Shown: positions 1 through 64,000 of the stretch, piece by piece
Numbering within the stretch: the first letter of the stretch is position 1
Layout of the letters: each line of letters opens with the position of its first letter
Assembly: GCA_001770655.1 (NCBI GenBank)
Contig: MERQ01000061.1
Location: 46,546-110,545 of the forward strand
Reading direction: 5' to 3'
DNA: 64,000 bases
Source: Betaproteobacteria bacterium RIFCSPLOWO2_12_FULL_68_20
GTDB lineage: Bacteria > Pseudomonadota > Gammaproteobacteria > Burkholderiales > SG8-39
Notes under the pieces: model-generated
The model's database searches: none
Told to the model about the DNA's origin: nothing
What the model saw: the letters and a program-made list of their open reading frames with translations, nothing else
Position numbers and translations under genes: made by a program

Positions 1-1
1 G

Positions 2-1633
2 CGCGCGGCGGGCGCTCTGCGCGAAGAAGCCGAGCGGGCGCTCGCGGCGGCGCATCTCTGCAACAACGCCACCGTCGCCGAGCGCGAAGGACGCTGGCTC
101 GTGCTCGGCGACCCGACCGAAGGTGCGCTGAAAGTGGCGGCAAGCAAGGCCGGCATCGACCCTGCGCAGCTGGAGAAGCGTTTCCCCCGCACCGGCGAGA
201 TCCCGTTCTCGGCCGAGCGCAAGCTGATGAGCACGGCCCACGCCGGCGCCGGCGGTGCGGTCACGCTCATGACGAAGGGCGCCCCCGACCTGCTGCTCGC
301 GCGCTGCACGCACGAGCGCGCGGGCGATGCCGAGCGACCGCTCACGGACGAGCGGCGCGCGCGGATCCAGGCCGAAATCGAGACGCTCGCCGCCGAGGCG
401 CTGCGATGCATCGGGCTGGCGCAGCGCGAGCTGCCCGCCGGATCGTCCTTGAACGAGCAGGAGCTGGTCTGGCTCGGCGTCGTCGGCATGATCGACCCGC
501 CGCGCCCCGAGGCGGCGCAGGCCGTGCGCACCGCCCAGGAGGCCGGCGTGCGCGTGGTGATGATCACGGGCGACCACCCGGCGACCGCGATCGCGATCGC
601 CGGCGAGCTGGGGATCGCGCGGCGCGGCGAGCGCGCCGTGCTCGGCGCCGAGATCGCCCGCATGTCCGAATCCGATCTGGCGGCGGCCGCGGCGAGCACC
701 GGCGTCTATGCGCGCGTCAGCCCCGAGCACAAGCTCGCCATCGTGCGCGCCCTGCACGCGCACGGCGAGATCGTGGCGATGACCGGCGACGGCGTGAACG
801 ACGCGCCCGCGCTCAAGGCGGCCGACATCGGCATCGCGATGGGCATCACCGGCACCGACGTCGCCAAGGAGGCGTCCGACATCGTGCTCGCCGACGACAA
901 CTTCGCCTCCATCGTCGCCGCGATCGAGGAAGGGCGCTCGATCTACGCCAACATCCAGAAGTTCCTGAGGTACCTGCTCTCGGCGAACAGCGGCGAGGTG
1001 CTGGCGATGTTCTTCGGCGTGGTGCTCGCGGGCTCGATCGGCCTCGCGGCCGGCGCGGGCGAGGCGCTGGTGCTGCCGCTGCTCGCGACGCAGATCCTGT
1101 GGGTCAACCTGGTCACCGACTCGTTCCCTGCGCTCGCGGTCGGGGTCGACCCGGCCGATCCGGGGCTGATGCGCCGCGCACCGCGCGACCCGCGCGCGGG
1201 CGTCATCACGCGCCGCATGTGGGCCGGGATCGCGGCCGCGTCGGTGGTGATCGCCTCGGGAGTTCTGCTCGTGCTCGACGCGGGGCTGCCGGGCGGGCTG
1301 ATCGAGGGCGAAGGCACGGTCGCGTACGCCCGCACCCTCGCCTTCAACACGCTGGTGCTGTACGAGCTGGTCGACGTGTTCTGCGTGCGCTCCGACGAGC
1401 GCAGCGCGATCCACGACCTGTGGCGAAACCCTTGGCTCTGGGCCGCAGCCGCCGCCGGGCTCGCGCTCCAGCTCGCCGTGATCTACGTCCCTGCGCTGCA
1501 GCGCGGGTTCGGCACCGTGGCGCTCGACGCCGGGGACTGGCTGATCAGCGCGGCGGTCGCCTCGACGATCGTCCTGGCGCGCGAGGCGGGCAAGGCGTGG
1601 TGGCGGGCGGTGGATCGGCGCGCGGCGCGCTGA
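2..1633 (+). CDS. P-type cation-transporting ATPase, C-terminal part (5' end outside window)
   Basis: MITGDHPATA, TGDGVNDAPALKAADIGIAMG and C-terminal TM segments; open to the left edge. Confidence 0.9.
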   Translation, partial: RAAGALREEAERALAAAHLCNNATVAEREGRWLVLGDPTEGALKVAASKAGIDPAQLEKRFPRTGEIPFSAERKLMSTAHAGAGGAVTLMTKGAPDLLLARCTHERAGDAERPLTDERRARIQAEIETLAAEALRCIGLAQRELPAGSSLNEQELVWLGVVGMIDPPRPEAAQAVRTAQEAGVRVVMITGDHPATAIAIAGELGIARRGERAVLGAEIARMSESDLAAAAASTGVYARVSPEHKLAIVRALHAHGEIVAMTGDGVNDAPALKAADIGIAMGITGTDVAKEASDIVLADDNFASIVAAIEEGRSIYANIQKFLRYLLSANSGEVLAMFFGVVLAGSIGLAAGAGEALVLPLLATQILWVNLVTDSFPALAVGVDPADPGLMRRAPRDPRAGVITRRMWAGIAAASVVIASGVLLVLDAGLPGGLIEGEGTVAYARTLAFNTLVLYELVDVFCVRSDERSAIHDLWRNPWLWAAAAAGLALQLAVIYVPALQRGFGTVALDAGDWLISAAVASTIVLAREAGKAWWRAVDRRAAR

Positions 1634-1739
1634 TCGTCGCCTTCGCTTGGGGCCGCCGAGGTGGTCAGAATTTCCGGAACCGACATAACTGCAAGAAGCT
1701 ATAATTTCAGTCTGCATCAAGTCGCATCCGACATCAGAC

Positions 1740-1955
1740 ATGGGCACCGCGCTGAAACTCGACGCTGAAACGCTGCACGCGCTGGAAAAAATTGCGCGTC
1801 GGGCGGGCAAGTCGCCCGAGACGCTCGCTCGCGCGGCTTTGCGCGAATTCGTCGAGGATTACTGGGACATGCTCGAAGTGAAGCGCCGGGCCCGCTCGCG
1901 CGCAAAGAGCATCCCCTGGGCCGAGGTCAAGAAGCAGCTTGGCCTGGACCGTTGA
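1740..1955 (+). CDS. Ribbon-helix-helix-type antitoxin (RelB/CopG-like)
   Basis: 71 aa, overlaps the downstream RelE-like ORF; TATAAT at about 1700. Confidence 0.6.
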   Translation: MGTALKLDAETLHALEKIARRAGKSPETLARAALREFVEDYWDMLEVKRRARSRAKSIPWAEVKKQLGLDR

Positions 1956-2205
1956 GTTTCATCCTGCGGCCCGGGACGAGCTCGTCGCGCTAGATCGACC
2001 CGTCCAGCGCCGCATTCAGCGCTTCATCGACCAGAGACTCCTGCAGGCAGAAGACCCGCGCAGGCTGGGCCAGGCCCTGACTGGCGCATGGGCCGGTCAC
2101 TGGAGGTACCGCGTAGGCGATTGGCGCATGATTGCCCGCGTGCGCGACGAGCGCCTTATCGTGTACATCGTGCGCGTCGGCCATCGCCGCGAGGTCTACC
2201 GCTAA
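1939..2205 (+). CDS. RelE/ParE-family toxin
   Basis: VEFHPAARDELVALD...WRYRVGDWRMIARV...VGHRREVYR is typical of RelE/ParE. Confidence 0.8.
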   Translation: MAWTVEFHPAARDELVALDRPVQRRIQRFIDQRLLQAEDPRRLGQALTGAWAGHWRYRVGDWRMIARVRDERLIVYIVRVGHRREVYR

Positions 2206-2381
2206 CTTCTCGTTTGGCCGTGGGCTGCGCGCGGCGTTGAATACCTGCTGGTCGGCGCCCGGCCCCAGGACATCGCCGACGTCGAGTGGTTGGAGCGAAG
2301 CGGCAAGAGGTAGCGGCAGGATTCAAAGGTGAAAAAAAGGGGGCCGCAGCCCCCAGCGAGGGAAGGAGGTAGGAGAATCCC

Positions 2382-2588
2382 TCAATCGGACTTCTTGCCG
2401 CCGTCCTTTTCCTTGTCTTTGTCCTCTTCGTCCTTCTGCTCGTCGCCCGACGGGGCCTTGGAATCGCCTTTGGTCTGGTCTTCGTCGGAAACGACCGTCC
2501 CGGCGTAGGTCTTCAGGGGGGAGGCCATCGCCGATGCGGTGGTCAGCGCGAACAGCGCGGCAAAGATGCTGGCAAACAGGGCTTTCAT
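2382..2588 (-). CDS. Small secreted protein with highly charged Lys/Asp/Glu tail
   Basis: Signal peptide MKALFASIFAALFALTTASAMA then a K/D/E-rich tail. Confidence 0.6.
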   Translation of the reverse strand: MKALFASIFAALFALTTASAMASPLKTYAGTVVSDEDQTKGDSKAPSGDEQKDEEDKDKEKDGGKKSD

Positions 2589-2644
2589 GCGGTCTCCTTT
2601 CGGTTGTGGAACGTTGCCTCAACGAAACGCGTGAGGAAGACCTC

Positions 2645-2896
2645 TCAATCGGCCTTCCTCTCGCCTTCTTCCTTCTTTTCGCCCTCGGCCGGCGCCCGGG
2701 ATTCGTCCTTCTTTTCCTCGGTGGCAGCGGGGCTTTGCGCCACAGCCTCCTTGGATTCGGCCGCCGGAGCCGGAGCGGGGGGCTGCGGCGCCGCCGTGCT
2801 CGCCGGGGCCGCGGCACCGCTCTGCGGCGTGACGTCCTGGCCGCATGCCGCCAGGGTCGCGAGCGCGAGCGTCGCGACGATTGGGAACAGCTTCAT
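2645..2896 (-). CDS. Small putative lipoprotein, Ala/Pro-rich with K/E-rich tail
   Basis: MKLFPIVATLALATLAAC lipobox; start taken at the internal Met. Confidence 0.6.
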   Translation of the reverse strand: MKLFPIVATLALATLAACGQDVTPQSGAAAPASTAAPQPPAPAPAAESKEAVAQSPAATEEKKDESRAPAEGEKKEEGERKAD

Positions 2897-3032
2897 GGGG
2901 TTTCTCCTGTAGAGGTTGGCGAACAGAGCGCGCATTTCACCACCCGCATGTAATGCGGCGATTGCCGAATGCGGCGGATTGGTATCGCCGAAGCAGGTTC
3001 ATGTGTCGCCGTGTGTCGCGCCGACCCGCGCC

Positions 3033-3048
3033 GTTACACGGCGTTACA
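3033..3048 (+). promoter_or_regulatory. Putative OmpR-type operator, direct repeat
   Basis: GTTACA-N4-GTTACA upstream of the first response regulator. Confidence 0.5.
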
Positions 3049-3091
3049 TGGCTTGTGTGCCGGAAGTCGCGGGTGCTATATAGCCCCGGTC

Positions 3092-3808
3092 ATGGAGGAG
3101 CAGGATCACGTCCTTGTCGTCGACGACGATTCCGAGCTGCGCGCTTTGCTCGCGGAGTACCTCGGAGCCAACGGGTATAGGGTCTCGGTCGCTACCGACG
3201 GACGCGAAATGCACAGGCTCCTGGAAAGCGACCGCCCGGACCTCGTGGTGCTGGACCTCATGCTCCCGGGCGACGACGGACTCGCGTTGTGCCGCGACCT
3301 GCGCGCCAACTCCAGCATTCCCGTGATCATGCTCTCGGCTCGTCGCGACGAGGTCGACCGCATCGTCGGCATCGAGATGGGAGCGGACGACTACCTCGGC
3401 AAGCCCTTCAGCCCGCGCGAGCTGCTGGCGCGGATCCGAGGCATCCTGCGCCGCACTCGTGCGCTCTCGCGCGAGCTTGTGGACGCGCACCGCGTGCGCT
3501 TCGCCGGCTGGACGCTCGACTTGACGGCGCGGCATCTTCTCGCGGCCGACGGAGTCGTGGTGTCCCTCAGCAGCGCGGAGTTCAGGCTGCTGTCGGTGTT
3601 CGTCGAGCATCCGAACCGCGTGCTCGATCGCGACCAGTTGATGGATCTCACGCTTGGGCGCGAGGCGACGCCGCTTGACCGCAGCATCGACGTGCAGGTG
3701 AGCCGGCTGCGCCAGCGGCTGCGGGACGACGCGCGCAACCCGCGCATCATCAAGACGGTGCGCAACGGCGGCTACGTGCTCGCCGCTGCCGTGGAGCGGG
3801 TTCCGTGA
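3092..3808 (+). CDS. OmpR-family response regulator
   Basis: Receiver (VVDDDSELRALL..DLMLPGDDG) plus winged-helix C-terminus; overlaps the downstream kinase. Confidence 0.92.
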   Translation: MEEQDHVLVVDDDSELRALLAEYLGANGYRVSVATDGREMHRLLESDRPDLVVLDLMLPGDDGLALCRDLRANSSIPVIMLSARRDEVDRIVGIEMGADDYLGKPFSPRELLARIRGILRRTRALSRELVDAHRVRFAGWTLDLTARHLLAADGVVVSLSSAEFRLLSVFVEHPNRVLDRDQLMDLTLGREATPLDRSIDVQVSRLRQRLRDDARNPRIIKTVRNGGYVLAAAVERVP

Positions 3809-5217
3809 TGCGGCTCGCGCCGCGCTCCCTTTTCGGGCGCACGCTCCTCGTGCTCGCCCTCGGCCTGCTGCTCGCGCAGATCGCGAGTCAGGCGGTCAAC
3901 CTTTTCGACCGCGGCAGCTCGGTGTACCGGCTCGCCGCGTACCAGGTGGCCGCCCGCATCGCGCAGGCCGCGCGTATCCTCAACCGCCTGCCGCCGCACG
4001 AGCGCACGGCGTTGGTGGAAGAGATCCGCGGCCCGCACCTTGCCGTCGCGCTGAGCAGGAACCCCTTGGCGGTGGTGAAGGGGTACGAAGAGCACGACCG
4101 CTACGAGCAGGCGTTCGCGGAGTCGCTGCGCAGGCAGCTCGGCAAGGACTGGAAGGTGAGCGTCGAGATCAGTTCCGAGCCGCGTTCGCGGGGCACGTCC
4201 GGTGAGAGGGCGGTAGCGAGCGATTTCGAGATCTGGGTGGCGCGCAACTTCTATTTCCTGCTGCCCGGGACGTTCTCGCTCGTCGCCCAGGTCGGTCTGG
4301 AGGACGGGACCACGGCCGTGTTCTACGCGCGCATCCCTCAGGAGCCACTCAGCCGGCTCGATTCCTTGCTCCCGCGGCTGGTGGTGACGCTCGTGATCTT
4401 CTTCCTCCTCGGAGCGCTCGTGGTCCGGATGATGACCCGGTCGCTCGACCGGCTGGCGCGCGCCGCGGTCGACCTGGGTGCGAACCCGGAGGGCCCGCCG
4501 CTCAAGGAGCACGGTCCGCCCGAGGTGCGGCGCGTGATTGCAGCCTTCAACAACATGCAGGTGCAACTCCGAAACTACGTTCTGGAGCGCGCGCGCATGC
4601 TGGGGGCGATCTCGCACGACTTGATGACCCCGATCACGCGCATGCGGCTGCGCGCCGAGCTGCTGCCGGATTCGCACGTGCGCACCAAGTTCGCGCGCGA
4701 CCTGGACGAGATGGAATCGATGGTGAGCTCGACGCTGGAGTTCTTCAGCGCCGTCGACAAGGCGCCGCAGCGTCATCCGATCGACATCGGCACGTTGATC
4801 GATAGCCTGTGCGAAGACTATCGCGAGTCCGGTGCGCAGGTGACGGCGACCGGCGCGGCGCGCGCCCCTTTCAGCGCGCATCCGCAGGCGCTGCGGCGCT
4901 GCCTGGGCAACCTGATCGAGAATGCGTTGCGCTACGGCGGGCGCGCCGAGGTGGAGATCGACGACGGCGACGCGACGCTGCGCGTCAGGGTGCGCGACCA
5001 CGGCCCGGGGATCCCCGAGCCGGAGCTCGAGCGGGTGTTCGAGCCCTATCTTCGGCTCGACGTTTCGCGCAGCCGCGACGGCGGCGGCACCGGCTTGGGG
5101 CTGAGCATCGCGCGCAACATCGCGCGCTGGCACGGCGGCGATATCCGCCTGCGCAACGCCGCACCGGGCCATGGCTTGATCGCGGAACTCAGCCTGCCGC
5201 GCCCGGCGGCGAACTAG
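3805..5217 (+). CDS. EnvZ-like sensor histidine kinase
   Basis: Two TMs, HAMP-like region, AISHDLMTPITRMR H-box, HATPase [12 protein letters not shown]. Confidence 0.92.
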   Translation: MMRLAPRSLFGRTLLVLALGLLLAQIASQAVNLFDRGSSVYRLAAYQVAARIAQAARILNRLPPHERTALVEEIRGPHLAVALSRNPLAVVKGYEEHDRYEQAFAESLRRQLGKDWKVSVEISSEPRSRGTSGERAVASDFEIWVARNFYFLLPGTFSLVAQVGLEDGTTAVFYARIPQEPLSRLDSLLPRLVVTLVIFFLLGALVVRMMTRSLDRLARAAVDLGANPEGPPLKEHGPPEVRRVIAAFNNMQVQLRNYVLERARMLGAISHDLMTPITRMRLRAELLPDSHVRTKFARDLDEMESMVSSTLEFFSAVDKAPQRHPIDIGTLIDSLCEDYRESGAQVTATGAARAPFSAHPQALRRCLGNLIENALRYGGRAEVEIDDGDATLRVRVRDHGPGIPEPELERVFEPYLRLDVSRSRDGGGTGLGLSIARNIARWHGGDIRLRNAAPGHGLIAELSLPRPAAN

Positions 5218-5267
5218 ACTGTCGCTTACACCTTTGGGATCCGACCGCGGCCGCGCAGGCCCGGCCC

Positions 5268-5825
5268 TCAGTGGGTGTGCGAACCGGCGTCGTGAGCCGC
5301 CGGTCCGGCGCCGCCGTATCCGCGCAGCTCCGCATACTGCGCGATCTGGGCGTGCGTGAGGATTTCCGTCTGCGCCAGGTGCGCCTCGAGATGGACGCGG
5401 CGCAGCTCGCCCTGAACCTTCGCGATGTCCTCGAGCCGCGACTTGAGCCGCTCGCGCGAGATGCTGCGCGAAGCGAACAGCCGGTCGAGAGCGGCTTCGC
5501 GCTCGATCAGCGCCTTTCCGAGCACGCTCGCCCGGCTCTGCACCTCGCCGCGTAAGGTTTGCGTGCGCGCTTTCTGATCGGCCGAGAGCGCGAGGCGGTC
5601 CGCAAGCTCGAGCACGTGCAGCGGCCCGGGATAGCGGTTGAGCTCCGCCGCCCTGGCGAATCCCATGCCGCGGCCGGCGAGATAGTCGTCCACTTCCTGC
5701 GCCGAGAGCGCCTTGATCTCGCGGCTCTGCTCGCCGGCGTAGGGGGAAGGCGCGGGCTGGGCGGCGACGGCGAACGGCGCGGCTCCCAGGACGCAGAGCA
5801 GCGCGGCGTTGACGATTCGATGCAT
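5268..5825 (-). CDS. Periplasmic Spy/CpxP-like protein
   Basis: Signal peptide MHRIVNAALLCVLGAAPFAVAA; helical LSADQKARTQTLRGEVQ motif. Confidence 0.6.
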   Translation of the reverse strand: MHRIVNAALLCVLGAAPFAVAAQPAPSPYAGEQSREIKALSAQEVDDYLAGRGMGFARAAELNRYPGPLHVLELADRLALSADQKARTQTLRGEVQSRASVLGKALIEREAALDRLFASRSISRERLKSRLEDIAKVQGELRRVHLEAHLAQTEILTHAQIAQYAELRGYGGAGPAAHDAGSHTH

Positions 5826-5850
5826 GACAGTCTCCGATTTCGGGTTGGTA

Positions 5851-6450
5851 CTAGCGAGTCGTTGCCATGCTCGCACGGGCGCGCATCATAGCGGCCATTC
5901 CGTCGCGGGCCAATTCGCTGACCTCGACCGCGTGCGCCTGAAGCGCGGCCACGACCTTCGGGTCGTCGGAGGTCTGGGTGACGACGGAGCCTTTCCCGGT
6001 CGTCTCGACCACGGTCTTGATCTTGTCCCTGTTCTCGAACAGGACCGGGAGCGTGGGGCTGAACAGGTTGAACACTTTCCCCTCGTAGAGGCGTTTCTCC
6101 ATGCTGGCGACGTGGGCCTTGATGGTTTGCGCCACCTTCGGGTCGTCGGACTCGGTGACGGTCCTGATTCCGTTCGGCAGGTCGGTCACGGTGCGCTTGA
6201 TGCCCTCGTGGTTGGTGAGCATGTCGTGGACCAGTCCCATGTCGGCGCGGAACGCGTCGTCGTGCTGCACGCCTGCGGCCATCGGGCCACCCGTCGGGCC
6301 GTGCCCCATGCCCGCCTTCGCGTGCATGCCGCCTTTCATCTGCGGACCCATTCCGCCCATCTGTCCCGGCTGAGCGATGACGGCGGCTGCGCCCAGGCCG
6401 AGGCCGAGCGACGCCGCGATGCCGATCGCGATCTTGTGCGACTGTTTCAT
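5851..6450 (-). CDS. Exported Met/His-rich protein with internal duplication
   Basis: Signal peptide, Met/Gly/His-rich segment, two SDDPKV-containing repeats. Confidence 0.7.
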   Translation of the reverse strand: MKQSHKIAIGIAASLGLGLGAAAVIAQPGQMGGMGPQMKGGMHAKAGMGHGPTGGPMAAGVQHDDAFRADMGLVHDMLTNHEGIKRTVTDLPNGIRTVTESDDPKVAQTIKAHVASMEKRLYEGKVFNLFSPTLPVLFENRDKIKTVVETTGKGSVVTQTSDDPKVVAALQAHAVEVSELARDGMAAMMRARASMATTR

Positions 6451-6567
6451 GATGCATCTCCTGTTCGAGGTTTCGAATGACTGCGACGCTCATTGAATGC
6501 GCATGCTGCAAGCGGCGGATTTCAGGGAGCCCGAGTTTTGTATCGCAGCCTTGCGAATCGCGGCGCC

Positions 6568-6584
6568 GTTAACTATCGGTTACA
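6568..6584 (+). promoter_or_regulatory. Putative OmpR-type operator, direct repeat
   Basis: GTTAAC-N5-GTTACA upstream of the paralogous response regulator. Confidence 0.5.
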
Positions 6585-6618
6585 AAATTCCGGCACGAAG
6601 CGCGCCGCCGGGCCTTAT

Positions 6619-7440
6619 ATGAGCCTCATGACGAAGCAGGACCACATCCTGGTGGTGGACGACGACGCCGAAACGCGCCAGCTGCTGCGCGAGTACTTCG
6701 AGAAGAACGGCTACCGCGTCTCGGCGGCGGCCGAGGGCAGGGCCATGCGCACCGCGATGAACGCCGCGCATCCCGACCTGGTCTTGCTCGACGTGATGCT
6801 GCCCGGCGAGGACGGGCTGAGCCTGTGCCGCGACCTGCGCGCCGGCGCCGGCGTGCCGGTCATCATGGTGACCGCGCGCGGCGAGGAAACCGACCGGATC
6901 GTCGGGCTCGAGCTCGGCGCCGACGACTACCTGTCCAAGCCGTTCAATCCGCGGGAGCTGCTGGCACGGGTGAAAAGCGTGCTCAGGCGCGCGCGCGCGC
7001 TGCCGGAAAACCTGCGGCCGGAGGCGGCGAGCGCGTTCCGCTTCGCCGGCTGGACGCTCGAGGTCGCCACGCGCAACCTGACGGCTCCCGACGGCGTGGT
7101 GGTGCCGCTGAGCGGCACCGATTTCAAGCTTTTGCGCGCGTTCCTCGGCCACCCCAATCTCGTGCTGACGCGCGAGCAGCTGCTGGACCTGATGCTCGCG
7201 CGCGACGCCGCGCCCTTCGACCGCGCGATCGACGTGCAGGTGAGCCGCCTGCGCCAGCGGCTGCGCGAGGACGCGAAAGAACCCCGCATCATCAAGACGG
7301 TGCGCGGCGAGGGCTACGTGCTCGCCGCGCGCGTCGAAGCTCTAGGAACGGATTCTCAAAGCAGCTCTTCGGGCGCCAACGCGCCGAGCAGCCGGGAAAG
7401 CATCCGCCGCCACCAGCCGGTGAGCGGTTCGTCTTCGTAG
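6619..7440 (+). CDS. OmpR-family response regulator, paralogue of the 3092 gene
   Basis: VVDDDAETRQLLREY...DVMLPGEDGLSLCRDLRAG; start at MSLMTKQDHI. Confidence 0.9.
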   Translation: MSLMTKQDHILVVDDDAETRQLLREYFEKNGYRVSAAAEGRAMRTAMNAAHPDLVLLDVMLPGEDGLSLCRDLRAGAGVPVIMVTARGEETDRIVGLELGADDYLSKPFNPRELLARVKSVLRRARALPENLRPEAASAFRFAGWTLEVATRNLTAPDGVVVPLSGTDFKLLRAFLGHPNLVLTREQLLDLMLARDAAPFDRAIDVQVSRLRQRLREDAKEPRIIKTVRGEGYVLAARVEALGTDSQSSSSGANAPSSRESIRRHQPVSGSSS

Positions 7441-8915
7441 CGTACCTGCTCGCCCCGCTCGCGGCCGAGCCAGACGAGCGGCGCGTTCTCGTTTGCGCGC
7501 TCGGCGAGCTCGACGTGGAACGCCTGCTCGAGCGAGGACGCCTCGTCGAACAGCGTCGCCAGCTCTGCGGCGAGCGCTTCGCTTTCGACCAGCACCGCGA
7601 CTTCCGTGTTCGACAGCCGCGAACGCGGATCGAGGTTCATCGAGCCGACGAGCAGGAGCTTGCGGTCCACCACGACCGCTTTCGCGTGCAGGGTCGCTCC
7701 CGACGACAGCCCCGGTCGCGCGTTTCGAAGCCTCGCCGCACCCGGGCGGCGCTCGTGCAGCTCGACGCCGCGGGCGAGCAATCGGCCCCGATAGCGGGCA
7801 TAGCCGGCGTGCGCGAGCGGGACCGGATCGGTGGAGGCAAGCGAGTTCGTGAGTACCCTCACGCGCACCCCGCGCTGCGCGAGCGAGCCCAGTACCTCGA
7901 GACCGCGCGCGCTCGGGATGAAGTAGGGCGAGATCAGGATCACCTCGCGCTGCGCTCCCTCGATGATGCCGCGCAGGGTCGGAAGGATGCCGCCTTCGCC
8001 TTCGACCGCTTCGCCGCGCAGCTTGGCGGGCTCGTCGTAGAGGGCGGCGGCGCGTCCGGCGGCGAGCGGCAGCTCGCCGAAGCGCACTGACCGCCCGAAT
8101 TCGGTCTCGCGCAGCAGGCGCGCATAGTCGGTGTCGCGGAAGCGCTCGGCTCGCGCTGCCATCTCCGACAGAATCAGGTCGAGCCGGCCCTTTTCCGGCG
8201 GCTGGTCGAGAAACGCCGCGATCGGCACCGCCCATTCGCTGTTCCAGTAGGCGTCGAAGCTGCGCGAGATTTCCGCCACCACGGGTCCGCCAGCGAGCAC
8301 GTCGAGGTCGGCGAAATCCTCCTCGTTCTGCGCCTCGAAGTAGGCGTCGCCGAGATTGCGTCCGCCGACTACCGCCGCGGCGTTGTCGGCGATCCACAGC
8401 TTGTTGTGCATGCGCCGGTCGAGGCGGTCGCGGTCGCCAAGGTATTCGAATAGTTGCGAGATGCCGAGCGGTCCCCGGCGCGAAAAGGGGTTGAACACCC
8501 TCACCTCGACGTTGGGATGCGCGTCGAGCGCCGCCAGGTCGAAGTCGCGCCCGGCCGCGTAGATGTCGTCGAGCAGCAGGCGCACGCGCACCCCGCGCTG
8601 CGCGGCGCGCAGCGCCCGGTAGAGCAGCAGCGTGGCGGTCGCGTCCTCGGCGACGATGTAGTACTGCAGGTCGAGCGAGCGCTCGGCCGATTCCGCGAGC
8701 GCCGCCCGGGCGAGAAACGCTTCGTGTCCCGAGGCCAGCAAGCGAAAGCCGGACTCGCCCGGCCTCGGGGCGAGCCGGGCGGCGATGCTCTGGCCGAGAA
8801 ACGTTTCCCCCGGGCGATCGATCGCGTGAGACGGCGTGCGCGGGACTTCTTGGCGGACAGACGAACAGCCCGCCGCCGCGATCGCGGCAGCCAGGATCAC
8901 CAGCGCGCGGCGCAT
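7356..8915 (-). CDS. Phospholipase D / cardiolipin synthase-like lipoprotein
   Basis: Lipobox AIAAAGC; two HKD motifs (HNKLWIADN, HAKAVVVDRK). Confidence 0.85.
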   Translation of the reverse strand: MRRALVILAAAIAAAGCSSVRQEVPRTPSHAIDRPGETFLGQSIAARLAPRPGESGFRLLASGHEAFLARAALAESAERSLDLQYYIVAEDATATLLLYRALRAAQRGVRVRLLLDDIYAAGRDFDLAALDAHPNVEVRVFNPFSRRGPLGISQLFEYLGDRDRLDRRMHNKLWIADNAAAVVGGRNLGDAYFEAQNEEDFADLDVLAGGPVVAEISRSFDAYWNSEWAVPIAAFLDQPPEKGRLDLILSEMAARAERFRDTDYARLLRETEFGRSVRFGELPLAAGRAAALYDEPAKLRGEAVEGEGGILPTLRGIIEGAQREVILISPYFIPSARGLEVLGSLAQRGVRVRVLTNSLASTDPVPLAHAGYARYRGRLLARGVELHERRPGAARLRNARPGLSSGATLHAKAVVVDRKLLLVGSMNLDPRSRLSNTEVAVLVESEALAAELATLFDEASSLEQAFHVELAERANENAPLVWLGRERGEQVRYEDEPLTGWWRRMLSRLLGALAPEELL

Positions 8916-8940
8916 TGCGGCGGCGGCCTCTCCTCCCGAT

Positions 8941-8954
8941 TTGATATCGGTCAA
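8941..8954. promoter_or_regulatory. FNR/Anr-type box
   Basis: TTGATATCGGTCAA, 9/10 half-site matches to TTGAT-N4-ATCAA; upstream of the PLD gene. Confidence 0.7.
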
Positions 8955-8972
8955 GCGCGCCGCAATCGGGCG

Positions 8973-9515
8973 CTAGACCGCAGCCTGCGCGAGCTGCTCG
9001 GCGTCGCCGTCGGGCCTGCGCAGCAGACGCATGGTCTCGCGCATGAACGCCGGCAGGTCCGCGGGCTCGCGCGAGGTGACGAGGTTTCCGTCCACCACGA
9101 CCTCGCTGTCCTCGTAAATCGCGCCGGCCCGCGTCAGCTCTTCCGCGACACTGCGGTGGCAGGTCGCCTTACGCCCCTGGAGCACTTCCGCGGAAACGAG
9201 AATCTGCGGGCCGTGGCAGATCGCGGCGACCGGCTTGCCGCGCTCGAAGAACGATTTCGCGATCGCGAGCGCCGCGGGATCCCGGCGCAGCGCCGCGGGC
9301 GCATCGCCGCCGGGAAGAACCAGCAGGTCGTAGCGCTCGGGCTCGACCTCGGCGAGCGCGAGATTCGCCTCCACCCTGTAGCCGTGCTTGCCGGCGAGCG
9401 TCCCCTTGCGGATCGAGGCGATGTCCACCTCGATGTCCTCCTCCTTCAAGCGGTAATAGGGAACGAGGAGCTCGGAATCCTCGAACAGGCTCGCGGCGAC
9501 GATCAATGCTCTCAT
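8973..9515 (-). CDS. DJ-1/PfpI family protein
   Basis: GGDAPAALRRD...AAICHGPQIL nucleophile elbow. Confidence 0.85.
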   Translation of the reverse strand: MRALIVAASLFEDSELLVPYYRLKEEDIEVDIASIRKGTLAGKHGYRVEANLALAEVEPERYDLLVLPGGDAPAALRRDPAALAIAKSFFERGKPVAAICHGPQILVSAEVLQGRKATCHRSVAEELTRAGAIYEDSEVVVDGNLVTSREPADLPAFMRETMRLLRRPDGDAEQLAQAAV

Positions 9516-9524
9516 GGTCCCTCC

Positions 9525-10049
9525 TCAGATCCAGCCGCGCCGCTCGAGCAGCGCGACGATCGCGGCGGCGGCTTCCTGCGGCGTGCCCGCGTCGCCGCGC
9601 ACCGAGAGATCAGGATTCAGCGGCGCCTCGTATGCGGATTGCGCTCCGGGCAGGGTAACTGATTTTCCCTCGCGCGCTGCGCGGTAAAGCCCCTTCGGGT
9701 CGCGCGCCGCGCACACTTCGAGCGGGGTGTCCACGAACACCTCGGCGAAGCGTTCGATGCGGGCGCAAGCCGCTTCGCGGTACGCGCGCCGGTTGGCGGT
9801 CGCGTCGAAGATCACCGGGACGCCGCGCGAGACAAGAAATTCCCCGAGATGAGCCAGCGTCGCGTAGAAGAGCTCCCGCTCCGCTTCGTCGTAGCGGGGA
9901 TAAGGCGTCAACTGCCTGCGCAGGGCATCGGATTCGAGCACCGCGACATCGATGCCGCGCGCGTGCAGCATTTCGAGGAGCGCCTTGGCGATCGTGCTCT
10001 TGCCGCAGGCCGGGAGCCCGGTGAGCCAGACTGCGAAGGCCGCGTTCAC
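9525..10049 (-). CDS. cysC: Adenylyl-sulfate kinase-like protein
   Basis: VWLTGLPACGKSTIAKAL P-loop; VFVDTPLEVCAARDPKGLYRAAR. Confidence 0.8.
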   Translation of the reverse strand: MNAAFAVWLTGLPACGKSTIAKALLEMLHARGIDVAVLESDALRRQLTPYPRYDEAERELFYATLAHLGEFLVSRGVPVIFDATANRRAYREAACARIERFAEVFVDTPLEVCAARDPKGLYRAAREGKSVTLPGAQSAYEAPLNPDLSVRGDAGTPQEAAAAIVALLERRGWI

Positions 10050-10050
10050 C

Positions 10051-11136
10051 TCAGGCCCCGCAGTACTCGTTCACCTTCGCAGGATCGAAGCGCGACTCGT
10101 CGAGCACGCTCAGCACGAACCTCAGCATTCGGCTCCGGACTTTCTCCTCGAGCGCCGGGTACCACACCGGGTTCGCCATCACCAGCCCGCGGAAGGCGAA
10201 GAACGGCGCGATCACTTCGAGAATTTCGCGGTCGCCCGAACGCTCGAGGTAGCGGTCCCAGAACCTGCGCCACAGCAGCTCGAAGTAGCCCTCCAGGCGC
10301 CGCGCGTTCTGCAGCGAGAAGAAGACGTAGTTGAGCGTCAGGCACGCCACATCGTCGGCCGGGTCGCCCCACTCGCCGCGCGAGCGGTCGAGCACGGTGA
10401 AGTCGGTCCCCTCGCGGAACAGGATGTTCCACGGATGGAAATCGCCGTGCACCATCCTCAGCCGGTGCGTCCTGCCGCGGATCTTCCAGCGCCACGCCAC
10501 GCAGCGCCGCTCGATCTCCTGGATCGTTTCGGGCGCGACCGGGCCGCCTTCGGGATAGCTGTCGCAGATGCCGAAGATGCACTCGCCGTGCCCGACCAGC
10601 TCGCGGATGCGGCGCAGGTACAGCCCCGCGTCCGAGCCGGCGTGCCGATGGATGCCGACCAGGTAGTCGCACAGCGCGTCGGCGCGCGCTTCGTCGAGCT
10701 CGGTGAGCGTGCCGCCGTCGCGCAGGCGCAGCAGGTCGTTGGCGTATTCGGCGCCCTCCACGAACTGGGCGAGCATGAAGAGCTCCTCGGCGTCGCCGAG
10801 CGGGGTCAGCTCGCCGCTCGAGCGCACCGCGCCGACGTCGAGCGAGGGCACATGGCGCGGCAGGCGGGCGAACGCCTGATGCGCCCACAGCAGGAGCTGC
10901 GCGCGGTCGGCCATGTGCTCGTGGCCGAAGGGGCCGGGCCGCACCGACTCGATCACCGCGCGGCGGCGCTCGCCGTCCAGCTCGTAGTCCACGCGCAGCG
11001 GGATGCCGTAGCCGTAGCCCTTGTCGCCCTGCCTGCCGCCGCCCATCGGCGTGACGCGCACGTCGCGCGCCGGGCGGCCGTGGACCCTGGCGAGGTAGGC
11101 CGCTACCGCTGCGGGGTCAAATGGCGAGCGAACCAT
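10051..11136 (-). CDS. Aminoglycoside phosphotransferase-family kinase
   Basis: MVHGDFHPWNILF catalytic motif. Confidence 0.8.
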   Translation of the reverse strand: MVRSPFDPAAVAAYLARVHGRPARDVRVTPMGGGRQGDKGYGYGIPLRVDYELDGERRRAVIESVRPGPFGHEHMADRAQLLLWAHQAFARLPRHVPSLDVGAVRSSGELTPLGDAEELFMLAQFVEGAEYANDLLRLRDGGTLTELDEARADALCDYLVGIHRHAGSDAGLYLRRIRELVGHGECIFGICDSYPEGGPVAPETIQEIERRCVAWRWKIRGRTHRLRMVHGDFHPWNILFREGTDFTVLDRSRGEWGDPADDVACLTLNYVFFSLQNARRLEGYFELLWRRFWDRYLERSGDREILEVIAPFFAFRGLVMANPVWYPALEEKVRSRMLRFVLSVLDESRFDPAKVNEYCGA

Positions 11137-11756
11137 CGGGCGGCAAGGCGCGCGACTTCATCCAGCGCGCCCCGCTCCTCGAACAGGTGCGTTGCTCCCT
11201 GCACGATTGCCAGCTGCTTGACGCAGTCGAGCTGCACGAACGCCTGCTCGTTCAGCTCGATCACGCGGAAGTCGCGTCCGCCTACGATGAACAGCGCCGG
11301 CGCCTTCACCCGCTTGAGCGCTTGTTCGCCGGCGAGGTCGGGCCGTCCGCCGCGCGACACGATCGCCGAGACGGCCTCGGGCATGCCGGACGCCACGCGC
11401 AGCACCGCGGCGGCGCCGGTGCTGGCGCCGAACAGCCCCAGCCCCAGCCTGGCGGTCCTCGGCTCGCGCGCGAGAGTTCGCGCCGCGCCGGCGAGCCGCC
11501 GCGTGAGCAGCTCGATGTCGAAGCGCGTCTCGTAGTTCGCGTCCTCTTCCGGCGTGAGCAGATCGATGAGCAGCGTCGCGAGGCGCTCCTCGTTCAGCTT
11601 GCGCGCGACGAAGGTGTTGCGCGGCGAATGCCGGCTCGAGCCGCTGCCGTGCGCGAACAGCACCACGCCCGTCGCGTCCTGCGGAACATCGAGGTTGCCC
11701 TCCAGCTCGATCTCGCCGGAAGGAACGAGCAAGGTCGAAGCGGCGGCGGCCGTCAT
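11103..11756 (-). CDS. Dienelactone hydrolase-like alpha/beta hydrolase
   Basis: VVLFAHGSGSSRHSPRN; GLFGASTGAAAVL nucleophile elbow. Confidence 0.85.
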   Translation of the reverse strand: MTAAAASTLLVPSGEIELEGNLDVPQDATGVVLFAHGSGSSRHSPRNTFVARKLNEERLATLLIDLLTPEEDANYETRFDIELLTRRLAGAARTLAREPRTARLGLGLFGASTGAAAVLRVASGMPEAVSAIVSRGGRPDLAGEQALKRVKAPALFIVGGRDFRVIELNEQAFVQLDCVKQLAIVQGATHLFEERGALDEVARLAARWFARHLTPQR

Positions 11757-12406
11757 GGCTTCATGGTCGCGTGGGGCTGCACCTGCCGCGCGAGCAAATC
11801 GACCACCTCGTCGTCCTCGACCTGCGCGAACTCGCGGTAGAACTGGCCCACGGCGTAGAAATTGGGCGGCGTCTCCAGGCACACCGTCTCATCGGCGTAC
11901 GGCTCGACCCTGGCGAGGCTGTCTGCCGCCGCCACCGGCACCGCGCACACGAGCTTCGCCGGGTTCTTCGCCCGTACCGCGTGCAGCGCGGCGATCATGG
12001 TCGCGCCGGTTGCCAGCCCGTCGTCCACCACGATCGCGATGCGCCCGGCCGGATCGATCGGCGGCCGCGCCGGCGTGTACTGGGCGCGGCGCCTGCGCAG
12101 CGTGTCCAACTGCGTGCGCTTCTCGCGCGCGAGGTAGGCTTCGTCGGCTCCGGCGCTCCTCGCATACTCGGCGACGAACGCCCAGCCGCTCTCGTCGATC
12201 GCGCCGACCGCGAGCTCGGGGCTGTCGGGCGCGCGCAGCTTCCTCACCAGCACCACGTCGAGCTCCCCGCCGAGCGCGTCGGCGAGGACGCGCCCCATGT
12301 GCACCGCGCCGCGCGGGATCGCGAGCACGAGCGGGTTCTTCCCATGGTACGCGGCGAGCGCTTTCGCCAGCCGCTGCGCGGCGTCGATGCGATCGCGGAA
12401 GATCAT
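11753..12406 (-). CDS. Phosphoribosyltransferase family protein
   Basis: AIVVDDGLATGATMIAAL PRPP motif. Confidence 0.9.
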   Translation of the reverse strand: MIFRDRIDAAQRLAKALAAYHGKNPLVLAIPRGAVHMGRVLADALGGELDVVLVRKLRAPDSPELAVGAIDESGWAFVAEYARSAGADEAYLAREKRTQLDTLRRRRAQYTPARPPIDPAGRIAIVVDDGLATGATMIAALHAVRAKNPAKLVCAVPVAAADSLARVEPYADETVCLETPPNFYAVGQFYREFAQVEDDEVVDLLARQVQPHATMKP

Positions 12407-12416
12407 GCCCGCTCCT

Positions 12417-12911
12417 TCAGCGGCTCCAGGACACGCGCAGCAGGTCGTCTTCTTTGTTGTAGCGGAACTCGAGCTCGCCCTTGTAGGCCTTGTGCAGGGC
12501 GACGCCGATGCGCCGCGCGAGGTGCGTGTCGGTGGTGGTGACGAGCGTGCCCTTGCGCTGCGCCTCGATCGCCATGATGCGCTGGAGCGGATGGTCGGCC
12601 CGCTCGGCGCCCTCGCAGCTGCGCACGCGGTGCAGGACCTCGTTGCGGTGCGCCTCGAAGAACCTGCCCGAGAGCGACACGTAGCCGGCCGGGAAGCGGT
12701 CGCGGATGCGCCGGCACGCGGGGCAGCGCGTCCCGCGCGCGTCGGCCGCCGCGCGGCCCCAGCGCCAGCGGCCGCGCCGGTACACCGCGCCGCAGTCCGG
12801 GCAGCGCGCCGGCTCGGGGAGCTTCCTCTTCGAATGGTAGCTGTCGTGCACCAGCTCCTGCATCAGCTGCTCGTGCTGCAGCATCCTGAAGCCGCCGCGC
12901 TCGCGCTTCAT
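12417..12911 (-). CDS. BCAM0308-family zinc-ribbon protein
   Basis: Paired CxxC motifs (CPDCGAVYRRGRWRW, CPACRRI); ATG at 12911. Confidence 0.75.
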   Translation of the reverse strand: MKRERGGFRMLQHEQLMQELVHDSYHSKRKLPEPARCPDCGAVYRRGRWRWGRAAADARGTRCPACRRIRDRFPAGYVSLSGRFFEAHRNEVLHRVRSCEGAERADHPLQRIMAIEAQRKGTLVTTTDTHLARRIGVALHKAYKGELEFRYNKEDDLLRVSWSR

Positions 12912-13456
12912 TCGCCCTCCCCGTGCCTGCCGACGCTCACGCGCTTCGCCTGGCGGCCCTCGCCCGCCGCTTCCTCGATGAACTGCACGACGTCGCCGAC
13001 CTTGAGATGCTCGAACGGGGGCTCGACCACGTTGTCGCGCGAGAAATACAGCTCGCGGCCGTCCGCGGTCACGATGAACCCGCAGCCGTCCTGGGCGAAC
13101 AGGCGCGCCACCTCGCCGCGCTGCGGGATTTCGTGGCTCTTCACGTCGCCGCGCTGCAGCCGCACCGCGTCCTCCAGCTGCCGCGCGGCGGCGTCGAACG
13201 CGTCGCGCAGCGCGACGAACACGTCCTCGTGGTGGTCGCGGTTGACCACCACCTCGCGCTGCGGCACGCGGATGTCGAGCTTGACGCGCCACTGCTTGCC
13301 CTGGCGATGGTGGCGGTCGCGCTCCTCGACGGTGACGCGGCAGCTCATGATGTGCGGGTGGAACTTCTCGAGCTGCGCCGCCTTGTCGCGGATGCGCGCG
13401 TCGAGCGCCTCCGAGCGCGCCATGTCGCGGTAGGTGATCTGCAGGGGGGCTTGCAT
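12908..13456 (-). CDS. HPF/RaiA ribosome-hibernation domain fused to a cold-shock domain
   Basis: MQAPLQITYRDMARSEALDARIRDKAAQLEKFHP then GEVARLFAQDGCGFIVTADGRELYFSRDNV. Confidence 0.88.
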   Translation of the reverse strand: MQAPLQITYRDMARSEALDARIRDKAAQLEKFHPHIMSCRVTVEERDRHHRQGKQWRVKLDIRVPQREVVVNRDHHEDVFVALRDAFDAAARQLEDAVRLQRGDVKSHEIPQRGEVARLFAQDGCGFIVTADGRELYFSRDNVVEPPFEHLKVGDVVQFIEEAAGEGRQAKRVSVGRHGEGE

Positions 13457-13490
13457 GCCCGTCACGATAAGGCGTGTGGCGGCGCAGCGT

Positions 13491-13504
13491 TTGATATCGA
13501 TCAA
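13491..13504. promoter_or_regulatory. FNR/Anr-type box, perfect
   Basis: TTGATATCGATCAA, 10/10; upstream of HPF-CSD. Confidence 0.85.
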
Positions 13505-13533
13505 ACGCCAGGGGCGCCCCGGCGCAGCGAGAC

Positions 13534-14544
13534 CTACGCGGGTTCCGGCGAGCCGACCCTCGGAGTATTGGCGCGGCCGCAGCGGTCCGGCTCGCGGGCG
13601 CGGTAGAAATGGCAGCGCTTCCCGCCGAGGCGCTTGGCGGCGTACATGGCGCCGTCGGCGCGCTTGAGCAGCTCTTCCTCGGTGGCGCCGTCGCGCGGAT
13701 AGGCGCAGGCGCCGATGCTCACGCCGACGCGGATCAGGCGCTCCTCGAAGCGCACCGGGGCCACGTTCGTCGCGATCACCTTGTCGAACACCGGGGCCGC
13801 GCTGGCGCGATCTGCCGTGCCGACCAGGATCAGCGCGAACTCGTCGCCGCCGATGCGCGCCACGGTGTCGGCCTCGCGCACGCAGCCCCTGGTGCGGCGG
13901 GCGACTTCGCGCAGCACCGCGTCGCCCGCGGCATGGCCGAAACGGTTGTTCGCCTCCCGGAAGCGGTCGAGGTCGAACACGGCGACGGTCAAGCCCTCGC
14001 GGCGCCGCGCCGCCTGCCTCAGCGCCTGCCCGAGGCGGTCGAGGAACAGCGTCCTGTTCGGCAGGCCGGTGAGGCCGTCGTGGGTCGCGGCGTGCGCGAG
14101 CCTTTCGGTCTCGCGCACCTGCTCGCTGACGTCGCGGCCGGCGGCGACGAAGTGCGTGGTGCGGCCGCCGCGCGCCGCGAACGGCCGGATGATCGTGTCC
14201 AGGTGGAACAGCTCGCCGCCCTTCCTGCGGTTGGCGAGAACCCCGCGCCATTCCCGCCCGGCGAGGATCGAGCTCCACAGCCGCCGGTAGAACTCGGCGT
14301 CGTGCCTGCCGGATTTCAGCACCGCCGGCGTGCGGCCGACGACCTCGGCCGGCGCATAGCCGGTCAGCGCCTCGAACGCCGGGTTCACGTACTCGATCTT
14401 CCCGGCCGCGTCGGTGACCATGATCGAGTCGGGGCAATGCTCGAAGGACCAGGGCCGCCCTTCAGAAAAGGAAGCGCCGCTCCGCAGCAGAAACGATCGA
14501 CCCTTAGGGAGGAGGAAAGACGAGGTCTTCGGCTGCGTGATCAT
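13534..14544 (-). CDS. PAS domain diguanylate cyclase
   Basis: PAS region plus ARIGGDEFALIL. Confidence 0.88.
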   Translation of the reverse strand: MITQPKTSSFLLPKGRSFLLRSGASFSEGRPWSFEHCPDSIMVTDAAGKIEYVNPAFEALTGYAPAEVVGRTPAVLKSGRHDAEFYRRLWSSILAGREWRGVLANRRKGGELFHLDTIIRPFAARGGRTTHFVAAGRDVSEQVRETERLAHAATHDGLTGLPNRTLFLDRLGQALRQAARRREGLTVAVFDLDRFREANNRFGHAAGDAVLREVARRTRGCVREADTVARIGGDEFALILVGTADRASAAPVFDKVIATNVAPVRFEERLIRVGVSIGACAYPRDGATEEELLKRADGAMYAAKRLGGKRCHFYRAREPDRCGRANTPRVGSPEPA

Positions 14545-14619
14545 GCCCGGAGGCGATGACGCGAAGCGGCGGTTTGTTAATCGTTGCACGCATCATCGAG
14601 CTTTCGATACCCGAGGGGG

Positions 14620-14633
14620 TTGACCTAGATCAA
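14620..14633. promoter_or_regulatory. FNR/Anr-type box
   Basis: TTGACCTAGATCAA, 9/10; upstream of PAS-GGDEF. Confidence 0.75.
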
Positions 14634-14770
14634 CCAAGCACGATCCTTCCGTCGGCGAGCGGTTCGAATGGCGATCCGAGGCCCCGCGAGCGCTCATTCA
14701 GCATGCCGCACAGCCACTTACGGTCGGCATCGGCGCAGCGCTCCAGCCGGAAACGGCGCCGGCCCGGTCA

Positions 14771-16123
14771 TCACGTCGCCGCAGACGAAAAGCTTGCGCA
14801 TCCGGTGGTGCGGTCGACCGCCTCGGCAGCCGCGCGCAGCGCCGGCGCGATCTCGACCGGATAGGGGGCGAGCGCCGCCTCCAGGGACCTGAGCGGAGCC
14901 GGCAGCCGCTCGAGCTGCGCGAGCGCATGGGCGCGCGCCGAATCGAGCGCCGGCGAGGCGAGCCGCTTGCCGCGCTCGATCACGCGGGCGAGCAGCGGCT
15001 CGCCCGGCCGGGGATCGGACTCCAGCGTCACGACGTCGCCCGCGAACGTGCCGTCGGCGTGATAGCGGCGGTACACCTGCTTGCGCCCCGGCCAGGTCGC
15101 CTTGCCCGTCGAGCGCTTGCGGCGCGGCTGGCCGGCGTATTCCTCCAGCTTGTAGACCGCGTCGAGAAACGGGCAGTCCGCCGAGGTGACGAGGCTGGTG
15201 CCGATGCCGAAGCTGTCGATCGGCGCGCCCTCCGCGACCAATTTGGCGACCCGGTATTCGTCCAGGTTGCCGCTGGCGAAGATGATCGCGTCCTTCAGGC
15301 CTCCCGCGTCGAGAATCTTGCGCACCCGCCTCGACAGCGCACCGAGGTCGCCGCTGTCGAGCCTCACACCTTTCACCTGGACGCCCGACCTCGCCAGCTC
15401 CACCGCCTTGCGTGCGCCTGCGGCGGTGTCGTAGGTGTCGATGAGCAGCACCGCGCTCTCCGGGAACACCTCGGCGAAATGCTCGAACGCGGCGGCTTCG
15501 TCCTCGTGCGCCTGCACGAAGGAGTGCGCCATGGTGCCGAATACGGGAATGCCGAAGCGCGGCGCGGCGAGCACCGTCGAGGTGCCGGAGAACCCCGCGA
15601 GGTAGGCTGCGCGCGCGGCGAGCAGCCCCGCCTCCGCCCCGTGCGCGCGGCGCAGCCCGAAATCGATCAGGCGTTTTCCTTTCGCTGCGAGAACCGAGCG
15701 CGCCGCCTTGGAAGCCACCACGGTCTCGAAATGCACCAGGTTCAGCACCCGCGTCTCCAGCAGCTGCGCCTGCGGCATCGGCGCGCTCACGCGCAGCAGC
15801 GGCTCGTCGGGGAAGAACACTGTGCCCTCGGGCATCGCGTGCACGTCGCCGGTGAAGCGCAGGCCGGCAAGATGCTCGATGAAATCCGGGCGGAACAGGC
15901 CCGAGCGGGCGATCCAGTCGAGCTCTTCCTCGCCGAAGCGCAGCTGCGAGATGAAGTCGAGCGCCTGCTCCAGGCCCGCGGCGACGAGGAATTTGCGGCC
16001 CGGCGGCAGCTTGCGGACGAACAGCTCGAACACCGCGGTGTCGGTCATGCCGCGCGCGAAATACGCCTGCAGCATGGTGAGCTGGTACAGGTCGGTGAGG
16101 AGCGGGCTGGTGAGCGGGTTCAT
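14771..16123 (-). CDS. pncB: Nicotinate phosphoribosyltransferase
   Basis: LLTDLYQLTMLQAYF; LLIDTYDTAAGARKAVEL; GVRLDSGDL. Confidence 0.93.
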   Translation of the reverse strand: MNPLTSPLLTDLYQLTMLQAYFARGMTDTAVFELFVRKLPPGRKFLVAAGLEQALDFISQLRFGEEELDWIARSGLFRPDFIEHLAGLRFTGDVHAMPEGTVFFPDEPLLRVSAPMPQAQLLETRVLNLVHFETVVASKAARSVLAAKGKRLIDFGLRRAHGAEAGLLAARAAYLAGFSGTSTVLAAPRFGIPVFGTMAHSFVQAHEDEAAAFEHFAEVFPESAVLLIDTYDTAAGARKAVELARSGVQVKGVRLDSGDLGALSRRVRKILDAGGLKDAIIFASGNLDEYRVAKLVAEGAPIDSFGIGTSLVTSADCPFLDAVYKLEEYAGQPRRKRSTGKATWPGRKQVYRRYHADGTFAGDVVTLESDPRPGEPLLARVIERGKRLASPALDSARAHALAQLERLPAPLRSLEAALAPYPVEIAPALRAAAEAVDRTTGCASFSSAAT

Positions 16124-16150
16124 GGCGCGTTTGGCTGTTTGCTTTTCTAC

Positions 16151-16300
16151 GATCTCGCGACTTTCGGCCGCCTTTGCCGAAAGTCGCGAGACATTGGGGC
16201 GCTCGCGTCCACGCGAACGCCTTCGCTACTCGACGGCCTCAATGTTCTCGCCATTTCCGCAAAGGCAAAAGGCGCGGAAATGACGAGATCGGATAAAAAG
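16151..16300 (-). repeat. Structured dispersed repeat, copy A
   Basis: About 150 bp intergenic; 16-bp hairpin 16153-16168/16176-16191 and 15-bp hairpin 16246-16260/16274-16288; inverted homologous copy at 56585-56733. Confidence 0.88.
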
Positions 16301-16310
16301 CAAAAGCACT

Positions 16311-17624
16311 CTAATGCGCGTTGCCGTCGCTGCGCTGCCCGAGCATCTCGGGGTAGACGAGCGTGATCCCGCTCTCGGTGACGTGGAAGCGCTTGCGGTC
16401 CGCCTCCAGGTCGACGCCGATGCGCATCCCGGGCGCGATGCGGCAGTAATTGTCGATCACCGCGCGCCTGAGCACCGCGTGGTGGCCGATCTCGACTTTC
16501 GGCAGCACCACCGAGTCCTCGACCAGGCTGTAGTCGTTGACGCGCACGCTCGAGAACAGGAGCGAGCGCCGCACCGTGCAGCCGCTGAGCACGCAGCCGC
16601 CCGACACCAGCGAATCCACCGCCATGCCGCGGCGCTCGTCCTCGTCGAACACGAACTTCGCCGGCGGCAGCTGCTCCTGGTAGGTCCAGATCGGCCAGTC
16701 CTGGTCGTACAGGTTCAGCTCCGGCACCACGTGCGTGAGGTCCATGTTCGCCCTCCAGTACGCGTCGACGGTGCCGACGTCGCGCCAGTACGGCCGGTCG
16801 CCGACCATGTTCACGCAACTGCGCACGAAGTTGTGCGCGAATACGCGCGAGCCGGCCTGCAGCAGCCGCGGGATGACATCGCGGCCGAAGTCGTGGCTCG
16901 ATTGCGCGTCCCCGGCGTCGCGCCGCAGCGCCTCGTACAGGAAGTCCGCGTCGAAAAGGTAGATTCCCATGCTGGCGAGCGCCTTGCCGGGGTCGCCCGG
17001 GGCCGGCCGCGGCGCCGCGGGCTTCTCGTCGAAGGCGACCACGCGCCCCGCGTCGTCGGCCGCCATCACGCCGAAGGCGCTCGCGTCGGCCATCGGCACC
17101 TCGACGCAGGCCACGGTCGCCTCGGCTCCGCTCGCGACGTGGTCGCGCAGCAGCTCGCGGTAGTCCATCTTGTAGACGTGGTCCCCGCCGAGCACCAGCA
17201 CGAACCTCGGCCTGTGCTGGCGCAGCACGTCCAGGTTCTGGTACACCGCGTCGGCGGTGCCGAGGTACCAGGAGGAATTGATGCGCTGCTGCGCCGGCAG
17301 CAGCTCGATGAACTCGCGGATGCGGCCGTCGAGGAAGCTCCAGCCGCGCTGGATGTGCCGGATCAGGCTCTGCGACTTGTACTGCGTCGCCACCGCGATG
17401 CGCCGCACGCCGGAGTTGACGCAGTTCGACAGCGGAAAGTCGATGATGCGGAACTTGCCGCCGAACGGCACCGCGGGCTTGGCGCGCCAGTCGGTGAGCT
17501 CGTGCAGGCGCGCGCCGCGCCCGCCCGCCAGCACGATCGCGAAGGTCTGCCGGACGTTGTCCTGGATACGCGCCGGGTGCGCCGCGTGCTGCTGCTCGGT
17601 CCGGCCGCCGGCCACAGCCGTCAT
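16311..17624 (-). CDS. glgC: Glucose-1-phosphate adenylyltransferase
   Basis: AIVLAGGRGARLHELTDWRAKPAVPFGGKFRIIDFPLSNCVNSG. Confidence 0.96.
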   Translation of the reverse strand: MTAVAGGRTEQQHAAHPARIQDNVRQTFAIVLAGGRGARLHELTDWRAKPAVPFGGKFRIIDFPLSNCVNSGVRRIAVATQYKSQSLIRHIQRGWSFLDGRIREFIELLPAQQRINSSWYLGTADAVYQNLDVLRQHRPRFVLVLGGDHVYKMDYRELLRDHVASGAEATVACVEVPMADASAFGVMAADDAGRVVAFDEKPAAPRPAPGDPGKALASMGIYLFDADFLYEALRRDAGDAQSSHDFGRDVIPRLLQAGSRVFAHNFVRSCVNMVGDRPYWRDVGTVDAYWRANMDLTHVVPELNLYDQDWPIWTYQEQLPPAKFVFDEDERRGMAVDSLVSGGCVLSGCTVRRSLLFSSVRVNDYSLVEDSVVLPKVEIGHHAVLRRAVIDNYCRIAPGMRIGVDLEADRKRFHVTESGITLVYPEMLGQRSDGNAH

Positions 17625-17630
17625 GCGCTT

Positions 17631-17906
17631 TCAGTCCGTGCGCGGCGCGCCGAGCTGCCTGTCGATCTCCGCCTCGGCCGCGAGCCAGTCCTCGAGCTCG
17701 GAGCCGCCCTGGAAGCCGCGGCTCTCGGCGCGCAGGTAAGCGGCGAGCCGCACCATCTCGCGGCGCTCTTCCGGGCTTACGGTCGCTTTGCCGTCGCCGA
17801 CCGCTGGCGGCAGCACGCGCGGCGCCTCGATCCTTGCAGGCGGCTCGATCGGCCGCTGCAGCCTGGTTCTGTCGCCCTTGCCTTTCGAAGTCTGCTTTGT
17901 TCCCAT
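17631..17906 (-). CDS. DUF2934-like small protein
   Basis: RREMVRLAAYLRAESRGFQGGSELEDWLAAEAEID. Confidence 0.7.
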   Translation of the reverse strand: MGTKQTSKGKGDRTRLQRPIEPPARIEAPRVLPPAVGDGKATVSPEERREMVRLAAYLRAESRGFQGGSELEDWLAAEAEIDRQLGAPRTD

Positions 17907-17969
17907 AACGACCTCCCGCTCATCCTGGCACGTGCTCATGACACGATAAGGACATCGGCTGCGCGCAGC

Positions 17970-17983
17970 TTGACACAAGTCAA
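17970..17983. promoter_or_regulatory. FNR/Anr-type box
   Basis: TTGACACAAGTCAA, 8/10 and fully palindromic; DUF2934-glgC / glgA divergent gap. Confidence 0.65.
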
Positions 17984-18009
17984 ACTGGCTGGCCCGTGCG
18001 CCTGAAACC

Positions 18010-19593
18010 GTGGTGAAACAGATGCGTGTGCTGTACGTCGCCAGCGAATACGCGCCGCTCGTCAAGACCGGCGGCCTGGGGGATGTGTGCGGGGCGTTGC
18101 CGCGCGCGCTGCGCGCAACGGGCATCGACGTGCGCGTGCTGCTGCCGGGTTATCCCGCCGTCCTGGACGCGGTGCGCCGCAAGCGCCTTGTCGCCGCAAT
18201 CGGCGCGCAGCACGGCTTTCCGCCGTCGCGCCTGCTGCGCTGCGAAGCGCCGCACGCGCAGCCGCTCTACGCCATTGATTGCCCTGCGCTTTACGCGCGC
18301 GAGGGCCTCTATCAGGACCGCGCGCAGCGCGACTGGCCCGACAACGCGCTGCGCTTCGGGCTGCTCGCACGGGTCGCGGCGATTCTTGCGCGCGGGATCG
18401 CGCCGCGCGCGTGGCGCCCCGACGTTCTGCATTGCAACGACTGGCATGCCGCGCTTACCCCTGCTTATCTTCACTTCGCGCCAACGCTGCGCGTGCCGTG
18501 CATCCTCACGGTGCACAACCTCGCGTTCCAGGGACTGTTCTCCCGCGAATTCCTCGCGCCCCTCGGCCTGCCGCCGCAGAGCTTCGCGATCGAGGGATTG
18601 GAGTTCCACGGCCGGATTTCGTTCCTGAAAGCGGGACTGGTCTACTCGGACCGGATCACCACGGTGAGCCCCACCTACGCGCGCGAAATCCAGGGCGAGG
18701 CGCTCGGCTGCGGGCTGGACGGCGTGCTGCGCGGGAGAAGCGAGCGGCTCACGGGGATCCTGAACGGAATCGACACGGGCGCCTGGGACCCGAAGCGCGA
18801 TCCCCTGATCGCGCGGCGCTACGGGCCCGAGAGCCTTGAAGGCAAGGCGGAAAACAAGGCCGCGCTGCGCCGCGAGCTCGGGCTGGCGCAGGCCGATGTT
18901 CCATTGTTCGGCGTCGTCAGCCGGTTCACCGCGCAGAAAGGCGTGGACCTCGTCGCTGAAATCGCACCCCGCCTTGCGGCGCTGCCCGCACAGCTCGCCG
19001 TGCTCGGCTCCGGGGACGAAGATCTCGTGCGGCTGCTCTCCGATGCCGCGCGCGCGCATCCGGGCACCGTGGCGGTGCGGGTGGGCTACGACGAGGCGCT
19101 CGCGCACCGCATCGAGGCGGGCGCCGACGCCTTCCTCATGCCGTCGCGCTTCGAGCCCTGCGGGATGAACCAGTTGTACAGCCAGCGCTACGGAACCCCG
19201 CCGATTGTGCGCGCGACCGGCGGGCTTGCGGATTCGGTGGTCGATTGCAGCGCAACTACACTCGCCGACGGCAGCGCGACCGGGTTCGCGTTCCAGGAAC
19301 CCGATGCCAGGTCCTTCTTCGTGGCGATCGAGCGCGCCGCGCGCCTGTGGCGCGATCGCCACGCCTGGCGGCGGCTGCAGAAGAACGCCATGGCGCGCGA
19401 TTTCGGCTGGACGGCGAGCGCGCCCCGCTACGCCGAAATCTATGAGCGGCTGAGCGCTACAGCCAGCAGATCAGCCCCAGCTCCAGCGGGTGCGTCAGCA
19501 GCTCGTGGCACGGGTACGCGCAGACGCGGTACTCGAGGTGCCCGCAGCGCTCGGGGTCGAGCTCGAGCACGTAGCGCTGCTCGGCGTCGTTGA
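18010..19593 (+). CDS. glgA: Glycogen synthase
   Basis: MRVLYVASEYAPLVKTGGLGDVCGALP; PSRFEPCGMNQLYSQRYGT; start may be 18022; 3' end overlaps glgP. Confidence 0.93.
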   Translation: MVKQMRVLYVASEYAPLVKTGGLGDVCGALPRALRATGIDVRVLLPGYPAVLDAVRRKRLVAAIGAQHGFPPSRLLRCEAPHAQPLYAIDCPALYAREGLYQDRAQRDWPDNALRFGLLARVAAILARGIAPRAWRPDVLHCNDWHAALTPAYLHFAPTLRVPCILTVHNLAFQGLFSREFLAPLGLPPQSFAIEGLEFHGRISFLKAGLVYSDRITTVSPTYAREIQGEALGCGLDGVLRGRSERLTGILNGIDTGAWDPKRDPLIARRYGPESLEGKAENKAALRRELGLAQADVPLFGVVSRFTAQKGVDLVAEIAPRLAALPAQLAVLGSGDEDLVRLLSDAARAHPGTVAVRVGYDEALAHRIEAGADAFLMPSRFEPCGMNQLYSQRYGTPPIVRATGGLADSVVDCSATTLADGSATGFAFQEPDARSFFVAIERAARLWRDRHAWRRLQKNAMARDFGWTASAPRYAEIYERLSATASRSAPAPAGASAARGTGTRRRGTRGARSARGRARARSAARRR

Positions 19594-22009
19594 TCGGCCC
19601 GGTGTGCACGAAGCGGAAAGAGCGCGCCCCGTCACTGGGATGGCCGGCGCGACCGCCGAGCCGCAGCTCGAGCACCACGTCCTCGGGAGCGAGGCCGTTC
19701 AGCGCCACCGCGACCTCCATGCGCAGGTGCTCGCCGAAGCGCATCTTCTTTTTCGGCGCGTCGAGCCGCCGCAGCCTCAGGTTCGGCCAGGCGCGCGCCA
19801 CCTTCGCCTTCCACGCCGCCACCGTGCGCGCGGCGGCGAAATCGTCGCTCGCATAGCGCGCCGACTGGCGCGCCGCGGGCGCGTAGCAGTGGTCTACGTA
19901 CTCGCGCAGCATGCGGCCGGCGTTGTAGCGCTGCAGGATCGAGGCCATCGAGCGCTTGACCGTGCGCACCCACTCCGATGGAAAGCCGGTGTCGCTCTTG
20001 GCGTAGTAAAGAGGCACCACCTGGTCCTGCAGCAGCTCGTAGAGCGTGCGGCTTTCCTCCAGGCCGCGCCGCTCGGAATCGGCGAGGTCCGAGGCTGGCT
20101 TGATCGCCCAGCCGTTGCGCCCGTCGTAGCCCTCGCCCCACCAGCCGTCGAGCACGCTCAGGTTGAGCGCGCCGTTGATCCCCGCCTTCATGCCCGAGGT
20201 TCCCGAAGCCTCGTACGGGTACAGCGGCGTGTTGAGCCACACGTCCACGCCAGAGACCAGCCGCCGCGCCAGGCGCAGATCGTAATCCTCGATCAGCAGT
20301 AGCTTGCCTTCGAAATCCTGCCGCCGGGCCATGTTGTTGACGTGGCGGATCATCCCCTGGCCCGGCTCGTCGGCCGGATGCGCCTTGCCGGCGAAGATGA
20401 ACAGCACCGGGCGCGCGGAATCGTTCACGATCTCGCGCAGCCAGTCGAGGTCGTGGAACAGCAGCCCGGCGCGCTTGTAGGTGGCGAAGCGGCGCGCGAA
20501 GCCGATGGTCAGCACGCCGGGATTGAGCGGGTCGGCGAGGCGCAGCATGCGGTCGAGGTGCGCCTCGCTTCCCTGGTTGCGGAAATGCCGCTCGCCGGCG
20601 CGAAAGCGCACCAGGTGCAGCATCTGCGCCTTGAGCGACTGGTGCACCGCCCACACCAGCTGGTCCGGGATGCGGTCCATGCGCTGCAGGCTGTCCGGGT
20701 CGCCCAAGCGCCGGTACCAGTCGAAGCCGAGGTAGCGGTCGAAAAGCTCGATCCACTCCGGAGCGAGGAAGGTCGGGATGTGTACCGCGTTGGTGACGTA
20801 GCCGAGCGGGCTCTCCGCGGGATCGAGCTGCGGCCACAGGTGCCCGAGCAGGTCGGCGGTGACGTGGCGGTGGATGCGGCTCACGCCGTTCTGGAAGCGC
20901 GAGCCGCGCACCGCGAGCGCGGTCATGTTGAAGTCCGGGCCGCCCGGCGAGCCGCCGAGCGCGAGCAGCTCCTCGGCGGACATGCGGCACTGCTCGCGCA
21001 GCGCATGCAGGTAGGTTTTCACCATCTCCGCCGAGAACTGGTCGTGGCCCGCCGCCACCACGGTGTGCGTCGTGAACACCGTGCTCGCCGCCACCGCCTC
21101 GAGGGCGGCGGCATGGTCGAGGCCGCGCGCGACCAGCGCGCGCATGCGCTCCAGGATCATGAACGCGGCGTGGCCCTCGTTGATGTGCCAGACGCCCGGA
21201 CGGATGCCAAGCTTCTCCAGCGCGCGCACGCCGCCCACCCCGAGCACCAGCTCCTGCTCGATGCGCGTGGCGCGGTCGCCGCCGTAGAGCCGGTGGCCGA
21301 TGTCGCGGTCGCGCTCCGAGTTCTCCTCGACGTCGGTATCGAGCAGGTACAGCGCCAGGTGACCGACCTGCGCGCGCCAGACTTTGGCGTGCACCGCGCG
21401 CCCGGGCAGCTCCACCTGCACGCGCACCCCGGCGCCCGCGGCGTCGAGCACCGGCACGACCGGCAGCTCCTCGAAATCCGAGTCGGCGTAATTCGCCTTC
21501 TGCGCGCCGTCGCCGTCGATCGTCTGCGAGAAATATCCCTGGCGGTAAAGCAGCCCGACCGCGACGAACGGCAGCCGCAGGTCGCTCGCCGCCTTGCAGT
21601 GGTCCCCGGCGAGGATGCCCAGCCCCCCCGAGTAGATCGGCAGGCTCTCGTGAAGGCCGAACTCGGCGCAGAAGTAGGCGATGAGATCGCCTTCGCGCAG
21701 CTCGCGGTTGCCGTGCTGCGGCGTGCGCTCGGCGTGATAGGTGTCGTAGGCCGAAACGACCCGGTTGAAGTTGCCGAGGAACACGTCGTCGAGCGAGGCC
21801 TCGACCAGGCGACGCTCCTCGACGCGCTTGAGGAAAGCCTTGGGGCTGTGGCCGGACGAGTTCCACAGCTCGGTGTCGAGCCGCGCGAACAGCGCGCGCG
21901 TCGGCCGGTCCCAGCTGTACCAGAGATTGTTGGCCAGCTCCTCGAGGCGCGCGAGGCGCTCCGGAATGGCCGGATTGACCTCGATCGCGAATGAAGTGCC
22001 GCGGCTCAT
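19457..22009 (-). CDS. glgP: Alpha-glucan phosphorylase
   Basis: 850 aa; NLWYSWD, EASGTSGMKAGINGALNLSVLDGWW. Confidence 0.95.
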   Translation of the reverse strand: MSRGTSFAIEVNPAIPERLARLEELANNLWYSWDRPTRALFARLDTELWNSSGHSPKAFLKRVEERRLVEASLDDVFLGNFNRVVSAYDTYHAERTPQHGNRELREGDLIAYFCAEFGLHESLPIYSGGLGILAGDHCKAASDLRLPFVAVGLLYRQGYFSQTIDGDGAQKANYADSDFEELPVVPVLDAAGAGVRVQVELPGRAVHAKVWRAQVGHLALYLLDTDVEENSERDRDIGHRLYGGDRATRIEQELVLGVGGVRALEKLGIRPGVWHINEGHAAFMILERMRALVARGLDHAAALEAVAASTVFTTHTVVAAGHDQFSAEMVKTYLHALREQCRMSAEELLALGGSPGGPDFNMTALAVRGSRFQNGVSRIHRHVTADLLGHLWPQLDPAESPLGYVTNAVHIPTFLAPEWIELFDRYLGFDWYRRLGDPDSLQRMDRIPDQLVWAVHQSLKAQMLHLVRFRAGERHFRNQGSEAHLDRMLRLADPLNPGVLTIGFARRFATYKRAGLLFHDLDWLREIVNDSARPVLFIFAGKAHPADEPGQGMIRHVNNMARRQDFEGKLLLIEDYDLRLARRLVSGVDVWLNTPLYPYEASGTSGMKAGINGALNLSVLDGWWGEGYDGRNGWAIKPASDLADSERRGLEESRTLYELLQDQVVPLYYAKSDTGFPSEWVRTVKRSMASILQRYNAGRMLREYVDHCYAPAARQSARYASDDFAAARTVAAWKAKVARAWPNLRLRRLDAPKKKMRFGEHLRMEVAVALNGLAPEDVVLELRLGGRAGHPSDGARSFRFVHTGPINDAEQRYVLELDPERCGHLEYRVCAYPCHELLTHPLELGLICWL

Positions 22010-22018
22010 GGCTCAATT

Positions 22019-22032
22019 TTGACGCAAGTCAA
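22019..22032. promoter_or_regulatory. FNR/Anr-type box
   Basis: TTGACGCAAGTCAA, 8/10 and palindromic; glgP / Lon-like divergent gap. Confidence 0.65.
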
Positions 22033-22073
22033 CCGGCTGCGCGCCGCGACGAGCAAACTCGGGGCGTACGGCC

Positions 22074-24500
22074 ATGAACAAGCCCCTTGCAGGCCCCGTC
22101 GCCCCCCTCGCCGCGGCCGAGCTGTGCCGGCGCTGCGCGCCCGAGAGGTTCGAATTCAGCACCACCGCGGAGCTGCCCGACCTCGAAGAAGTCGTGGGCC
22201 AGCCGCGCGCGCTGGGCGCGATCGAGTTCGGGGTGGGCATCCGGCGCGAAGGATACAACCTGTTCGCGATGGGCCCCGAAGGCGTCGGCCGGCACACCAT
22301 CGTGCGCCGGCACCTGGAGCAGCAGGCGAAGCGCCTGGAGGCCCCGTCGGACTGGTGCTACGTGCTCAATTTCGATACGCCTCACCGGCCGCGCGCTCTC
22401 AGGCTCCCCGCGGGAGCCGCGCCCGCGTTCAAGCACAAGATGGAGCGGCTGGTCGAGGACCTGAGGGCGGCGATTCCTTCCGCGTTCGAGACCGACGAGT
22501 ACCGCACGCGCCGCCAGGAGATCGAGTCCGAGCTCGGCGAGCGCCAGGAAAAGGCGATCGGCGAGATCGGCGAGCGGGCGCGCGCGCAGGGCATCGGGCT
22601 GCTGCGCACTCCGACCGGGTTCGGCTTCGCCCCGATCCGCAAGGACAAGGTGATGAGCCCGGAGGAATTCCACGCGCTGCCCGAAGCCGAGCAAAAACGG
22701 CTCGAGGAGCTCATCTCCGGGCTGCAGGAGGAGCTGGAGCGCGCGATCCACGAGCTGCCCAAGGTGCGCCGCGAGGCGCTGCGCCGGATGCGCGAGCTCA
22801 ATCGCCAGGTCACGCGCGCCGCGGTGGACAGCCTGATCGAGGACCTCAAGGCCGAGTACCGCGACACGCCGCAGGTGCAGACCTACCTCGCGGGCGTGCA
22901 GAACGACGTGCTCGATCACGCCGAGGTGTTTCGCCAGCCCAAGGACGGCGAGCCGCCGACGCTGTTCGGCATCCCGCTCGCGCAGGCCGAGCCCACGGAG
23001 GTGGCGTTGCGCCGCTACCAGGTGAACGTCCTGATGGAGCACGCGGGCGCACAGGGCGCGCCGATCGTCTACGAGGACCACCCGAGCCACGACGCGCTGG
23101 TCGGCCGCATCGAGCACATCGCGCAGATGGGCGCGCTGGTCACCGACTTCACGCTCATCAAGGCGGGAGCGCTGCACCGCGCGAACGGCGGCTACCTCAT
23201 CCTGGATGCGCTCAAGGTTCTCACCCAGCCGCTCGCCTGGGAGGCGCTCAAGCGCGCGCTGCGCTCGCGCGAGGTCCGCATCCAGTCGCTCGGCCAGGAG
23301 CTGAGCCTGATCAGCACGGTGTCGCTCGACCCCGAGCCGATCCCGCTCGACCTGAAGGTGGTGCTGGTAGGCCAGCGGTTCCTGTATTACCTGCTGCACG
23401 CCTACGACCCGGAATTCGCGGAGCTGTTCAAGGTGGCGGCGGATTTCGACGAGGACATGCCGCGCGAGCCGGCGAACGACCTGCTCTACGCGCGCACCAT
23501 CGCGACGCTCGCGCGCAAGGACGGTTTGCGGCCGCTGGAGCGCAGCGCGGTCGCACGCGTGATCGACCACGCCTCGCGCGACGCGGGAGACGCCGAGAAG
23601 ATCTCGGTGAAGATGCGTACGCTCGCCGACCTGCTGCGCGAATCGGACTACTGGGCGGGCGCCGCCGGCCGCGCCGTGATCGGGCCGGACGATGTTGCGC
23701 GCGCGATCGAGACCCAGATCGAGCGCGCAGGCCGCGTGCGCGAGCGGCTGCAGGAGCACATCCTGCGCGGGAGCCTCCTCATCGACACCTCCGGCGAGCG
23801 CGTCGGCCAGGCGAACGGGCTCGCCGTGATGCAGCTCGGCGACTACGCGTTCGGCTCGCCGCACCGCATCACGGCGCGCGCGCGGCTCGGCGGCGGCGGC
23901 GTGGTGGACATCGAGCGCGAGTCGGAGCTGGGCGGGCCGATCCACTCCAAGGGCGTGCTGATCCTGTCCGGCTTCCTCACCGGGCGCTACGCGACGAGGA
24001 AGCCCCTTTCGCTTTCGGCGAGCCTGGTGTTCGAGCAGAGCTACGGCGGCGTCGAAGGCGACAGCGCCTCCTCGGCCGAGCTCTACGCGCTGCTCTCCGC
24101 GCTCGCCGACGCGCCGCTCAGGCAGTCGCTCGCCGTCACCGGCTCGGTGAACCAGCACGGCGACGTGCAGGCGATCGGCGGCGTGAACGAGAAGATCGAG
24201 GGCTTCTTCGACGTGTGCCGCGCGCGCGGCCTGAGCGGAGACCAGGGCGTGCTGATCCCGCGCTCCAACGTGAAGAACCTGATGCTGCGCCGCGACGTGG
24301 TCGATGCCGTCGCGGCCGGCAGGTTCGCGATCTATCCGGTCGCGACCGTGGACGAAGGAATCGAGATCCTCGCCGGGCTGCCGGCCGGCGAGATCAACCG
24401 CCGCGTCGAGGAGCGGCTCGCCGACTATGCCGAGCGCTCACGCGCGTTCGGCGCCGGCGCGGCGGCGCGAAAAGAATGGCGCGCCAAGGCGAAGAAATGA
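22074..24500 (+). CDS. Lon-like ATP-dependent protease (AAA / S16)
   Basis: 808 aa; EGDSASSAELYALLSAL catalytic Ser motif, GSVNQHGDVQAIGGVNEKIEGFF. Confidence 0.9.
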   Translation: MNKPLAGPVAPLAAAELCRRCAPERFEFSTTAELPDLEEVVGQPRALGAIEFGVGIRREGYNLFAMGPEGVGRHTIVRRHLEQQAKRLEAPSDWCYVLNFDTPHRPRALRLPAGAAPAFKHKMERLVEDLRAAIPSAFETDEYRTRRQEIESELGERQEKAIGEIGERARAQGIGLLRTPTGFGFAPIRKDKVMSPEEFHALPEAEQKRLEELISGLQEELERAIHELPKVRREALRRMRELNRQVTRAAVDSLIEDLKAEYRDTPQVQTYLAGVQNDVLDHAEVFRQPKDGEPPTLFGIPLAQAEPTEVALRRYQVNVLMEHAGAQGAPIVYEDHPSHDALVGRIEHIAQMGALVTDFTLIKAGALHRANGGYLILDALKVLTQPLAWEALKRALRSREVRIQSLGQELSLISTVSLDPEPIPLDLKVVLVGQRFLYYLLHAYDPEFAELFKVAADFDEDMPREPANDLLYARTIATLARKDGLRPLERSAVARVIDHASRDAGDAEKISVKMRTLADLLRESDYWAGAAGRAVIGPDDVARAIETQIERAGRVRERLQEHILRGSLLIDTSGERVGQANGLAVMQLGDYAFGSPHRITARARLGGGGVVDIERESELGGPIHSKGVLILSGFLTGRYATRKPLSLSASLVFEQSYGGVEGDSASSAELYALLSALADAPLRQSLAVTGSVNQHGDVQAIGGVNEKIEGFFDVCRARGLSGDQGVLIPRSNVKNLMLRRDVVDAVAAGRFAIYPVATVDEGIEILAGLPAGEINRRVEERLADYAERSRAFGAGAAARKEWRAKAKK

Positions 24501-25099
24501 AGCTGCGCAGGGTCGTCGTCGGCCTCGAGCCGACGCCGCAGCGCCGCGCCGCGCTGCAGGCCGCGGCCGAGCTCGCCGAGCGCATGCAGGCGGAGCTCAT
24601 CGGGCTGTTCGTCGAGGACATGGACCTGCTGCACCTGGCGGGCCTGCCGTTCGCGCGCGAGGTCGGGTTTCCGTCCGCCGTGCGCCGCAGCCTGGACGTC
24701 GCCGCGATGGAGCGCTCGCTGCGCGCCGCGGCGCGCGACCTGCGCCGCGTCTGCGAGGAAGCTCTCGAGCGCACTTCGGTGCCCTGGTCGTTCCGCACCG
24801 CGCGCGGCTCGCCGGCGGGCGCGCTGCTCGAGCTCGCCGCCGAGGCGCGCGCCGCGACGCTGCTGCTGCCGAGCGCGAGCCCGCCGATTCCGCCGCTCGC
24901 CGCCTTCCTCGGGCCCGGCGTGCAGCGGCGCCGCCTCGCGCCGGCGCTCGCCTCGCTCGCGGAGACGTTCGGCGGCGGGCTGGAGATCCATCGCGAGCCC
25001 CCGGACGAAGACGCGCTGCGCGCGCTGCTCGACGCCGGGCGGCCGGTCCTGATCGTGAGCGGCACGGGCGAGGAGCCCGAACCAGGAGAACGCCAATGA
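24497..25099 (+). CDS. Universal-stress-protein-like protein
   Basis: Starts in ATGA overlap with the Lon-like gene; MKLRRVVVGLEPTPQRRAALQAAAELAERMQAELIGLFVEDMDLL. Confidence 0.75.
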   Translation: MKLRRVVVGLEPTPQRRAALQAAAELAERMQAELIGLFVEDMDLLHLAGLPFAREVGFPSAVRRSLDVAAMERSLRAAARDLRRVCEEALERTSVPWSFRTARGSPAGALLELAAEARAATLLLPSASPPIPPLAAFLGPGVQRRRLAPALASLAETFGGGLEIHREPPDEDALRALLDAGRPVLIVSGTGEEPEPGERQ

Positions 25100-25566
25100 A
25101 CGTCGATCGCATCTTCACCCAAAATGCCATCCGCATCCCCCGTTCCGCCACGCTCGCCGACGCGGCGGCGCTGATGCGCGACCATCACGTCGGGGCGCTG
25201 CTCGTCACCGAGGACGCCGCGGACAACCACCGCGTCCTCGGCATCGTGACCGACCGGGACCTGGTGATCCAGGCGGTGGCGGAAGGCGTCGCGCCGCGCG
25301 AGTGCACCGTCGGCGAGGTGATGACGCGAGCGCTCGCCACCGTGCAGCGCTCGGCGGACCTGCGCGAGGCGCTCGAGGCGATGCGCAGGAACGGCGTGCG
25401 CCGGCTCGCGGTCGTCGACGGCATCGGCGAGCCTGTCGGGATGGTGTCGATGGACGACATCCTGGACGCGCTCGGCACCGAGCTCGCGAGCCTCGCCGCG
25501 GTGGTGCGCAGCGAGCTCGACCACGAGATCGCGAGGAAGGCGAACCGCGCCGAGATCAGCGGTTGA
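25096..25566 (+). CDS. CBS-domain protein
   Basis: Two CBS repeats (LVTEDAADNHRVLGIVTDRDL, GVRRLAVVDGIGEPVGMVSMDDIL). Confidence 0.92.
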   Translation: MNVDRIFTQNAIRIPRSATLADAAALMRDHHVGALLVTEDAADNHRVLGIVTDRDLVIQAVAEGVAPRECTVGEVMTRALATVQRSADLREALEAMRRNGVRRLAVVDGIGEPVGMVSMDDILDALGTELASLAAVVRSELDHEIARKANRAEISG

Positions 25567-25616
25567 TTGCGGCAACAGCTGTTGTATTAGTTCACTTCAT
25601 GGGCTAGAATCGGCCT

Positions 25617-25862
25617 ATGATCAAGCTCAACATTCACGAAGCGAAGACCCACCTTTCGAGGTACCTGCTGCGGTTGAAAAAAGGCGAGGTCATCGTCCTT
25701 TGCCGGCGCAACACGCCGATCGCGGAAATACGGCCCCTGCCGGCGGCACCGACGAAGCCGAGGCCGCTGGGAATCGGCAAGGGAACGGCGACGATCCGGC
25801 CGGGATTCTTCGAGCCGCTGCCCGAGGACGAGCTCGCCGCGTTCGAAGGCGAGAGCCCCTGA
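25617..25862 (+). CDS. Phd/YefM-type antitoxin
   Basis: MIKLNIHEAKTHLSRYLLRLKKGEVIVLCRRNTPIAEIRPL. Confidence 0.88.
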   Translation: MIKLNIHEAKTHLSRYLLRLKKGEVIVLCRRNTPIAEIRPLPAAPTKPRPLGIGKGTATIRPGFFEPLPEDELAAFEGESP

Positions 25863-26245
25863 GGCTGCTGCTCGATACCTGCACGTTTCTCTGGGCGGTC
25901 GCCGAGCCGGCGCGCTTGTCGGACAAGGCGCGCGCCGCGCTCGCCGATACCGGCAACGAGGTGCACTTGAGCGCCATCTCGGCCTGGGAGATCGCCGTGA
26001 AGCAGGCGCGCGGCCATCTCGATCTCTCGGAGCCCGCGGCGCAGTACGTTCCGAAATATCGCGAAACGCTGCAGCTCCTGGAGCTTCCGCTCGACGAGGC
26101 GTCCGTGTTGCAGGTCGCGCGGCTGCCGAGGGCGCACAAGGACCCGTTCGACCGCATGCTCGTCTGCCAGGCGATCACGCATGGCCTGGCGATCGTCACC
26201 CCGGATCCGCTGATCGTCCAGTATCCGATTGGGATCGTCTGGTAG
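25859..26245 (+). CDS. PIN-domain (VapC-like) toxin, apparent CTG start
   Basis: (M)RLLLDTCTFLWAVAEPARLS...DPFDRMLVCQAI; CTGA overlap with the antitoxin stop. Confidence 0.85.
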   Translation: MRLLLDTCTFLWAVAEPARLSDKARAALADTGNEVHLSAISAWEIAVKQARGHLDLSEPAAQYVPKYRETLQLLELPLDEASVLQVARLPRAHKDPFDRMLVCQAITHGLAIVTPDPLIVQYPIGIVW

Positions 26246-26265
26246 GGTCGCGCGCACCGCTCGTT

Positions 26266-27591
26266 TCAATGACGCAACACGCACTTCGCGTACAAGTCGG
26301 GAAAAGCCTCCTGCGGGTCGTATTTCGCCTTTAACTTGCAGTAAGCATCACCGCCGTACTCGCGCCGGAACTCCTCCTCCGGAAAAAAGCTTTCGGAGTA
26401 CAGCGACTTGATCCCGCCCAGCTCCAGCACCTCGCGCTCGATGAGGCGGTTGAAATGCCCCGGCGGATGCGCCTCGCGCGTGCGCTTCACATCCCAGAAT
26501 CCGAAATTCACGTACCAGTCGCTCTTCATCGGATAGAGCGCGAAGCGCGGCGCGTGCGGCTGCGGTCCGACCGGGCAGGTCCACTGCGGCCAGATGCCGA
26601 TCTCGCGAGCGTAGAACTCGAAGAACTCGGCGGCGCGCGCGAGCGGGATGTCCACGTCCTGGATCACCGACTCGGAGTGCAGGCCGGCGAGCCGCTCGAT
26701 CCATTTCGACGCGCCCACGCGGCTGTTCCAGCGCATGATCTTGGTATAGGTGCGCGAGCCCAGGCGCTCGCGCCCGTAGAGCCTTCTTACCAACGGGTGT
26801 TGCGCGAACAGGTTCTTCGAGCACCAGAACCAGTCGGTGTCCCAGCGCCAGATGAAGTCGTGCGCAGAGAGATAGTCCTCGCGCTTTTGCGCGATCGAAC
26901 GGTAGTAGATGTTCTCGAAGGTGTAGTCGCTCGTGTATGGGGCGCGGTCCGTGAATCGGCCCAGCGTAAGGAACAGTCGCCCGGCGTCGAAGATCGTTCC
27001 ATCCACGAAATCCGCATCCCCGGAGCGTAGTTTCGACTCGAGCTGGGCGAAGAAGCTGTCCGGCCGATCGAAACCGAGGTGCTCGAGCCGCACGTAGGGC
27101 TTCACCGGCACCGCCTTCGCCTTCACGCGCAGCGCGTAGCCGAGCGTGCCGTAGGAATTCGGAAAACCGAAAAACAGGTCCGAGTACTCGTTCTCAGGCG
27201 TGCACACGACGATGCTTCCGTCGCCGAGCAGCACCTCGAGCTCCTGCACCGTCTCGTGCACCAGCCCGTAGCGGTGCGACGACGCCTCGATCCCCACGCC
27301 GGCCACCGCGCCGCCGAGCGTGATGGTCTTCAGTTGCGGCACCACCGCGGGCATCACGCCGTGCGCGAGGCATTCGCGCGCCAGGTCCTCGTAGGTGACC
27401 ATGCCCTCGGCGTCGATGAACCCGGCCGCGGCGTCGATGCGCAGCACGTCGCGGAACCCGCGCACGTCGAGCCGGCGCGCGGCCGCGCCGCCGCGGTCGC
27501 GGAACAGGTTGGAGGTCTCCTTGGCGAGCCCGACCGGGCCCGTGCCCTGCCTAAGCTGCGAGGCCAGGGCTTCTTTCTTGCGCGTATGCAG
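26266..27591 (-). CDS. FAD-binding oxidoreductase (DHCR24-like)
   Basis: PQLKTITLGGAVAGVGIEASSHRYGLVHETV; conserved N-terminus extends upstream of the GTG at 27465; candidate CTG start at 27591. Confidence 0.75.
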   Translation of the reverse strand: MHTRKKEALASQLRQGTGPVGLAKETSNLFRDRGGAAARRLDVRGFRDVLRIDAAAGFIDAEGMVTYEDLARECLAHGVMPAVVPQLKTITLGGAVAGVGIEASSHRYGLVHETVQELEVLLGDGSIVVCTPENEYSDLFFGFPNSYGTLGYALRVKAKAVPVKPYVRLEHLGFDRPDSFFAQLESKLRSGDADFVDGTIFDAGRLFLTLGRFTDRAPYTSDYTFENIYYRSIAQKREDYLSAHDFIWRWDTDWFWCSKNLFAQHPLVRRLYGRERLGSRTYTKIMRWNSRVGASKWIERLAGLHSESVIQDVDIPLARAAEFFEFYAREIGIWPQWTCPVGPQPHAPRFALYPMKSDWYVNFGFWDVKRTREAHPPGHFNRLIEREVLELGGIKSLYSESFFPEEEFRREYGGDAYCKLKAKYDPQEAFPDLYAKCVLRH

Positions 27592-28801
27592 GCTGTTCGT
27601 AGAGGAACCCCCGGCTCATCGGATAGCTCGCGCGCGTCACGTTGCCCTTGCTGAAAACGATCTGGAAGAGGTGCGTGTAGCCGCGCGGCGAGCGGAACAT
27701 CTCGGCGCAGCCGTAAAGATAGCTGCGCCAGACGCGGCGGAAGCGCTCGTCGAACTTCCTCGGATCCAGCGCGCGGATGCGCTCCCAGTTGCGGTCGAAG
27801 CGCTCGCCCCAGGCATCCAGCGTCAGCGCGTAGTGCCGGCGCAGGTTCTCGATGTCGAGCACCTCGAGCCCGGCACGCTCCATCTCCGCGATGGTGTCCG
27901 CGAGGCCGGGGATCCAGCCGCCCGGGAACACGTGCTTGCGGATGAAGAACTCGGTCTGGTAGCTGCCGACGTGGCCGATGAAGTGCAGCATGCCGAGGCC
28001 GCCGGGCTTGAGGAACTTCGCATGCGCCCGCACGACTTCGGCGAGCTGGTCGCGCCCGGCGTGCTCGAGCGTGCCGATCGACACCACCTTGTCGTACTCG
28101 CGCCGCGCGTCGCGGAAATCGGTGTCGATCACTTCCAGCGCTCCGCCCAGGCGCCGGCGCGCGATCTCGCGCCGCACCATCTCGACCTGCGACGTGGTGG
28201 TGTTGATCCCCGTCACCTTGACGCCGAATCGCTCGTGGGCGTGGAACATGAAGCCGCCGAAGCCCGAGCCGATGTCGACCACCTCCTCGCCGGGCGCAAG
28301 GCGCAGCTTCTCCGCCACGTGCTCGATCTTGTTCCTTTGCGCCTCCTCGAGCGTGCGCGTGCCCTCCTTCCAGTACGCGCAGGTGTACATCATCAGCGGA
28401 TCGTCGAGCCACTGCCGGTAGAACTCGGTGCCGAGCGCGTAGTGGAGCTCGGCGTTCTTCTTCGCCTGCTCCCAGGTGCGGTTGCCGAACCGCAATTCGT
28501 GCCAGCGGTTGCGCACGGCGACGAGGGCCTTCGGGTCGGCCATGCCGCCCTCCATGCCGGCGGCCATCGCCCTGGCGAGATCGCCCTCGACGTCGATCTC
28601 GCCGTCGAAGTACGACTCGAGCAGCCCGATGTGGCCGAACGCGGCGATGCGCCAGTACGGCCGCGTGCCGCGGAACACCAGGGCAAACGCGGGATCTCCG
28701 CCATGGACGCGCAGCTCGCCGCCGTCGGCGAAGCGCACCGTGAAGGGAATGCTGGAGCGCTCCGCAACCCTCCGCAGAACGGATTCGAGAACGGATCGCA
28801 C
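27551..28801 (-). CDS. cfa: Cyclopropane-fatty-acyl-phospholipid synthase family
   Basis: DIGSGFGGFMFHAHERFGVKVTGI; FFIRKHVFPGGWIPGL; probable GTG start at 28801. Confidence 0.88.
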   Translation of the reverse strand: MRSVLESVLRRVAERSSIPFTVRFADGGELRVHGGDPAFALVFRGTRPYWRIAAFGHIGLLESYFDGEIDVEGDLARAMAAGMEGGMADPKALVAVRNRWHELRFGNRTWEQAKKNAELHYALGTEFYRQWLDDPLMMYTCAYWKEGTRTLEEAQRNKIEHVAEKLRLAPGEEVVDIGSGFGGFMFHAHERFGVKVTGINTTTSQVEMVRREIARRRLGGALEVIDTDFRDARREYDKVVSIGTLEHAGRDQLAEVVRAHAKFLKPGGLGMLHFIGHVGSYQTEFFIRKHVFPGGWIPGLADTIAEMERAGLEVLDIENLRRHYALTLDAWGERFDRNWERIRALDPRKFDERFRRVWRSYLYGCAEMFRSPRGYTHLFQIVFSKGNVTRASYPMSRGFLYEQPAYAQERSPGLAA

Positions 28802-28812
28802 GGGCCGGGATT

Positions 28813-29790
28813 CTACCCGGCGCGCGATTTCAGAGAAGTGTCGATTTCGCCCTCGCGCTGCTCGGGCGGCACCCACGGCAGCCCGACCGCGGCGTAGACC
28901 GACTCCTCGGTGTCGCCGGCGATGCGGCGCCTGCCCCGCCACACGCCGTACTCGTTGATCTTGAGGCCGCGCGCCTGGCCGAGCCGCCGGATGGCGATGT
29001 TGTGAGCCTTCGAGCCGGTGAAGTAATGCAGCGCCGCGCCGTAGGCTTCGGCCGGCACGACGCGCAGGTCGGCCTGGATGCCCGCGGCGAGCACGACGCT
29101 CGCCCGCTTGGTGCCCCTGGCCAGCACCTCCCTCACCTCGGGATAGGTCACGAAGCGCTCGATCGCCTTGCGCGGCGCCTTCGACACCACCAGGAAGTCG
29201 AGATCGCCGACCGTGTCCCTCTTGCGCCGGTAGCTGCCGGCGATCACGGCCTTGTCGCCGCCGCTCTCGAGATAAGCGCGGTACGGCTCGGCGCTTCGCG
29301 CGGCCACCGCCAGCTCGAAGCGGCGTGGTCCCACGCGCTCTTCCGCCGCCTGAAGTATCTTCCTTTCCGAGATCTCGCCGAAGCCCGCGAGCTTGCGGAT
29401 CCGGCCTTCGCGCGCGGCGTGCCGCAGATCCTTGATCGAGGCGATCTTCAGCCTGCGGTACAGCACCCGCACGCGCTTCGGCCCGAGGCCGGGAAGCCCC
29501 AGCAGCCCGGTGATCCCCGGCGGGAATTTCGCGCGCAGCTTCTCGAGCAGCGCGCAGCTTCCCGTTGCGGCGATCTCGCGGATCTTGCCGGCGAGGTCCG
29601 CGCCGATCCCGGGGAGCTTCGGCAGCTCGCGCCCCGCGGCGAGGCGCGCCTTGAGGTCGACCCCTTGCATCCCGACCACCTGTGCCGCGTTGCGGTAGGC
29701 GCGGACGCGGAACGGATTCTCGTCGCGCAGCTCGAGGAGGTCGGCGATCTCCTCGAAGATGCGCGCGATGTCTGCGTTGTGGACCGGCAC
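28813..29790 (-). CDS. PolX-like DNA polymerase beta family protein, no PHP domain
   Basis: Helix-hairpin-helix GIGADLAGKI; VIAGSYRRKRDTVGDLDFLV. Confidence 0.85.
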   Translation of the reverse strand: MPVHNADIARIFEEIADLLELRDENPFRVRAYRNAAQVVGMQGVDLKARLAAGRELPKLPGIGADLAGKIREIAATGSCALLEKLRAKFPPGITGLLGLPGLGPKRVRVLYRRLKIASIKDLRHAAREGRIRKLAGFGEISERKILQAAEERVGPRRFELAVAARSAEPYRAYLESGGDKAVIAGSYRRKRDTVGDLDFLVVSKAPRKAIERFVTYPEVREVLARGTKRASVVLAAGIQADLRVVPAEAYGAALHYFTGSKAHNIAIRRLGQARGLKINEYGVWRGRRRIAGDTEESVYAAVGLPWVPPEQREGEIDTSLKSRAG

Positions 29791-30071
29791 TACTTCTCTA
29801 GCTTGTAGTGCGACCGGTTCAGGTACTCGGCGACGTCGTCAAGGTCGGCGGGAGTGAACGTGCGCTTGCTGTACGGCGCCCAGCGACCGACCTCGACGCG
29901 CAGCTGGGTGAGGGTCTTCACCTTCGAGCGCGAGCGCTCACGCTCGTGCACCCGCTCGTAGTGGCAGACGCCGCAATACGTGTCGTACAGGAGCTGGCCG
30001 CGCGCGGCATCCTGCGCCTGCGCCGGCAATACGAGCGCGGCGAGCGCCGCGAGCGCGAATGCGCGCTTCAT
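29790..30071 (-). CDS. Small monohaem c-type cytochrome
   Basis: Signal peptide plus YCGVCHYERV (CxxCH). Confidence 0.85.
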   Translation of the reverse strand: MKRAFALAALAALVLPAQAQDAARGQLLYDTYCGVCHYERVHERERSRSKVKTLTQLRVEVGRWAPYSKRTFTPADLDDVAEYLNRSHYKLEK

Positions 30072-30298
30072 CGGTTGATCTCCCTGGAGGTGCGTTGCAG
30101 AAAGCAGGTGAGCGCGCTCGAAGCCGCGGCGAGCGCCCAGAAAAAGAGAAACCCTACGGAATACGCCGCCAGCCGGCTCAGGCCCACGGGCTGGCCGAAC
30201 AGGTGCAGATCCATCGGGTCGAAAGCGGTGAAGAACAGCACCTCGGCGACGCCGCCGACGATGAACGAAGGCCACAGGATGACCATCGCCTTTCTCAC
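30068..30298 (-). CDS. Small membrane protein of the cco cluster
   Basis: Two TM segments, probable GTG start at 30298, overlaps both neighbours. Confidence 0.6.
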   Translation of the reverse strand: MRKAMVILWPSFIVGGVAEVLFFTAFDPMDLHLFGQPVGLSRLAAYSVGFLFFWALAAASSALTCFLQRTSREINR

Positions 30299-30756
30299 GG
30301 CGCCTCCTGCGCGACGCGCCAGCGTCCCTGAGGGTCCTCGATCGCGATGCGCCAGCGGCCGGCGGCGAGCGGTTGCAGCTCGGCTTCGTAGACGCCGTCC
30401 GGCGAGCGCGCGAGCCGCAGCCGCTGGTCGTTTCCAGCGCGCGTCGCGTGCGCGAGATGCGCGAACAGCGCCTCGGGTGCCTGTCCCTTCAAACGGATCC
30501 TGATCTTTCCGGACCCGATCTCGACTTCGGCCGATACGCCGAGCCTGCGCGCCGCCTCCTCGCGCGCGAGCACCTTGTTGATGGCGAGGCCCTGCTTGTA
30601 GTAGTCCTCGGCCACCGGGCCGTCGGCGGTGGTGACCGCGAGCCAGATCAGCGCCGCGCCGGCGACTAGCGCCGCCGCGGGCGGCGCCATCAGGATCCAC
30701 GGCCAGGGCTCGCGGTACCAGGGACGTTGTGGGGCGCTTGCCGGCATCGCCGTCAC
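30295..30756 (-). CDS. ccoH: FixH/CcoH family protein
   Basis: Single N-terminal TM, VAEDYYKQGLAINKVLAREEAARRLG. Confidence 0.85.
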   Translation of the reverse strand: MTAMPASAPQRPWYREPWPWILMAPPAAALVAGAALIWLAVTTADGPVAEDYYKQGLAINKVLAREEAARRLGVSAEVEIGSGKIRIRLKGQAPEALFAHLAHATRAGNDQRLRLARSPDGVYEAELQPLAAGRWRIAIEDPQGRWRVAQEAP

Positions 30757-32183
30757 CGCATGATGAACACGGACTTCTCGCGCACCGTCTCGCCCGGCAC
30801 GCCGACGGCGCTCACTCTGAACTCGATCGGGTAGGTTCCCGGCCGGACATGCTCGCGCTCGACATGCACCCGGACCTTCAAGGGCACCATCCGCCCGGTC
30901 GCCCCCTCCACCTCGAAGCGCAGGTTGCCGTCGATATGGATATCCTCCAATCCCGAAACGCCGATTTCGTAGACGCGCGGCCGCTCAGTGGTGTTCATGA
31001 TCTGCAGGCGGTAGACGTTCTCGATCTGGTCGTCGCCCACCTCGCGCGCGATCGCCGCGCGGTCGCGGATCACGTCCACCTTGAGCGGCACGCGCAGCCA
31101 CAGGCTCGCCGCCGTCGCGACCACGATGGCGCCGAGGATCGCAGTGTAGACCAGCACGCGCGGGCGGAACGCGCGCGCGAACATCTGCGCGCGGGTGAGC
31201 CTGTTCTCGAGCGCATGCGCGGTGGAGTAGCGGATGAGCCCCTTCGGGTAGCCCACCTTCGCCATCACCTGGTCGCAGGCGTCGATGCAGGCGGCGCAGC
31301 CGATGCACTCGTACTGCAAGCCGTCGCGGATGTCGATCCCGGTCGGGCAGACCTGCACGCAGATGCCGCAGTCCACGCAGTCGCCCAGGCCGAGCGATCC
31401 TGCGTCCGCGTTCTTCGAGCGGCGGCCGCGGGGCTCGCCGCGCGCGCTGTCGTAGGTGATCATCAATGTGTCGCGGTCGAACATCGCGCTCTGGAAGCGC
31501 GCATAGGGACACATGTACACGCACACCTGCTCGCGCATGAAGCCCGCGTTGCCGTGGGTGGCGAAGCCGTAAAAGAGGATCCAGAACGTCTCCCACGGGC
31601 CGGTCGAAAGCGCGAGCACCTCGCCCCAAAGCTCGCGGATCGGCGTCACGTAGCCGACGAAGGTGAAGCCGGTCCACAGCGCGATCGCGATCCAGACCGC
31701 ATGTTTCGCCGTCTTGCGCAGGAGCCTGGCTTTCGTGACGGGCCCCTGGTCGAGCTTCATGCGCGCCGCGCGATCGCCCTCGATTCTGCGTTCGACCCAC
31801 AGGAAGATCTCCGTGTACACGGTCTGCGGGCAGGCGTAGCCGCACCACAGGCGCCCCGCCACCGCCGTGAACAGGAACAGCGCGAGCGCCGAAACGATCA
31901 GCAATACCGTCAGGTAAATGACGTCCTGCGGCCAGAACACCAGGCCGAGGATGTAGAACTTGCGGTGCACGATGTCGAACAGCACCGCCTGGCGTTCGCC
32001 CCACTCGAGCCAGGCGAGCCCGTAGAACACGAGCTGTGTCGCCCACACCAGCGCCCAGCGCCACGCGGCGAACCAGCCGTGCACCGCGCGCGGGTAAATC
32101 TTCTTCAGTACCTCGTAGAGCGGTTCTTCTGCGGGTGCGGCTGGCTTCGTTGCCGGGACGATTTTCAGGAGTGGCTGAGCCAT
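30753..32183 (-). CDS. ccoG: Cytochrome oxidase accessory protein CcoG
   Basis: CGYACPQTVYTEIFLWVER; CVDCGICVQVCPTGIDIRDGLQYECIGCAACIDACD. Confidence 0.95.
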   Translation of the reverse strand: MAQPLLKIVPATKPAAPAEEPLYEVLKKIYPRAVHGWFAAWRWALVWATQLVFYGLAWLEWGERQAVLFDIVHRKFYILGLVFWPQDVIYLTVLLIVSALALFLFTAVAGRLWCGYACPQTVYTEIFLWVERRIEGDRAARMKLDQGPVTKARLLRKTAKHAVWIAIALWTGFTFVGYVTPIRELWGEVLALSTGPWETFWILFYGFATHGNAGFMREQVCVYMCPYARFQSAMFDRDTLMITYDSARGEPRGRRSKNADAGSLGLGDCVDCGICVQVCPTGIDIRDGLQYECIGCAACIDACDQVMAKVGYPKGLIRYSTAHALENRLTRAQMFARAFRPRVLVYTAILGAIVVATAASLWLRVPLKVDVIRDRAAIAREVGDDQIENVYRLQIMNTTERPRVYEIGVSGLEDIHIDGNLRFEVEGATGRMVPLKVRVHVEREHVRPGTYPIEFRVSAVGVPGETVREKSVFIMR

Positions 32184-32196
32184 GCCTGCGGCGCGC

Positions 32197-33102
32197 CTAT
32201 CTGGGCGGCGCCGACAGCGAGTACACGTACGCCGTCAGCAATTGAATCTTCGCCTCGGAGAGCAGCTCCTTGTGCGCGGGCATCTGGTTGGTGCGCCCCT
32301 TCGTGATGGTTTCGACGATCGCCGCCTCGCCCGAGCCGTGCAGCCAGATCTTGTCGCTGAGGTCGGGCGCGCCGAGCGCGGGATTTCCCTTGGCCTCCGC
32401 ACCGTGGCAGGCGGCGCAGTTCTCGGCGAACAAGTCCTTGCCGCGGGCGACCCGGATCGAATCGGCCGCCGCGCCCGACAGCGACAGCACGTAGTGCGCG
32501 ACGTCCTTCGCGCCCTGCTCGCCCAGCACCGGCCCGAACGGCGGCATCACGCCGGTGCGGCCCTCGGCGATGGTGGCCTTGATCGCGGCCGGCTCGCCGC
32601 CCCACAGCCAGTCGCGGTCGGTGAGATTGGGAAAGCCGCGCGAGCCGCCGCCGTCGGAGGCGTGGCATCCGGCGCAGGTGTTGAGGAACAGCTTCTGCCC
32701 GATCGCCAGCGCCTCGCGAGACTTCGCCAGCTCGGCCACGTCCTGCCTGGCGAACTTCTCGTAGATCGGGCCGAAGCGCTTGTCGGCGCGCGCGGTCTCT
32801 TCTTCGAGCTGCTTCACCTGGCTCCATTGCCAGAGGCCCTGATAGCTGCCGAGCCCGGGGTACAGCGCCAGATAGGCGAGCGAGAACGCGATCGTGATGT
32901 AGAACAGCCACATCCACCAGCGCGGCAGCGGGTTGTTGTATTCGCCGAGGTCCTCGTCCCAGGTGTGCCCCGTGGTCTCGATGGAGCCCGTGGAGACGCG
33001 CCGCGCGCTCTGCAGCTTGAGGAACACCGCGCAGGCCACGATCGACACCACCGAGACCACCGCGATGTAGAGGTCCCAGAAGCCGGAGCTGAACTCGCTC
33101 AT
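32197..33102 (-). CDS. ccoP: cbb3-type cytochrome oxidase subunit III
   Basis: Two CxxCH motifs (CAGCH, CAACH); MSEFSSGFWDLYIA start. Confidence 0.93.
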   Translation of the reverse strand: MSEFSSGFWDLYIAVVSVVSIVACAVFLKLQSARRVSTGSIETTGHTWDEDLGEYNNPLPRWWMWLFYITIAFSLAYLALYPGLGSYQGLWQWSQVKQLEEETARADKRFGPIYEKFARQDVAELAKSREALAIGQKLFLNTCAGCHASDGGGSRGFPNLTDRDWLWGGEPAAIKATIAEGRTGVMPPFGPVLGEQGAKDVAHYVLSLSGAAADSIRVARGKDLFAENCAACHGAEAKGNPALGAPDLSDKIWLHGSGEAAIVETITKGRTNQMPAHKELLSEAKIQLLTAYVYSLSAPPR

Positions 33103-33242
33103 CGGTCGTCTCCATCGAACGGGAGCAGCGCATCGCGCTCGAAGCGGCGCTTGCGCGCCGGCGCGTAGGCCCACCACACGATGCCGAGGAACGCCGCGAA
33201 CGCGGCGAGCGTCACGGCGATGCGGATCAGGTCGAGGTCCAT
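33099..33242 (-). CDS. ccoQ: cbb3-type oxidase subunit CcoQ (47 aa, below ORF-track cutoff)
   Basis: Hand translation MDLDLIRIAVTLAAFAAFLGIVWWAYAPARKRRFERDALLPFDGDDR. Confidence 0.9.
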   Translation of the reverse strand: MDLDLIRIAVTLAAFAAFLGIVWWAYAPARKRRFERDALLPFDGDDR

Positions 33243-33244
33243 GC

Positions 33245-33862
33245 TCAGTTCGCTTTCTTCTTGATGGCGGTGCCGAGCACCTGCAGGTACGCGATCAGCG
33301 CGTCCATCTCGGTCGCGCCCTTGAGCTCCTCCTTCGCTGCGGCGATCTCCTTGTCGCCGTAGGGCACGCCCAGGAAGCGCAGCGCGCGCATCTTGGCCCC
33401 GATGTCCTCAGCGTTCGCGGCAGTCTTCGCCAGCCACGGGTATGCCGGCATGTTCGACTCGGGCACCACGTCGCGCGGATTGAGCAGGTGGATGCGGTGC
33501 CACTCGTCCGAGTAGCGCCCGCCGACGCGGTGCAGGTCCGGGCCGGTGCGCTTCGAGCCCCACTGGAACGGGCGGTCGTACACGAACTCGCCGGCGACCG
33601 AGTAGTGGCCGTAGCGCTCGACCTCGGCGCGGAACGGCCGCACCATCTGCGAGTGGCAGTTGTAGCAGCCTTCGCGGATGTAGACGTCGCGCCCGGTGAG
33701 CTGCACCGGCGTATAGGGCTTGAGGCCGGCCACCGGCTCGGTCAGCGACTTCTGGAAGTAGAGCGGCACGACCTCCACCAGCCCGCCGACCGCCACCACC
33801 AGGACGACGAGTACGATGAGGAGCGCCTGGTTGCGCTCGATCAGGTCGTGCGTCAGTTTCAT
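33245..33862 (-). CDS. ccoO: cbb3-type cytochrome oxidase subunit II
   Basis: [28 protein letters not shown]. Confidence 0.95.
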
Positions 33863-33872
33863 CGCGCGCTCC

Positions 33873-35306
33873 TCAGGCGTGCGCCAGCCTCGGCGCCGGG
33901 ATCAGGGCTTCCTCGGCACGCCCGGCGGCGACGGTCCTGGCGACGTTGTAGGCCATCACCAGCATGCCGCCGAGGTACAGCAGCCCGCCCAGGAGGCGGA
34001 TGACGTAGAAGGGATAGGTGGCCTTCACGCTCTCCACGAACGTATAAGTGAGCGACCCGTCCTCGCTGACCGCGCGCCACATCAGGCCCTGCATCACGCC
34101 CGCGATCCACATCGCGGCGATGTAGAGCACGATCCCGACCGTCGCGATCCAGAAATGCACGTTGATGAGGGGAACGCTGTGCATCTCGGCGCGGCCGAAC
34201 AGGCGCGGCAGCAGGTAGTACACCGAGCCCATCGAGACCAGGCCCACCCAGCCGAGCGCGCCGCTGTGCACGTGGCCGATGGTCCAGTCGGTGTAGTGCG
34301 AGAGCGCGTTCACCGTCTTGATCGACATCATCGGCCCTTCGAAGGTGGACATCCCGTAGAAGGACACCGAGACGATCAGGAACTTGAGGATCGGGTCCTC
34401 GCGCAGCTTGTGCCAGGCGCCCGAGAGCGTCATGATGCCGTTGATCATCCCGCCCCACGAGGGCGCGAGCAGGATGAGCGAGAACACCATGCCGAGCGAC
34501 TGCGTCCAGTCGGGCAGCGCGGTGTAGTGCAGGTGGTGCGGGCCCGCCCACATGTAGGTGAAGATGAGCGCCCAGAAATGCACCACCGACAGGCGATACG
34601 AGTAGATCGGCCGCCCCGCCTGCTTCGGGATGAAGTAGTACATCATGCCGAGGAAGCCGGCGGTGAGGAAAAATCCCACCGCGTTGTGGCCGTACCACCA
34701 CTGCACCATCGCGTCCTGCACGCCGGCGTACGCCGAGTAGGACTTCCAGAACGTGGCGGGCACCGCGGCGCTGTTCACGATGTGCAGCAGCGCCACCGTC
34801 AGGATGAAGGCGCCGAAGAACCAGTTGGCGACGTAGATGTGCTCGACCTTGCGCTTCCAGATGGTGCCGAAGAACACCACCGCGTAGGCGATCCAGACGA
34901 GCGCGATGAGGATATCGATCGGCCATTCGAGCTCGGCGTATTCCTTGGAGGTGGTGATGCCCAGGGGCAGCGTGAGCGCCGCAGCCACGATCACCGCCTG
35001 CCAGCCCCAGAAGGTGAAGGCGGCGAGCCAATCGGAAAAAATCCGCGCGTGGCAGGTGCGCTGCACCACGTAGTACGAGGCGGCGAAAAGCGCGCTGCCG
35101 CCGAAGGCGAAAATCACCGCGTTGGTGTGCAGCGGGCGCAGCCTGCCGTAGCTGAGCCAGGGGATGCCGAAATCGAGCTCCGGCCAGATGAGCTGCGCGG
35201 CGATGACCACGCCGACCAGCATCCCGACCACTCCCCAGACCACGGTCATGATCGTGAACTGGCGGACGACCTTGTAGTTGTAAGTGGATTCGGTGCCTGT
35301 CTGCAT
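33873..35306 (-). CDS. ccoN: cbb3-type cytochrome oxidase subunit I
   Basis: 477 aa; haem-copper oxidase motifs [42 protein letters not shown]. Confidence 0.96.
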
Positions 35307-35374
35307 GGAGCGCGATCCCGGGGGCGCATGAGCGCGCGTACCGGCGAACCTTATGCGCGCGCGCGCCGGGCGCT

Positions 35375-35388
35375 TTGATTTAGGTCAA
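35375..35388. promoter_or_regulatory. FNR/Anr-type box
   Basis: TTGATTTAGGTCAA, 9/10; upstream of ccoN. Confidence 0.82.
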
Positions 35389-35500
35389 ATGCGCCGTGCC
35401 GAGATTGCCGGCGACATGCGCCCGCGCCGTGGCGGGGCCGATCGGGTGGCGCCTGGCGACGAGCTGCTCGAATTGGTCGCGGAGCGGCTCGCCTAGGATC

Positions 35501-36118
35501 TCAGGTCGCCGCGGGTTTTCGCGCCACGAGGTCGATCAGGGCGGAGCGGCCGCGGTGTTGCGTACCCTCCGCGAGAACGCGCTCGTGCTCGCGCAGCTCC
35601 AGGATCTCGAGCGAGGCGAACGCGGAGCGCAACAGCTCCGGCGTGTACATGTTTTCCGCGTGCGGCGGGCCGCCGGTCCGGTACTCGATCTGCTTCGGCG
35701 TGTAGCCCTGCAGCAGGAGCAGACCCTTCGGCTTCAGCGCCCGCGCGATGCGCTCGAACATGAAGCTGCGCATCGGTGGATCGGCGAACTGCACGAAGAT
35801 CGCCGCGACCACGTCGAAGGCCTCGGACGGCCAATTCCAGCCGTATACGTCCGCCACCTCGAAGGCGACTGTGACGCCACGCTCGGCCGCAAGGCGCTTT
35901 GCCTTCTCCGCGGCGACCGGCGAGATGTCGAAGGCAACGACCTCCAGCCCGCAGCCGGCGAGCCATACGCTGTTGCGGCCTTCTCCGTCGGACACGCAGA
36001 GCGCGCGCTGCCCGCGCCGAAGCAGCTCCGCCTTCGAGACGAGGAACTCGTTCGGAGCGGTGCCGAAGATATAGTCCGCTACCGAGAACCGCTGGTTCCA
36101 GCGCGCAGCCTCGCTCAG
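35501..36118 (-). CDS. Class I SAM methyltransferase, apparent CTG start
   Basis: (M)SEAARWNQRFSVADYIFGTAPNEFL...CVSDGEGRNSVWLAGCG; GGGAGG 5 nt upstream of CTG. Confidence 0.8.
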   Translation of the reverse strand: MSEAARWNQRFSVADYIFGTAPNEFLVSKAELLRRGQRALCVSDGEGRNSVWLAGCGLEVVAFDISPVAAEKAKRLAAERGVTVAFEVADVYGWNWPSEAFDVVAAIFVQFADPPMRSFMFERIARALKPKGLLLLQGYTPKQIEYRTGGPPHAENMYTPELLRSAFASLEILELREHERVLAEGTQHRGRSALIDLVARKPAAT

Positions 36119-36150
36119 ATCAGCCTCCCGCTTGCCTCGACCCCATCCGA

Positions 36151-37152
36151 TTAAGGCAGCAGCACCGCCGCGCCTTGCAGTTTTCCTTCGCGCAAGTCGG
36201 CGAGCGCCTCGTTCGCCTTCTCGAGCGGATAGGTCTTCACTTCGGTCGCGAGCGGCGTCTTCGCAGCGAGGGCCATGAAGCGCTCCCCGTCCGCGCGCGT
36301 GAGGTTGGCGACGGACTGCACGCGCCGCTCGCCCCACAGGAGCGAATACGGAAACGACGGGATGTCGCTCATGTGGATCCCGCCGCAGATCACCCGCCCG
36401 CCTTTCTTCACCGCCTTGAGCGCAAGCGGCACGAGCGCGCCCACGGCAGCGAAGATGATCGCGGCGTCGAGCGGTTCGGGCGGCGCCTCGTCGGATCCGC
36501 CCGCCCAGGCGGCCCCGAGCCGGCGCGCGAACGCGATCCCAGCCGCGTCGCCCGGTCGAACGAAGGCGAACACCTGTCGTCCCTCGGCGCGCGCAATCTG
36601 GCTCAGCACGTGCGCCGCCGCGCCGAACCCGTAAAGTCCCAGCTTGCGCGCGTCACCCGCCATCGAGTACGAGCGGTAACCAATCAACCCGGCACAGAGA
36701 AGCGGCGCCGCCGCGACGTCGCCGTAGCGCTCGGGAATCGGCAGGCAGTAGCGCTCGTCGGCGAGCGCGTAGCCCGCGTAGCCGCCGTCGAGGTGGTAGC
36801 CGGTGAAGCGCGCGCGCTCGCAAAGGTTCTCGCGCCCGCCCGCGCAGAACTCGCACTCGCCGCAAGTCCAGCCCAGCCAGGGGATGCCGACCCTCGTGCC
36901 GGCGGAATACCGCTTCGCGCGGATTCCGGTGGATACGACCTCTCCCACGATCTCGTGACCGGGTACCAGCGGCAGCTTCGGATGCGGGAGCTCGCCGTCC
37001 GCAACGTGCAGGTCGGTGCGGCACACGCCGCAGGCGCGCACCTTGACCAGGATCTGCCCGGCACCCGGCTCCGGAACAGGGAGTCGATCCAGAGAAAGTG
37101 CGGCGCGAGGCGCGTGCAGGCGCATCGCCTGGAAAAGCTGGGCAGCCCCCAT
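36151..37152 (-). CDS. Zinc-dependent alcohol dehydrogenase family protein
   Basis: VCRTDLHVADGELPHPKLPLVPGHEIVGEV; four-Cys structural zinc motif. Confidence 0.92.
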   Translation of the reverse strand: MGAAQLFQAMRLHAPRAALSLDRLPVPEPGAGQILVKVRACGVCRTDLHVADGELPHPKLPLVPGHEIVGEVVSTGIRAKRYSAGTRVGIPWLGWTCGECEFCAGGRENLCERARFTGYHLDGGYAGYALADERYCLPIPERYGDVAAAPLLCAGLIGYRSYSMAGDARKLGLYGFGAAAHVLSQIARAEGRQVFAFVRPGDAAGIAFARRLGAAWAGGSDEAPPEPLDAAIIFAAVGALVPLALKAVKKGGRVICGGIHMSDIPSFPYSLLWGERRVQSVANLTRADGERFMALAAKTPLATEVKTYPLEKANEALADLREGKLQGAAVLLP

Positions 37153-37188
37153 CCTGCTTTACCGGCAGGCCGCAGTGGAAGCAGGCGC

Positions 37189-37611
37189 TCAGGAGATCGC
37201 GATGCGCTTGGTCGCCGCGCCCGCCTTCTTGGGCAGCGTGAGGTTGAGCACGCCGTCCTTGTAGTCGGCCTTGGCGCCCTGCGCGTCCACGTCGCTCGGC
37301 AGGCTGAAGCTGCGGCTCACCATGCCGTAGCTGCGCTCGCTGTAGATCACCTTCTCGCCCTTCTTCTCTTCCTTCTCCCGCTTCACCTCGCCTCGGATCG
37401 ACACCTGGTCGCCGTCCACGTCGATCTGGAGGTCTTCCTTCTTCACGCCCGGGATCTCCGCGTGGATCGTGTACGCCTTTTCGTCCTCCTTGACGTCGAC
37501 CTTGAGCTTCAGCTCGGTCTCGGCAGGGAAGGCGAGCGGCTTGACGAAGAAGCCCTTGGCGAGCTCGCCGAACAGGTCGTCGAACGGGGTGTAGCGCGTG
37601 ATGTTGGCCAT
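37189..37611 (-). CDS. Hsp20/alpha-crystallin small heat-shock protein
   Basis: VDVKEDEKAYTIHAEIPGVKKEDLQIDVDGDQVSIRGE. Confidence 0.93.
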   Translation of the reverse strand: MANITRYTPFDDLFGELAKGFFVKPLAFPAETELKLKVDVKEDEKAYTIHAEIPGVKKEDLQIDVDGDQVSIRGEVKREKEEKKGEKVIYSERSYGMVSRSFSLPSDVDAQGAKADYKDGVLNLTLPKKAGAATKRIAIS

Positions 37612-37667
37612 GTGAATCTCCTTTTCGCGATGACCCGAAGATGCTAGGACGCCGGATCGAATGCGTC

Positions 37668-37681
37668 TTGACGTGGGTCAA
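37668..37681. promoter_or_regulatory. FNR/Anr-type box
   Basis: TTGACGTGGGTCAA, 8/10 and palindromic; Hsp20 / acetate-CoA ligase divergent gap. Confidence 0.65.
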
Positions 37682-37713
37682 ACGGCTGCGCGCGACTTGG
37701 CTAGACTTTCGCG

Positions 37714-40395
37714 GTGTTCCGCCATTACCTCCAGCCCCTGCTCGCGCCCAGGAGCGTGGCGCTCGTCGGCGCGACCGAGCGCGAAGGCGCGCTGGGCGCG
37801 ATCGTCTACCGCAACCTCGCTGCGGGCGGCCTGCGCGGCGAGCTCTACGCGGTAAATCCGAAGCACCGCACGATCTTCGGCAAGCCCGCCTGGCCGCGGC
37901 TCTCGAAGCTGCCGCTCGCGCCCGACCTGGCGGTGATCGCCACGCCGGCGCGCACGGTGCCGGAGATCATCGAGGACGCCGGCGCGGCCGGCGTCAAGGC
38001 CGCGGTGGTGCTCACCAGCGGCTTCGGCGAGGCCGGCATGAGCGGGCGCGCGCTCCAGGAGGAGACCGTCGCTGCCGCGCGGCGCGGCGGGGTGCGCGTG
38101 CTCGGGCCGAATTGCCTCGGCATCATGCGCACCGACGCCGGGCTGAACGCGACCTTCGCGCGCACCAACGCGCTCCCCGGCAGGCTCGGCCTGGTGTCGC
38201 AGTCGGGCGCGATCTGCGGCGCCATCCTCGACTGGGCGGCGAGCGCCGGGGTCGGCTTCACCAGCGTGGTGTCGCTCGGCGGCGCCGCCGACGTGGATTT
38301 CGGCGAGGTGCTCGATTTCCTCGTCGCCGATCCGGCCACCGAGGCGATCCTCGCCTACATCGAGGGCGTGCGCGACGCGCGCACGTTCATGTCGGCGCTG
38401 CGCGCCGCGGCGCGCGCCAAGCCGGTGGTGGTGCTCAAGGTCGGGCGCCACGCCACCGGCTCGCGCGCGGCTTCCAGCCACACCGGGGCGCTGGTCGGCA
38501 GCGACGAGGTGTTCGGCGCGGCGCTGAGGAGGAGTGGCACGGTGCGCGTGCGCACCTACACGCAGCTGTTCGCCGCCGCGCGCGTGCTGGCGAGCGCGAA
38601 ATTCCCCGAGGGCGAGCGGCTCGCGATCGTCACCAACGGCGGCGGCCCCGGCGTCATGGCCGCCGACAGCGCGGCCGAGAACGGCGTGCCGCTCGCGGTG
38701 CTTTCGCCCGCGACGGTGGCGCGCCTGGACGCGGTGCTGCCCTCGCAGTGGTCGCGCGGCAACCCGATCGATCTCATCGGCGACGCGCCGCCCGAGCGCT
38801 TCGCCGAGGCGACCGCGGCGGCGCTCGCCGACCCGGGCGTGGACGCGGTGCTCGCGATGTATTCGCCGGTGGCGGTGACCTCCCCGGAGGCCGCCGCGCG
38901 CGCCGTGGCCGGCGCCGCGCGCGGCAGCGCCAAGCCGCTGCTCGCGGCCTGGCTGGGCGACATCAACCCGAGCGAGAGCCGCGCCTACCTGGAAGCGCAG
39001 GGCATCCCGAACTTCTACACGCCGGAGAACGCCGTCGAGGCGTTCTCGTTCCTGTGCGCCTACCGGCGCAACCAGGCGCAGCTGCTCGAGGTGCCCGCCG
39101 CGCTCGCGCGCACGGGCGAGGAGCCGCGCCCGGATACCGCCGCCGCGCTCGCGATCCGCGACGCGGCGCTCGCCGGGAAGCGCACGCTCCTCGCCGAGCA
39201 CGAGGCGAAGCGGCTGCTCGCCGCGTTCGGCCTGCCGGTGCCGCCCTCGATCGTCGCCGCGGACCGCGATGCGGCGGTCCGCGCCGCGCGCGAGATCGGC
39301 TTTCCCGCCGCGATCAAGATCCACTCGCCGGACATCGCGCACAAGACCGACGTGGGCGGCGTGCGGCTGAACCTGCAGAACGCCGACATGGTGGCCTCGG
39401 CGTTCGACGACATGGTGCGCCACGTGCGAGCGCTCAGGCCCGAGGCGCGCGTCGAGGGCGTGGTGGTGCAGCCGATGCTGCGCCCGGCGCATGCGCGCGA
39501 GGTGCTGGTGGGCGTCGCCACCGACGCGGTATTCGGCCCGGTGATCTCGTTCGGCGCGGGCGGCGTGGCGGTGGAAGCGGTGCGCGACACCGCCATCGCG
39601 CTGCCGCCCCTGAACGCGATGCTCGCGCGCGACCTGATCGGGCGAACGCGCGTGCACCGGCTGCTTGCCGGCTATCGCGACGTGCCGCCCGCCGACCTGG
39701 AGGCGCTGGTCGCGATCCTCGCCGGCGTCTCGCGCATGGTGTGCGCGCTTCCCTGGCTGAAGGAGATGGACCTGAACCCCGTGCTCGCGCACCCGGGCGG
39801 CGCGGTGATCGCGGACGCCCGGGTGGTGATCGACCCGGCGCGGCTCGAGGCGCCGCCGCGCTACGGCCACATGGCGATCCATCCCTACCCGGCGGAGCTC
39901 GAGGGCAGCATCGCGCTGCGCGACGGCCGGCGCGTCCCGGTGCGCCCGATGCGCCCCGAGGACGCCGCGCTCGAGCGGCGCTTCTTCGACGGCCTTTCGG
40001 AGCAGTCGAGATACCAGCGCTTCATGCAGTACGTGCCGCAGCTCACGCCCGGCATGCTCGCGCGCTTCACGCAGCTCGACTACGACCGCGAGCTCGCGCT
40101 GGTCGCGCTCGACCCCGCGAGCGGGGAGTTCGTCGCCGTCGGGCGCTACGCGCCGAACGCCGACGGCATCACCGCCGAGTTCGCGCTCATCGTCGCCGAC
40201 GCCTGGCAGGGCAAGGGCGTGGGGCGCGCGCTGCTCGAGCGCCTGTGCGACGCGGCGCGCGACGCGGGCTACGAGGCGCTCTACGGCCACATCCTGAACG
40301 CCAACCGCGACATGCTCGACCTCGCGGCGCGCCTGGGCTTCGCCGAGTACGAGCGCAGCGGCGCCGAGGTGAGCGTGGTGCGGCGGCTCATATAG
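37714..40395 (+). CDS. ADP-forming acetate-CoA ligase family protein fused to GNAT acetyltransferase
   Basis: CoA-binding N-terminus, ATP-grasp, C-terminal GNAT (DAWQGKGVGRALLERL); GTG start. Confidence 0.92.
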   Translation: MFRHYLQPLLAPRSVALVGATEREGALGAIVYRNLAAGGLRGELYAVNPKHRTIFGKPAWPRLSKLPLAPDLAVIATPARTVPEIIEDAGAAGVKAAVVLTSGFGEAGMSGRALQEETVAAARRGGVRVLGPNCLGIMRTDAGLNATFARTNALPGRLGLVSQSGAICGAILDWAASAGVGFTSVVSLGGAADVDFGEVLDFLVADPATEAILAYIEGVRDARTFMSALRAAARAKPVVVLKVGRHATGSRAASSHTGALVGSDEVFGAALRRSGTVRVRTYTQLFAAARVLASAKFPEGERLAIVTNGGGPGVMAADSAAENGVPLAVLSPATVARLDAVLPSQWSRGNPIDLIGDAPPERFAEATAAALADPGVDAVLAMYSPVAVTSPEAAARAVAGAARGSAKPLLAAWLGDINPSESRAYLEAQGIPNFYTPENAVEAFSFLCAYRRNQAQLLEVPAALARTGEEPRPDTAAALAIRDAALAGKRTLLAEHEAKRLLAAFGLPVPPSIVAADRDAAVRAAREIGFPAAIKIHSPDIAHKTDVGGVRLNLQNADMVASAFDDMVRHVRALRPEARVEGVVVQPMLRPAHAREVLVGVATDAVFGPVISFGAGGVAVEAVRDTAIALPPLNAMLARDLIGRTRVHRLLAGYRDVPPADLEALVAILAGVSRMVCALPWLKEMDLNPVLAHPGGAVIADARVVIDPARLEAPPRYGHMAIHPYPAELEGSIALRDGRRVPVRPMRPEDAALERRFFDGLSEQSRYQRFMQYVPQLTPGMLARFTQLDYDRELALVALDPASGEFVAVGRYAPNADGITAEFALIVADAWQGKGVGRALLERLCDAARDAGYEALYGHILNANRDMLDLAARLGFAEYERSGAEVSVVRRLI

Positions 40396-40487
40396 CCGGC
40401 CTCAATCGGAGGAATTGCCAATTTCCATTTGATCTATCGAAGCGCGGGCCGTAGGCTGGCTGCGCCGATTCCGGACAAGGAGGCAGC

Positions 40488-40910
40488 ATGAAATCGATCA
40501 AGGGCACCAAGACGCACGACAACCTCAAGTACGCGTTCGCCGGCGAGTCGCAGGCGAACCGGCGCTATCTGTATTTCGCCGCCAAGGCCGACGTCGAGGG
40601 GCAAAACGACGTGTCGGCCCTTTTCCGCTCCACGGCCGAGGGCGAGACCGGGCATGCGCACGGGCACCTGGAGTACCTGGAGACCGTGGGCGATCCGGCG
40701 ACCGATCTCCCGATCGGCAGGACGAGGGAGAATCTGAAGGCGGCGGTGGCAGGCGAGACGCACGAGTACACCGACATGTATCCCGGGATGGCCAAGCAGG
40801 CGCGCGAAGAGGGCTTTGCCGAGATCGCCGACTGGTTCGAGACGCTGGCGAAGGCCGAGCGCAGCCACGCCAACCGCTTCCAGAAGGCGCTCGACCAGCT
40901 GGCCGATTGA
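40488..40910 (+). CDS. Rubrerythrin family protein
   Basis: [35 protein letters not shown]. Confidence 0.92.
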
Positions 40911-40913
40911 CGC

Positions 40914-42254
40914 ATGACCGTGCGCGAAGGGAGCCTCGAGGCTCCCACCCGCCATCCGCTCGACTGGAAGAGCGCGGACTTCTACGACGAGGAGAAAGCG
41001 CTCAAGGAGGTCGGGCGGATCTTCGACATCTGCCACGGGTGCAGGCGGTGCATCAACCTGTGCACCGCCTTCCCGACGCTGTTCGACCTGGTCGACTCGA
41101 GCTCGACCATGGAGGCGGACGGGGTGGCGAAGCAGGACTACTGGAAAGTGGTCGACCAGTGCTACCTGTGCGACATGTGCTACCTGACCAAGTGCCCGTA
41201 CGTGCCGCCGCACCCCTGGAACGTCGACTTCCCGCACGTGATGCTGCGCGCCAAGGCGGTCAAGTTCAGGAAGGGCGGGCTGAAGCTGCGCGACAAGCTC
41301 CTCTCCTCGACCGATGCGCTGGGGAAACTGGCCACCATTCCCGTGGTGGTGCAGACGGTGAACGCGCTTAACAAGAACGGCGCCGCGCGTATAGCGATGG
41401 AAAAGATGCTCGGCGTGCACAAGGACCGCGAGCTGCCCGAGTACGCGAGCCGCAAGTTCCGGCCCAATGCGGCCGCGTCGAAGCCCTTCCCGGTGAAGGA
41501 CGGCAAGAACACCCCGGGCAAGGTGGCGGTCTTCTCCACCTGCTACGTCAACTACAACGAGCCGGGGATGGGGCACGACCTGCTCGCGATCCTCGAGCAC
41601 AACGAGATCCCGTACGTCATCGTCGAGAAGGAAGCCTGCTGCGGCATGCCGAAGCTCGAGCTGGGCGACCTCGAGGCGGTGGCGAAGCTGAAGGACGTGA
41701 ACATCCCGGTGCTCGGCAAGCTGGCGAAAGAGGGCTACGCCATCCTCGCCGCGGTGCCCTCCTGCGCCCTCATGTTCAAGCAGGAGATCCCGCTCATGTT
41801 CCCGGACGACCCGGACGTGAAGGCGGTGGAAGACGCGATGTTCGATCCGTTCGAGTACCTGGTGCTGAGGAAGAAGGACGGGCTGCTCAGGACCGATTTC
41901 AAGGACAAGCTCGGAAAAGTCTCCTACCACATCCCCTGCCACTCGCGCGTGCAGAAGATGGGGCAGAAGACGCGCGAGATGCTGGAGGCGATCCCGGGTA
42001 CCGAGGTGAATCTCGTCGAGCGCTGCTCGGGCCACGACGGCACCTGGGGCGTGAAGAGCGAATACTTCGCCAACTCGATGAAAATCGGCCGCCCGGTGTT
42101 CGGCCAGATGGGCTCGGGCGACCCGGATTACGTCAGCTCCGACTGCCCGATCGCGGGGCGGCATATCATGCAGGGCATGCGCAGCAGCGAGGGTGCGGGA
42201 AAAGCCGTGAAGGCGCACCCCATTACGCTGCTGCGCAAGGCCTACGGCATCTAG
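40914..42254 (+). CDS. Fe-S oxidoreductase (GlpC / heterodisulfide reductase-like)
   Basis: [31 protein letters not shown]; two C-terminal Cys-rich CCG-like motifs. Confidence 0.9.
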
Positions 42255-43092
42255 AGCCCTAGCACTCGTACTGCTTCTCGCCGGCTGCGCGCAGCTCGCG
42301 CCGCTGCCGCCGGGAACGCTCGCGTTCGGCCTGCTCGGCGACGTCCCCTACTCCGATTACGAGGTTCAGAGCCTCGAGGCGCTGATCGACGACATGAACG
42401 CGCAGAAGCTCGCGTTCGTCGTCCATATCGGCGACATCACCTCGGGCCGGGGCCCGTGTACTGACGAGTGGCTCGAGGCGCGGAAGACCCAGTTCTCGCG
42501 CCTGCGCCATCCGTTCGTGCTGCTGCCGGGGGACAACGACTGGACCGACTGCCACCGCACCGGATTCGATCCGCTGGAGCGGCTGGAGAAGTGGCGCAGC
42601 TTGTTCTGCTACGGCGAGACGATCTTCAGGCTGGAGCGGCAGCAGAACGAATACTGCGAGCACGTCCGCTGGATCGCCGGGGGCATGCTGTTCGTGGCGC
42701 TCAACGTACCGGGGAGCAACAACAACCTGGGGCGCACGAAGGAGATGGACGCCGAGCATGCGCGGCGCATGGCGGCGGTATTCGAGTGGCTCGATTCGAG
42801 CGCCGCGCTCGCGCGCGAGCGGCGGCTGGATGGGCTGGTGGTGCTGATGCAAGCCAACATCTTCGAGCGCCGGCGCGGGCCCGACGGGTTTGCTAGGGTG
42901 CGCGAGCGCCTCGCCGCGCTTGCGAGAGAGTTTGCCGGCCGGGTCGTGCTCGTGCATGGAGACGAGCACACTTTTCGCGACGATGAGCCGCTGCCGGGGC
43001 TACGGCGGATCGAGGTCTATGGCTCGCCGTTTGTGCGCTGGCTGAGGGCGATTATCCTTCCGGGCGGAATGCTGATCGAGCCGTCGAATTAG
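42244..43092 (+). CDS. Metallophosphoesterase-like lipoprotein, start codon unresolved
   Basis: Frame reads ..ALALVLLLAGCAQLAPLPPGTLAFGLLGDVPYSDYE upstream of the tracked ATG (42394); FVVHIGDITSGRG, LLPGDNDWTDC, VVLVHGDEHTF. Confidence 0.7.
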   Translation, partial: TASRALALVLLLAGCAQLAPLPPGTLAFGLLGDVPYSDYEVQSLEALIDDMNAQKLAFVVHIGDITSGRGPCTDEWLEARKTQFSRLRHPFVLLPGDNDWTDCHRTGFDPLERLEKWRSLFCYGETIFRLERQQNEYCEHVRWIAGGMLFVALNVPGSNNNLGRTKEMDAEHARRMAAVFEWLDSSAALARERRLDGLVVLMQANIFERRRGPDGFARVRERLAALAREFAGRVVLVHGDEHTFRDDEPLPGLRRIEVYGSPFVRWLRAIILPGGMLIEPSN

Positions 43093-43170
43093 GCTCCGGC
43101 ATCTAGTATTGGATATCCAAACGCCTGGCCACCTGATGACAAAAGGCACACGCCGGGGTACACTGCCCGC

Positions 43171-43464
43171 GTGAAGCCGTTCCGGTGGGACCCGGATAAG
43201 AACGAGCGCTTGAAGACGGGCCGCGGCATCTCTTTCGAGGAGATCGTTCTTGCGGTAGAGGAAGGTGGACTCAAGGATATTCTGGTCCATCCGAACCAAA
43301 AGCGTTATCCGGGTCAGGTGGTTCTAGTCGTGGCCTATCGGGAGTACGTCTTCCTTGTTCCATCGGTCGAGGAAGAGGAGCACTACTCCTTGAAGACCGT
43401 CATTCCGAGCCGGAAAGCAACGCGCGACTATTTGGAGATGGATGATCCCGATGAAAAGTCTTGA
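43171..43464 (+). CDS. BrnT-family toxin
   Basis: FRWDPDKNERLKTGRGISFEEIVLAVEEGGL...LKTVIPSRKATRDYL. Confidence 0.85.
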   Translation: MKPFRWDPDKNERLKTGRGISFEEIVLAVEEGGLKDILVHPNQKRYPGQVVLVVAYREYVFLVPSVEEEEHYSLKTVIPSRKATRDYLEMDDPDEKS

Positions 43465-43774
43465 CCGTTACGAACGAGAAATGCTGGGAGCCTACGAGAA
43501 GGGCGTATTGGTTTCCGTGCGCCCCACAAAGGCACAGCTCGCCGCGTTTCGCGATGCCGCACGTGCGACCTTTGTAAAGAGCAGGCGCGTGAACATTCGC
43601 CTTTCCGCGGCCGATCTTATGGACATTCAAGCCCGCGCGTATGAAGAGGGTGTTCCCTACCAGACGCTAATTGCCAGTGTGCTGCACAAGTACGTGTCGG
43701 GGCGTTTGCACGAGAAGAGGTCACGTCTAACCGCCGGTTCAACGGCGACCGCCCGCAGGCGGGCGGCGCGCTAG
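43442..43774 (+). CDS. CopG/BrnA-like antitoxin
   Basis: Overlaps the toxin; VNIRLSAADLMDIQARAYEEGVPYQTLIASVLHKY. Confidence 0.8.
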   Translation: MIPMKSLDRYEREMLGAYEKGVLVSVRPTKAQLAAFRDAARATFVKSRRVNIRLSAADLMDIQARAYEEGVPYQTLIASVLHKYVSGRLHEKRSRLTAGSTATARRRAAR

Positions 43775-43809
43775 CCGGGACGTTTGGGCGTCATAGAGGG
43801 AAGCAAGGA

Positions 43810-44196
43810 GTGGCTGTGCGCATCGTCAGGCTTGGCAGCCCGCGAGTGCAAGGCGAAGGCACGCGCATCGGGACGGTCCGCCGTCCACCGCGAGGCGTGC
43901 CCAAGACCGAGTTCGCATCACGGAACTGGTACGACGTGTGGTTCCCCAACCTGGCGCCGAGCCTCGAGACCATGAAGCTCGGCCAAAAGGTCAGCACGCC
44001 CACTCAGTGGGCCGCATTTGCCAGGAAGTACCGGGCTGAAATGGCGACTCCCGACAACAGCCACGCCATCGGGCTTCTCGCCGCCCTGTCCCACCAAAGC
44101 AACTTCTCGGTCGGCTGCTACTGCGAGAACGAGGCGCACTGCCACCGTTCGGTGTTGCGCCAGCTCTTGATCGAAAAGGGCGCCAAGCTTGCCTAG
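43810..44196 (+). CDS. DUF488-like protein
   Basis: YDVWFPNLAPS...FSVGCYCENEAHCHRSVLRQLL. Confidence 0.8.
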   Translation: MAVRIVRLGSPRVQGEGTRIGTVRRPPRGVPKTEFASRNWYDVWFPNLAPSLETMKLGQKVSTPTQWAAFARKYRAEMATPDNSHAIGLLAALSHQSNFSVGCYCENEAHCHRSVLRQLLIEKGAKLA

Positions 44197-46034
44197 CTGC
44201 GGAACACCGCCGCAAATCTCCCACCGAGCGTCTTGATCCGCTCAAGAAACGACCGCTCCGCCGCGCTCTCCTTCCTCTTCTTCGCCGACTCCACCCGCAC
44301 CAGCCCCGGCGTCATCATCACCCGCGCATAGCGATCGAGCGCCGTGGCGAGCGCCTGGTCGAGCAACGAGTAGTTCACCGGCTTCTTGACGAAGCGGTAG
44401 ATGCGCGCCTCGTTGATGAGGTTGATGATCGTCTCCGAGTCGGAAGAGCCCGAAGCGACGATGAGCTGGGTCTGCGGCGACTGGTTCTTCAACACGCGCA
44501 GCAGCGCCGCCGGGTCCTCAGACCGCCCGTCCAGATCGCACACCAGCGCGCCGACCTCTTCCTGAGCCAATAGCGCGAGCGCGGTATCGGCGTCCTGCGC
44601 CTCGAGCACGGAAAACCTCTTCTGCGCCAGCTCGCGCGCGGCGCGCGCCATCGCCGCCTCGCCGAGCACCAGCGCCGCCGCATCGGTGCGCGGCGCTTTC
44701 GCCCCGCGCGCGGCGGCCGCCTCGAGCGCGATCGCGACCGACACCGCTTCCGCGAGCGTCGCCTGCAGGTCCTCCTGCTGCCAGGGCTTGGAAACGAACC
44801 TGAACACCTCGCTCTCGTTCACCGAGCCGACGATCGCCGCGAGGTCGGAGTAGCCGGTGAGCAGCAGGCGCACCGTGGACGGCGCCAGGCTCTTCGCCTC
44901 GCGCAGCAGCTCGACCCCGAGCATCTCGGGCATCCGCTGGTCGCTCACCAGCACGTGGAAGCGCCGCGCCTTCAGCCGCTCGAGCGCCTGCGCCCCGCCG
45001 GAAGCGGTCTCGATTTCGTAGGTGTCGCGGAACAGCGATAGCAGCGCATTCAGCACCCGCTCCTCGTCGTCGACGAAGAGAATCGATGGCCGCTTCTGCG
45101 CCGGCGCCGCGGCGATCTGCGCTTCGCCTGCCTTGAGCGCGCGGCGCAGCGCGCCCACGCCCGCCATGCGCGGCGCCCGCGGCACGGTCGTTTCCGACCC
45201 GGCGCGCGCCGGCGCGGGCTTGGTCCCGAACGCCTTCCTCAGCGCCTCTAGGAACTCGCGCGCGCTCTCGTAGCGCTCGGTGCGGTCCTTGGCCAATCCC
45301 TTCGCGATCGCCTCATCCACCGCCGCCGGCAGCCGCGGCTCGAGCGAAGAAGGCGCGGCCGGCGCCTCTTCCAGGACCTGCTTGAGAAGATTCCCGCCTT
45401 GCCCGTCGAACGGCCGCCGGCCGCACAGCACCTCGTAGGCGATCACCGCGGAGGCGTAGACGTCGGTCCGCTCGTCGGCGCTCTTGCCGTCGAACTGCTC
45501 CGGCGCCATGTAGAAGGGCGTGCCCAGCACTTCGCCCGCCTGCGTGAGGTGCGAGCGCTCGATGCGCGCGATGCCGAAATCGCTGATCTTGGCGACTCCC
45601 ATCTCGCTCACCAGCACGTTTCCCGGCTTCACGTCGCGATGCACCACGCCGCGAGCGTGCGAGTAGTCGAGGGCTTCGAGCAGCTGCGCCAGCACCTCGG
45701 GCAGCTCGGCGAGCCCCGGCCGCCAGCCGGCGCGCAGGTGGTCGCGCAGCGACTTGCCCTCCACCAGCTCCATCGCGATCCAGGCGTGCTCGTCGTCCTC
45801 GCCGTATTCGTAAATCGCGACGATGTTCGGATGCGACAGGTTCCCCGCCGCCTGCGCCTCGCGCTTGAAGCGCTCGAGGATCGGCTGCGCCTCCTCGGGA
45901 TCGAGGTCGGCCTTTCTCACCACCTTGATCGCGACCGGCCGCTTGATCACCGGGTCCACGGCGCGGTAGACGATCGCCATCCCGCCGCGACCCACCTCGC
46001 CCTCCAGCTCGTACTTGCCGATTTTCGCCATCAC
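44193..46034 (-). CDS. Serine/threonine protein kinase with two C-terminal receiver-like domains
   Basis: VHRDVKPGNVLVSEMGVAKISDFGIAR plus ILFVDDEERVLNALL...VLVSDQRMPEM and a second receiver-like domain. Confidence 0.92.
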   Translation of the reverse strand: MMAKIGKYELEGEVGRGGMAIVYRAVDPVIKRPVAIKVVRKADLDPEEAQPILERFKREAQAAGNLSHPNIVAIYEYGEDDEHAWIAMELVEGKSLRDHLRAGWRPGLAELPEVLAQLLEALDYSHARGVVHRDVKPGNVLVSEMGVAKISDFGIARIERSHLTQAGEVLGTPFYMAPEQFDGKSADERTDVYASAVIAYEVLCGRRPFDGQGGNLLKQVLEEAPAAPSSLEPRLPAAVDEAIAKGLAKDRTERYESAREFLEALRKAFGTKPAPARAGSETTVPRAPRMAGVGALRRALKAGEAQIAAAPAQKRPSILFVDDEERVLNALLSLFRDTYEIETASGGAQALERLKARRFHVLVSDQRMPEMLGVELLREAKSLAPSTVRLLLTGYSDLAAIVGSVNESEVFRFVSKPWQQEDLQATLAEAVSVAIALEAAAARGAKAPRTDAAALVLGEAAMARAARELAQKRFSVLEAQDADTALALLAQEEVGALVCDLDGRSEDPAALLRVLKNQSPQTQLIVASGSSDSETIINLINEARIYRFVKKPVNYSLLDQALATALDRYARVMMTPGLVRVESAKKRKESAAERSFLERIKTLGGRFAAVFRS

Positions 46035-46035
46035 C

Positions 46036-47622
46036 TCAGGCGGCGAGCGCGGCGGGCGGCGTGACCGGCAGAATAATGGTGAAGCGCGTTCCGACGCCGG
46101 GCTTGGACTGCACCTCGAGCCTGCCGCCGTGGCTCTCGACGATCTTGTAGGAGATCGAGAGCCCCAGCCCGGTGCCCTTGCCGACCTCCTTGGTGGTGAA
46201 GAACGGGTCGAAGATCTTCGGCAGCACGGCTTCGGGGATGCCTTGGCCGTTGTCGGCGACCTGGACGGTGACCTCGTTGGCCCCGCGCCGGCCGGTGCGC
46301 ACGATGATGGTGCCGTCCTTGTCGGAAGTCGCCTGCGCGGCGTTGGTGAGGAGATTCAGGATCACCTGGTTGATCTGCGAGGGCGAGCAGGACACCCTGG
46401 GCAGCTCTCCGAACACCTTCCTCACGGTGCGGTGCTTGAGCTGGTTGTGCGCGATGCGGATGGTGCTCTCGATGCCCTCGTGCAGGTCGTATTCGGCCAC
46501 GTGGCTGCGATCGAGACGGCTGAAGTTGCGCAGGTTCGCGACGATCTCGGAGATCTGGCCGATGCCGTACAGGCCGTCCTTCACCGTTCGCTCGACCTCT
46601 TCGAGCGCCTTGCGGCTCCTGAGCGCCTCGATCCGGCCGCGCACCGCGGCGAACTGCCGCGCGAGCTGAGCCTCGTCCGGGCTCTCGGCCGAGAGCAGCG
46701 CGAGCAGGCGCTCGGTAGCCGCGGCGAGGCTGCCGACGTCGGACACCCGCGCGCGCACCGACTCCAGGCTCGCCTTCACGTAGGCGAGCGGCGTGTTCAC
46801 CTCGTGCGCGATGCCGGCGACCATCTGGCCGAGCGAGGACATCTTCTCGCTCTGCACCAGCAGCGCCTCGGACTCCTTCAGCTTCGCCAGCGCGTCGGTG
46901 AGCTCGCGCGTGCGCTCGGCGACGCGGCGCTCGAGCGTTTCGTTCGCCTCGCGCAGCTGGCGGTTGATGCGCTCGATGAGCAGGCGGCTCGAGGCGAGGT
47001 TCCACACCAGGTAGGCGAGCACCGCGAGCAGGAAGCCGGAGTAGTAGAGCAGCCACACGCGGTACAGCTCGGCCTGCGCGGCGGCGTCCTCGGAAGCGCG
47101 ATCGAGGGTGCGCGCCAGCGCGTCGAGCCTCGGTCCGGTGGGCGCGAGCCATGCCTGGTCGAACAGCGCCTGCGCCGCCGCGGTCAGCTCGGCGCGCTTC
47201 AGGTCGTCGCCCTCGGCGTCCGGGGAAAGCCGCGCCAGCTCGGCCCGCGCGGCGGCAAAGCGCTTCGCCAGCGCCGTTTTTTCCTCGAGCGCGCTCTTCA
47301 CGCCGGCGAGCGCGGAGCCGATCTGCGGATGCGTGAGGCGCAGCGCCTGGACTTCGAGCGCGGCATAGGCGCTGCCGTGGCGCGCCGGCTCGAGCGGCGC
47401 CTTGCCGCCGGCGCCGAGCAGCCGCGCGCCGACCAGCTGGTCGTTCCAGCGCGCGTCGATCGCGCGCAGCCCGTTCAGCGCGCCGCGCGCGCCGTTCGCC
47501 GCGTCGAGCTCCAGGCCGCTCGATTGCCAGTAGAGGAACGCCCAGCCTCCGGCGAGCACGATCGCCATGCAGGCGTACAGCGCGATGCGGATGACGCGCA
47601 TGACCCGAGGCAGTATACCCAC
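46036..47622 (-). CDS. Sensor histidine kinase
   Basis: [16 protein letters not shown]-box, HATPase [19 protein letters not shown]. Confidence 0.92.
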
Positions 47623-47631
47623 GGGGTACTT

Positions 47632-48015
47632 CTAGTGCAGGTCCAGGGCGTGGCGCTTGAGCGCCGAGAGCGGCGCGTAGTCGAGCACGTTCTCGTGCGT
47701 CGCCTCGAGCACCACCTGCGGCGCGCGCCCTGCTTCCCAGGCCTCCACCCAGCGCAGCACGTGCAGGCACCAGCGGTCGCCGGGCTTGAGCCCCCGGAAG
47801 CGCAGGTCGGGGCGCGGCGTCACCAGGTCATTGCCGCGCGCGACGCTGAACTCGAGGAACTCCGCCGTCACCCTGACGCACACCAGGTGCGCGACGCCCT
47901 CCATGCCGCGGGTGGCGCAGCAGCCGTCGCGGAAATACCCGGTAAGCGGGTCGTAGCTGCAGGCGAGCAGCTCCCCGCCGAGGACGTTTTTTTCGCCGGA
48001 GACCTTGGCGCTCAT
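47632..48015 (-). CDS. DUF2237 family protein
   Basis: NVLGGELLACSYDPLTGYFRDGCCATRGMEGVAHLVCVRVTAEFLEFS; ATG at 48015. Confidence 0.88.
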   Translation of the reverse strand: MSAKVSGEKNVLGGELLACSYDPLTGYFRDGCCATRGMEGVAHLVCVRVTAEFLEFSVARGNDLVTPRPDLRFRGLKPGDRWCLHVLRWVEAWEAGRAPQVVLEATHENVLDYAPLSALKRHALDLH

Positions 48016-49382
48016 TTCGCGTGCGAGGCGATGTAGCGCTTCACCGCCGCGGCGTCGGGCTCGATCAGCTCGAAGCGCTGCGGCAGCTTCTCCAGGCCCT
48101 CGCAGCCTTTCGGGCGCCCGGGCTCGCGCCCCAGTGCTTCGCGTATGGTTGCGGCGAATTTCGCCGCAGCCGCGGTCTCCAGGCAGATCAGCGGTACGTC
48201 GGGCTCGCGATGCTCGAGCGCCACTTTGATGCCGTCGGCGGTATGCGGGTCGATGACGACGCCGTACTTCGCGTGCACGCTTCGGATCGTGGCGATGCGG
48301 TCCGCGTGCGTGCTGCGGCCGGACGCGAAGCCGCTCCCCGGGATGCCCGAGAGATCGAATTCGCCGTTCGACTCCAGCTGCTTCCACAGCTTCTTCACGC
48401 GCGCGCCATCCCTCGCGACCAGCTCGAACACGTAGCGCTCGAAGTTGGACGCCCTGGAGATGTCCATGGACGGGCTCGAGGTCTCCACCACCGCCTTGCG
48501 CACGCGGTAGCGGCCGCTGCGGAAAAACTCGTCCAGCACGTCGTTCTCGTTGGTGGCGAGGATCAATCGCTTCACCGGCAGGCCCATGGCGCGCGCGACG
48601 TAGCCGGCGAAGATGTTGCCGAAGTTGCCCGACGGCACCGCGAAGGAGACCTGCTCCGAGTCCCGCCGCGTCGCGGCGAAGTAGCCCGTGAAGTAATAGA
48701 CGACCTGCGCCGCAACGCGCGCCCAGTTGATCGAATTCACCGCGCCGATGCGATATTTCGATTTGAAGGCGGCGTCTGCGTTCACCTGCTTCACCATGTC
48801 CTGGCAGTCGTCGAACACGCCCTTCACCGCCAGGTTGTGGATGTTGGGGTCCATCAGCGAGTACATCTGCGCGCGCTGGAAGGCGCTCATGCGGCCGTGC
48901 GGCGAGAGCATGAAGACGTCGATCCCCTTTTTCCCGCGCAGGGCGTGCTCGGCCGCGGAGCCGGTGTCGCCCGAGGTGGCGCCGAGCACGTTCAGCGTCT
49001 CGCCGCGCCGCCCGAGCACGGACTCGAACAGATTGCCGAGAAGCTGCAGCGCGACGTCCTTGAAGGCGAGCGTCGGGCCGTTGGAAAGGCCGAGGAGATG
49101 CAGACCCGGCTCGAGCGTGCGCAGCGGCACAATGTCGTCGCTGCCGAAGATCTCCTTCGTGTAGGTCCGCTCGACGATCTCCTTCAGGTCGGGAACGTCG
49201 TCCATGAACTGCGCAAGGACCGCGCAGGCGATCTCCGTGTAACTCCTGCCGCGCAGCGGCCCGAGATCGAGCGTCGGACGGCTCTGCGGAACATAAAGAC
49301 CCCCGTCCGGGGCGAGCCCTTCGAGCAGGATCTCGTTGAAGCGGCGCGCCGGCGCACCGCCGCGGGTCGATTCGTAGAGCAC
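48012..49382 (-). CDS. thrC: Threonine synthase
   Basis: MLYESTRGGAPARRFNEILLEGLAPDGGLYVP; VLGATSGDTGSAAEHAL. Confidence 0.96.
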   Translation of the reverse strand: MLYESTRGGAPARRFNEILLEGLAPDGGLYVPQSRPTLDLGPLRGRSYTEIACAVLAQFMDDVPDLKEIVERTYTKEIFGSDDIVPLRTLEPGLHLLGLSNGPTLAFKDVALQLLGNLFESVLGRRGETLNVLGATSGDTGSAAEHALRGKKGIDVFMLSPHGRMSAFQRAQMYSLMDPNIHNLAVKGVFDDCQDMVKQVNADAAFKSKYRIGAVNSINWARVAAQVVYYFTGYFAATRRDSEQVSFAVPSGNFGNIFAGYVARAMGLPVKRLILATNENDVLDEFFRSGRYRVRKAVVETSSPSMDISRASNFERYVFELVARDGARVKKLWKQLESNGEFDLSGIPGSGFASGRSTHADRIATIRSVHAKYGVVIDPHTADGIKVALEHREPDVPLICLETAAAAKFAATIREALGREPGRPKGCEGLEKLPQRFELIEPDAAAVKRYIASHAK

Positions 49383-50692
49383 TACAGCAGCTGTTCCAGC
49401 CGGATCCTGGTGACGCCGCCGGCCACCGCGGGCAGCTTCGCGATGCGCGCCATCGCGGCGTTCACGTTCCTCTCCAGCGCGAGGTGGGTCAGCATCACGA
49501 TGTCCACGCGCTTGGCGCCCTCTCCCGGCTCCTTCTGCACCATCGCGTCGATCGAGATTTTCGAGTCGGCGAGGATGCGCGTCACGTCGGCGAGCACGCC
49601 CGGCCGGTCGGCGACGCGCATCCTGAGGTAGTAGCAGGTCTCGACCGCCTCGATCGACAGGATCGGCTCATCCGACAGGCGGTCGGGCTGGAACGCGAGG
49701 TGCGGCACACGGTGCTCGGGATCGGCGGTGATGAGCCGGGTCACGTCCACCAGGTCCGCGACCACCGCGCTCGCCGTGGGCTGGCTGCCGGCGCCCGCGC
49801 CGTAGTACAGCGTCGGCCCGACCGCATCGCCCTTGACCAGGATCGCGTTCATCACGCCCTCGACATTCGCGATGAGCCGCTTCTCGGGCACCAGGGTCGG
49901 ATGGACACGGAGCTCTACGCCCTTCTTGGTTCTTTTCGTGATGCCGAGCAGCTTGATGCGGTAGCCGAGCTCGCCGGCGTACGCGATGTCCTCGCGCGTG
50001 AGCTTCGAGATGCCCTCGGTGTAGGCGCGCTTGAACTGCATCGGGATGCCGAACGCGAGCGCCGAGAGGATCGTGAGCTTGTGCGCGGCGTCCACGCCCT
50101 CGATGTCGAAAGTGGGATCGGCCTCGGCGTAGCCGCGCTTCTGCGCTTCCTTGAGCGCCGCCGAGAACGCCAGGCCCTTGTCGCGCATCTCCGAGAGGAT
50201 GAAGTTCGAGGTGCCGTTGATGATGCCGGCGATCCACTCGATGCGGTTGGCGCTCAGCCCCTCGCGCAGCGCTTTGATGATCGGGATGCCGCCGCCGACC
50301 GCCGCCTCGAACGCCACCATCACGTCCTTTTTCTGCGCCGCGGCGAAGATCTCGTTGCCGTGCGTAGCGAGCAGCGCCTTGTTGGCGGTGACCACGTGCT
50401 TGCCGTGGCGGATCGCGTCGAGCACCAGGTCCTTGGCGACCGTGTATCCGCCGATCAGCTCGACCACGATGTCGATATCGCGCGCGCGCGTCACCTCGTG
50501 GGCGTCGGAGGTGACCCTGGCGCGGCCCTTCACTACCGAGCGCGCGTGCTCGATCGCCTTGTCGGCGACGCGCGTGATGCGGATGGCGCGGCCGGCGCGC
50601 CGCTCGATCTCGCCCGCATTGCGGTTGAGCACATCCCAGGTGCCTCCGCCCACCGTGCCGATGCCGAGCAGGCCGACGTTGATCGGCTTCAT
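49382..50692 (-). CDS. hom: Homoserine dehydrogenase
   Basis: [23 protein letters not shown]-terminal ACT; ATG at 50692. Confidence 0.96.
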   Translation of the reverse strand: MKPINVGLLGIGTVGGGTWDVLNRNAGEIERRAGRAIRITRVADKAIEHARSVVKGRARVTSDAHEVTRARDIDIVVELIGGYTVAKDLVLDAIRHGKHVVTANKALLATHGNEIFAAAQKKDVMVAFEAAVGGGIPIIKALREGLSANRIEWIAGIINGTSNFILSEMRDKGLAFSAALKEAQKRGYAEADPTFDIEGVDAAHKLTILSALAFGIPMQFKRAYTEGISKLTREDIAYAGELGYRIKLLGITKRTKKGVELRVHPTLVPEKRLIANVEGVMNAILVKGDAVGPTLYYGAGAGSQPTASAVVADLVDVTRLITADPEHRVPHLAFQPDRLSDEPILSIEAVETCYYLRMRVADRPGVLADVTRILADSKISIDAMVQKEPGEGAKRVDIVMLTHLALERNVNAAMARIAKLPAVAGGVTRIRLEQLL

Positions 50693-51129
50693 GCGAGAGG
50701 CTTGCGGAAATGGAACGAGGTGATGGTCATGCCCTCGCGAAAGTAGAACCGGTGCGCCTGCTGGCGCTGCGCGCCCGAGTCGAGCGTCAGGTTTTCGCAG
50801 TCGAGGTCGCGCGCAAGGCGCTCGCACTCGTCGAGCATGAGCTTGCCCACGCCCTTCGAGCGAGCCGCCTCGTCGGTAACCAGGTCGTCGACGTACAGGT
50901 GCAGGTTCGCGGAGGTGTTTTCGGTGACGCGCCACACCGCAACGCCGAGCACCCGCTCCCCCTCGGCGGCGACGAGCATGCGGCCGCCGTCGGCGAACAC
51001 GCGCTGCATCTTCTTCGCATAGTCGGCCGGCAGCGCGGCGCGAAGCTGCCGGTGCACGGCCTCCGCGCGCGCCAGCCATTCCGGGGTCACCAGTCGTCCG
51101 GTCACGTCGGTGACGTGGATGATCCTCAA
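50689..51129 (-). CDS. GNAT family N-acetyltransferase
   Basis: [29 protein letters not shown]. Confidence 0.88.
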
Positions 51130-52322
51130 GCGGCCCCCCGGAGCAGGCCGTCCTTTCTGAACAGGTCCCGCACTCCCCTCACCGCCTGGCGCAGCCGGTG
51201 CTCGTTCTCGATCAGCGCGATCCTCACGTGGTCGTCGCCGTGATCGCCGAACCCGATCCCGGGCGCGACCGCGATCTTGGCGTCGGCGAGCAGGCGCTTG
51301 GTGAACTCGATCGAGCCCAGCGCGGAATAGAAGTCCGGGATCTTCGCCCAGATGTACATCGAGGCCTTCGGGTTCTCCACCATCCAGCCGGCTTCGCGCA
51401 GGCCTTTCACCATCACGTCCCTGCGCCGTTCGTACCTCTGCCTGATCTCCTCGACGCAGTCCTGCGGGCCCTCGAGCGCGATGATCGAGGCGACCTGGAT
51501 CGGGGTGAAGGTGCCGTAGTCGTGGTAGCTCTTGATGCGCGCGAGCGCGTGCACCATGTCCTTGTTGCCGACCATGAAGCCGATGCGCCAGCCGGCCATG
51601 TTGTAGCTCTTCGACATGCTGAAGAACTCGACCGCCACCTCGCGCGCGCCGGGGACCTGCATGATCGAGGGCGCCTTCCAGCCGTCGAAGGTGATGTCGG
51701 CGTAGGCGAGGTCGTGCACCACCAGGATGCCGTGCTCGCGCGCCAGCGCGATCACGCGCTGGAAGAACTCCAGCTCGACGCAGCGCGCGGTCGGGTTGGC
51801 CGGGAACCCCATCACCAGCATCTTGGGCTTGGGAATCAGCTCCTGGATCGCGCGCTCGAGCTCGGCGATGAAATCCACGCCCGCGGTCATCCGAACCGCG
51901 CGCACGTCGGCGCCGGCGATGATCGCGCCGTAGATGTGGATCGGGTACGAGGGATTGGGCACCAGCACCGTGTCGCCGTTCTCCAGGCAGGCGAGCATCA
52001 GGTGCGCCAGGCCCTCCTTCGAGCCGATGGTGACGATCGCCTCCGAGTCGGGATCGAGCTCGACCGCGTAGCGCCGCCGGTACCAGTCGCAGATCGCGCG
52101 CCGCAGCCGCGGAATGCCTTTCGAGGTCGAGTAGCCGTGCGTGTCCTCGCGCCGCGCCGCCTCGACCAGCTTGTCGACGATGTGCTTCGGCGTCGGCCCG
52201 TCGGGATTGCCCATCGACAGGTCGATGATGTCCTCGCCGTGGCGCCGCGCCCCCATCTTCAACTCGTTGGTGATGTTGAAGACGTACGGCGGCAGGCGCT
52301 TAATCCTTGAAAACTCTCGCAT
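51126..52322 (-). CDS. alaC: Alanine transaminase (AlaC-type aminotransferase)
   Basis: [39 protein letters not shown]. Confidence 0.93.
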
Positions 52323-52337
52323 TGTAGAATTCTAGCA

Positions 52338-52706
52338 GTGAAACTCCATCGCTCCGGCGCGGCCGGCGTGAACACCTTCACCGGCTACGGCGAGGGCTAC
52401 GTGCTGGTGAACGGCGAGCGTCACGAATCGAGCGTGATCGTGCTGCGCGACCGCGTCTGCGCGTGGGACGTCGCGGAGTTCGCGGCCCTCGCCGAGGAGC
52501 ACTTCGCGCAGCTCGCGGCGATGCAGCTCGAGGTGGTGCTGCTGGGCACGGGACCAAGATTGCGCTTTCCGCCGCCGCAGCTCACCGCGCCGCTCGCTCG
52601 CGCGAACATCGGGCTCGAGGTGATGGACCTGCAGGCGGCCTGCCGCACCTATAACATTCTCGTCGCCGAGGAGCGCAAGGTGGCCGCGGCGCTGCTGTTC
52701 GCGTGA
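52338..52706 (+). CDS. Mth938-like domain protein
   Basis: NTFTGYGEGYVLVNGERHESSVIV...GTGPRLRFPPPQL...VMDLQAACRTYNILVAEERKVAAALL. Confidence 0.88.
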   Translation: MKLHRSGAAGVNTFTGYGEGYVLVNGERHESSVIVLRDRVCAWDVAEFAALAEEHFAQLAAMQLEVVLLGTGPRLRFPPPQLTAPLARANIGLEVMDLQAACRTYNILVAEERKVAAALLFA

Positions 52707-53584
52707 GCCTGTTTCCCGGATTCGCGCGCCGCCGCGTGCGCGCGAGCGGCGCGACGATCAACCTGGTGAGCGCGGGAAACGGACCGCCCGTGCTGCTGCT
52801 GCACGGCTATCCCGAGACGCACGCCATGTGGCACCGCGTCGCGCCCGGTTTGGCAAGGGACTACACCGTGGTCTGCGCGGACCTGCGCGGCTACGGCGAC
52901 TCCTCGAAGCCCAAGGGCCTGCCGGACCACTCGAACTACTCCAAGCGCGCGATGGCGCTCGACATGGTGGAAATCATGGAGGCGCTCGGCCACCGCTCGT
53001 TCCACGTTGTCGGCCACGACCGCGGAGGGCGCGTGGGTCACCGCCTCGCACGCGACCACGGCAAGCGCGTGCGCACGCTTACCGTCATGGACATCTCGCC
53101 GACGCTGAAGATGTTCGAATCCACCGACCAGGCTTTCGCGACCGCCTATTACCACTGGTTCTTCCTGATCCAGAAGCCGCCGCTGCCCGAGAAGATGATC
53201 GCTTCGATGGGGCCGAAGTACATCCTCGGACGCATCGGACGCGGTCCCGGCGGGATCGAGGTATTCGACAGGCGCGCCCTCGCCGAGTACGTGCGCTGCT
53301 TCCGCGACCCGCGCACCATCCACGCCAGCTGCGAGGACTACCGCGCCGCGGCGACGATCGATCTGGTCCACGACCGGCGGGACCGCGGGACAAAGCTGAA
53401 CATGCCGCTGCTCGCCCTGTGGGGAAAGCGGGGCGTGATTCAGCGCATGTTCGACTGCCGCGCCGACTGGCGCAAAGTGGCGCGCGACGTCACGGGGCGC
53501 ACCATCGACTGCGGGCATTTCCTGCCGGAGGAGAAGCCGCGCGAGGTGCTCGCAGAGTTGCGGCGCTTTCTCGGCCGGCACTGA
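52703..53584 (+). CDS. Alpha/beta hydrolase (haloacid dehalogenase/epoxide hydrolase-like)
   Basis: LLLHGYPETHAMWHRVAPGL; VVGHDRGGRVGHRLA. Confidence 0.9.
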   Translation: MSLFPGFARRRVRASGATINLVSAGNGPPVLLLHGYPETHAMWHRVAPGLARDYTVVCADLRGYGDSSKPKGLPDHSNYSKRAMALDMVEIMEALGHRSFHVVGHDRGGRVGHRLARDHGKRVRTLTVMDISPTLKMFESTDQAFATAYYHWFFLIQKPPLPEKMIASMGPKYILGRIGRGPGGIEVFDRRALAEYVRCFRDPRTIHASCEDYRAAATIDLVHDRRDRGTKLNMPLLALWGKRGVIQRMFDCRADWRKVARDVTGRTIDCGHFLPEEKPREVLAELRRFLGRH

Positions 53585-53690
53585 AAAACGCTTTCGTTTC
53601 AGCCTCCTACATCGCGCTTGCGGCCGACATGAAAAACATGTTCAATGAACGCGTTACGGCGCATTGCTTAGAAGATTGGTAACAACCAGC

Positions 53691-54146
53691 ATGCTCGGTA
53701 AGCCGGTCGCGGAGTTCAGCCTCGCGGCGACCGGCGGCAACACATTCAAGCTCTCCGGCACCCGCGGCGCCAAGCTGGTGCTCTACTTCTACCCCAGGGA
53801 CAACACGCCCGGCTGCACCGCCGAGGGCGCAGATTTCCGCGATCGCTACGCCGACTTCAAGAAAGCCGGCGCCGAGATCTTCGGCGTCTCGCGCGACTCG
53901 GTGAAGTCGCACGAGGCCTTCAAGAGCAGGATGAAGCTCCCGTTCGAGCTGCTGTCCGACGCCGACGAGACGCTGTGCACGCAGTTCGGCGTCGTGAAGC
54001 TCAAGAACATGTACGGCAAGAAGGTCCGCGGCATCGAGCGCAGCACTTTCGTGATCGACGGCGACGGAGTGCTCGCCCGCGAATGGCGCGGCGTTAAGGT
54101 CCCAGGCCATGCACAGGAGGTACTAGACTTTGTTAAGACCCTCTGA
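53691..54146 (+). CDS. bcp: Thioredoxin-dependent peroxiredoxin (BCP/PrxQ)
   Basis: LVLYFYPRDNTPGCTAEGADFRD. Confidence 0.92.
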   Translation: MLGKPVAEFSLAATGGNTFKLSGTRGAKLVLYFYPRDNTPGCTAEGADFRDRYADFKKAGAEIFGVSRDSVKSHEAFKSRMKLPFELLSDADETLCTQFGVVKLKNMYGKKVRGIERSTFVIDGDGVLAREWRGVKVPGHAQEVLDFVKTL

Positions 54147-55632
54147 CCCCCCCTCAGAAACGCCAGCCGAAGTTCCCGTCCAAGAGCCCGCTCCCGATTC
54201 GATGCCCAAACCCCGCCGTTCCCCGAGAAAGCCGCGCGTGAGGAAGCTGTTCGTGCTCGACACCAACGTGCTGATGCACGACCCGACCAGCCTGTTCCGC
54301 TTCGAGGAGCACGACGTGTACCTGCCGATCGGCACGCTCGAGGAGCTCGACTCGAACAAGAAGGGCGTCTCGGACGTCGCGCGCAACGCCCGCCAGGCGA
54401 GCCGCTTCCTCGACGAGATGGTGTCGGGCGAATCGGCCAGGGATGCGGCCGACCTCAAGGCCGGTCTGCCGATCAGGACCCGCGAAGGCAGGGCTCCGGG
54501 GGGGCGGCTGTATCTCCAGACCGAGGCGATCGACGGCGACCTGCCGAGCACGCTCGCCTCGGGCCGCACCGACAACCGCATTCTCTCGGTGGTGCGCCAC
54601 CTGCAGCGCGAGACGCCGCAGCGCCCGGTGGTGCTGGTGACCAAGGACATCAACATGCGCATCAAGGCGCATGCGCTGGGCCTCGCCGCCGAGGACTATT
54701 CCAGCGACAAGGTGCTGGAGGACGCGGACCTGCTCTACGCGGGCCTGCGCCGGCTGCCGCGCGATTTCTGGGATGCGCACGGACGCGACGTCGAGTCCTG
54801 GAAAAAGGACGGGCACAGCTTCTACCGCGTGCGCGGCCCGCTGGTGCCGAAGCTGCACGTGAACGAATTCGTCTACGACGAGTCGGGCGAGCGGCCGCTG
54901 TACGCGCTGGTGAAGGAGAAATCGGGGCGCGTCGCGGTGCTTGAGACCCTGCGCGACTACACGCACGCCAAGAACTCGGTGTGGGGGATCACCGCGCGCA
55001 ACCGCGAGCAGAACTTCACGCTGAACCTGCTGATGAATCCCGCGGTCGATTTCGTGACGCTGGTCGGCCAGGCGGGCACCGGCAAGACGCTGCTCGCGCT
55101 CGCCGCCGGGCTCACCCAGGTGCTCGACGAGAAGCGCTACTCGGAGATCATCATGACCCGCGTCACGGTGCCGCTGGGCGAGGACATCGGTTTCCTCCCC
55201 GGCACCGAGGAGGAGAAGATGCAGCCGTGGATGGGCGCCCTCGAGGACAACCTCGAGGTGCTCAACGCCTCGGACGAGTCGGGCGGCGAATGGGGCCGCG
55301 CCGCGACGCGCGACCTGGTGCGCTCCAGGATCCGCATCAAGTCGCTCAACTTCATGCGCGGGCGCACCTTCGTCAACAAGTGGCTGATCATCGACGAGGC
55401 GCAGAACCTCACGCCCAAGCAGATGAAGACGCTGGTGACGCGCGCCGGCCCCGGCACCAAGGTGGTGTGCCTCGGCAACCTCGCGCAGATCGACACGCCC
55501 TACCTCACGGAAGGGTCCTCGGGCCTCACTTACGTAGTGGACCGCATGAAGGGCTGGACGCACGCCGGGCACGTGACGCTCGCCCGCGGCGAGCGCTCGC
55601 GCCTCGCCGACCACGCCGCCGGCGTGCTGTAA
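54130..55632 (+). CDS. PhoH family protein (PIN + PhoH ATPase)
   Basis: KLFVLDTNVLMHDPTSLFRFEEH; LVGQAGTGKTLLALAAG; TTG at 54130 or ATG at 54202. Confidence 0.92.
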   Translation: MLRPSDPPSETPAEVPVQEPAPDSMPKPRRSPRKPRVRKLFVLDTNVLMHDPTSLFRFEEHDVYLPIGTLEELDSNKKGVSDVARNARQASRFLDEMVSGESARDAADLKAGLPIRTREGRAPGGRLYLQTEAIDGDLPSTLASGRTDNRILSVVRHLQRETPQRPVVLVTKDINMRIKAHALGLAAEDYSSDKVLEDADLLYAGLRRLPRDFWDAHGRDVESWKKDGHSFYRVRGPLVPKLHVNEFVYDESGERPLYALVKEKSGRVAVLETLRDYTHAKNSVWGITARNREQNFTLNLLMNPAVDFVTLVGQAGTGKTLLALAAGLTQVLDEKRYSEIIMTRVTVPLGEDIGFLPGTEEEKMQPWMGALEDNLEVLNASDESGGEWGRAATRDLVRSRIRIKSLNFMRGRTFVNKWLIIDEAQNLTPKQMKTLVTRAGPGTKVVCLGNLAQIDTPYLTEGSSGLTYVVDRMKGWTHAGHVTLARGERSRLADHAAGVL

Positions 55633-55728
55633 AAGCGCCGGAATAAAGTCGCTCGCCGCGCTGTTTCGCTGGCCCGGCGGCTTTTTTCTGCTACGCTTTC
55701 GCTCCCTTTTTTTAGCGCGAGAACCCCG

Positions 55729-56559
55729 ATGTCCGTCGCCATCCCGCTCCGTTTCCTCACGGCGCTCGCCGCCGCCTTCCTCATCGCGGCCCCCGCGGCG
55801 GCGCAGAAATTCGAGCCGCAGGTCGGCCAGGCGGGCAAGGACGTGATCTGGGTGCCGACGCCCGACGACATCGTCGACCGCATGCTCACGATGGCGCAGG
55901 TGACGGCGAACGATTTCGTCGTCGACCTGGGCTCGGGCGACGGCAAGATCGCGATCGCGGCGGCGCAAAAGTTCGGCGCGCGCGCGCTCGGCATCGAGTA
56001 CAACCCCGACATGGTGAAGCTCTCGCAGGCGAACGCCCAGGCCGCCGGGGTCGCCGGCAAGGCCACGTTCCGGCACGCCGATATCTTCGCCACCGATTTC
56101 ACCCAGGCGACAGTGATCACCATGTACCTGCTGCCCGGCCTCAACATGAAGCTGCGGCCGCAGATCCTCGCCATGCGGCCGGGCACGCGCGTGGCGTCGC
56201 ACTCGTTCAGCATGGAGGACTGGGAGGCCGACGAGACCTCGACGCTCGACGGCCGGCGCGCGTATTTCTGGGTGGTGCCGGCGAACGTGTCCGGCGGCTG
56301 GACGCTGGAAGTCGGCGCGCAGCGCATCGAGCTCTCGTTCGACCAGACGTTCCAGAAGATCAACGGCACCGTGACCCTCGGCCCGCTGCAGGCGGGCCTG
56401 CGCGAGGCGAAGCTGCGCGGCTTCAACATCAGCTTCGCGTTCGTCGACAGCGCCCAGGTGCGCCGCGAGTTCACCGGGCGCGTAATCGGAGCGAAGATGG
56501 AAGGCTCGTGGCGCGGCGACGGCGGCACCGAAGGCCGCTGGAGCGCGACGAAGAAATAA
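55729..56559 (+). CDS. SAM-dependent methyltransferase-fold protein with N-terminal signal peptide
   Basis: MSVAIPLRFLTALAAAFLIAAPAAAQ then VVDLGSGDGKIAIAAAQKFGARALGIEYNPDMV. Confidence 0.85.
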   Translation: MSVAIPLRFLTALAAAFLIAAPAAAQKFEPQVGQAGKDVIWVPTPDDIVDRMLTMAQVTANDFVVDLGSGDGKIAIAAAQKFGARALGIEYNPDMVKLSQANAQAAGVAGKATFRHADIFATDFTQATVITMYLLPGLNMKLRPQILAMRPGTRVASHSFSMEDWEADETSTLDGRRAYFWVVPANVSGGWTLEVGAQRIELSFDQTFQKINGTVTLGPLQAGLREAKLRGFNISFAFVDSAQVRREFTGRVIGAKMEGSWRGDGGTEGRWSATKK

Positions 56560-56584
56560 GCGGTTTGGTCTTTCGGTTTCCGGT

Positions 56585-56733
56585 TTTTATCCGATCTCGT
56601 CATTTCCGCGCTTCTTGTTTTTGCGGAAATGACGAGACCCTGGGGCCGGCGCATAGCAAAGGCGTTCGCGAAGAGCGAGCGCCCCAATGTCTCGCGATTT
56701 CCGGCAGAAGCGGCCGGAAACCGCGAGATCGAT
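56585..56733 (+). repeat. Structured dispersed repeat, copy B
   Basis: Reverse complement aligns along its length with 16151-16300; hairpins 56595-56609/56623-56637 and 56690-56705/56713-56728. Confidence 0.88.
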
Positions 56734-56749
56734 GAAAATCCAAAAAGAA

Positions 56750-56989
56750 CTAAGCCAGCTTCTTATGCGTGCCGTCGCAGAACGGCTTGTTGCCGGTGCG
56801 CTTGCACCCGCACAGCCAGACTTTCTGCGCCTCGGTGACGGTGAACTTGACCGGCGTGAACTCGGTCGTCTTGTGCGAGCCGTCGCAGAACGGCTGGCGC
56901 TTCGACTGCCCGCACTGGCACCACCAGTAGTCGCCGGGAGCGAGCTCCACCGCGTACGGCCCCTTCTGCGCGATCATCGGCTCGGCCAT
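56750..56989 (-). CDS. CDGSH iron-sulfur domain protein
   Basis: WCQCGQSKRQPFCDGSHKTTEF and WLCGCKRTGNKPFCDGTHKKL. Confidence 0.93.
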   Translation of the reverse strand: MAEPMIAQKGPYAVELAPGDYWWCQCGQSKRQPFCDGSHKTTEFTPVKFTVTEAQKVWLCGCKRTGNKPFCDGTHKKLA

Positions 56990-57019
56990 GTCAGCCTCCA
57001 GGTCTGAACGCGCGCAATT

Positions 57020-58423
57020 CTAGAACGAACCGGGATCGGCGTAGTTGGCGAAGCGGGTGTGCTGTCCGAGAAACGTGAGCTCGATCTTGCCGATCGGGCC
57101 GTTCCTCTGCTTGCCGATGATCACCTCGGCCCGGCCCTTGGTCTCCGGCTTGTCGGGGAAATACACCTCGTCGCGATAGATGAACAGGATCAAGTCCGCG
57201 TCCTGCTCGATCGCGCCCGACTCGCGCAGGTCCGACATCATCGGGCGGCGGTCGTTGCGCGCCTCGACCGCGCGCGAAAGCTGGGAGAGCGCGATCACCG
57301 GAACGTGCAGCTCCTTGGCGAGCGCCTTGAGCGAGCGCGAGATCTCCGAGATCTCGGTGGCGCGGTTCTCGCCGCCCCTCAGGTTGATCGCGGACATCAG
57401 CTGCAGATAGTCCACCACCACCAGCCCCAGCTTGCCGCCGAACTGGCGCCACAGGCGCCGCGCCCGCGTGCGCAACTCGAGCGCGTTCAGCGCCGCGGTC
57501 TCGTCGATGAAGATCGGAGCGTCGTGCAGCTTGCCCATCGCCTCCGAGAGCTCGTGCCATTCCTGGTCGCTCAGCCGCCCGGTGCGCATCTTGTGCTGGT
57601 CGACGCGCGCGATCGAGCCGAGCATGCGCGTGGCGAGCTGCGCGCCGCTCATCTCCATGCTGAAGATCGCCACCGGCATCAGCGTATGCAGCGCGACGTG
57701 CTCGGCGATATTGAGCGCGAGCGCGGTCTTGCCCATCGAGGGACGCCCGGCGATGATGACCAGCTCGCCCGGCTGCAAGCCCGCGGTCTTGGAGTCGAGG
57801 TCGTTGAAGCCGGTCGGCACCCCGGTGACGTCGGAGGGATTGTCGCGGTGGTAGAGGTAATCGATGCGCTCCAGCACGCGCGCGAGCACCGGCTTGATCT
57901 CCTCCAGCCCCACGCCGTGCCGGGCGCCGGCCTCGCCGATCTCGAGAATGCGCGTCTCGGCCTCGTCCAGGAGCTGCCCCACCTCCTTGCCGCCCGGGCT
58001 GAGCGCGCCCTCGGCGATCTCGGTGGCGACCTGGGCGAGGCGCCGCTGCACCGAGCGCTCGCGCACCAGCTCCGCGTAGCGCCGGATGTTGAGCGCGCTC
58101 GGGGTGTTCTGCGCCAGCGCCCCGAGGTAGGCGGCGCCCCCGGTCTTGTCCCGGTCCTCGCTCGCCTCGATCGATTCCGACACCGTGACCACGTCGGCGG
58201 GTCTGCCGGCCTCGATCAGCTTCGCGACGTGGCGCCAGACGCGGCGGTGGTCGTCCCGGTAGAAGTCCCCGGCCGAGATCAGGTCGGCGATGCGGTCGAA
58301 TGCCTGGTTGTCGAGGAGCAGCCCGCCGAGGAGCGATTGCTCCGCCTCGACCGAGTGCGGCGGAACCTTGAGCGCTAGGAGCTGCGCATCGGATTCGGCG
58401 CGGACGACTTGCGGCTGTGCCAT
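57020..58423 (-). CDS. dnaB: Replicative DNA helicase
   Basis: VPPHSVEAEQSLLGGLLLDN; IIAGRPSMGKTALALNIAEH. Confidence 0.97.
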   Translation of the reverse strand: MAQPQVVRAESDAQLLALKVPPHSVEAEQSLLGGLLLDNQAFDRIADLISAGDFYRDDHRRVWRHVAKLIEAGRPADVVTVSESIEASEDRDKTGGAAYLGALAQNTPSALNIRRYAELVRERSVQRRLAQVATEIAEGALSPGGKEVGQLLDEAETRILEIGEAGARHGVGLEEIKPVLARVLERIDYLYHRDNPSDVTGVPTGFNDLDSKTAGLQPGELVIIAGRPSMGKTALALNIAEHVALHTLMPVAIFSMEMSGAQLATRMLGSIARVDQHKMRTGRLSDQEWHELSEAMGKLHDAPIFIDETAALNALELRTRARRLWRQFGGKLGLVVVDYLQLMSAINLRGGENRATEISEISRSLKALAKELHVPVIALSQLSRAVEARNDRRPMMSDLRESGAIEQDADLILFIYRDEVYFPDKPETKGRAEVIIGKQRNGPIGKIELTFLGQHTRFANYADPGSF

Positions 58424-58439
58424 GTCGTCGCGATGCTAC

Positions 58440-58466
58440 AAAAACAATAGGGCTGTTGCCAGCCCT
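58440..58466 (-). terminator. Putative intrinsic terminator between rplI and dnaB
   Basis: Minus strand AGGGCTG-GCAA-CAGCCCT followed by ATTGTTTTTG. Confidence 0.6.
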
Positions 58467-58497
58467 TCCGAGCGGAAAAATTTTCCGCGCTTGACAA

Positions 58498-58947
58498 TCA
58501 GCTTTCGCCGAGCACGGAAACCGTGATCGTCGTGGTGACGTCGGTGTGCAGCGCGATCTCGATCGGCGTGTCGCCGACCTGCTTCAGCGGCCCCATCGGC
58601 ATGCGCACCATCGAGCGCTCCACGTCGTGACCGAGCTTCTCGAGCGCCTCGACGATGTCGTAGTTCGTCACCGAGCCGAACAGCCGCCCGTCCACGCCCG
58701 CCTTCTGCGTGATCTGGATCGTCAGCCCGTCCAGCTTCGCGCCGCGCTCGCGGGCCTCGGCGAGCGCCTCGGCCTGCGTGCGCTCGAGCTCCGAGCGGCG
58801 CGCCTCGAACTCCTTCAGGTTCGCCTCGGTCGCGCGCTTCGCTTTGCCCTGCGGAATCAAGAAGTTGCGCGCGAAACCGTCCTTCACCTTGACAACGTCG
58901 CCGAGGTCGCCGAGGTTCGCCAACTTCTCCATGAGGATCACTTCCAT
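58498..58947 (-). CDS. rplI: 50S ribosomal protein L9
   Basis: [36 protein letters not shown]. Confidence 0.97.
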
Positions 58948-58957
58948 GGCGGCAGCC

Positions 58958-59257
58958 TCAATGCAGGTCGGTATAGGGCACGAGCGCGAGGAAGCGCGCG
59001 CGCTTGATCGCTTCCGAGAGCTGGCGCTGGTACCCGGACGAGGTGCCGGTGATGCGCGCCGGGATGATCTTGCCGGTCTCGTTGATGAAGTCCTTCAGCA
59101 CCTCGATGTCCTTGTAGTCGATCCATTCGGCCTTCTCGGCGGTGAAGCGGCAGAACTTGCGGCGCCGGAACAGCGCGCGCTGCCCGCGGTCCTTCTTGTC
59201 CTTGCCGAACTTGCCCTTGCCTTTGCCTTTGCCCTTGAACCCGCGTCTAGGCGGCAT
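58958..59257 (-). CDS. rpsR: 30S ribosomal protein S18
   Basis: [50 protein letters not shown]. Confidence 0.97.
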
Positions 59258-59258
59258 G

Positions 59259-59558
59259 TCATGCTCCTTCAATGAATTCGATGTCCGTCACGTGCAGCAC
59301 CAGCTTCTTCGAGCGCCGGCTCTTCGCGGCGAGGAATCCGCCGGCCCTCAGCGCGGCACCGAGCCTCGCGCCGGCGACGAGCCTCGCCTGCGCCTCGAAC
59401 GCCATCGCGACAACCTCGGCGCTCACTTTGCGCGTCGCGCCGGCTTCGCCCTGCTCGGACTCGTGCTGGATCCTGAACTCGAGCACCGCCAGGCCCGCAG
59501 GGGTGTACCGCAGCTTGCCCAGCTCGATCAGGGATCCGGAGAGCTCGACCCGGTTCAG
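59259..59558 (-). CDS. priB: Primosomal replication protein N, apparent CTG start
   Basis: (M)[35 protein letters not shown] between rpsF and rpsR; CTGA overlap with the rpsF stop. Confidence 0.92.
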
Positions 59559-59935
59559 ACCGCGGGCGCCTCGGCGGGCTTCGCCTCGCCGCCTCGCTCC
59601 ATCAGCGACTTCGACTTCTCCTCCTTCATCATCGGCGAAGGAGCGGTCACCGCCTTCGGCATCTTGACGATGAGGTGGCGCAGCACGGCGTCGCTGAACT
59701 TGAACGAATGCTCGAGCTCGGTGAGCGTCTCGTGGTCGCACTCGATGTTCATGAGCACGTAATGCGCCTTGTGCACTTTCTCGATCGGATAGGAAAGCTG
59801 CCGCCGGCCCCAGTCCTCCAGCCGGTGCACGACGCCCTTGCGCGCCGCGATCACGCCCTTGTAGCGCTCGACCATCTGCGGGACCTGCTCGCTCTGGTCC
59901 GGATGGACGATGAAGACGATCTCGTAATGCCGCAT
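59555..59935 (-). CDS. rpsF: 30S ribosomal protein S6
   Basis: [29 protein letters not shown]. Confidence 0.97.
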
Positions 59936-60057
59936 GCCGTGAGTCTCCTTATGGGGTGAGCCGCCCGCCATGCGTAGCGGTGCGGCAAGGAAGGGCGCGG
60001 ATTATACAGTATGCGGGCGCCGAACAACCGACCCAAGCTGTCAACCAAAGAACATTG

Positions 60058-60759
60058 TCATTGTGGTGGGCCCTGGTCAGATCTTTTTTCCAACCATCCA
60101 TGAATCAAGGCTGGACGACACTGACAATACACCAGCATTAGGATCACTACATATACGATCCAGAGGACCACAAGTACCTCCCAGAGCCAACCACTAGACT
60201 CCTCGTGAGCAACAATTCGCGGCCAGAGCGCCACCGTTGCCAACCACATGTGCAAGCCGGAGAAAAGCACAGGTATTACGAACAAGACCCACTGATTCCA
60301 GCTCAGGAACACTGCATTGCGAAGCCATTTCTGCCGGCGCGATTCCGCTAGCTCCGGCCACCAGTGTTTACCTACGGTTTGGTGGACCCGAACGAGTGAG
60401 CTCAATCCTTCGGGCACTAGCGCGCCCATGCTCAACATCCGGTTTTCGATACGTCGAATCTCTTGCCGAAAGACTAGTGCGTAGTGCCAAGTACGCACAC
60501 CTAACAGAGCCCAAGCTAAGCCACTGAATATGCCAATCGTCGATACTCCACACATCACAAGATCTCGCGCGACGTTCTTTTCACCTCCTCCCGAAGAAAA
60601 GATCGTCGCCCAAGCGAGTACCAGGATCGAATTCGCCGTAAGGAAGTTGTAGAGCCCCGTCCAAGCACGCATCTCGACGTGTCTACTCGCGTCCGTCATA
60701 TGTGAGTAGAGACTGGGCATCTCGCGAGAAGCCTGTTTCACACCTTCCATTCGTTGCAT
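60058..60759 (-). CDS. Predicted four-TM membrane protein, lower-GC gene
   Basis: Four hydrophobic segments; local composition clearly less GC-rich than the surroundings. Confidence 0.65.
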   Translation of the reverse strand: MQRMEGVKQASREMPSLYSHMTDASRHVEMRAWTGLYNFLTANSILVLAWATIFSSGGGEKNVARDLVMCGVSTIGIFSGLAWALLGVRTWHYALVFRQEIRRIENRMLSMGALVPEGLSSLVRVHQTVGKHWWPELAESRRQKWLRNAVFLSWNQWVLFVIPVLFSGLHMWLATVALWPRIVAHEESSGWLWEVLVVLWIVYVVILMLVYCQCRPALIHGWLEKRSDQGPPQ

Positions 60760-60787
60760 GCGCTGTGGCCTTTAAATAAGAAAGTCG

Positions 60788-61558
60788 TCACCGCCTCTGC
60801 GTGGTTGCGGCACGACCGCGGCGCACGGACTCGAACAAGCAAATTCCTGCGGCGACCGAAACGTTCAAGCTCTCCACCTCACCTGCAAGCGGGATTCGGA
60901 CCAAAAGATCACAGGTGTCCTTGGTAAGGCGCCGCAATCCCGCCCCTTCAGCCCCGAGCACCCACGCCACCGCACCCGGAAGGTTTACGGAAAAGAGGTC
61001 CTGCTCCGCGCCGCTGTCAGCACCGACGATCCAGATGTTGCGTTCCTTCAGCTCGTCGAGCGTGCGCGCGAGGTTGGTCACCATCAGGTAGGGCGTCGCC
61101 TCAGCAGCGCCGCTCGCGACCTTCGATACCGCGGGCGTAATCCCCGCGGCGCGGTCGCGCGGCGCGATCACCGCGTGCGCTCCGGCGGCGTTGGCGACGC
61201 GCAGGCAGGCGCCGAGATTGTGCGGATCGGTGACGCCGTCGAGCACCAGAAGCAGTGGCGGCTCGGTCAGCCCGGCGAGCAGCTCGTCGAGGTCGTCGGA
61301 GACCTTCTTGACATCGACCCGCGCGACGACGCCCTGGTGCCGCCCGCCGCCGTAGAAGCCGTCCAGGCGCTTGGTCGGCACGCGCATCAGGCGCGCCCCT
61401 GCCTGCTCGGCGGCGTGCTCAAGGCCCTTCGCGCGCACGTCATGGCGGCCTTCGTCGAGGAAGATCTCCAGGACCGAGGAGGGATCGGCGCGCAGGCGCG
61501 CGAGCACGGCGTGAAAGCCGAACACCACGCGCGGCTCGCGCTTGGCGTGCCTACTCAT
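60788..61558 (-). CDS. rlmB: 23S rRNA 2'-O-ribose G2251 methyltransferase
   Basis: VVFGFHAVLARLRADP; LVLDGVTDPHNLGACLRVANAAGAHAVI; VLGAEGAGLRRLT. Confidence 0.95.
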   Translation of the reverse strand: MSRHAKREPRVVFGFHAVLARLRADPSSVLEIFLDEGRHDVRAKGLEHAAEQAGARLMRVPTKRLDGFYGGGRHQGVVARVDVKKVSDDLDELLAGLTEPPLLLVLDGVTDPHNLGACLRVANAAGAHAVIAPRDRAAGITPAVSKVASGAAEATPYLMVTNLARTLDELKERNIWIVGADSGAEQDLFSVNLPGAVAWVLGAEGAGLRRLTKDTCDLLVRIPLAGEVESLNVSVAAGICLFESVRRGRAATTQRR

Positions 61559-61769
61559 TCAGCGACCGGAAGACATCCTCGTCGGTCAGCAGGCCCTGCG
61601 CTTCGGCGAACGGCAGGATCTTCGCGCGCAGCTCGCGGAAACGGACAACCATCACATACCGCTTGAGCGCGTCGCGCGCGATCTCGGCTTCCGACCGACC
61701 TGAGCGCCGTGCGAGACGACGGAGATCCCTCGCCAGCCTCGCATCGAGCCGAAAGGTCAAGGACGGCAT
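61551..61769 (-). CDS. Orphan ribbon-helix-helix protein
   Basis: MPSLTFRLDARLARDLRRLARRSGRSEAEIARDALKRYV; ATG at 61769. Confidence 0.75.
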   Translation of the reverse strand: MPSLTFRLDARLARDLRRLARRSGRSEAEIARDALKRYVMVVRFRELRAKILPFAEAQGLLTDEDVFRSLNE

Positions 61770-61816
61770 GTGGTCTCCCGAACTCAGGACGACATCGTAC
61801 AGTCGTTCATTCGAGA

Positions 61817-63907
61817 CTACACCGGCACCAAGTCGATCTTCCTCTGCTCGACGTCCACGCGCACCAGCTTCACCTTCATGCGGTCGGCGAGGCGGTAGCG
61901 CTTGCGCGTCCTCTCGCCCATCAGCAGGTGCCGCGCGGCGTCGAACTGGAAGTAGTCGCGCCCGAGCTCCGAGATGTGCACCAGGCCGTCGACGAAATAA
62001 TCGTCCAGCGTGACGAACAGGCCGAACGCGGTCACGCCGGTGATGGTGCCCGAAAACGTCTTCCCTGCATGGTCGCGCATGTAGTAGCACTTGAGCCAGT
62101 TCTCGACGTCGCGGCTGGCGTCGTCGGCGCGCCGCTCGGTCTCGGAGCAGTGCAGCCCGAGGGCGCTCCAGTCGAGGCCGTCGTAGCGCCGCCCGGCGAG
62201 CGCAGCCTTGATCGCTCGGTGCACCAGCAGGTCCGGGTAGCGGCGGATGGGCGAGGTGAAGTGCACGTAGGCGTCGAAGGCGAGGCCGAAGTGGCCGGCG
62301 TTGTCCGGGCTGTAGATCGCTTGCTTGAGCGAGCGCAGGAGGATCGTCTGCAGCAGCGCGAAATCCGGCCGCTTGCGGATGCGCTCCAGAAGCTGCGCGT
62401 AGTCCCCCGGGCGCGGGATCTCGCCGCCGGGAAGCTGCAGCCCGAGCTCGGCAAGGAACTCGCGCAGCGCGGCGACCCGGTCCGCCGCCGGAACATCGTG
62501 CACGCGGTACAGCACCGGGTGCGAGCGCTCGGTGAGGAAATTGCCCGCGCACACGTTCGCCGCGAGCATGCACTCCTCGATCACGCGGTGCGCGTCGTTC
62601 CTCGGCTCGGCGAGGATCTTCTCGATCTTGCCGCGCGCGTCGAACACCATCCTCGTCTCGACCGTCTCGAAGTCGATCGCGCCGCGCCGCCCGCGCGCTC
62701 CCGCGAGGATCTTGAACAGCTCGTGGAGAGCCGCGAGGTGCTCGGGTGCCCGCCCGGACGAGAGCTTCGCCCAGACCTCGCTGTAGGTGAGCCTGGCGTG
62801 CGAGCGGATCGCCGCCGGGTAGAACTCGTATGCCGCCACGTCGCCTTTGGGCGTGATCGCCATCTCGCAGACCATGGCCAGGCGCTCGACGCCCGGATTG
62901 AGCGAGCAAAGCCCGTTGGAGAGCTTCTCGGGCAGCATCGGGATCACGCGCCGCGGGAAATACACCGAGGTGCCGCGGCCGCGCGCATCCAGGTCGAGCG
63001 CGTCGCCGTGCCGCACGTAGTGGCTGACGTCGGCGATGGCGACCCACAGGCGCCGGATCTTCCCCTCCCGCCTGCAAACCACTGCGTCGTCGAAATCCCG
63101 CGCGGTCTCGCCGTCGATGGTGACGAAGCGCAGCTCGCGCAGATCGCGCCTGCCCGCGAGCTCCCTCGCGCCGACCGCATCGGGCAGTACGTCCGCCGCT
63201 GCCAGCGCCTTGGTCGAGAATTCGTGCGGCAGGTCGAATTTGCGCAGCGCGATCTCGATCTCCATGCCGGGATCGGCGTAGCTGCCGAGCACCTCGGCGA
63301 CGCGCCCCACCGGTTGCGCGTGCTTGCTCGGCTGCGCGACCAGCTCCACGGTGACCACTTGCCCCGGCTTCGCGCGAGCGGCTTCAGCAGGCGGCACCAG
63401 GATGTCCTGCGCGATGCGCCGGTCTTCGGGCACGAGAAAGAGCACGCCGTGCTCCGAATGCAGGCGCCCGACGATGCGCGGGCTGCGGCGCGCGAGCACC
63501 TCGACGATCTCGCCGGCCGGGCGGCCGCGCGGATCGCGTCCGGTGGCGCGCACCGCGGCGCGGTCGCCGTGCAGCACCTGGCGCATCTCGGCCGGCGGCA
63601 GGAACACCTGCGGCCCGCCCTCGTCGGGGACGAGAAAGCCGTGCCCGTCGCGATGGCCTTCGATGCGGCCGGAGACGAGCGCGATGCGGCGCGCGACGAG
63701 GATGCTCCCGGCACGGTTCTGCACCACCGCGCCCTCGCGCTCGAGCGCCGCGAGCGCCATGCCGAACGCGCGCTTGTCGATCTTCGGAACGCGCAGGCGC
63801 TTCGCGATCTCGCGCGGCGTGAGCGGCGCGCCCGCGAGCTCGAGCGCGTGCAGGATGTCGCGCCCGAGATCGCTGGTTCCAACCTTGAACTTGGATCGCC
63901 TAGCCAC
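61817..63907 (-). CDS. rnr: Ribonuclease R
   Basis: FVTIDGETARDFDDAVVCRREG; C-terminal S1 domain; probable GTG start at 63907. Confidence 0.95.
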   Translation of the reverse strand: MARRSKFKVGTSDLGRDILHALELAGAPLTPREIAKRLRVPKIDKRAFGMALAALEREGAVVQNRAGSILVARRIALVSGRIEGHRDGHGFLVPDEGGPQVFLPPAEMRQVLHGDRAAVRATGRDPRGRPAGEIVEVLARRSPRIVGRLHSEHGVLFLVPEDRRIAQDILVPPAEAARAKPGQVVTVELVAQPSKHAQPVGRVAEVLGSYADPGMEIEIALRKFDLPHEFSTKALAAADVLPDAVGARELAGRRDLRELRFVTIDGETARDFDDAVVCRREGKIRRLWVAIADVSHYVRHGDALDLDARGRGTSVYFPRRVIPMLPEKLSNGLCSLNPGVERLAMVCEMAITPKGDVAAYEFYPAAIRSHARLTYSEVWAKLSSGRAPEHLAALHELFKILAGARGRRGAIDFETVETRMVFDARGKIEKILAEPRNDAHRVIEECMLAANVCAGNFLTERSHPVLYRVHDVPAADRVAALREFLAELGLQLPGGEIPRPGDYAQLLERIRKRPDFALLQTILLRSLKQAIYSPDNAGHFGLAFDAYVHFTSPIRRYPDLLVHRAIKAALAGRRYDGLDWSALGLHCSETERRADDASRDVENWLKCYYMRDHAGKTFSGTITGVTAFGLFVTLDDYFVDGLVHISELGRDYFQFDAARHLLMGERTRKRYRLADRMKVKLVRVDVEQRKIDLVPV

Positions 63908-63924
63908 TAGAATTCGCGTCCGCT

Positions 63925-64000
63925 GCCGAGGTGGCGGAATTGGTAGACGCACATGGTTCAGGTCCATGCGGTGGCAACACTGTGGGGGTTCGAGTCCCTT
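63925..64000 (+). tRNA. tRNA-Leu(CAG), truncated by the window edge
   Basis: GCCGAGGTGGCGGAATTGGTAGACGC; anticodon arm CATGG-TTCAGGT-CCATG; GGGGGTTCGAGTCCC T-arm. Confidence 0.95.

Follow-up and report, generated by a model that had tools for sequence, protein, structure and literature searches.

A family of double-hairpin palindromic repeats, probably mobile and mostly at gene 3' ends, in uncultured betaproteobacteria

We identified a family of small repeats, each composed of two hairpins, that includes both of the structured intergenic elements (copies A and B) in the analysed stretch of DNA (the window; 64,000 nucleotides). We consider it likely (probability roughly 0.8) that the family to which copies A and B belong is mobile and non-autonomous, made up of palindromic repeats that resemble REPINs and MITEs. 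The repeats are dispersed, one site is precisely filled in one genome and empty in others, and pairing in the stems has been kept far above chance. The family occurs in one group of uncultured betaproteobacteria, where it inserts for the most part at gene 3' ends. We class the double-hairpin repeat as a new family among the miniature palindromic mobile repeats, a known kind, and place it outside the named families. Although its stems have kept near-perfect pairing during evolution, we do not take it for a conserved RNA gene. It adds to the uncultured betaproteobacteria a miniature palindromic family that is absent from, and so new to, Rfam and the open-licence papers that we searched, and no match to the element was found in a plasmid collection.

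Copies A and B have a common three-arm structure of about 155 bp, with genuine two-sided changes in the stems (Table 1). In a scan for inverted repeats, the pair accounted for the two longest in the window (69 nt at 84% and 54 nt at 91%), and the fold of each copy was far better than those of shuffled sequences (z = -7.4 for each; 0 of 200 shuffles as good). A first-pass annotation, made from the letters of the window, had described two structured copies. Both are real, and their matches to a covariance model (R1, built from 13 full copies in the same genome) are slightly wider than it had proposed. Stem 1 is TCTCGCGACTTTCGGC-CGCCTTT-GCCGAAAGTCGCGAGA in copy A and TCTCGCGGTTTCCGGC-CGCTTCT-GCCGGAAATCGCGAGA in copy B, and the three differences noted there (C-G to T-A, T-A to C-G and A-T to G.T) were borne out by direct reading of the sequence. 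The second hairpin of 15 bp is present, with one C.A mismatch in copy A. The paired centre that had been called conserved (CATTGGGGC/GCCTCAATG) is intact in copy A but altered in copy B (CATTGGGGC/GCCCCAGGG); support for the central arm of copy A is weaker than for its hairpins, with changes that are mostly one-sided or columns that are invariant. Hairpin 2 of copy A is a unit of the same type as hairpin 1, inverted (match to the unit model R2 on the minus strand at 16235-16299, 62.6 bits). The reverse strand of copy A also matches R1 (95.3 bits), as expected of an inverted pair. Elsewhere in the window, positions 3236-3795 and 6772-7337 form a direct repeat, 3.5 kb apart, with 73-75% identity.

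Table 1. Positions of copies A and B, their parts and the flanking genes in the window.
Feature	Position	Strand	Basis and remarks
Copy A, whole element	16142..16299	+	Match to covariance model R1, 167.6 bits
Copy A, outer inverted repeat, left (CGATCTC)	16150..16156	+	Can pair with 16285-16291; invariant in 13 of 13 full copies
Copy A, hairpin 1	16153..16191	+	Arms 16153-16168 and 16176-16191, loop 16169-16175; sequence, fold and covariation
Copy A, central arm	16192..16244	+	CATTGGGGC (16192-16200) paired with GCCTCAATG (16236-16244); fold
Copy A, hairpin 2	16246..16288	+	Arms 16246-16260 and 16274-16288, loop 16261-16273
Copy A, outer inverted repeat, right (GAGATCG)	16285..16291	+	Can pair with 16150-16156
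Copy B, whole element	56584..56739	-	R1 match, 170.5 bits
Copy B, hairpin 1	56690..56728	-	Sequence and fold; R2 unit match 56680-56739, 73.5 bits
Copy B, hairpin 2	56595..56637	-	Sequence; R2 unit match 56584-56647, 74.1 bits
Nicotinate phosphoribosyltransferase gene	14771..16123	-	Pfam PF17767, PF04095; start 18 nt from copy A
glgC-like nucleotidyltransferase gene	16311..17624	-	Pfam PF00483, PF24894; stop 11 nt from copy A
Methyltransferase-like gene	55729..56559	+	Pfam PF13649; converges on copy B, stop 24 nt away
CDGSH iron-sulfur protein gene	56750..56989	-	Pfam PF09360; converges on copy B, stop 10 nt away

The element had been described as present in two copies, which holds inside the window only: in the genome as a whole (3.48 Mb in 109 contigs) there are 13 or more full copies, together with others that are truncated or divergent. 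The other 12 full copies are 75-86% identical to copy A. Truncated copies lie on contig C46 and at C82:16295, and another, at C1:34416, consists of half a hairpin. One full copy, on C103, is divergent and has the repeated junction motif TCGC/GCGA instead of TCTC/GAGA. The search of this genome and its relatives that the first-pass annotation had proposed thus turned up many further copies; among 100 genomes of the same GTDB family, R1 matched 17, which belong to 8 of the 26 genera, and the stem sequences of the relatives' elements are genome-specific. None of 387 sampled genomes from the other families of the order matched R1 in a search that scored few candidates per genome and could miss weak copies. 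When the whole order was scanned with a model of one unit, a single weak match fell outside the family (genome G287, E = 4e-7). Named genomes with matches in a DNA pattern scan were Betaproteobacteria MAGs, for example RIFCSPLOWO2_02_FULL_66_14 and FW602 bins; two matches from that scan (L168 and L174) have imperfect arms and were set aside as likely chance.

The consensus fold (RNAalifold) is a multi-arm junction made of an outer stem (CGATCTC/GAGATCG), hairpin 1, the central arm and hairpin 2. Both hairpins are one kind of unit of about 60 nt (YTTTTCAT-CGATCTCG-stem-pyrimidine-rich loop-stem-CGAGACATTGGGGCG), inverted, and the units match in opposite orientation at the two ends of the element. 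Each element consists of two such units, inverted around a short self-pairing spacer, with terminal inverted repeats (consensus about GGTTTTGCTTTTCATCGATCTCG). In three genomes (G026, G001 and G065), units are also found singly or as direct pairs, some with a loop of the GATTCAT type. Eight copies of the element lie head to tail with a period of 170 bp between an MFP adaptor gene and an RND efflux gene in G001 (L086; C203:4106-5446). A related repeat of about 100 bp, with a single hairpin and a GATTCAT-type loop, occurs singly or in direct tandem in the same three genomes (L145-L152, L155-L157, L159 and L160), often with flanks like GGTTTTGA...TCAAAACC.

The clearest record of movement comes from the subfamily in G026, where about 17-20 copies carry extra ends, CTAGCGTGCTGAGTCC on one side and its inverted counterpart on the other, about 233 bp apart. 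One of the elements in this genome (L067) splits a pair of genes that we read from their sequences as rsmB and a TerC-like gene, in the arrangement CTAG-[226 nt between the stops]-CTAG. In three congeners (G063, G064 and G065) the same two genes have no element and converge with a 4-nt overlap that is a single CTAG; in another genome (G094) they overlap at TTAG, again with no element. It is at this one site, in the G026 subfamily, that a target-site duplication and a comparison of filled and empty sites were obtained. At several other G026 copies the terminal TAG ends both of the flanking reading frames. CTAG is the sequence formed when convergent TAG stops overlap by four bases, so an insertion that duplicates these 4 bp leaves each gene with its own stop. 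We propose that a putative transposase supplied in trans inserts the element, and that its target, in this best-resolved subfamily, would be CTAG, duplicated on insertion. Insertion at overlapping convergent TAG stops would then keep both genes intact and put the element exactly at two 3' ends, and the rsmB site is a clean natural case of insertion at overlapping stop codons, empty sites included. In the subfamily of the window's own genome, no target duplication was resolved and the CTAG outer ends are lacking.

The sites of copies A and B were compared with those in relatives. The CDGSH and methyltransferase genes that flank copy B are 190 nt apart in its own genome. Seventeen relatives have the pair in convergent orientation, separated by -11 to 125 nt, and none of the 17 has a match to the unit. 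Because the site lacks the element in every relative that keeps the pair, copy B is, on this comparison of sequences, most simply a lineage-specific insertion. In other relatives (loci L210, L214 and L216) the same gap holds unrelated near-perfect palindromes of the type GGGTCAGAC...GTCTGACCC, as though palindromic repeats tended to gather between these convergent genes. The gene order at copy A, pncB beside glgC, was not detected in the loci of 29 relatives.

Among the identities that had been suggested for the element, a REP- or MITE-like unit is the one that agrees with what we found: copies that are dispersed, non-coding and bounded by terminal inverted repeats, truncated copies, a tandem array of eight, and sites filled in one genome and empty in others. 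The suggestion of an sRNA fared badly. The element has no Rfam match at gathering thresholds, and so no catalogued identity there; the site of copy B is empty in relatives that keep the gene pair; and a search around copy A found nothing that resembles a promoter or a terminator. At the gathering score, the only part of the window to reach threshold was a partial tRNA gene cut by the window's end (63925-64000, plus strand; RF00005, 31.8 bits), and a permissive scan of copy A gave a sub-threshold plant miRNA as its sole match.

Nine of the 13 copies in the window's genome lie between convergent genes, compared with 5 of 65 neighbouring gene pairs in the window as defined by our own simple gene calling. 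The distance from these copies to both stops is usually 8-28 nt. Such placement would follow from a CTAG-like target together with selection against disruption of genes. The gap between the MFP adaptor and RND efflux genes can be read in two ways. Of 23 close orthologous pairs, 7 hold the element, and these come from seven genomes in four genera; the remaining 16 lack it and have gaps of 0-67 nt. (At three of these loci, L086, L092 and L103, a reading frame that is open by chance extends into the element, and model matches were used to position it.) Its patchy presence within genera suggests, from sequence comparison, repeated insertion; that the same gap is used in four genera could instead reflect retention for a function.

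A rival reading is a conserved cis-acting RNA at mRNA 3' ends or in intercistronic gaps, acting in 3'-end protection, as an RNase III site or in ribosome stalling by the stop, and kept by selection on the host genes. Most copies in the window's genome begin within 8-28 nt of stop codons, the stems in the seven occupied MFP-RND gaps differ but remain paired, and the fold of the element is very stable. In addition, REPs no more than 15 nt from a stop codon were reported to lower translation (PMC12306157), and ERIC and NEMIS elements to act on mRNA stability (PMC2229807). However, the same gene pairs are without the element in most genomes, and presence is patchy inside genera g3 and g8. G.U pairs are scarce in the stems (17 of 1266 pairs), no intrinsic terminator was seen around copy A, and in the sequence of copy A the T-rich tracts come before the hairpins on each strand, not after them. 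It therefore seems improbable that selection on host genes for a cis-acting RNA accounts for the family. As mobile repeats, the hairpins beside stop codons may nonetheless, by analogy with REP, ERIC and NEMIS, alter the stability of mRNA 3' ends or translation when transcribed, so that transcripts carrying them may be stabilised, processed or less translated.

Pairing in the stems has been kept through extensive sequence change. In an alignment of 56 units, 98.4% of cells pair and two-sided changes occur at 13 of 16 stem pairs. There were 192 two-sided cells; shuffles gave 63.8 and slid controls 10-27, and 0 of 500 shuffles reached as high a count. The 77 distinct hairpins contain 1266 pairs, made up of 1235 Watson-Crick, 17 G.T, 6 A.C and 8 other pairs. 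We kept a strand test of G.U against A.C pairs (17 versus 6, in unit sense) out of the argument because the numbers are too few and the stems related. Pairs that are nearly all Watson-Crick point to a DNA palindrome or to both strands, and not to one RNA. The pairing means that the stems are maintained over time by a strand-symmetric rule: as a DNA palindrome, as RNA from both strands, or by template switching from arm to arm. The first-pass annotation had taken the covariation to indicate selection on structure and not recent copying. The covariation is indeed strong, but the family is mobile, the changes are almost purely Watson-Crick and many are swaps between C-G and G-C. Covariation by itself does not prove an RNA function, and upkeep of a palindrome at the DNA level, template switching included, explains the stems at least as well as selection on RNA does.

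Within the mobile-repeat reading, the two-sided changes might even be unselected: in a mobile repeat that is otherwise neutral, template switching from one arm of the DNA palindrome to the other would look like covariation. Copying of mutations between hairpin arms by this route is a published mechanism (PMC8794818). When stems of the same genome with one or two differing pairs were compared, outside G026 and G001, we counted 133 two-sided and 17 one-sided differences; like the other covariation counts, these come from related sequences and do not represent independent events. Swaps of C-G and G-C, which cannot pass through a wobble pair, are common, and some columns make this switch with no unpaired intermediate. 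The direction of the loop also differs between two orthologous copies (L092 and L105). On the other hand, in the recently amplified sets of G026 and G001 one-sided differences are as common as two-sided ones (33 versus 25, by subtraction), indicating that correction is not immediate, and loop polarity is conserved overall, at about 80% pyrimidine (unit sense) in both hairpins. Taking these together, we hold template switching as a tentative explanation, at somewhat less than even odds. In either case, the stems show how strong two-sided change can originate in mobile palindromes, and caution against taking covariation as proof of a functional RNA.

As part of the mobile-repeat reading, the fold would be needed for mobility. 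In a more far-reaching version, spread would depend on a folded form in which two long, near-perfect DNA hairpins share a junction bearing a four-fold TCTCG/CGAGA motif, and on an enzyme other than the Y1 transposases of known hairpin repeats, which would aim the element at CTAG, where overlapping convergent stops would allow insertion between two genes without harm to either. We think this version as a whole rather unlikely; if true, selection on pairing at the level of the element would account for the covariation. A search for the mobilising enzyme found no transposase with matching ends, and the CTAG ends in G026 bounded only elements of about 233 bp. No autonomous long copy was found in G026: the one unpaired end that was examined belonged to a copy that an assembly gap had truncated. 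IS elements are frequently missing from draft genomes.

A classical REP or REPIN moved by a RAYT (Y1) transposase would account for much of the architecture. The element is an inverted doublet of hairpin units with a pairing spacer that shows compensatory changes, extragenic and sometimes in tandem clusters, as are REPINs (PMC3116915), and Y1 transposase genes are present in the window's genome and in 64 others of the family. However, G026, the genome richest in copies, has no Y1_Tnp match (the genome is 86% complete), and R1 finds nothing at the RAYT locus of the window's genome (L136). In the 56-unit alignment, neither GTAG nor CGTC stands unpaired at the foot of the hairpin among the conserved columns; the feet read CGA-TCTCG and CGAGA-CATTGG. 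The stems, at 13-24 bp in the 77 distinct hairpins and mostly 13-17 bp, are longer than those of GTAG REPs, for which 5-13 bp is reported. We rejected RAYTs as the mobiliser, given that Y1 transposases do not track the element across genomes and that no linkage was found among the Y1 loci, which were partly examined; a classical RAYT-driven REP is thus very improbable.

The mobile repeats described here combine features of several known systems. Besides the architecture just described, they share with the REPINs of Pseudomonas a dispersed distribution, but they differ in having neither a GTAG-type tag nor a linked RAYT that we could find, in stem length, in numbering tens instead of hundreds of copies, and in their size of about 155-230 bp. 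Like the BIMEs, the enterobacterial mosaics of alternating REPs, they have alternating hairpin units, form tandem arrays and lie at gene 3' ends, but no common sequence or tag was seen and the lengths of units and spacers are unlike. With the Correia/NEMIS elements of Neisseria and the MITEs ERIC and RUP (PMC2229807) they have in common a small size, lack of coding sequence, terminal inverted repeats, a position near genes, an expected transcript that is strongly base-paired and, in one subfamily, a short target duplication. The terminal sequence of Correia/NEMIS is different from the consensus ends found here, and its target is TA, whereas the target in the G026 subfamily is the 4-bp CTAG/YTAG. 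Unlike Correia/NEMIS, ERIC and RUP, the element described here is built of two separate hairpins and a central arm.
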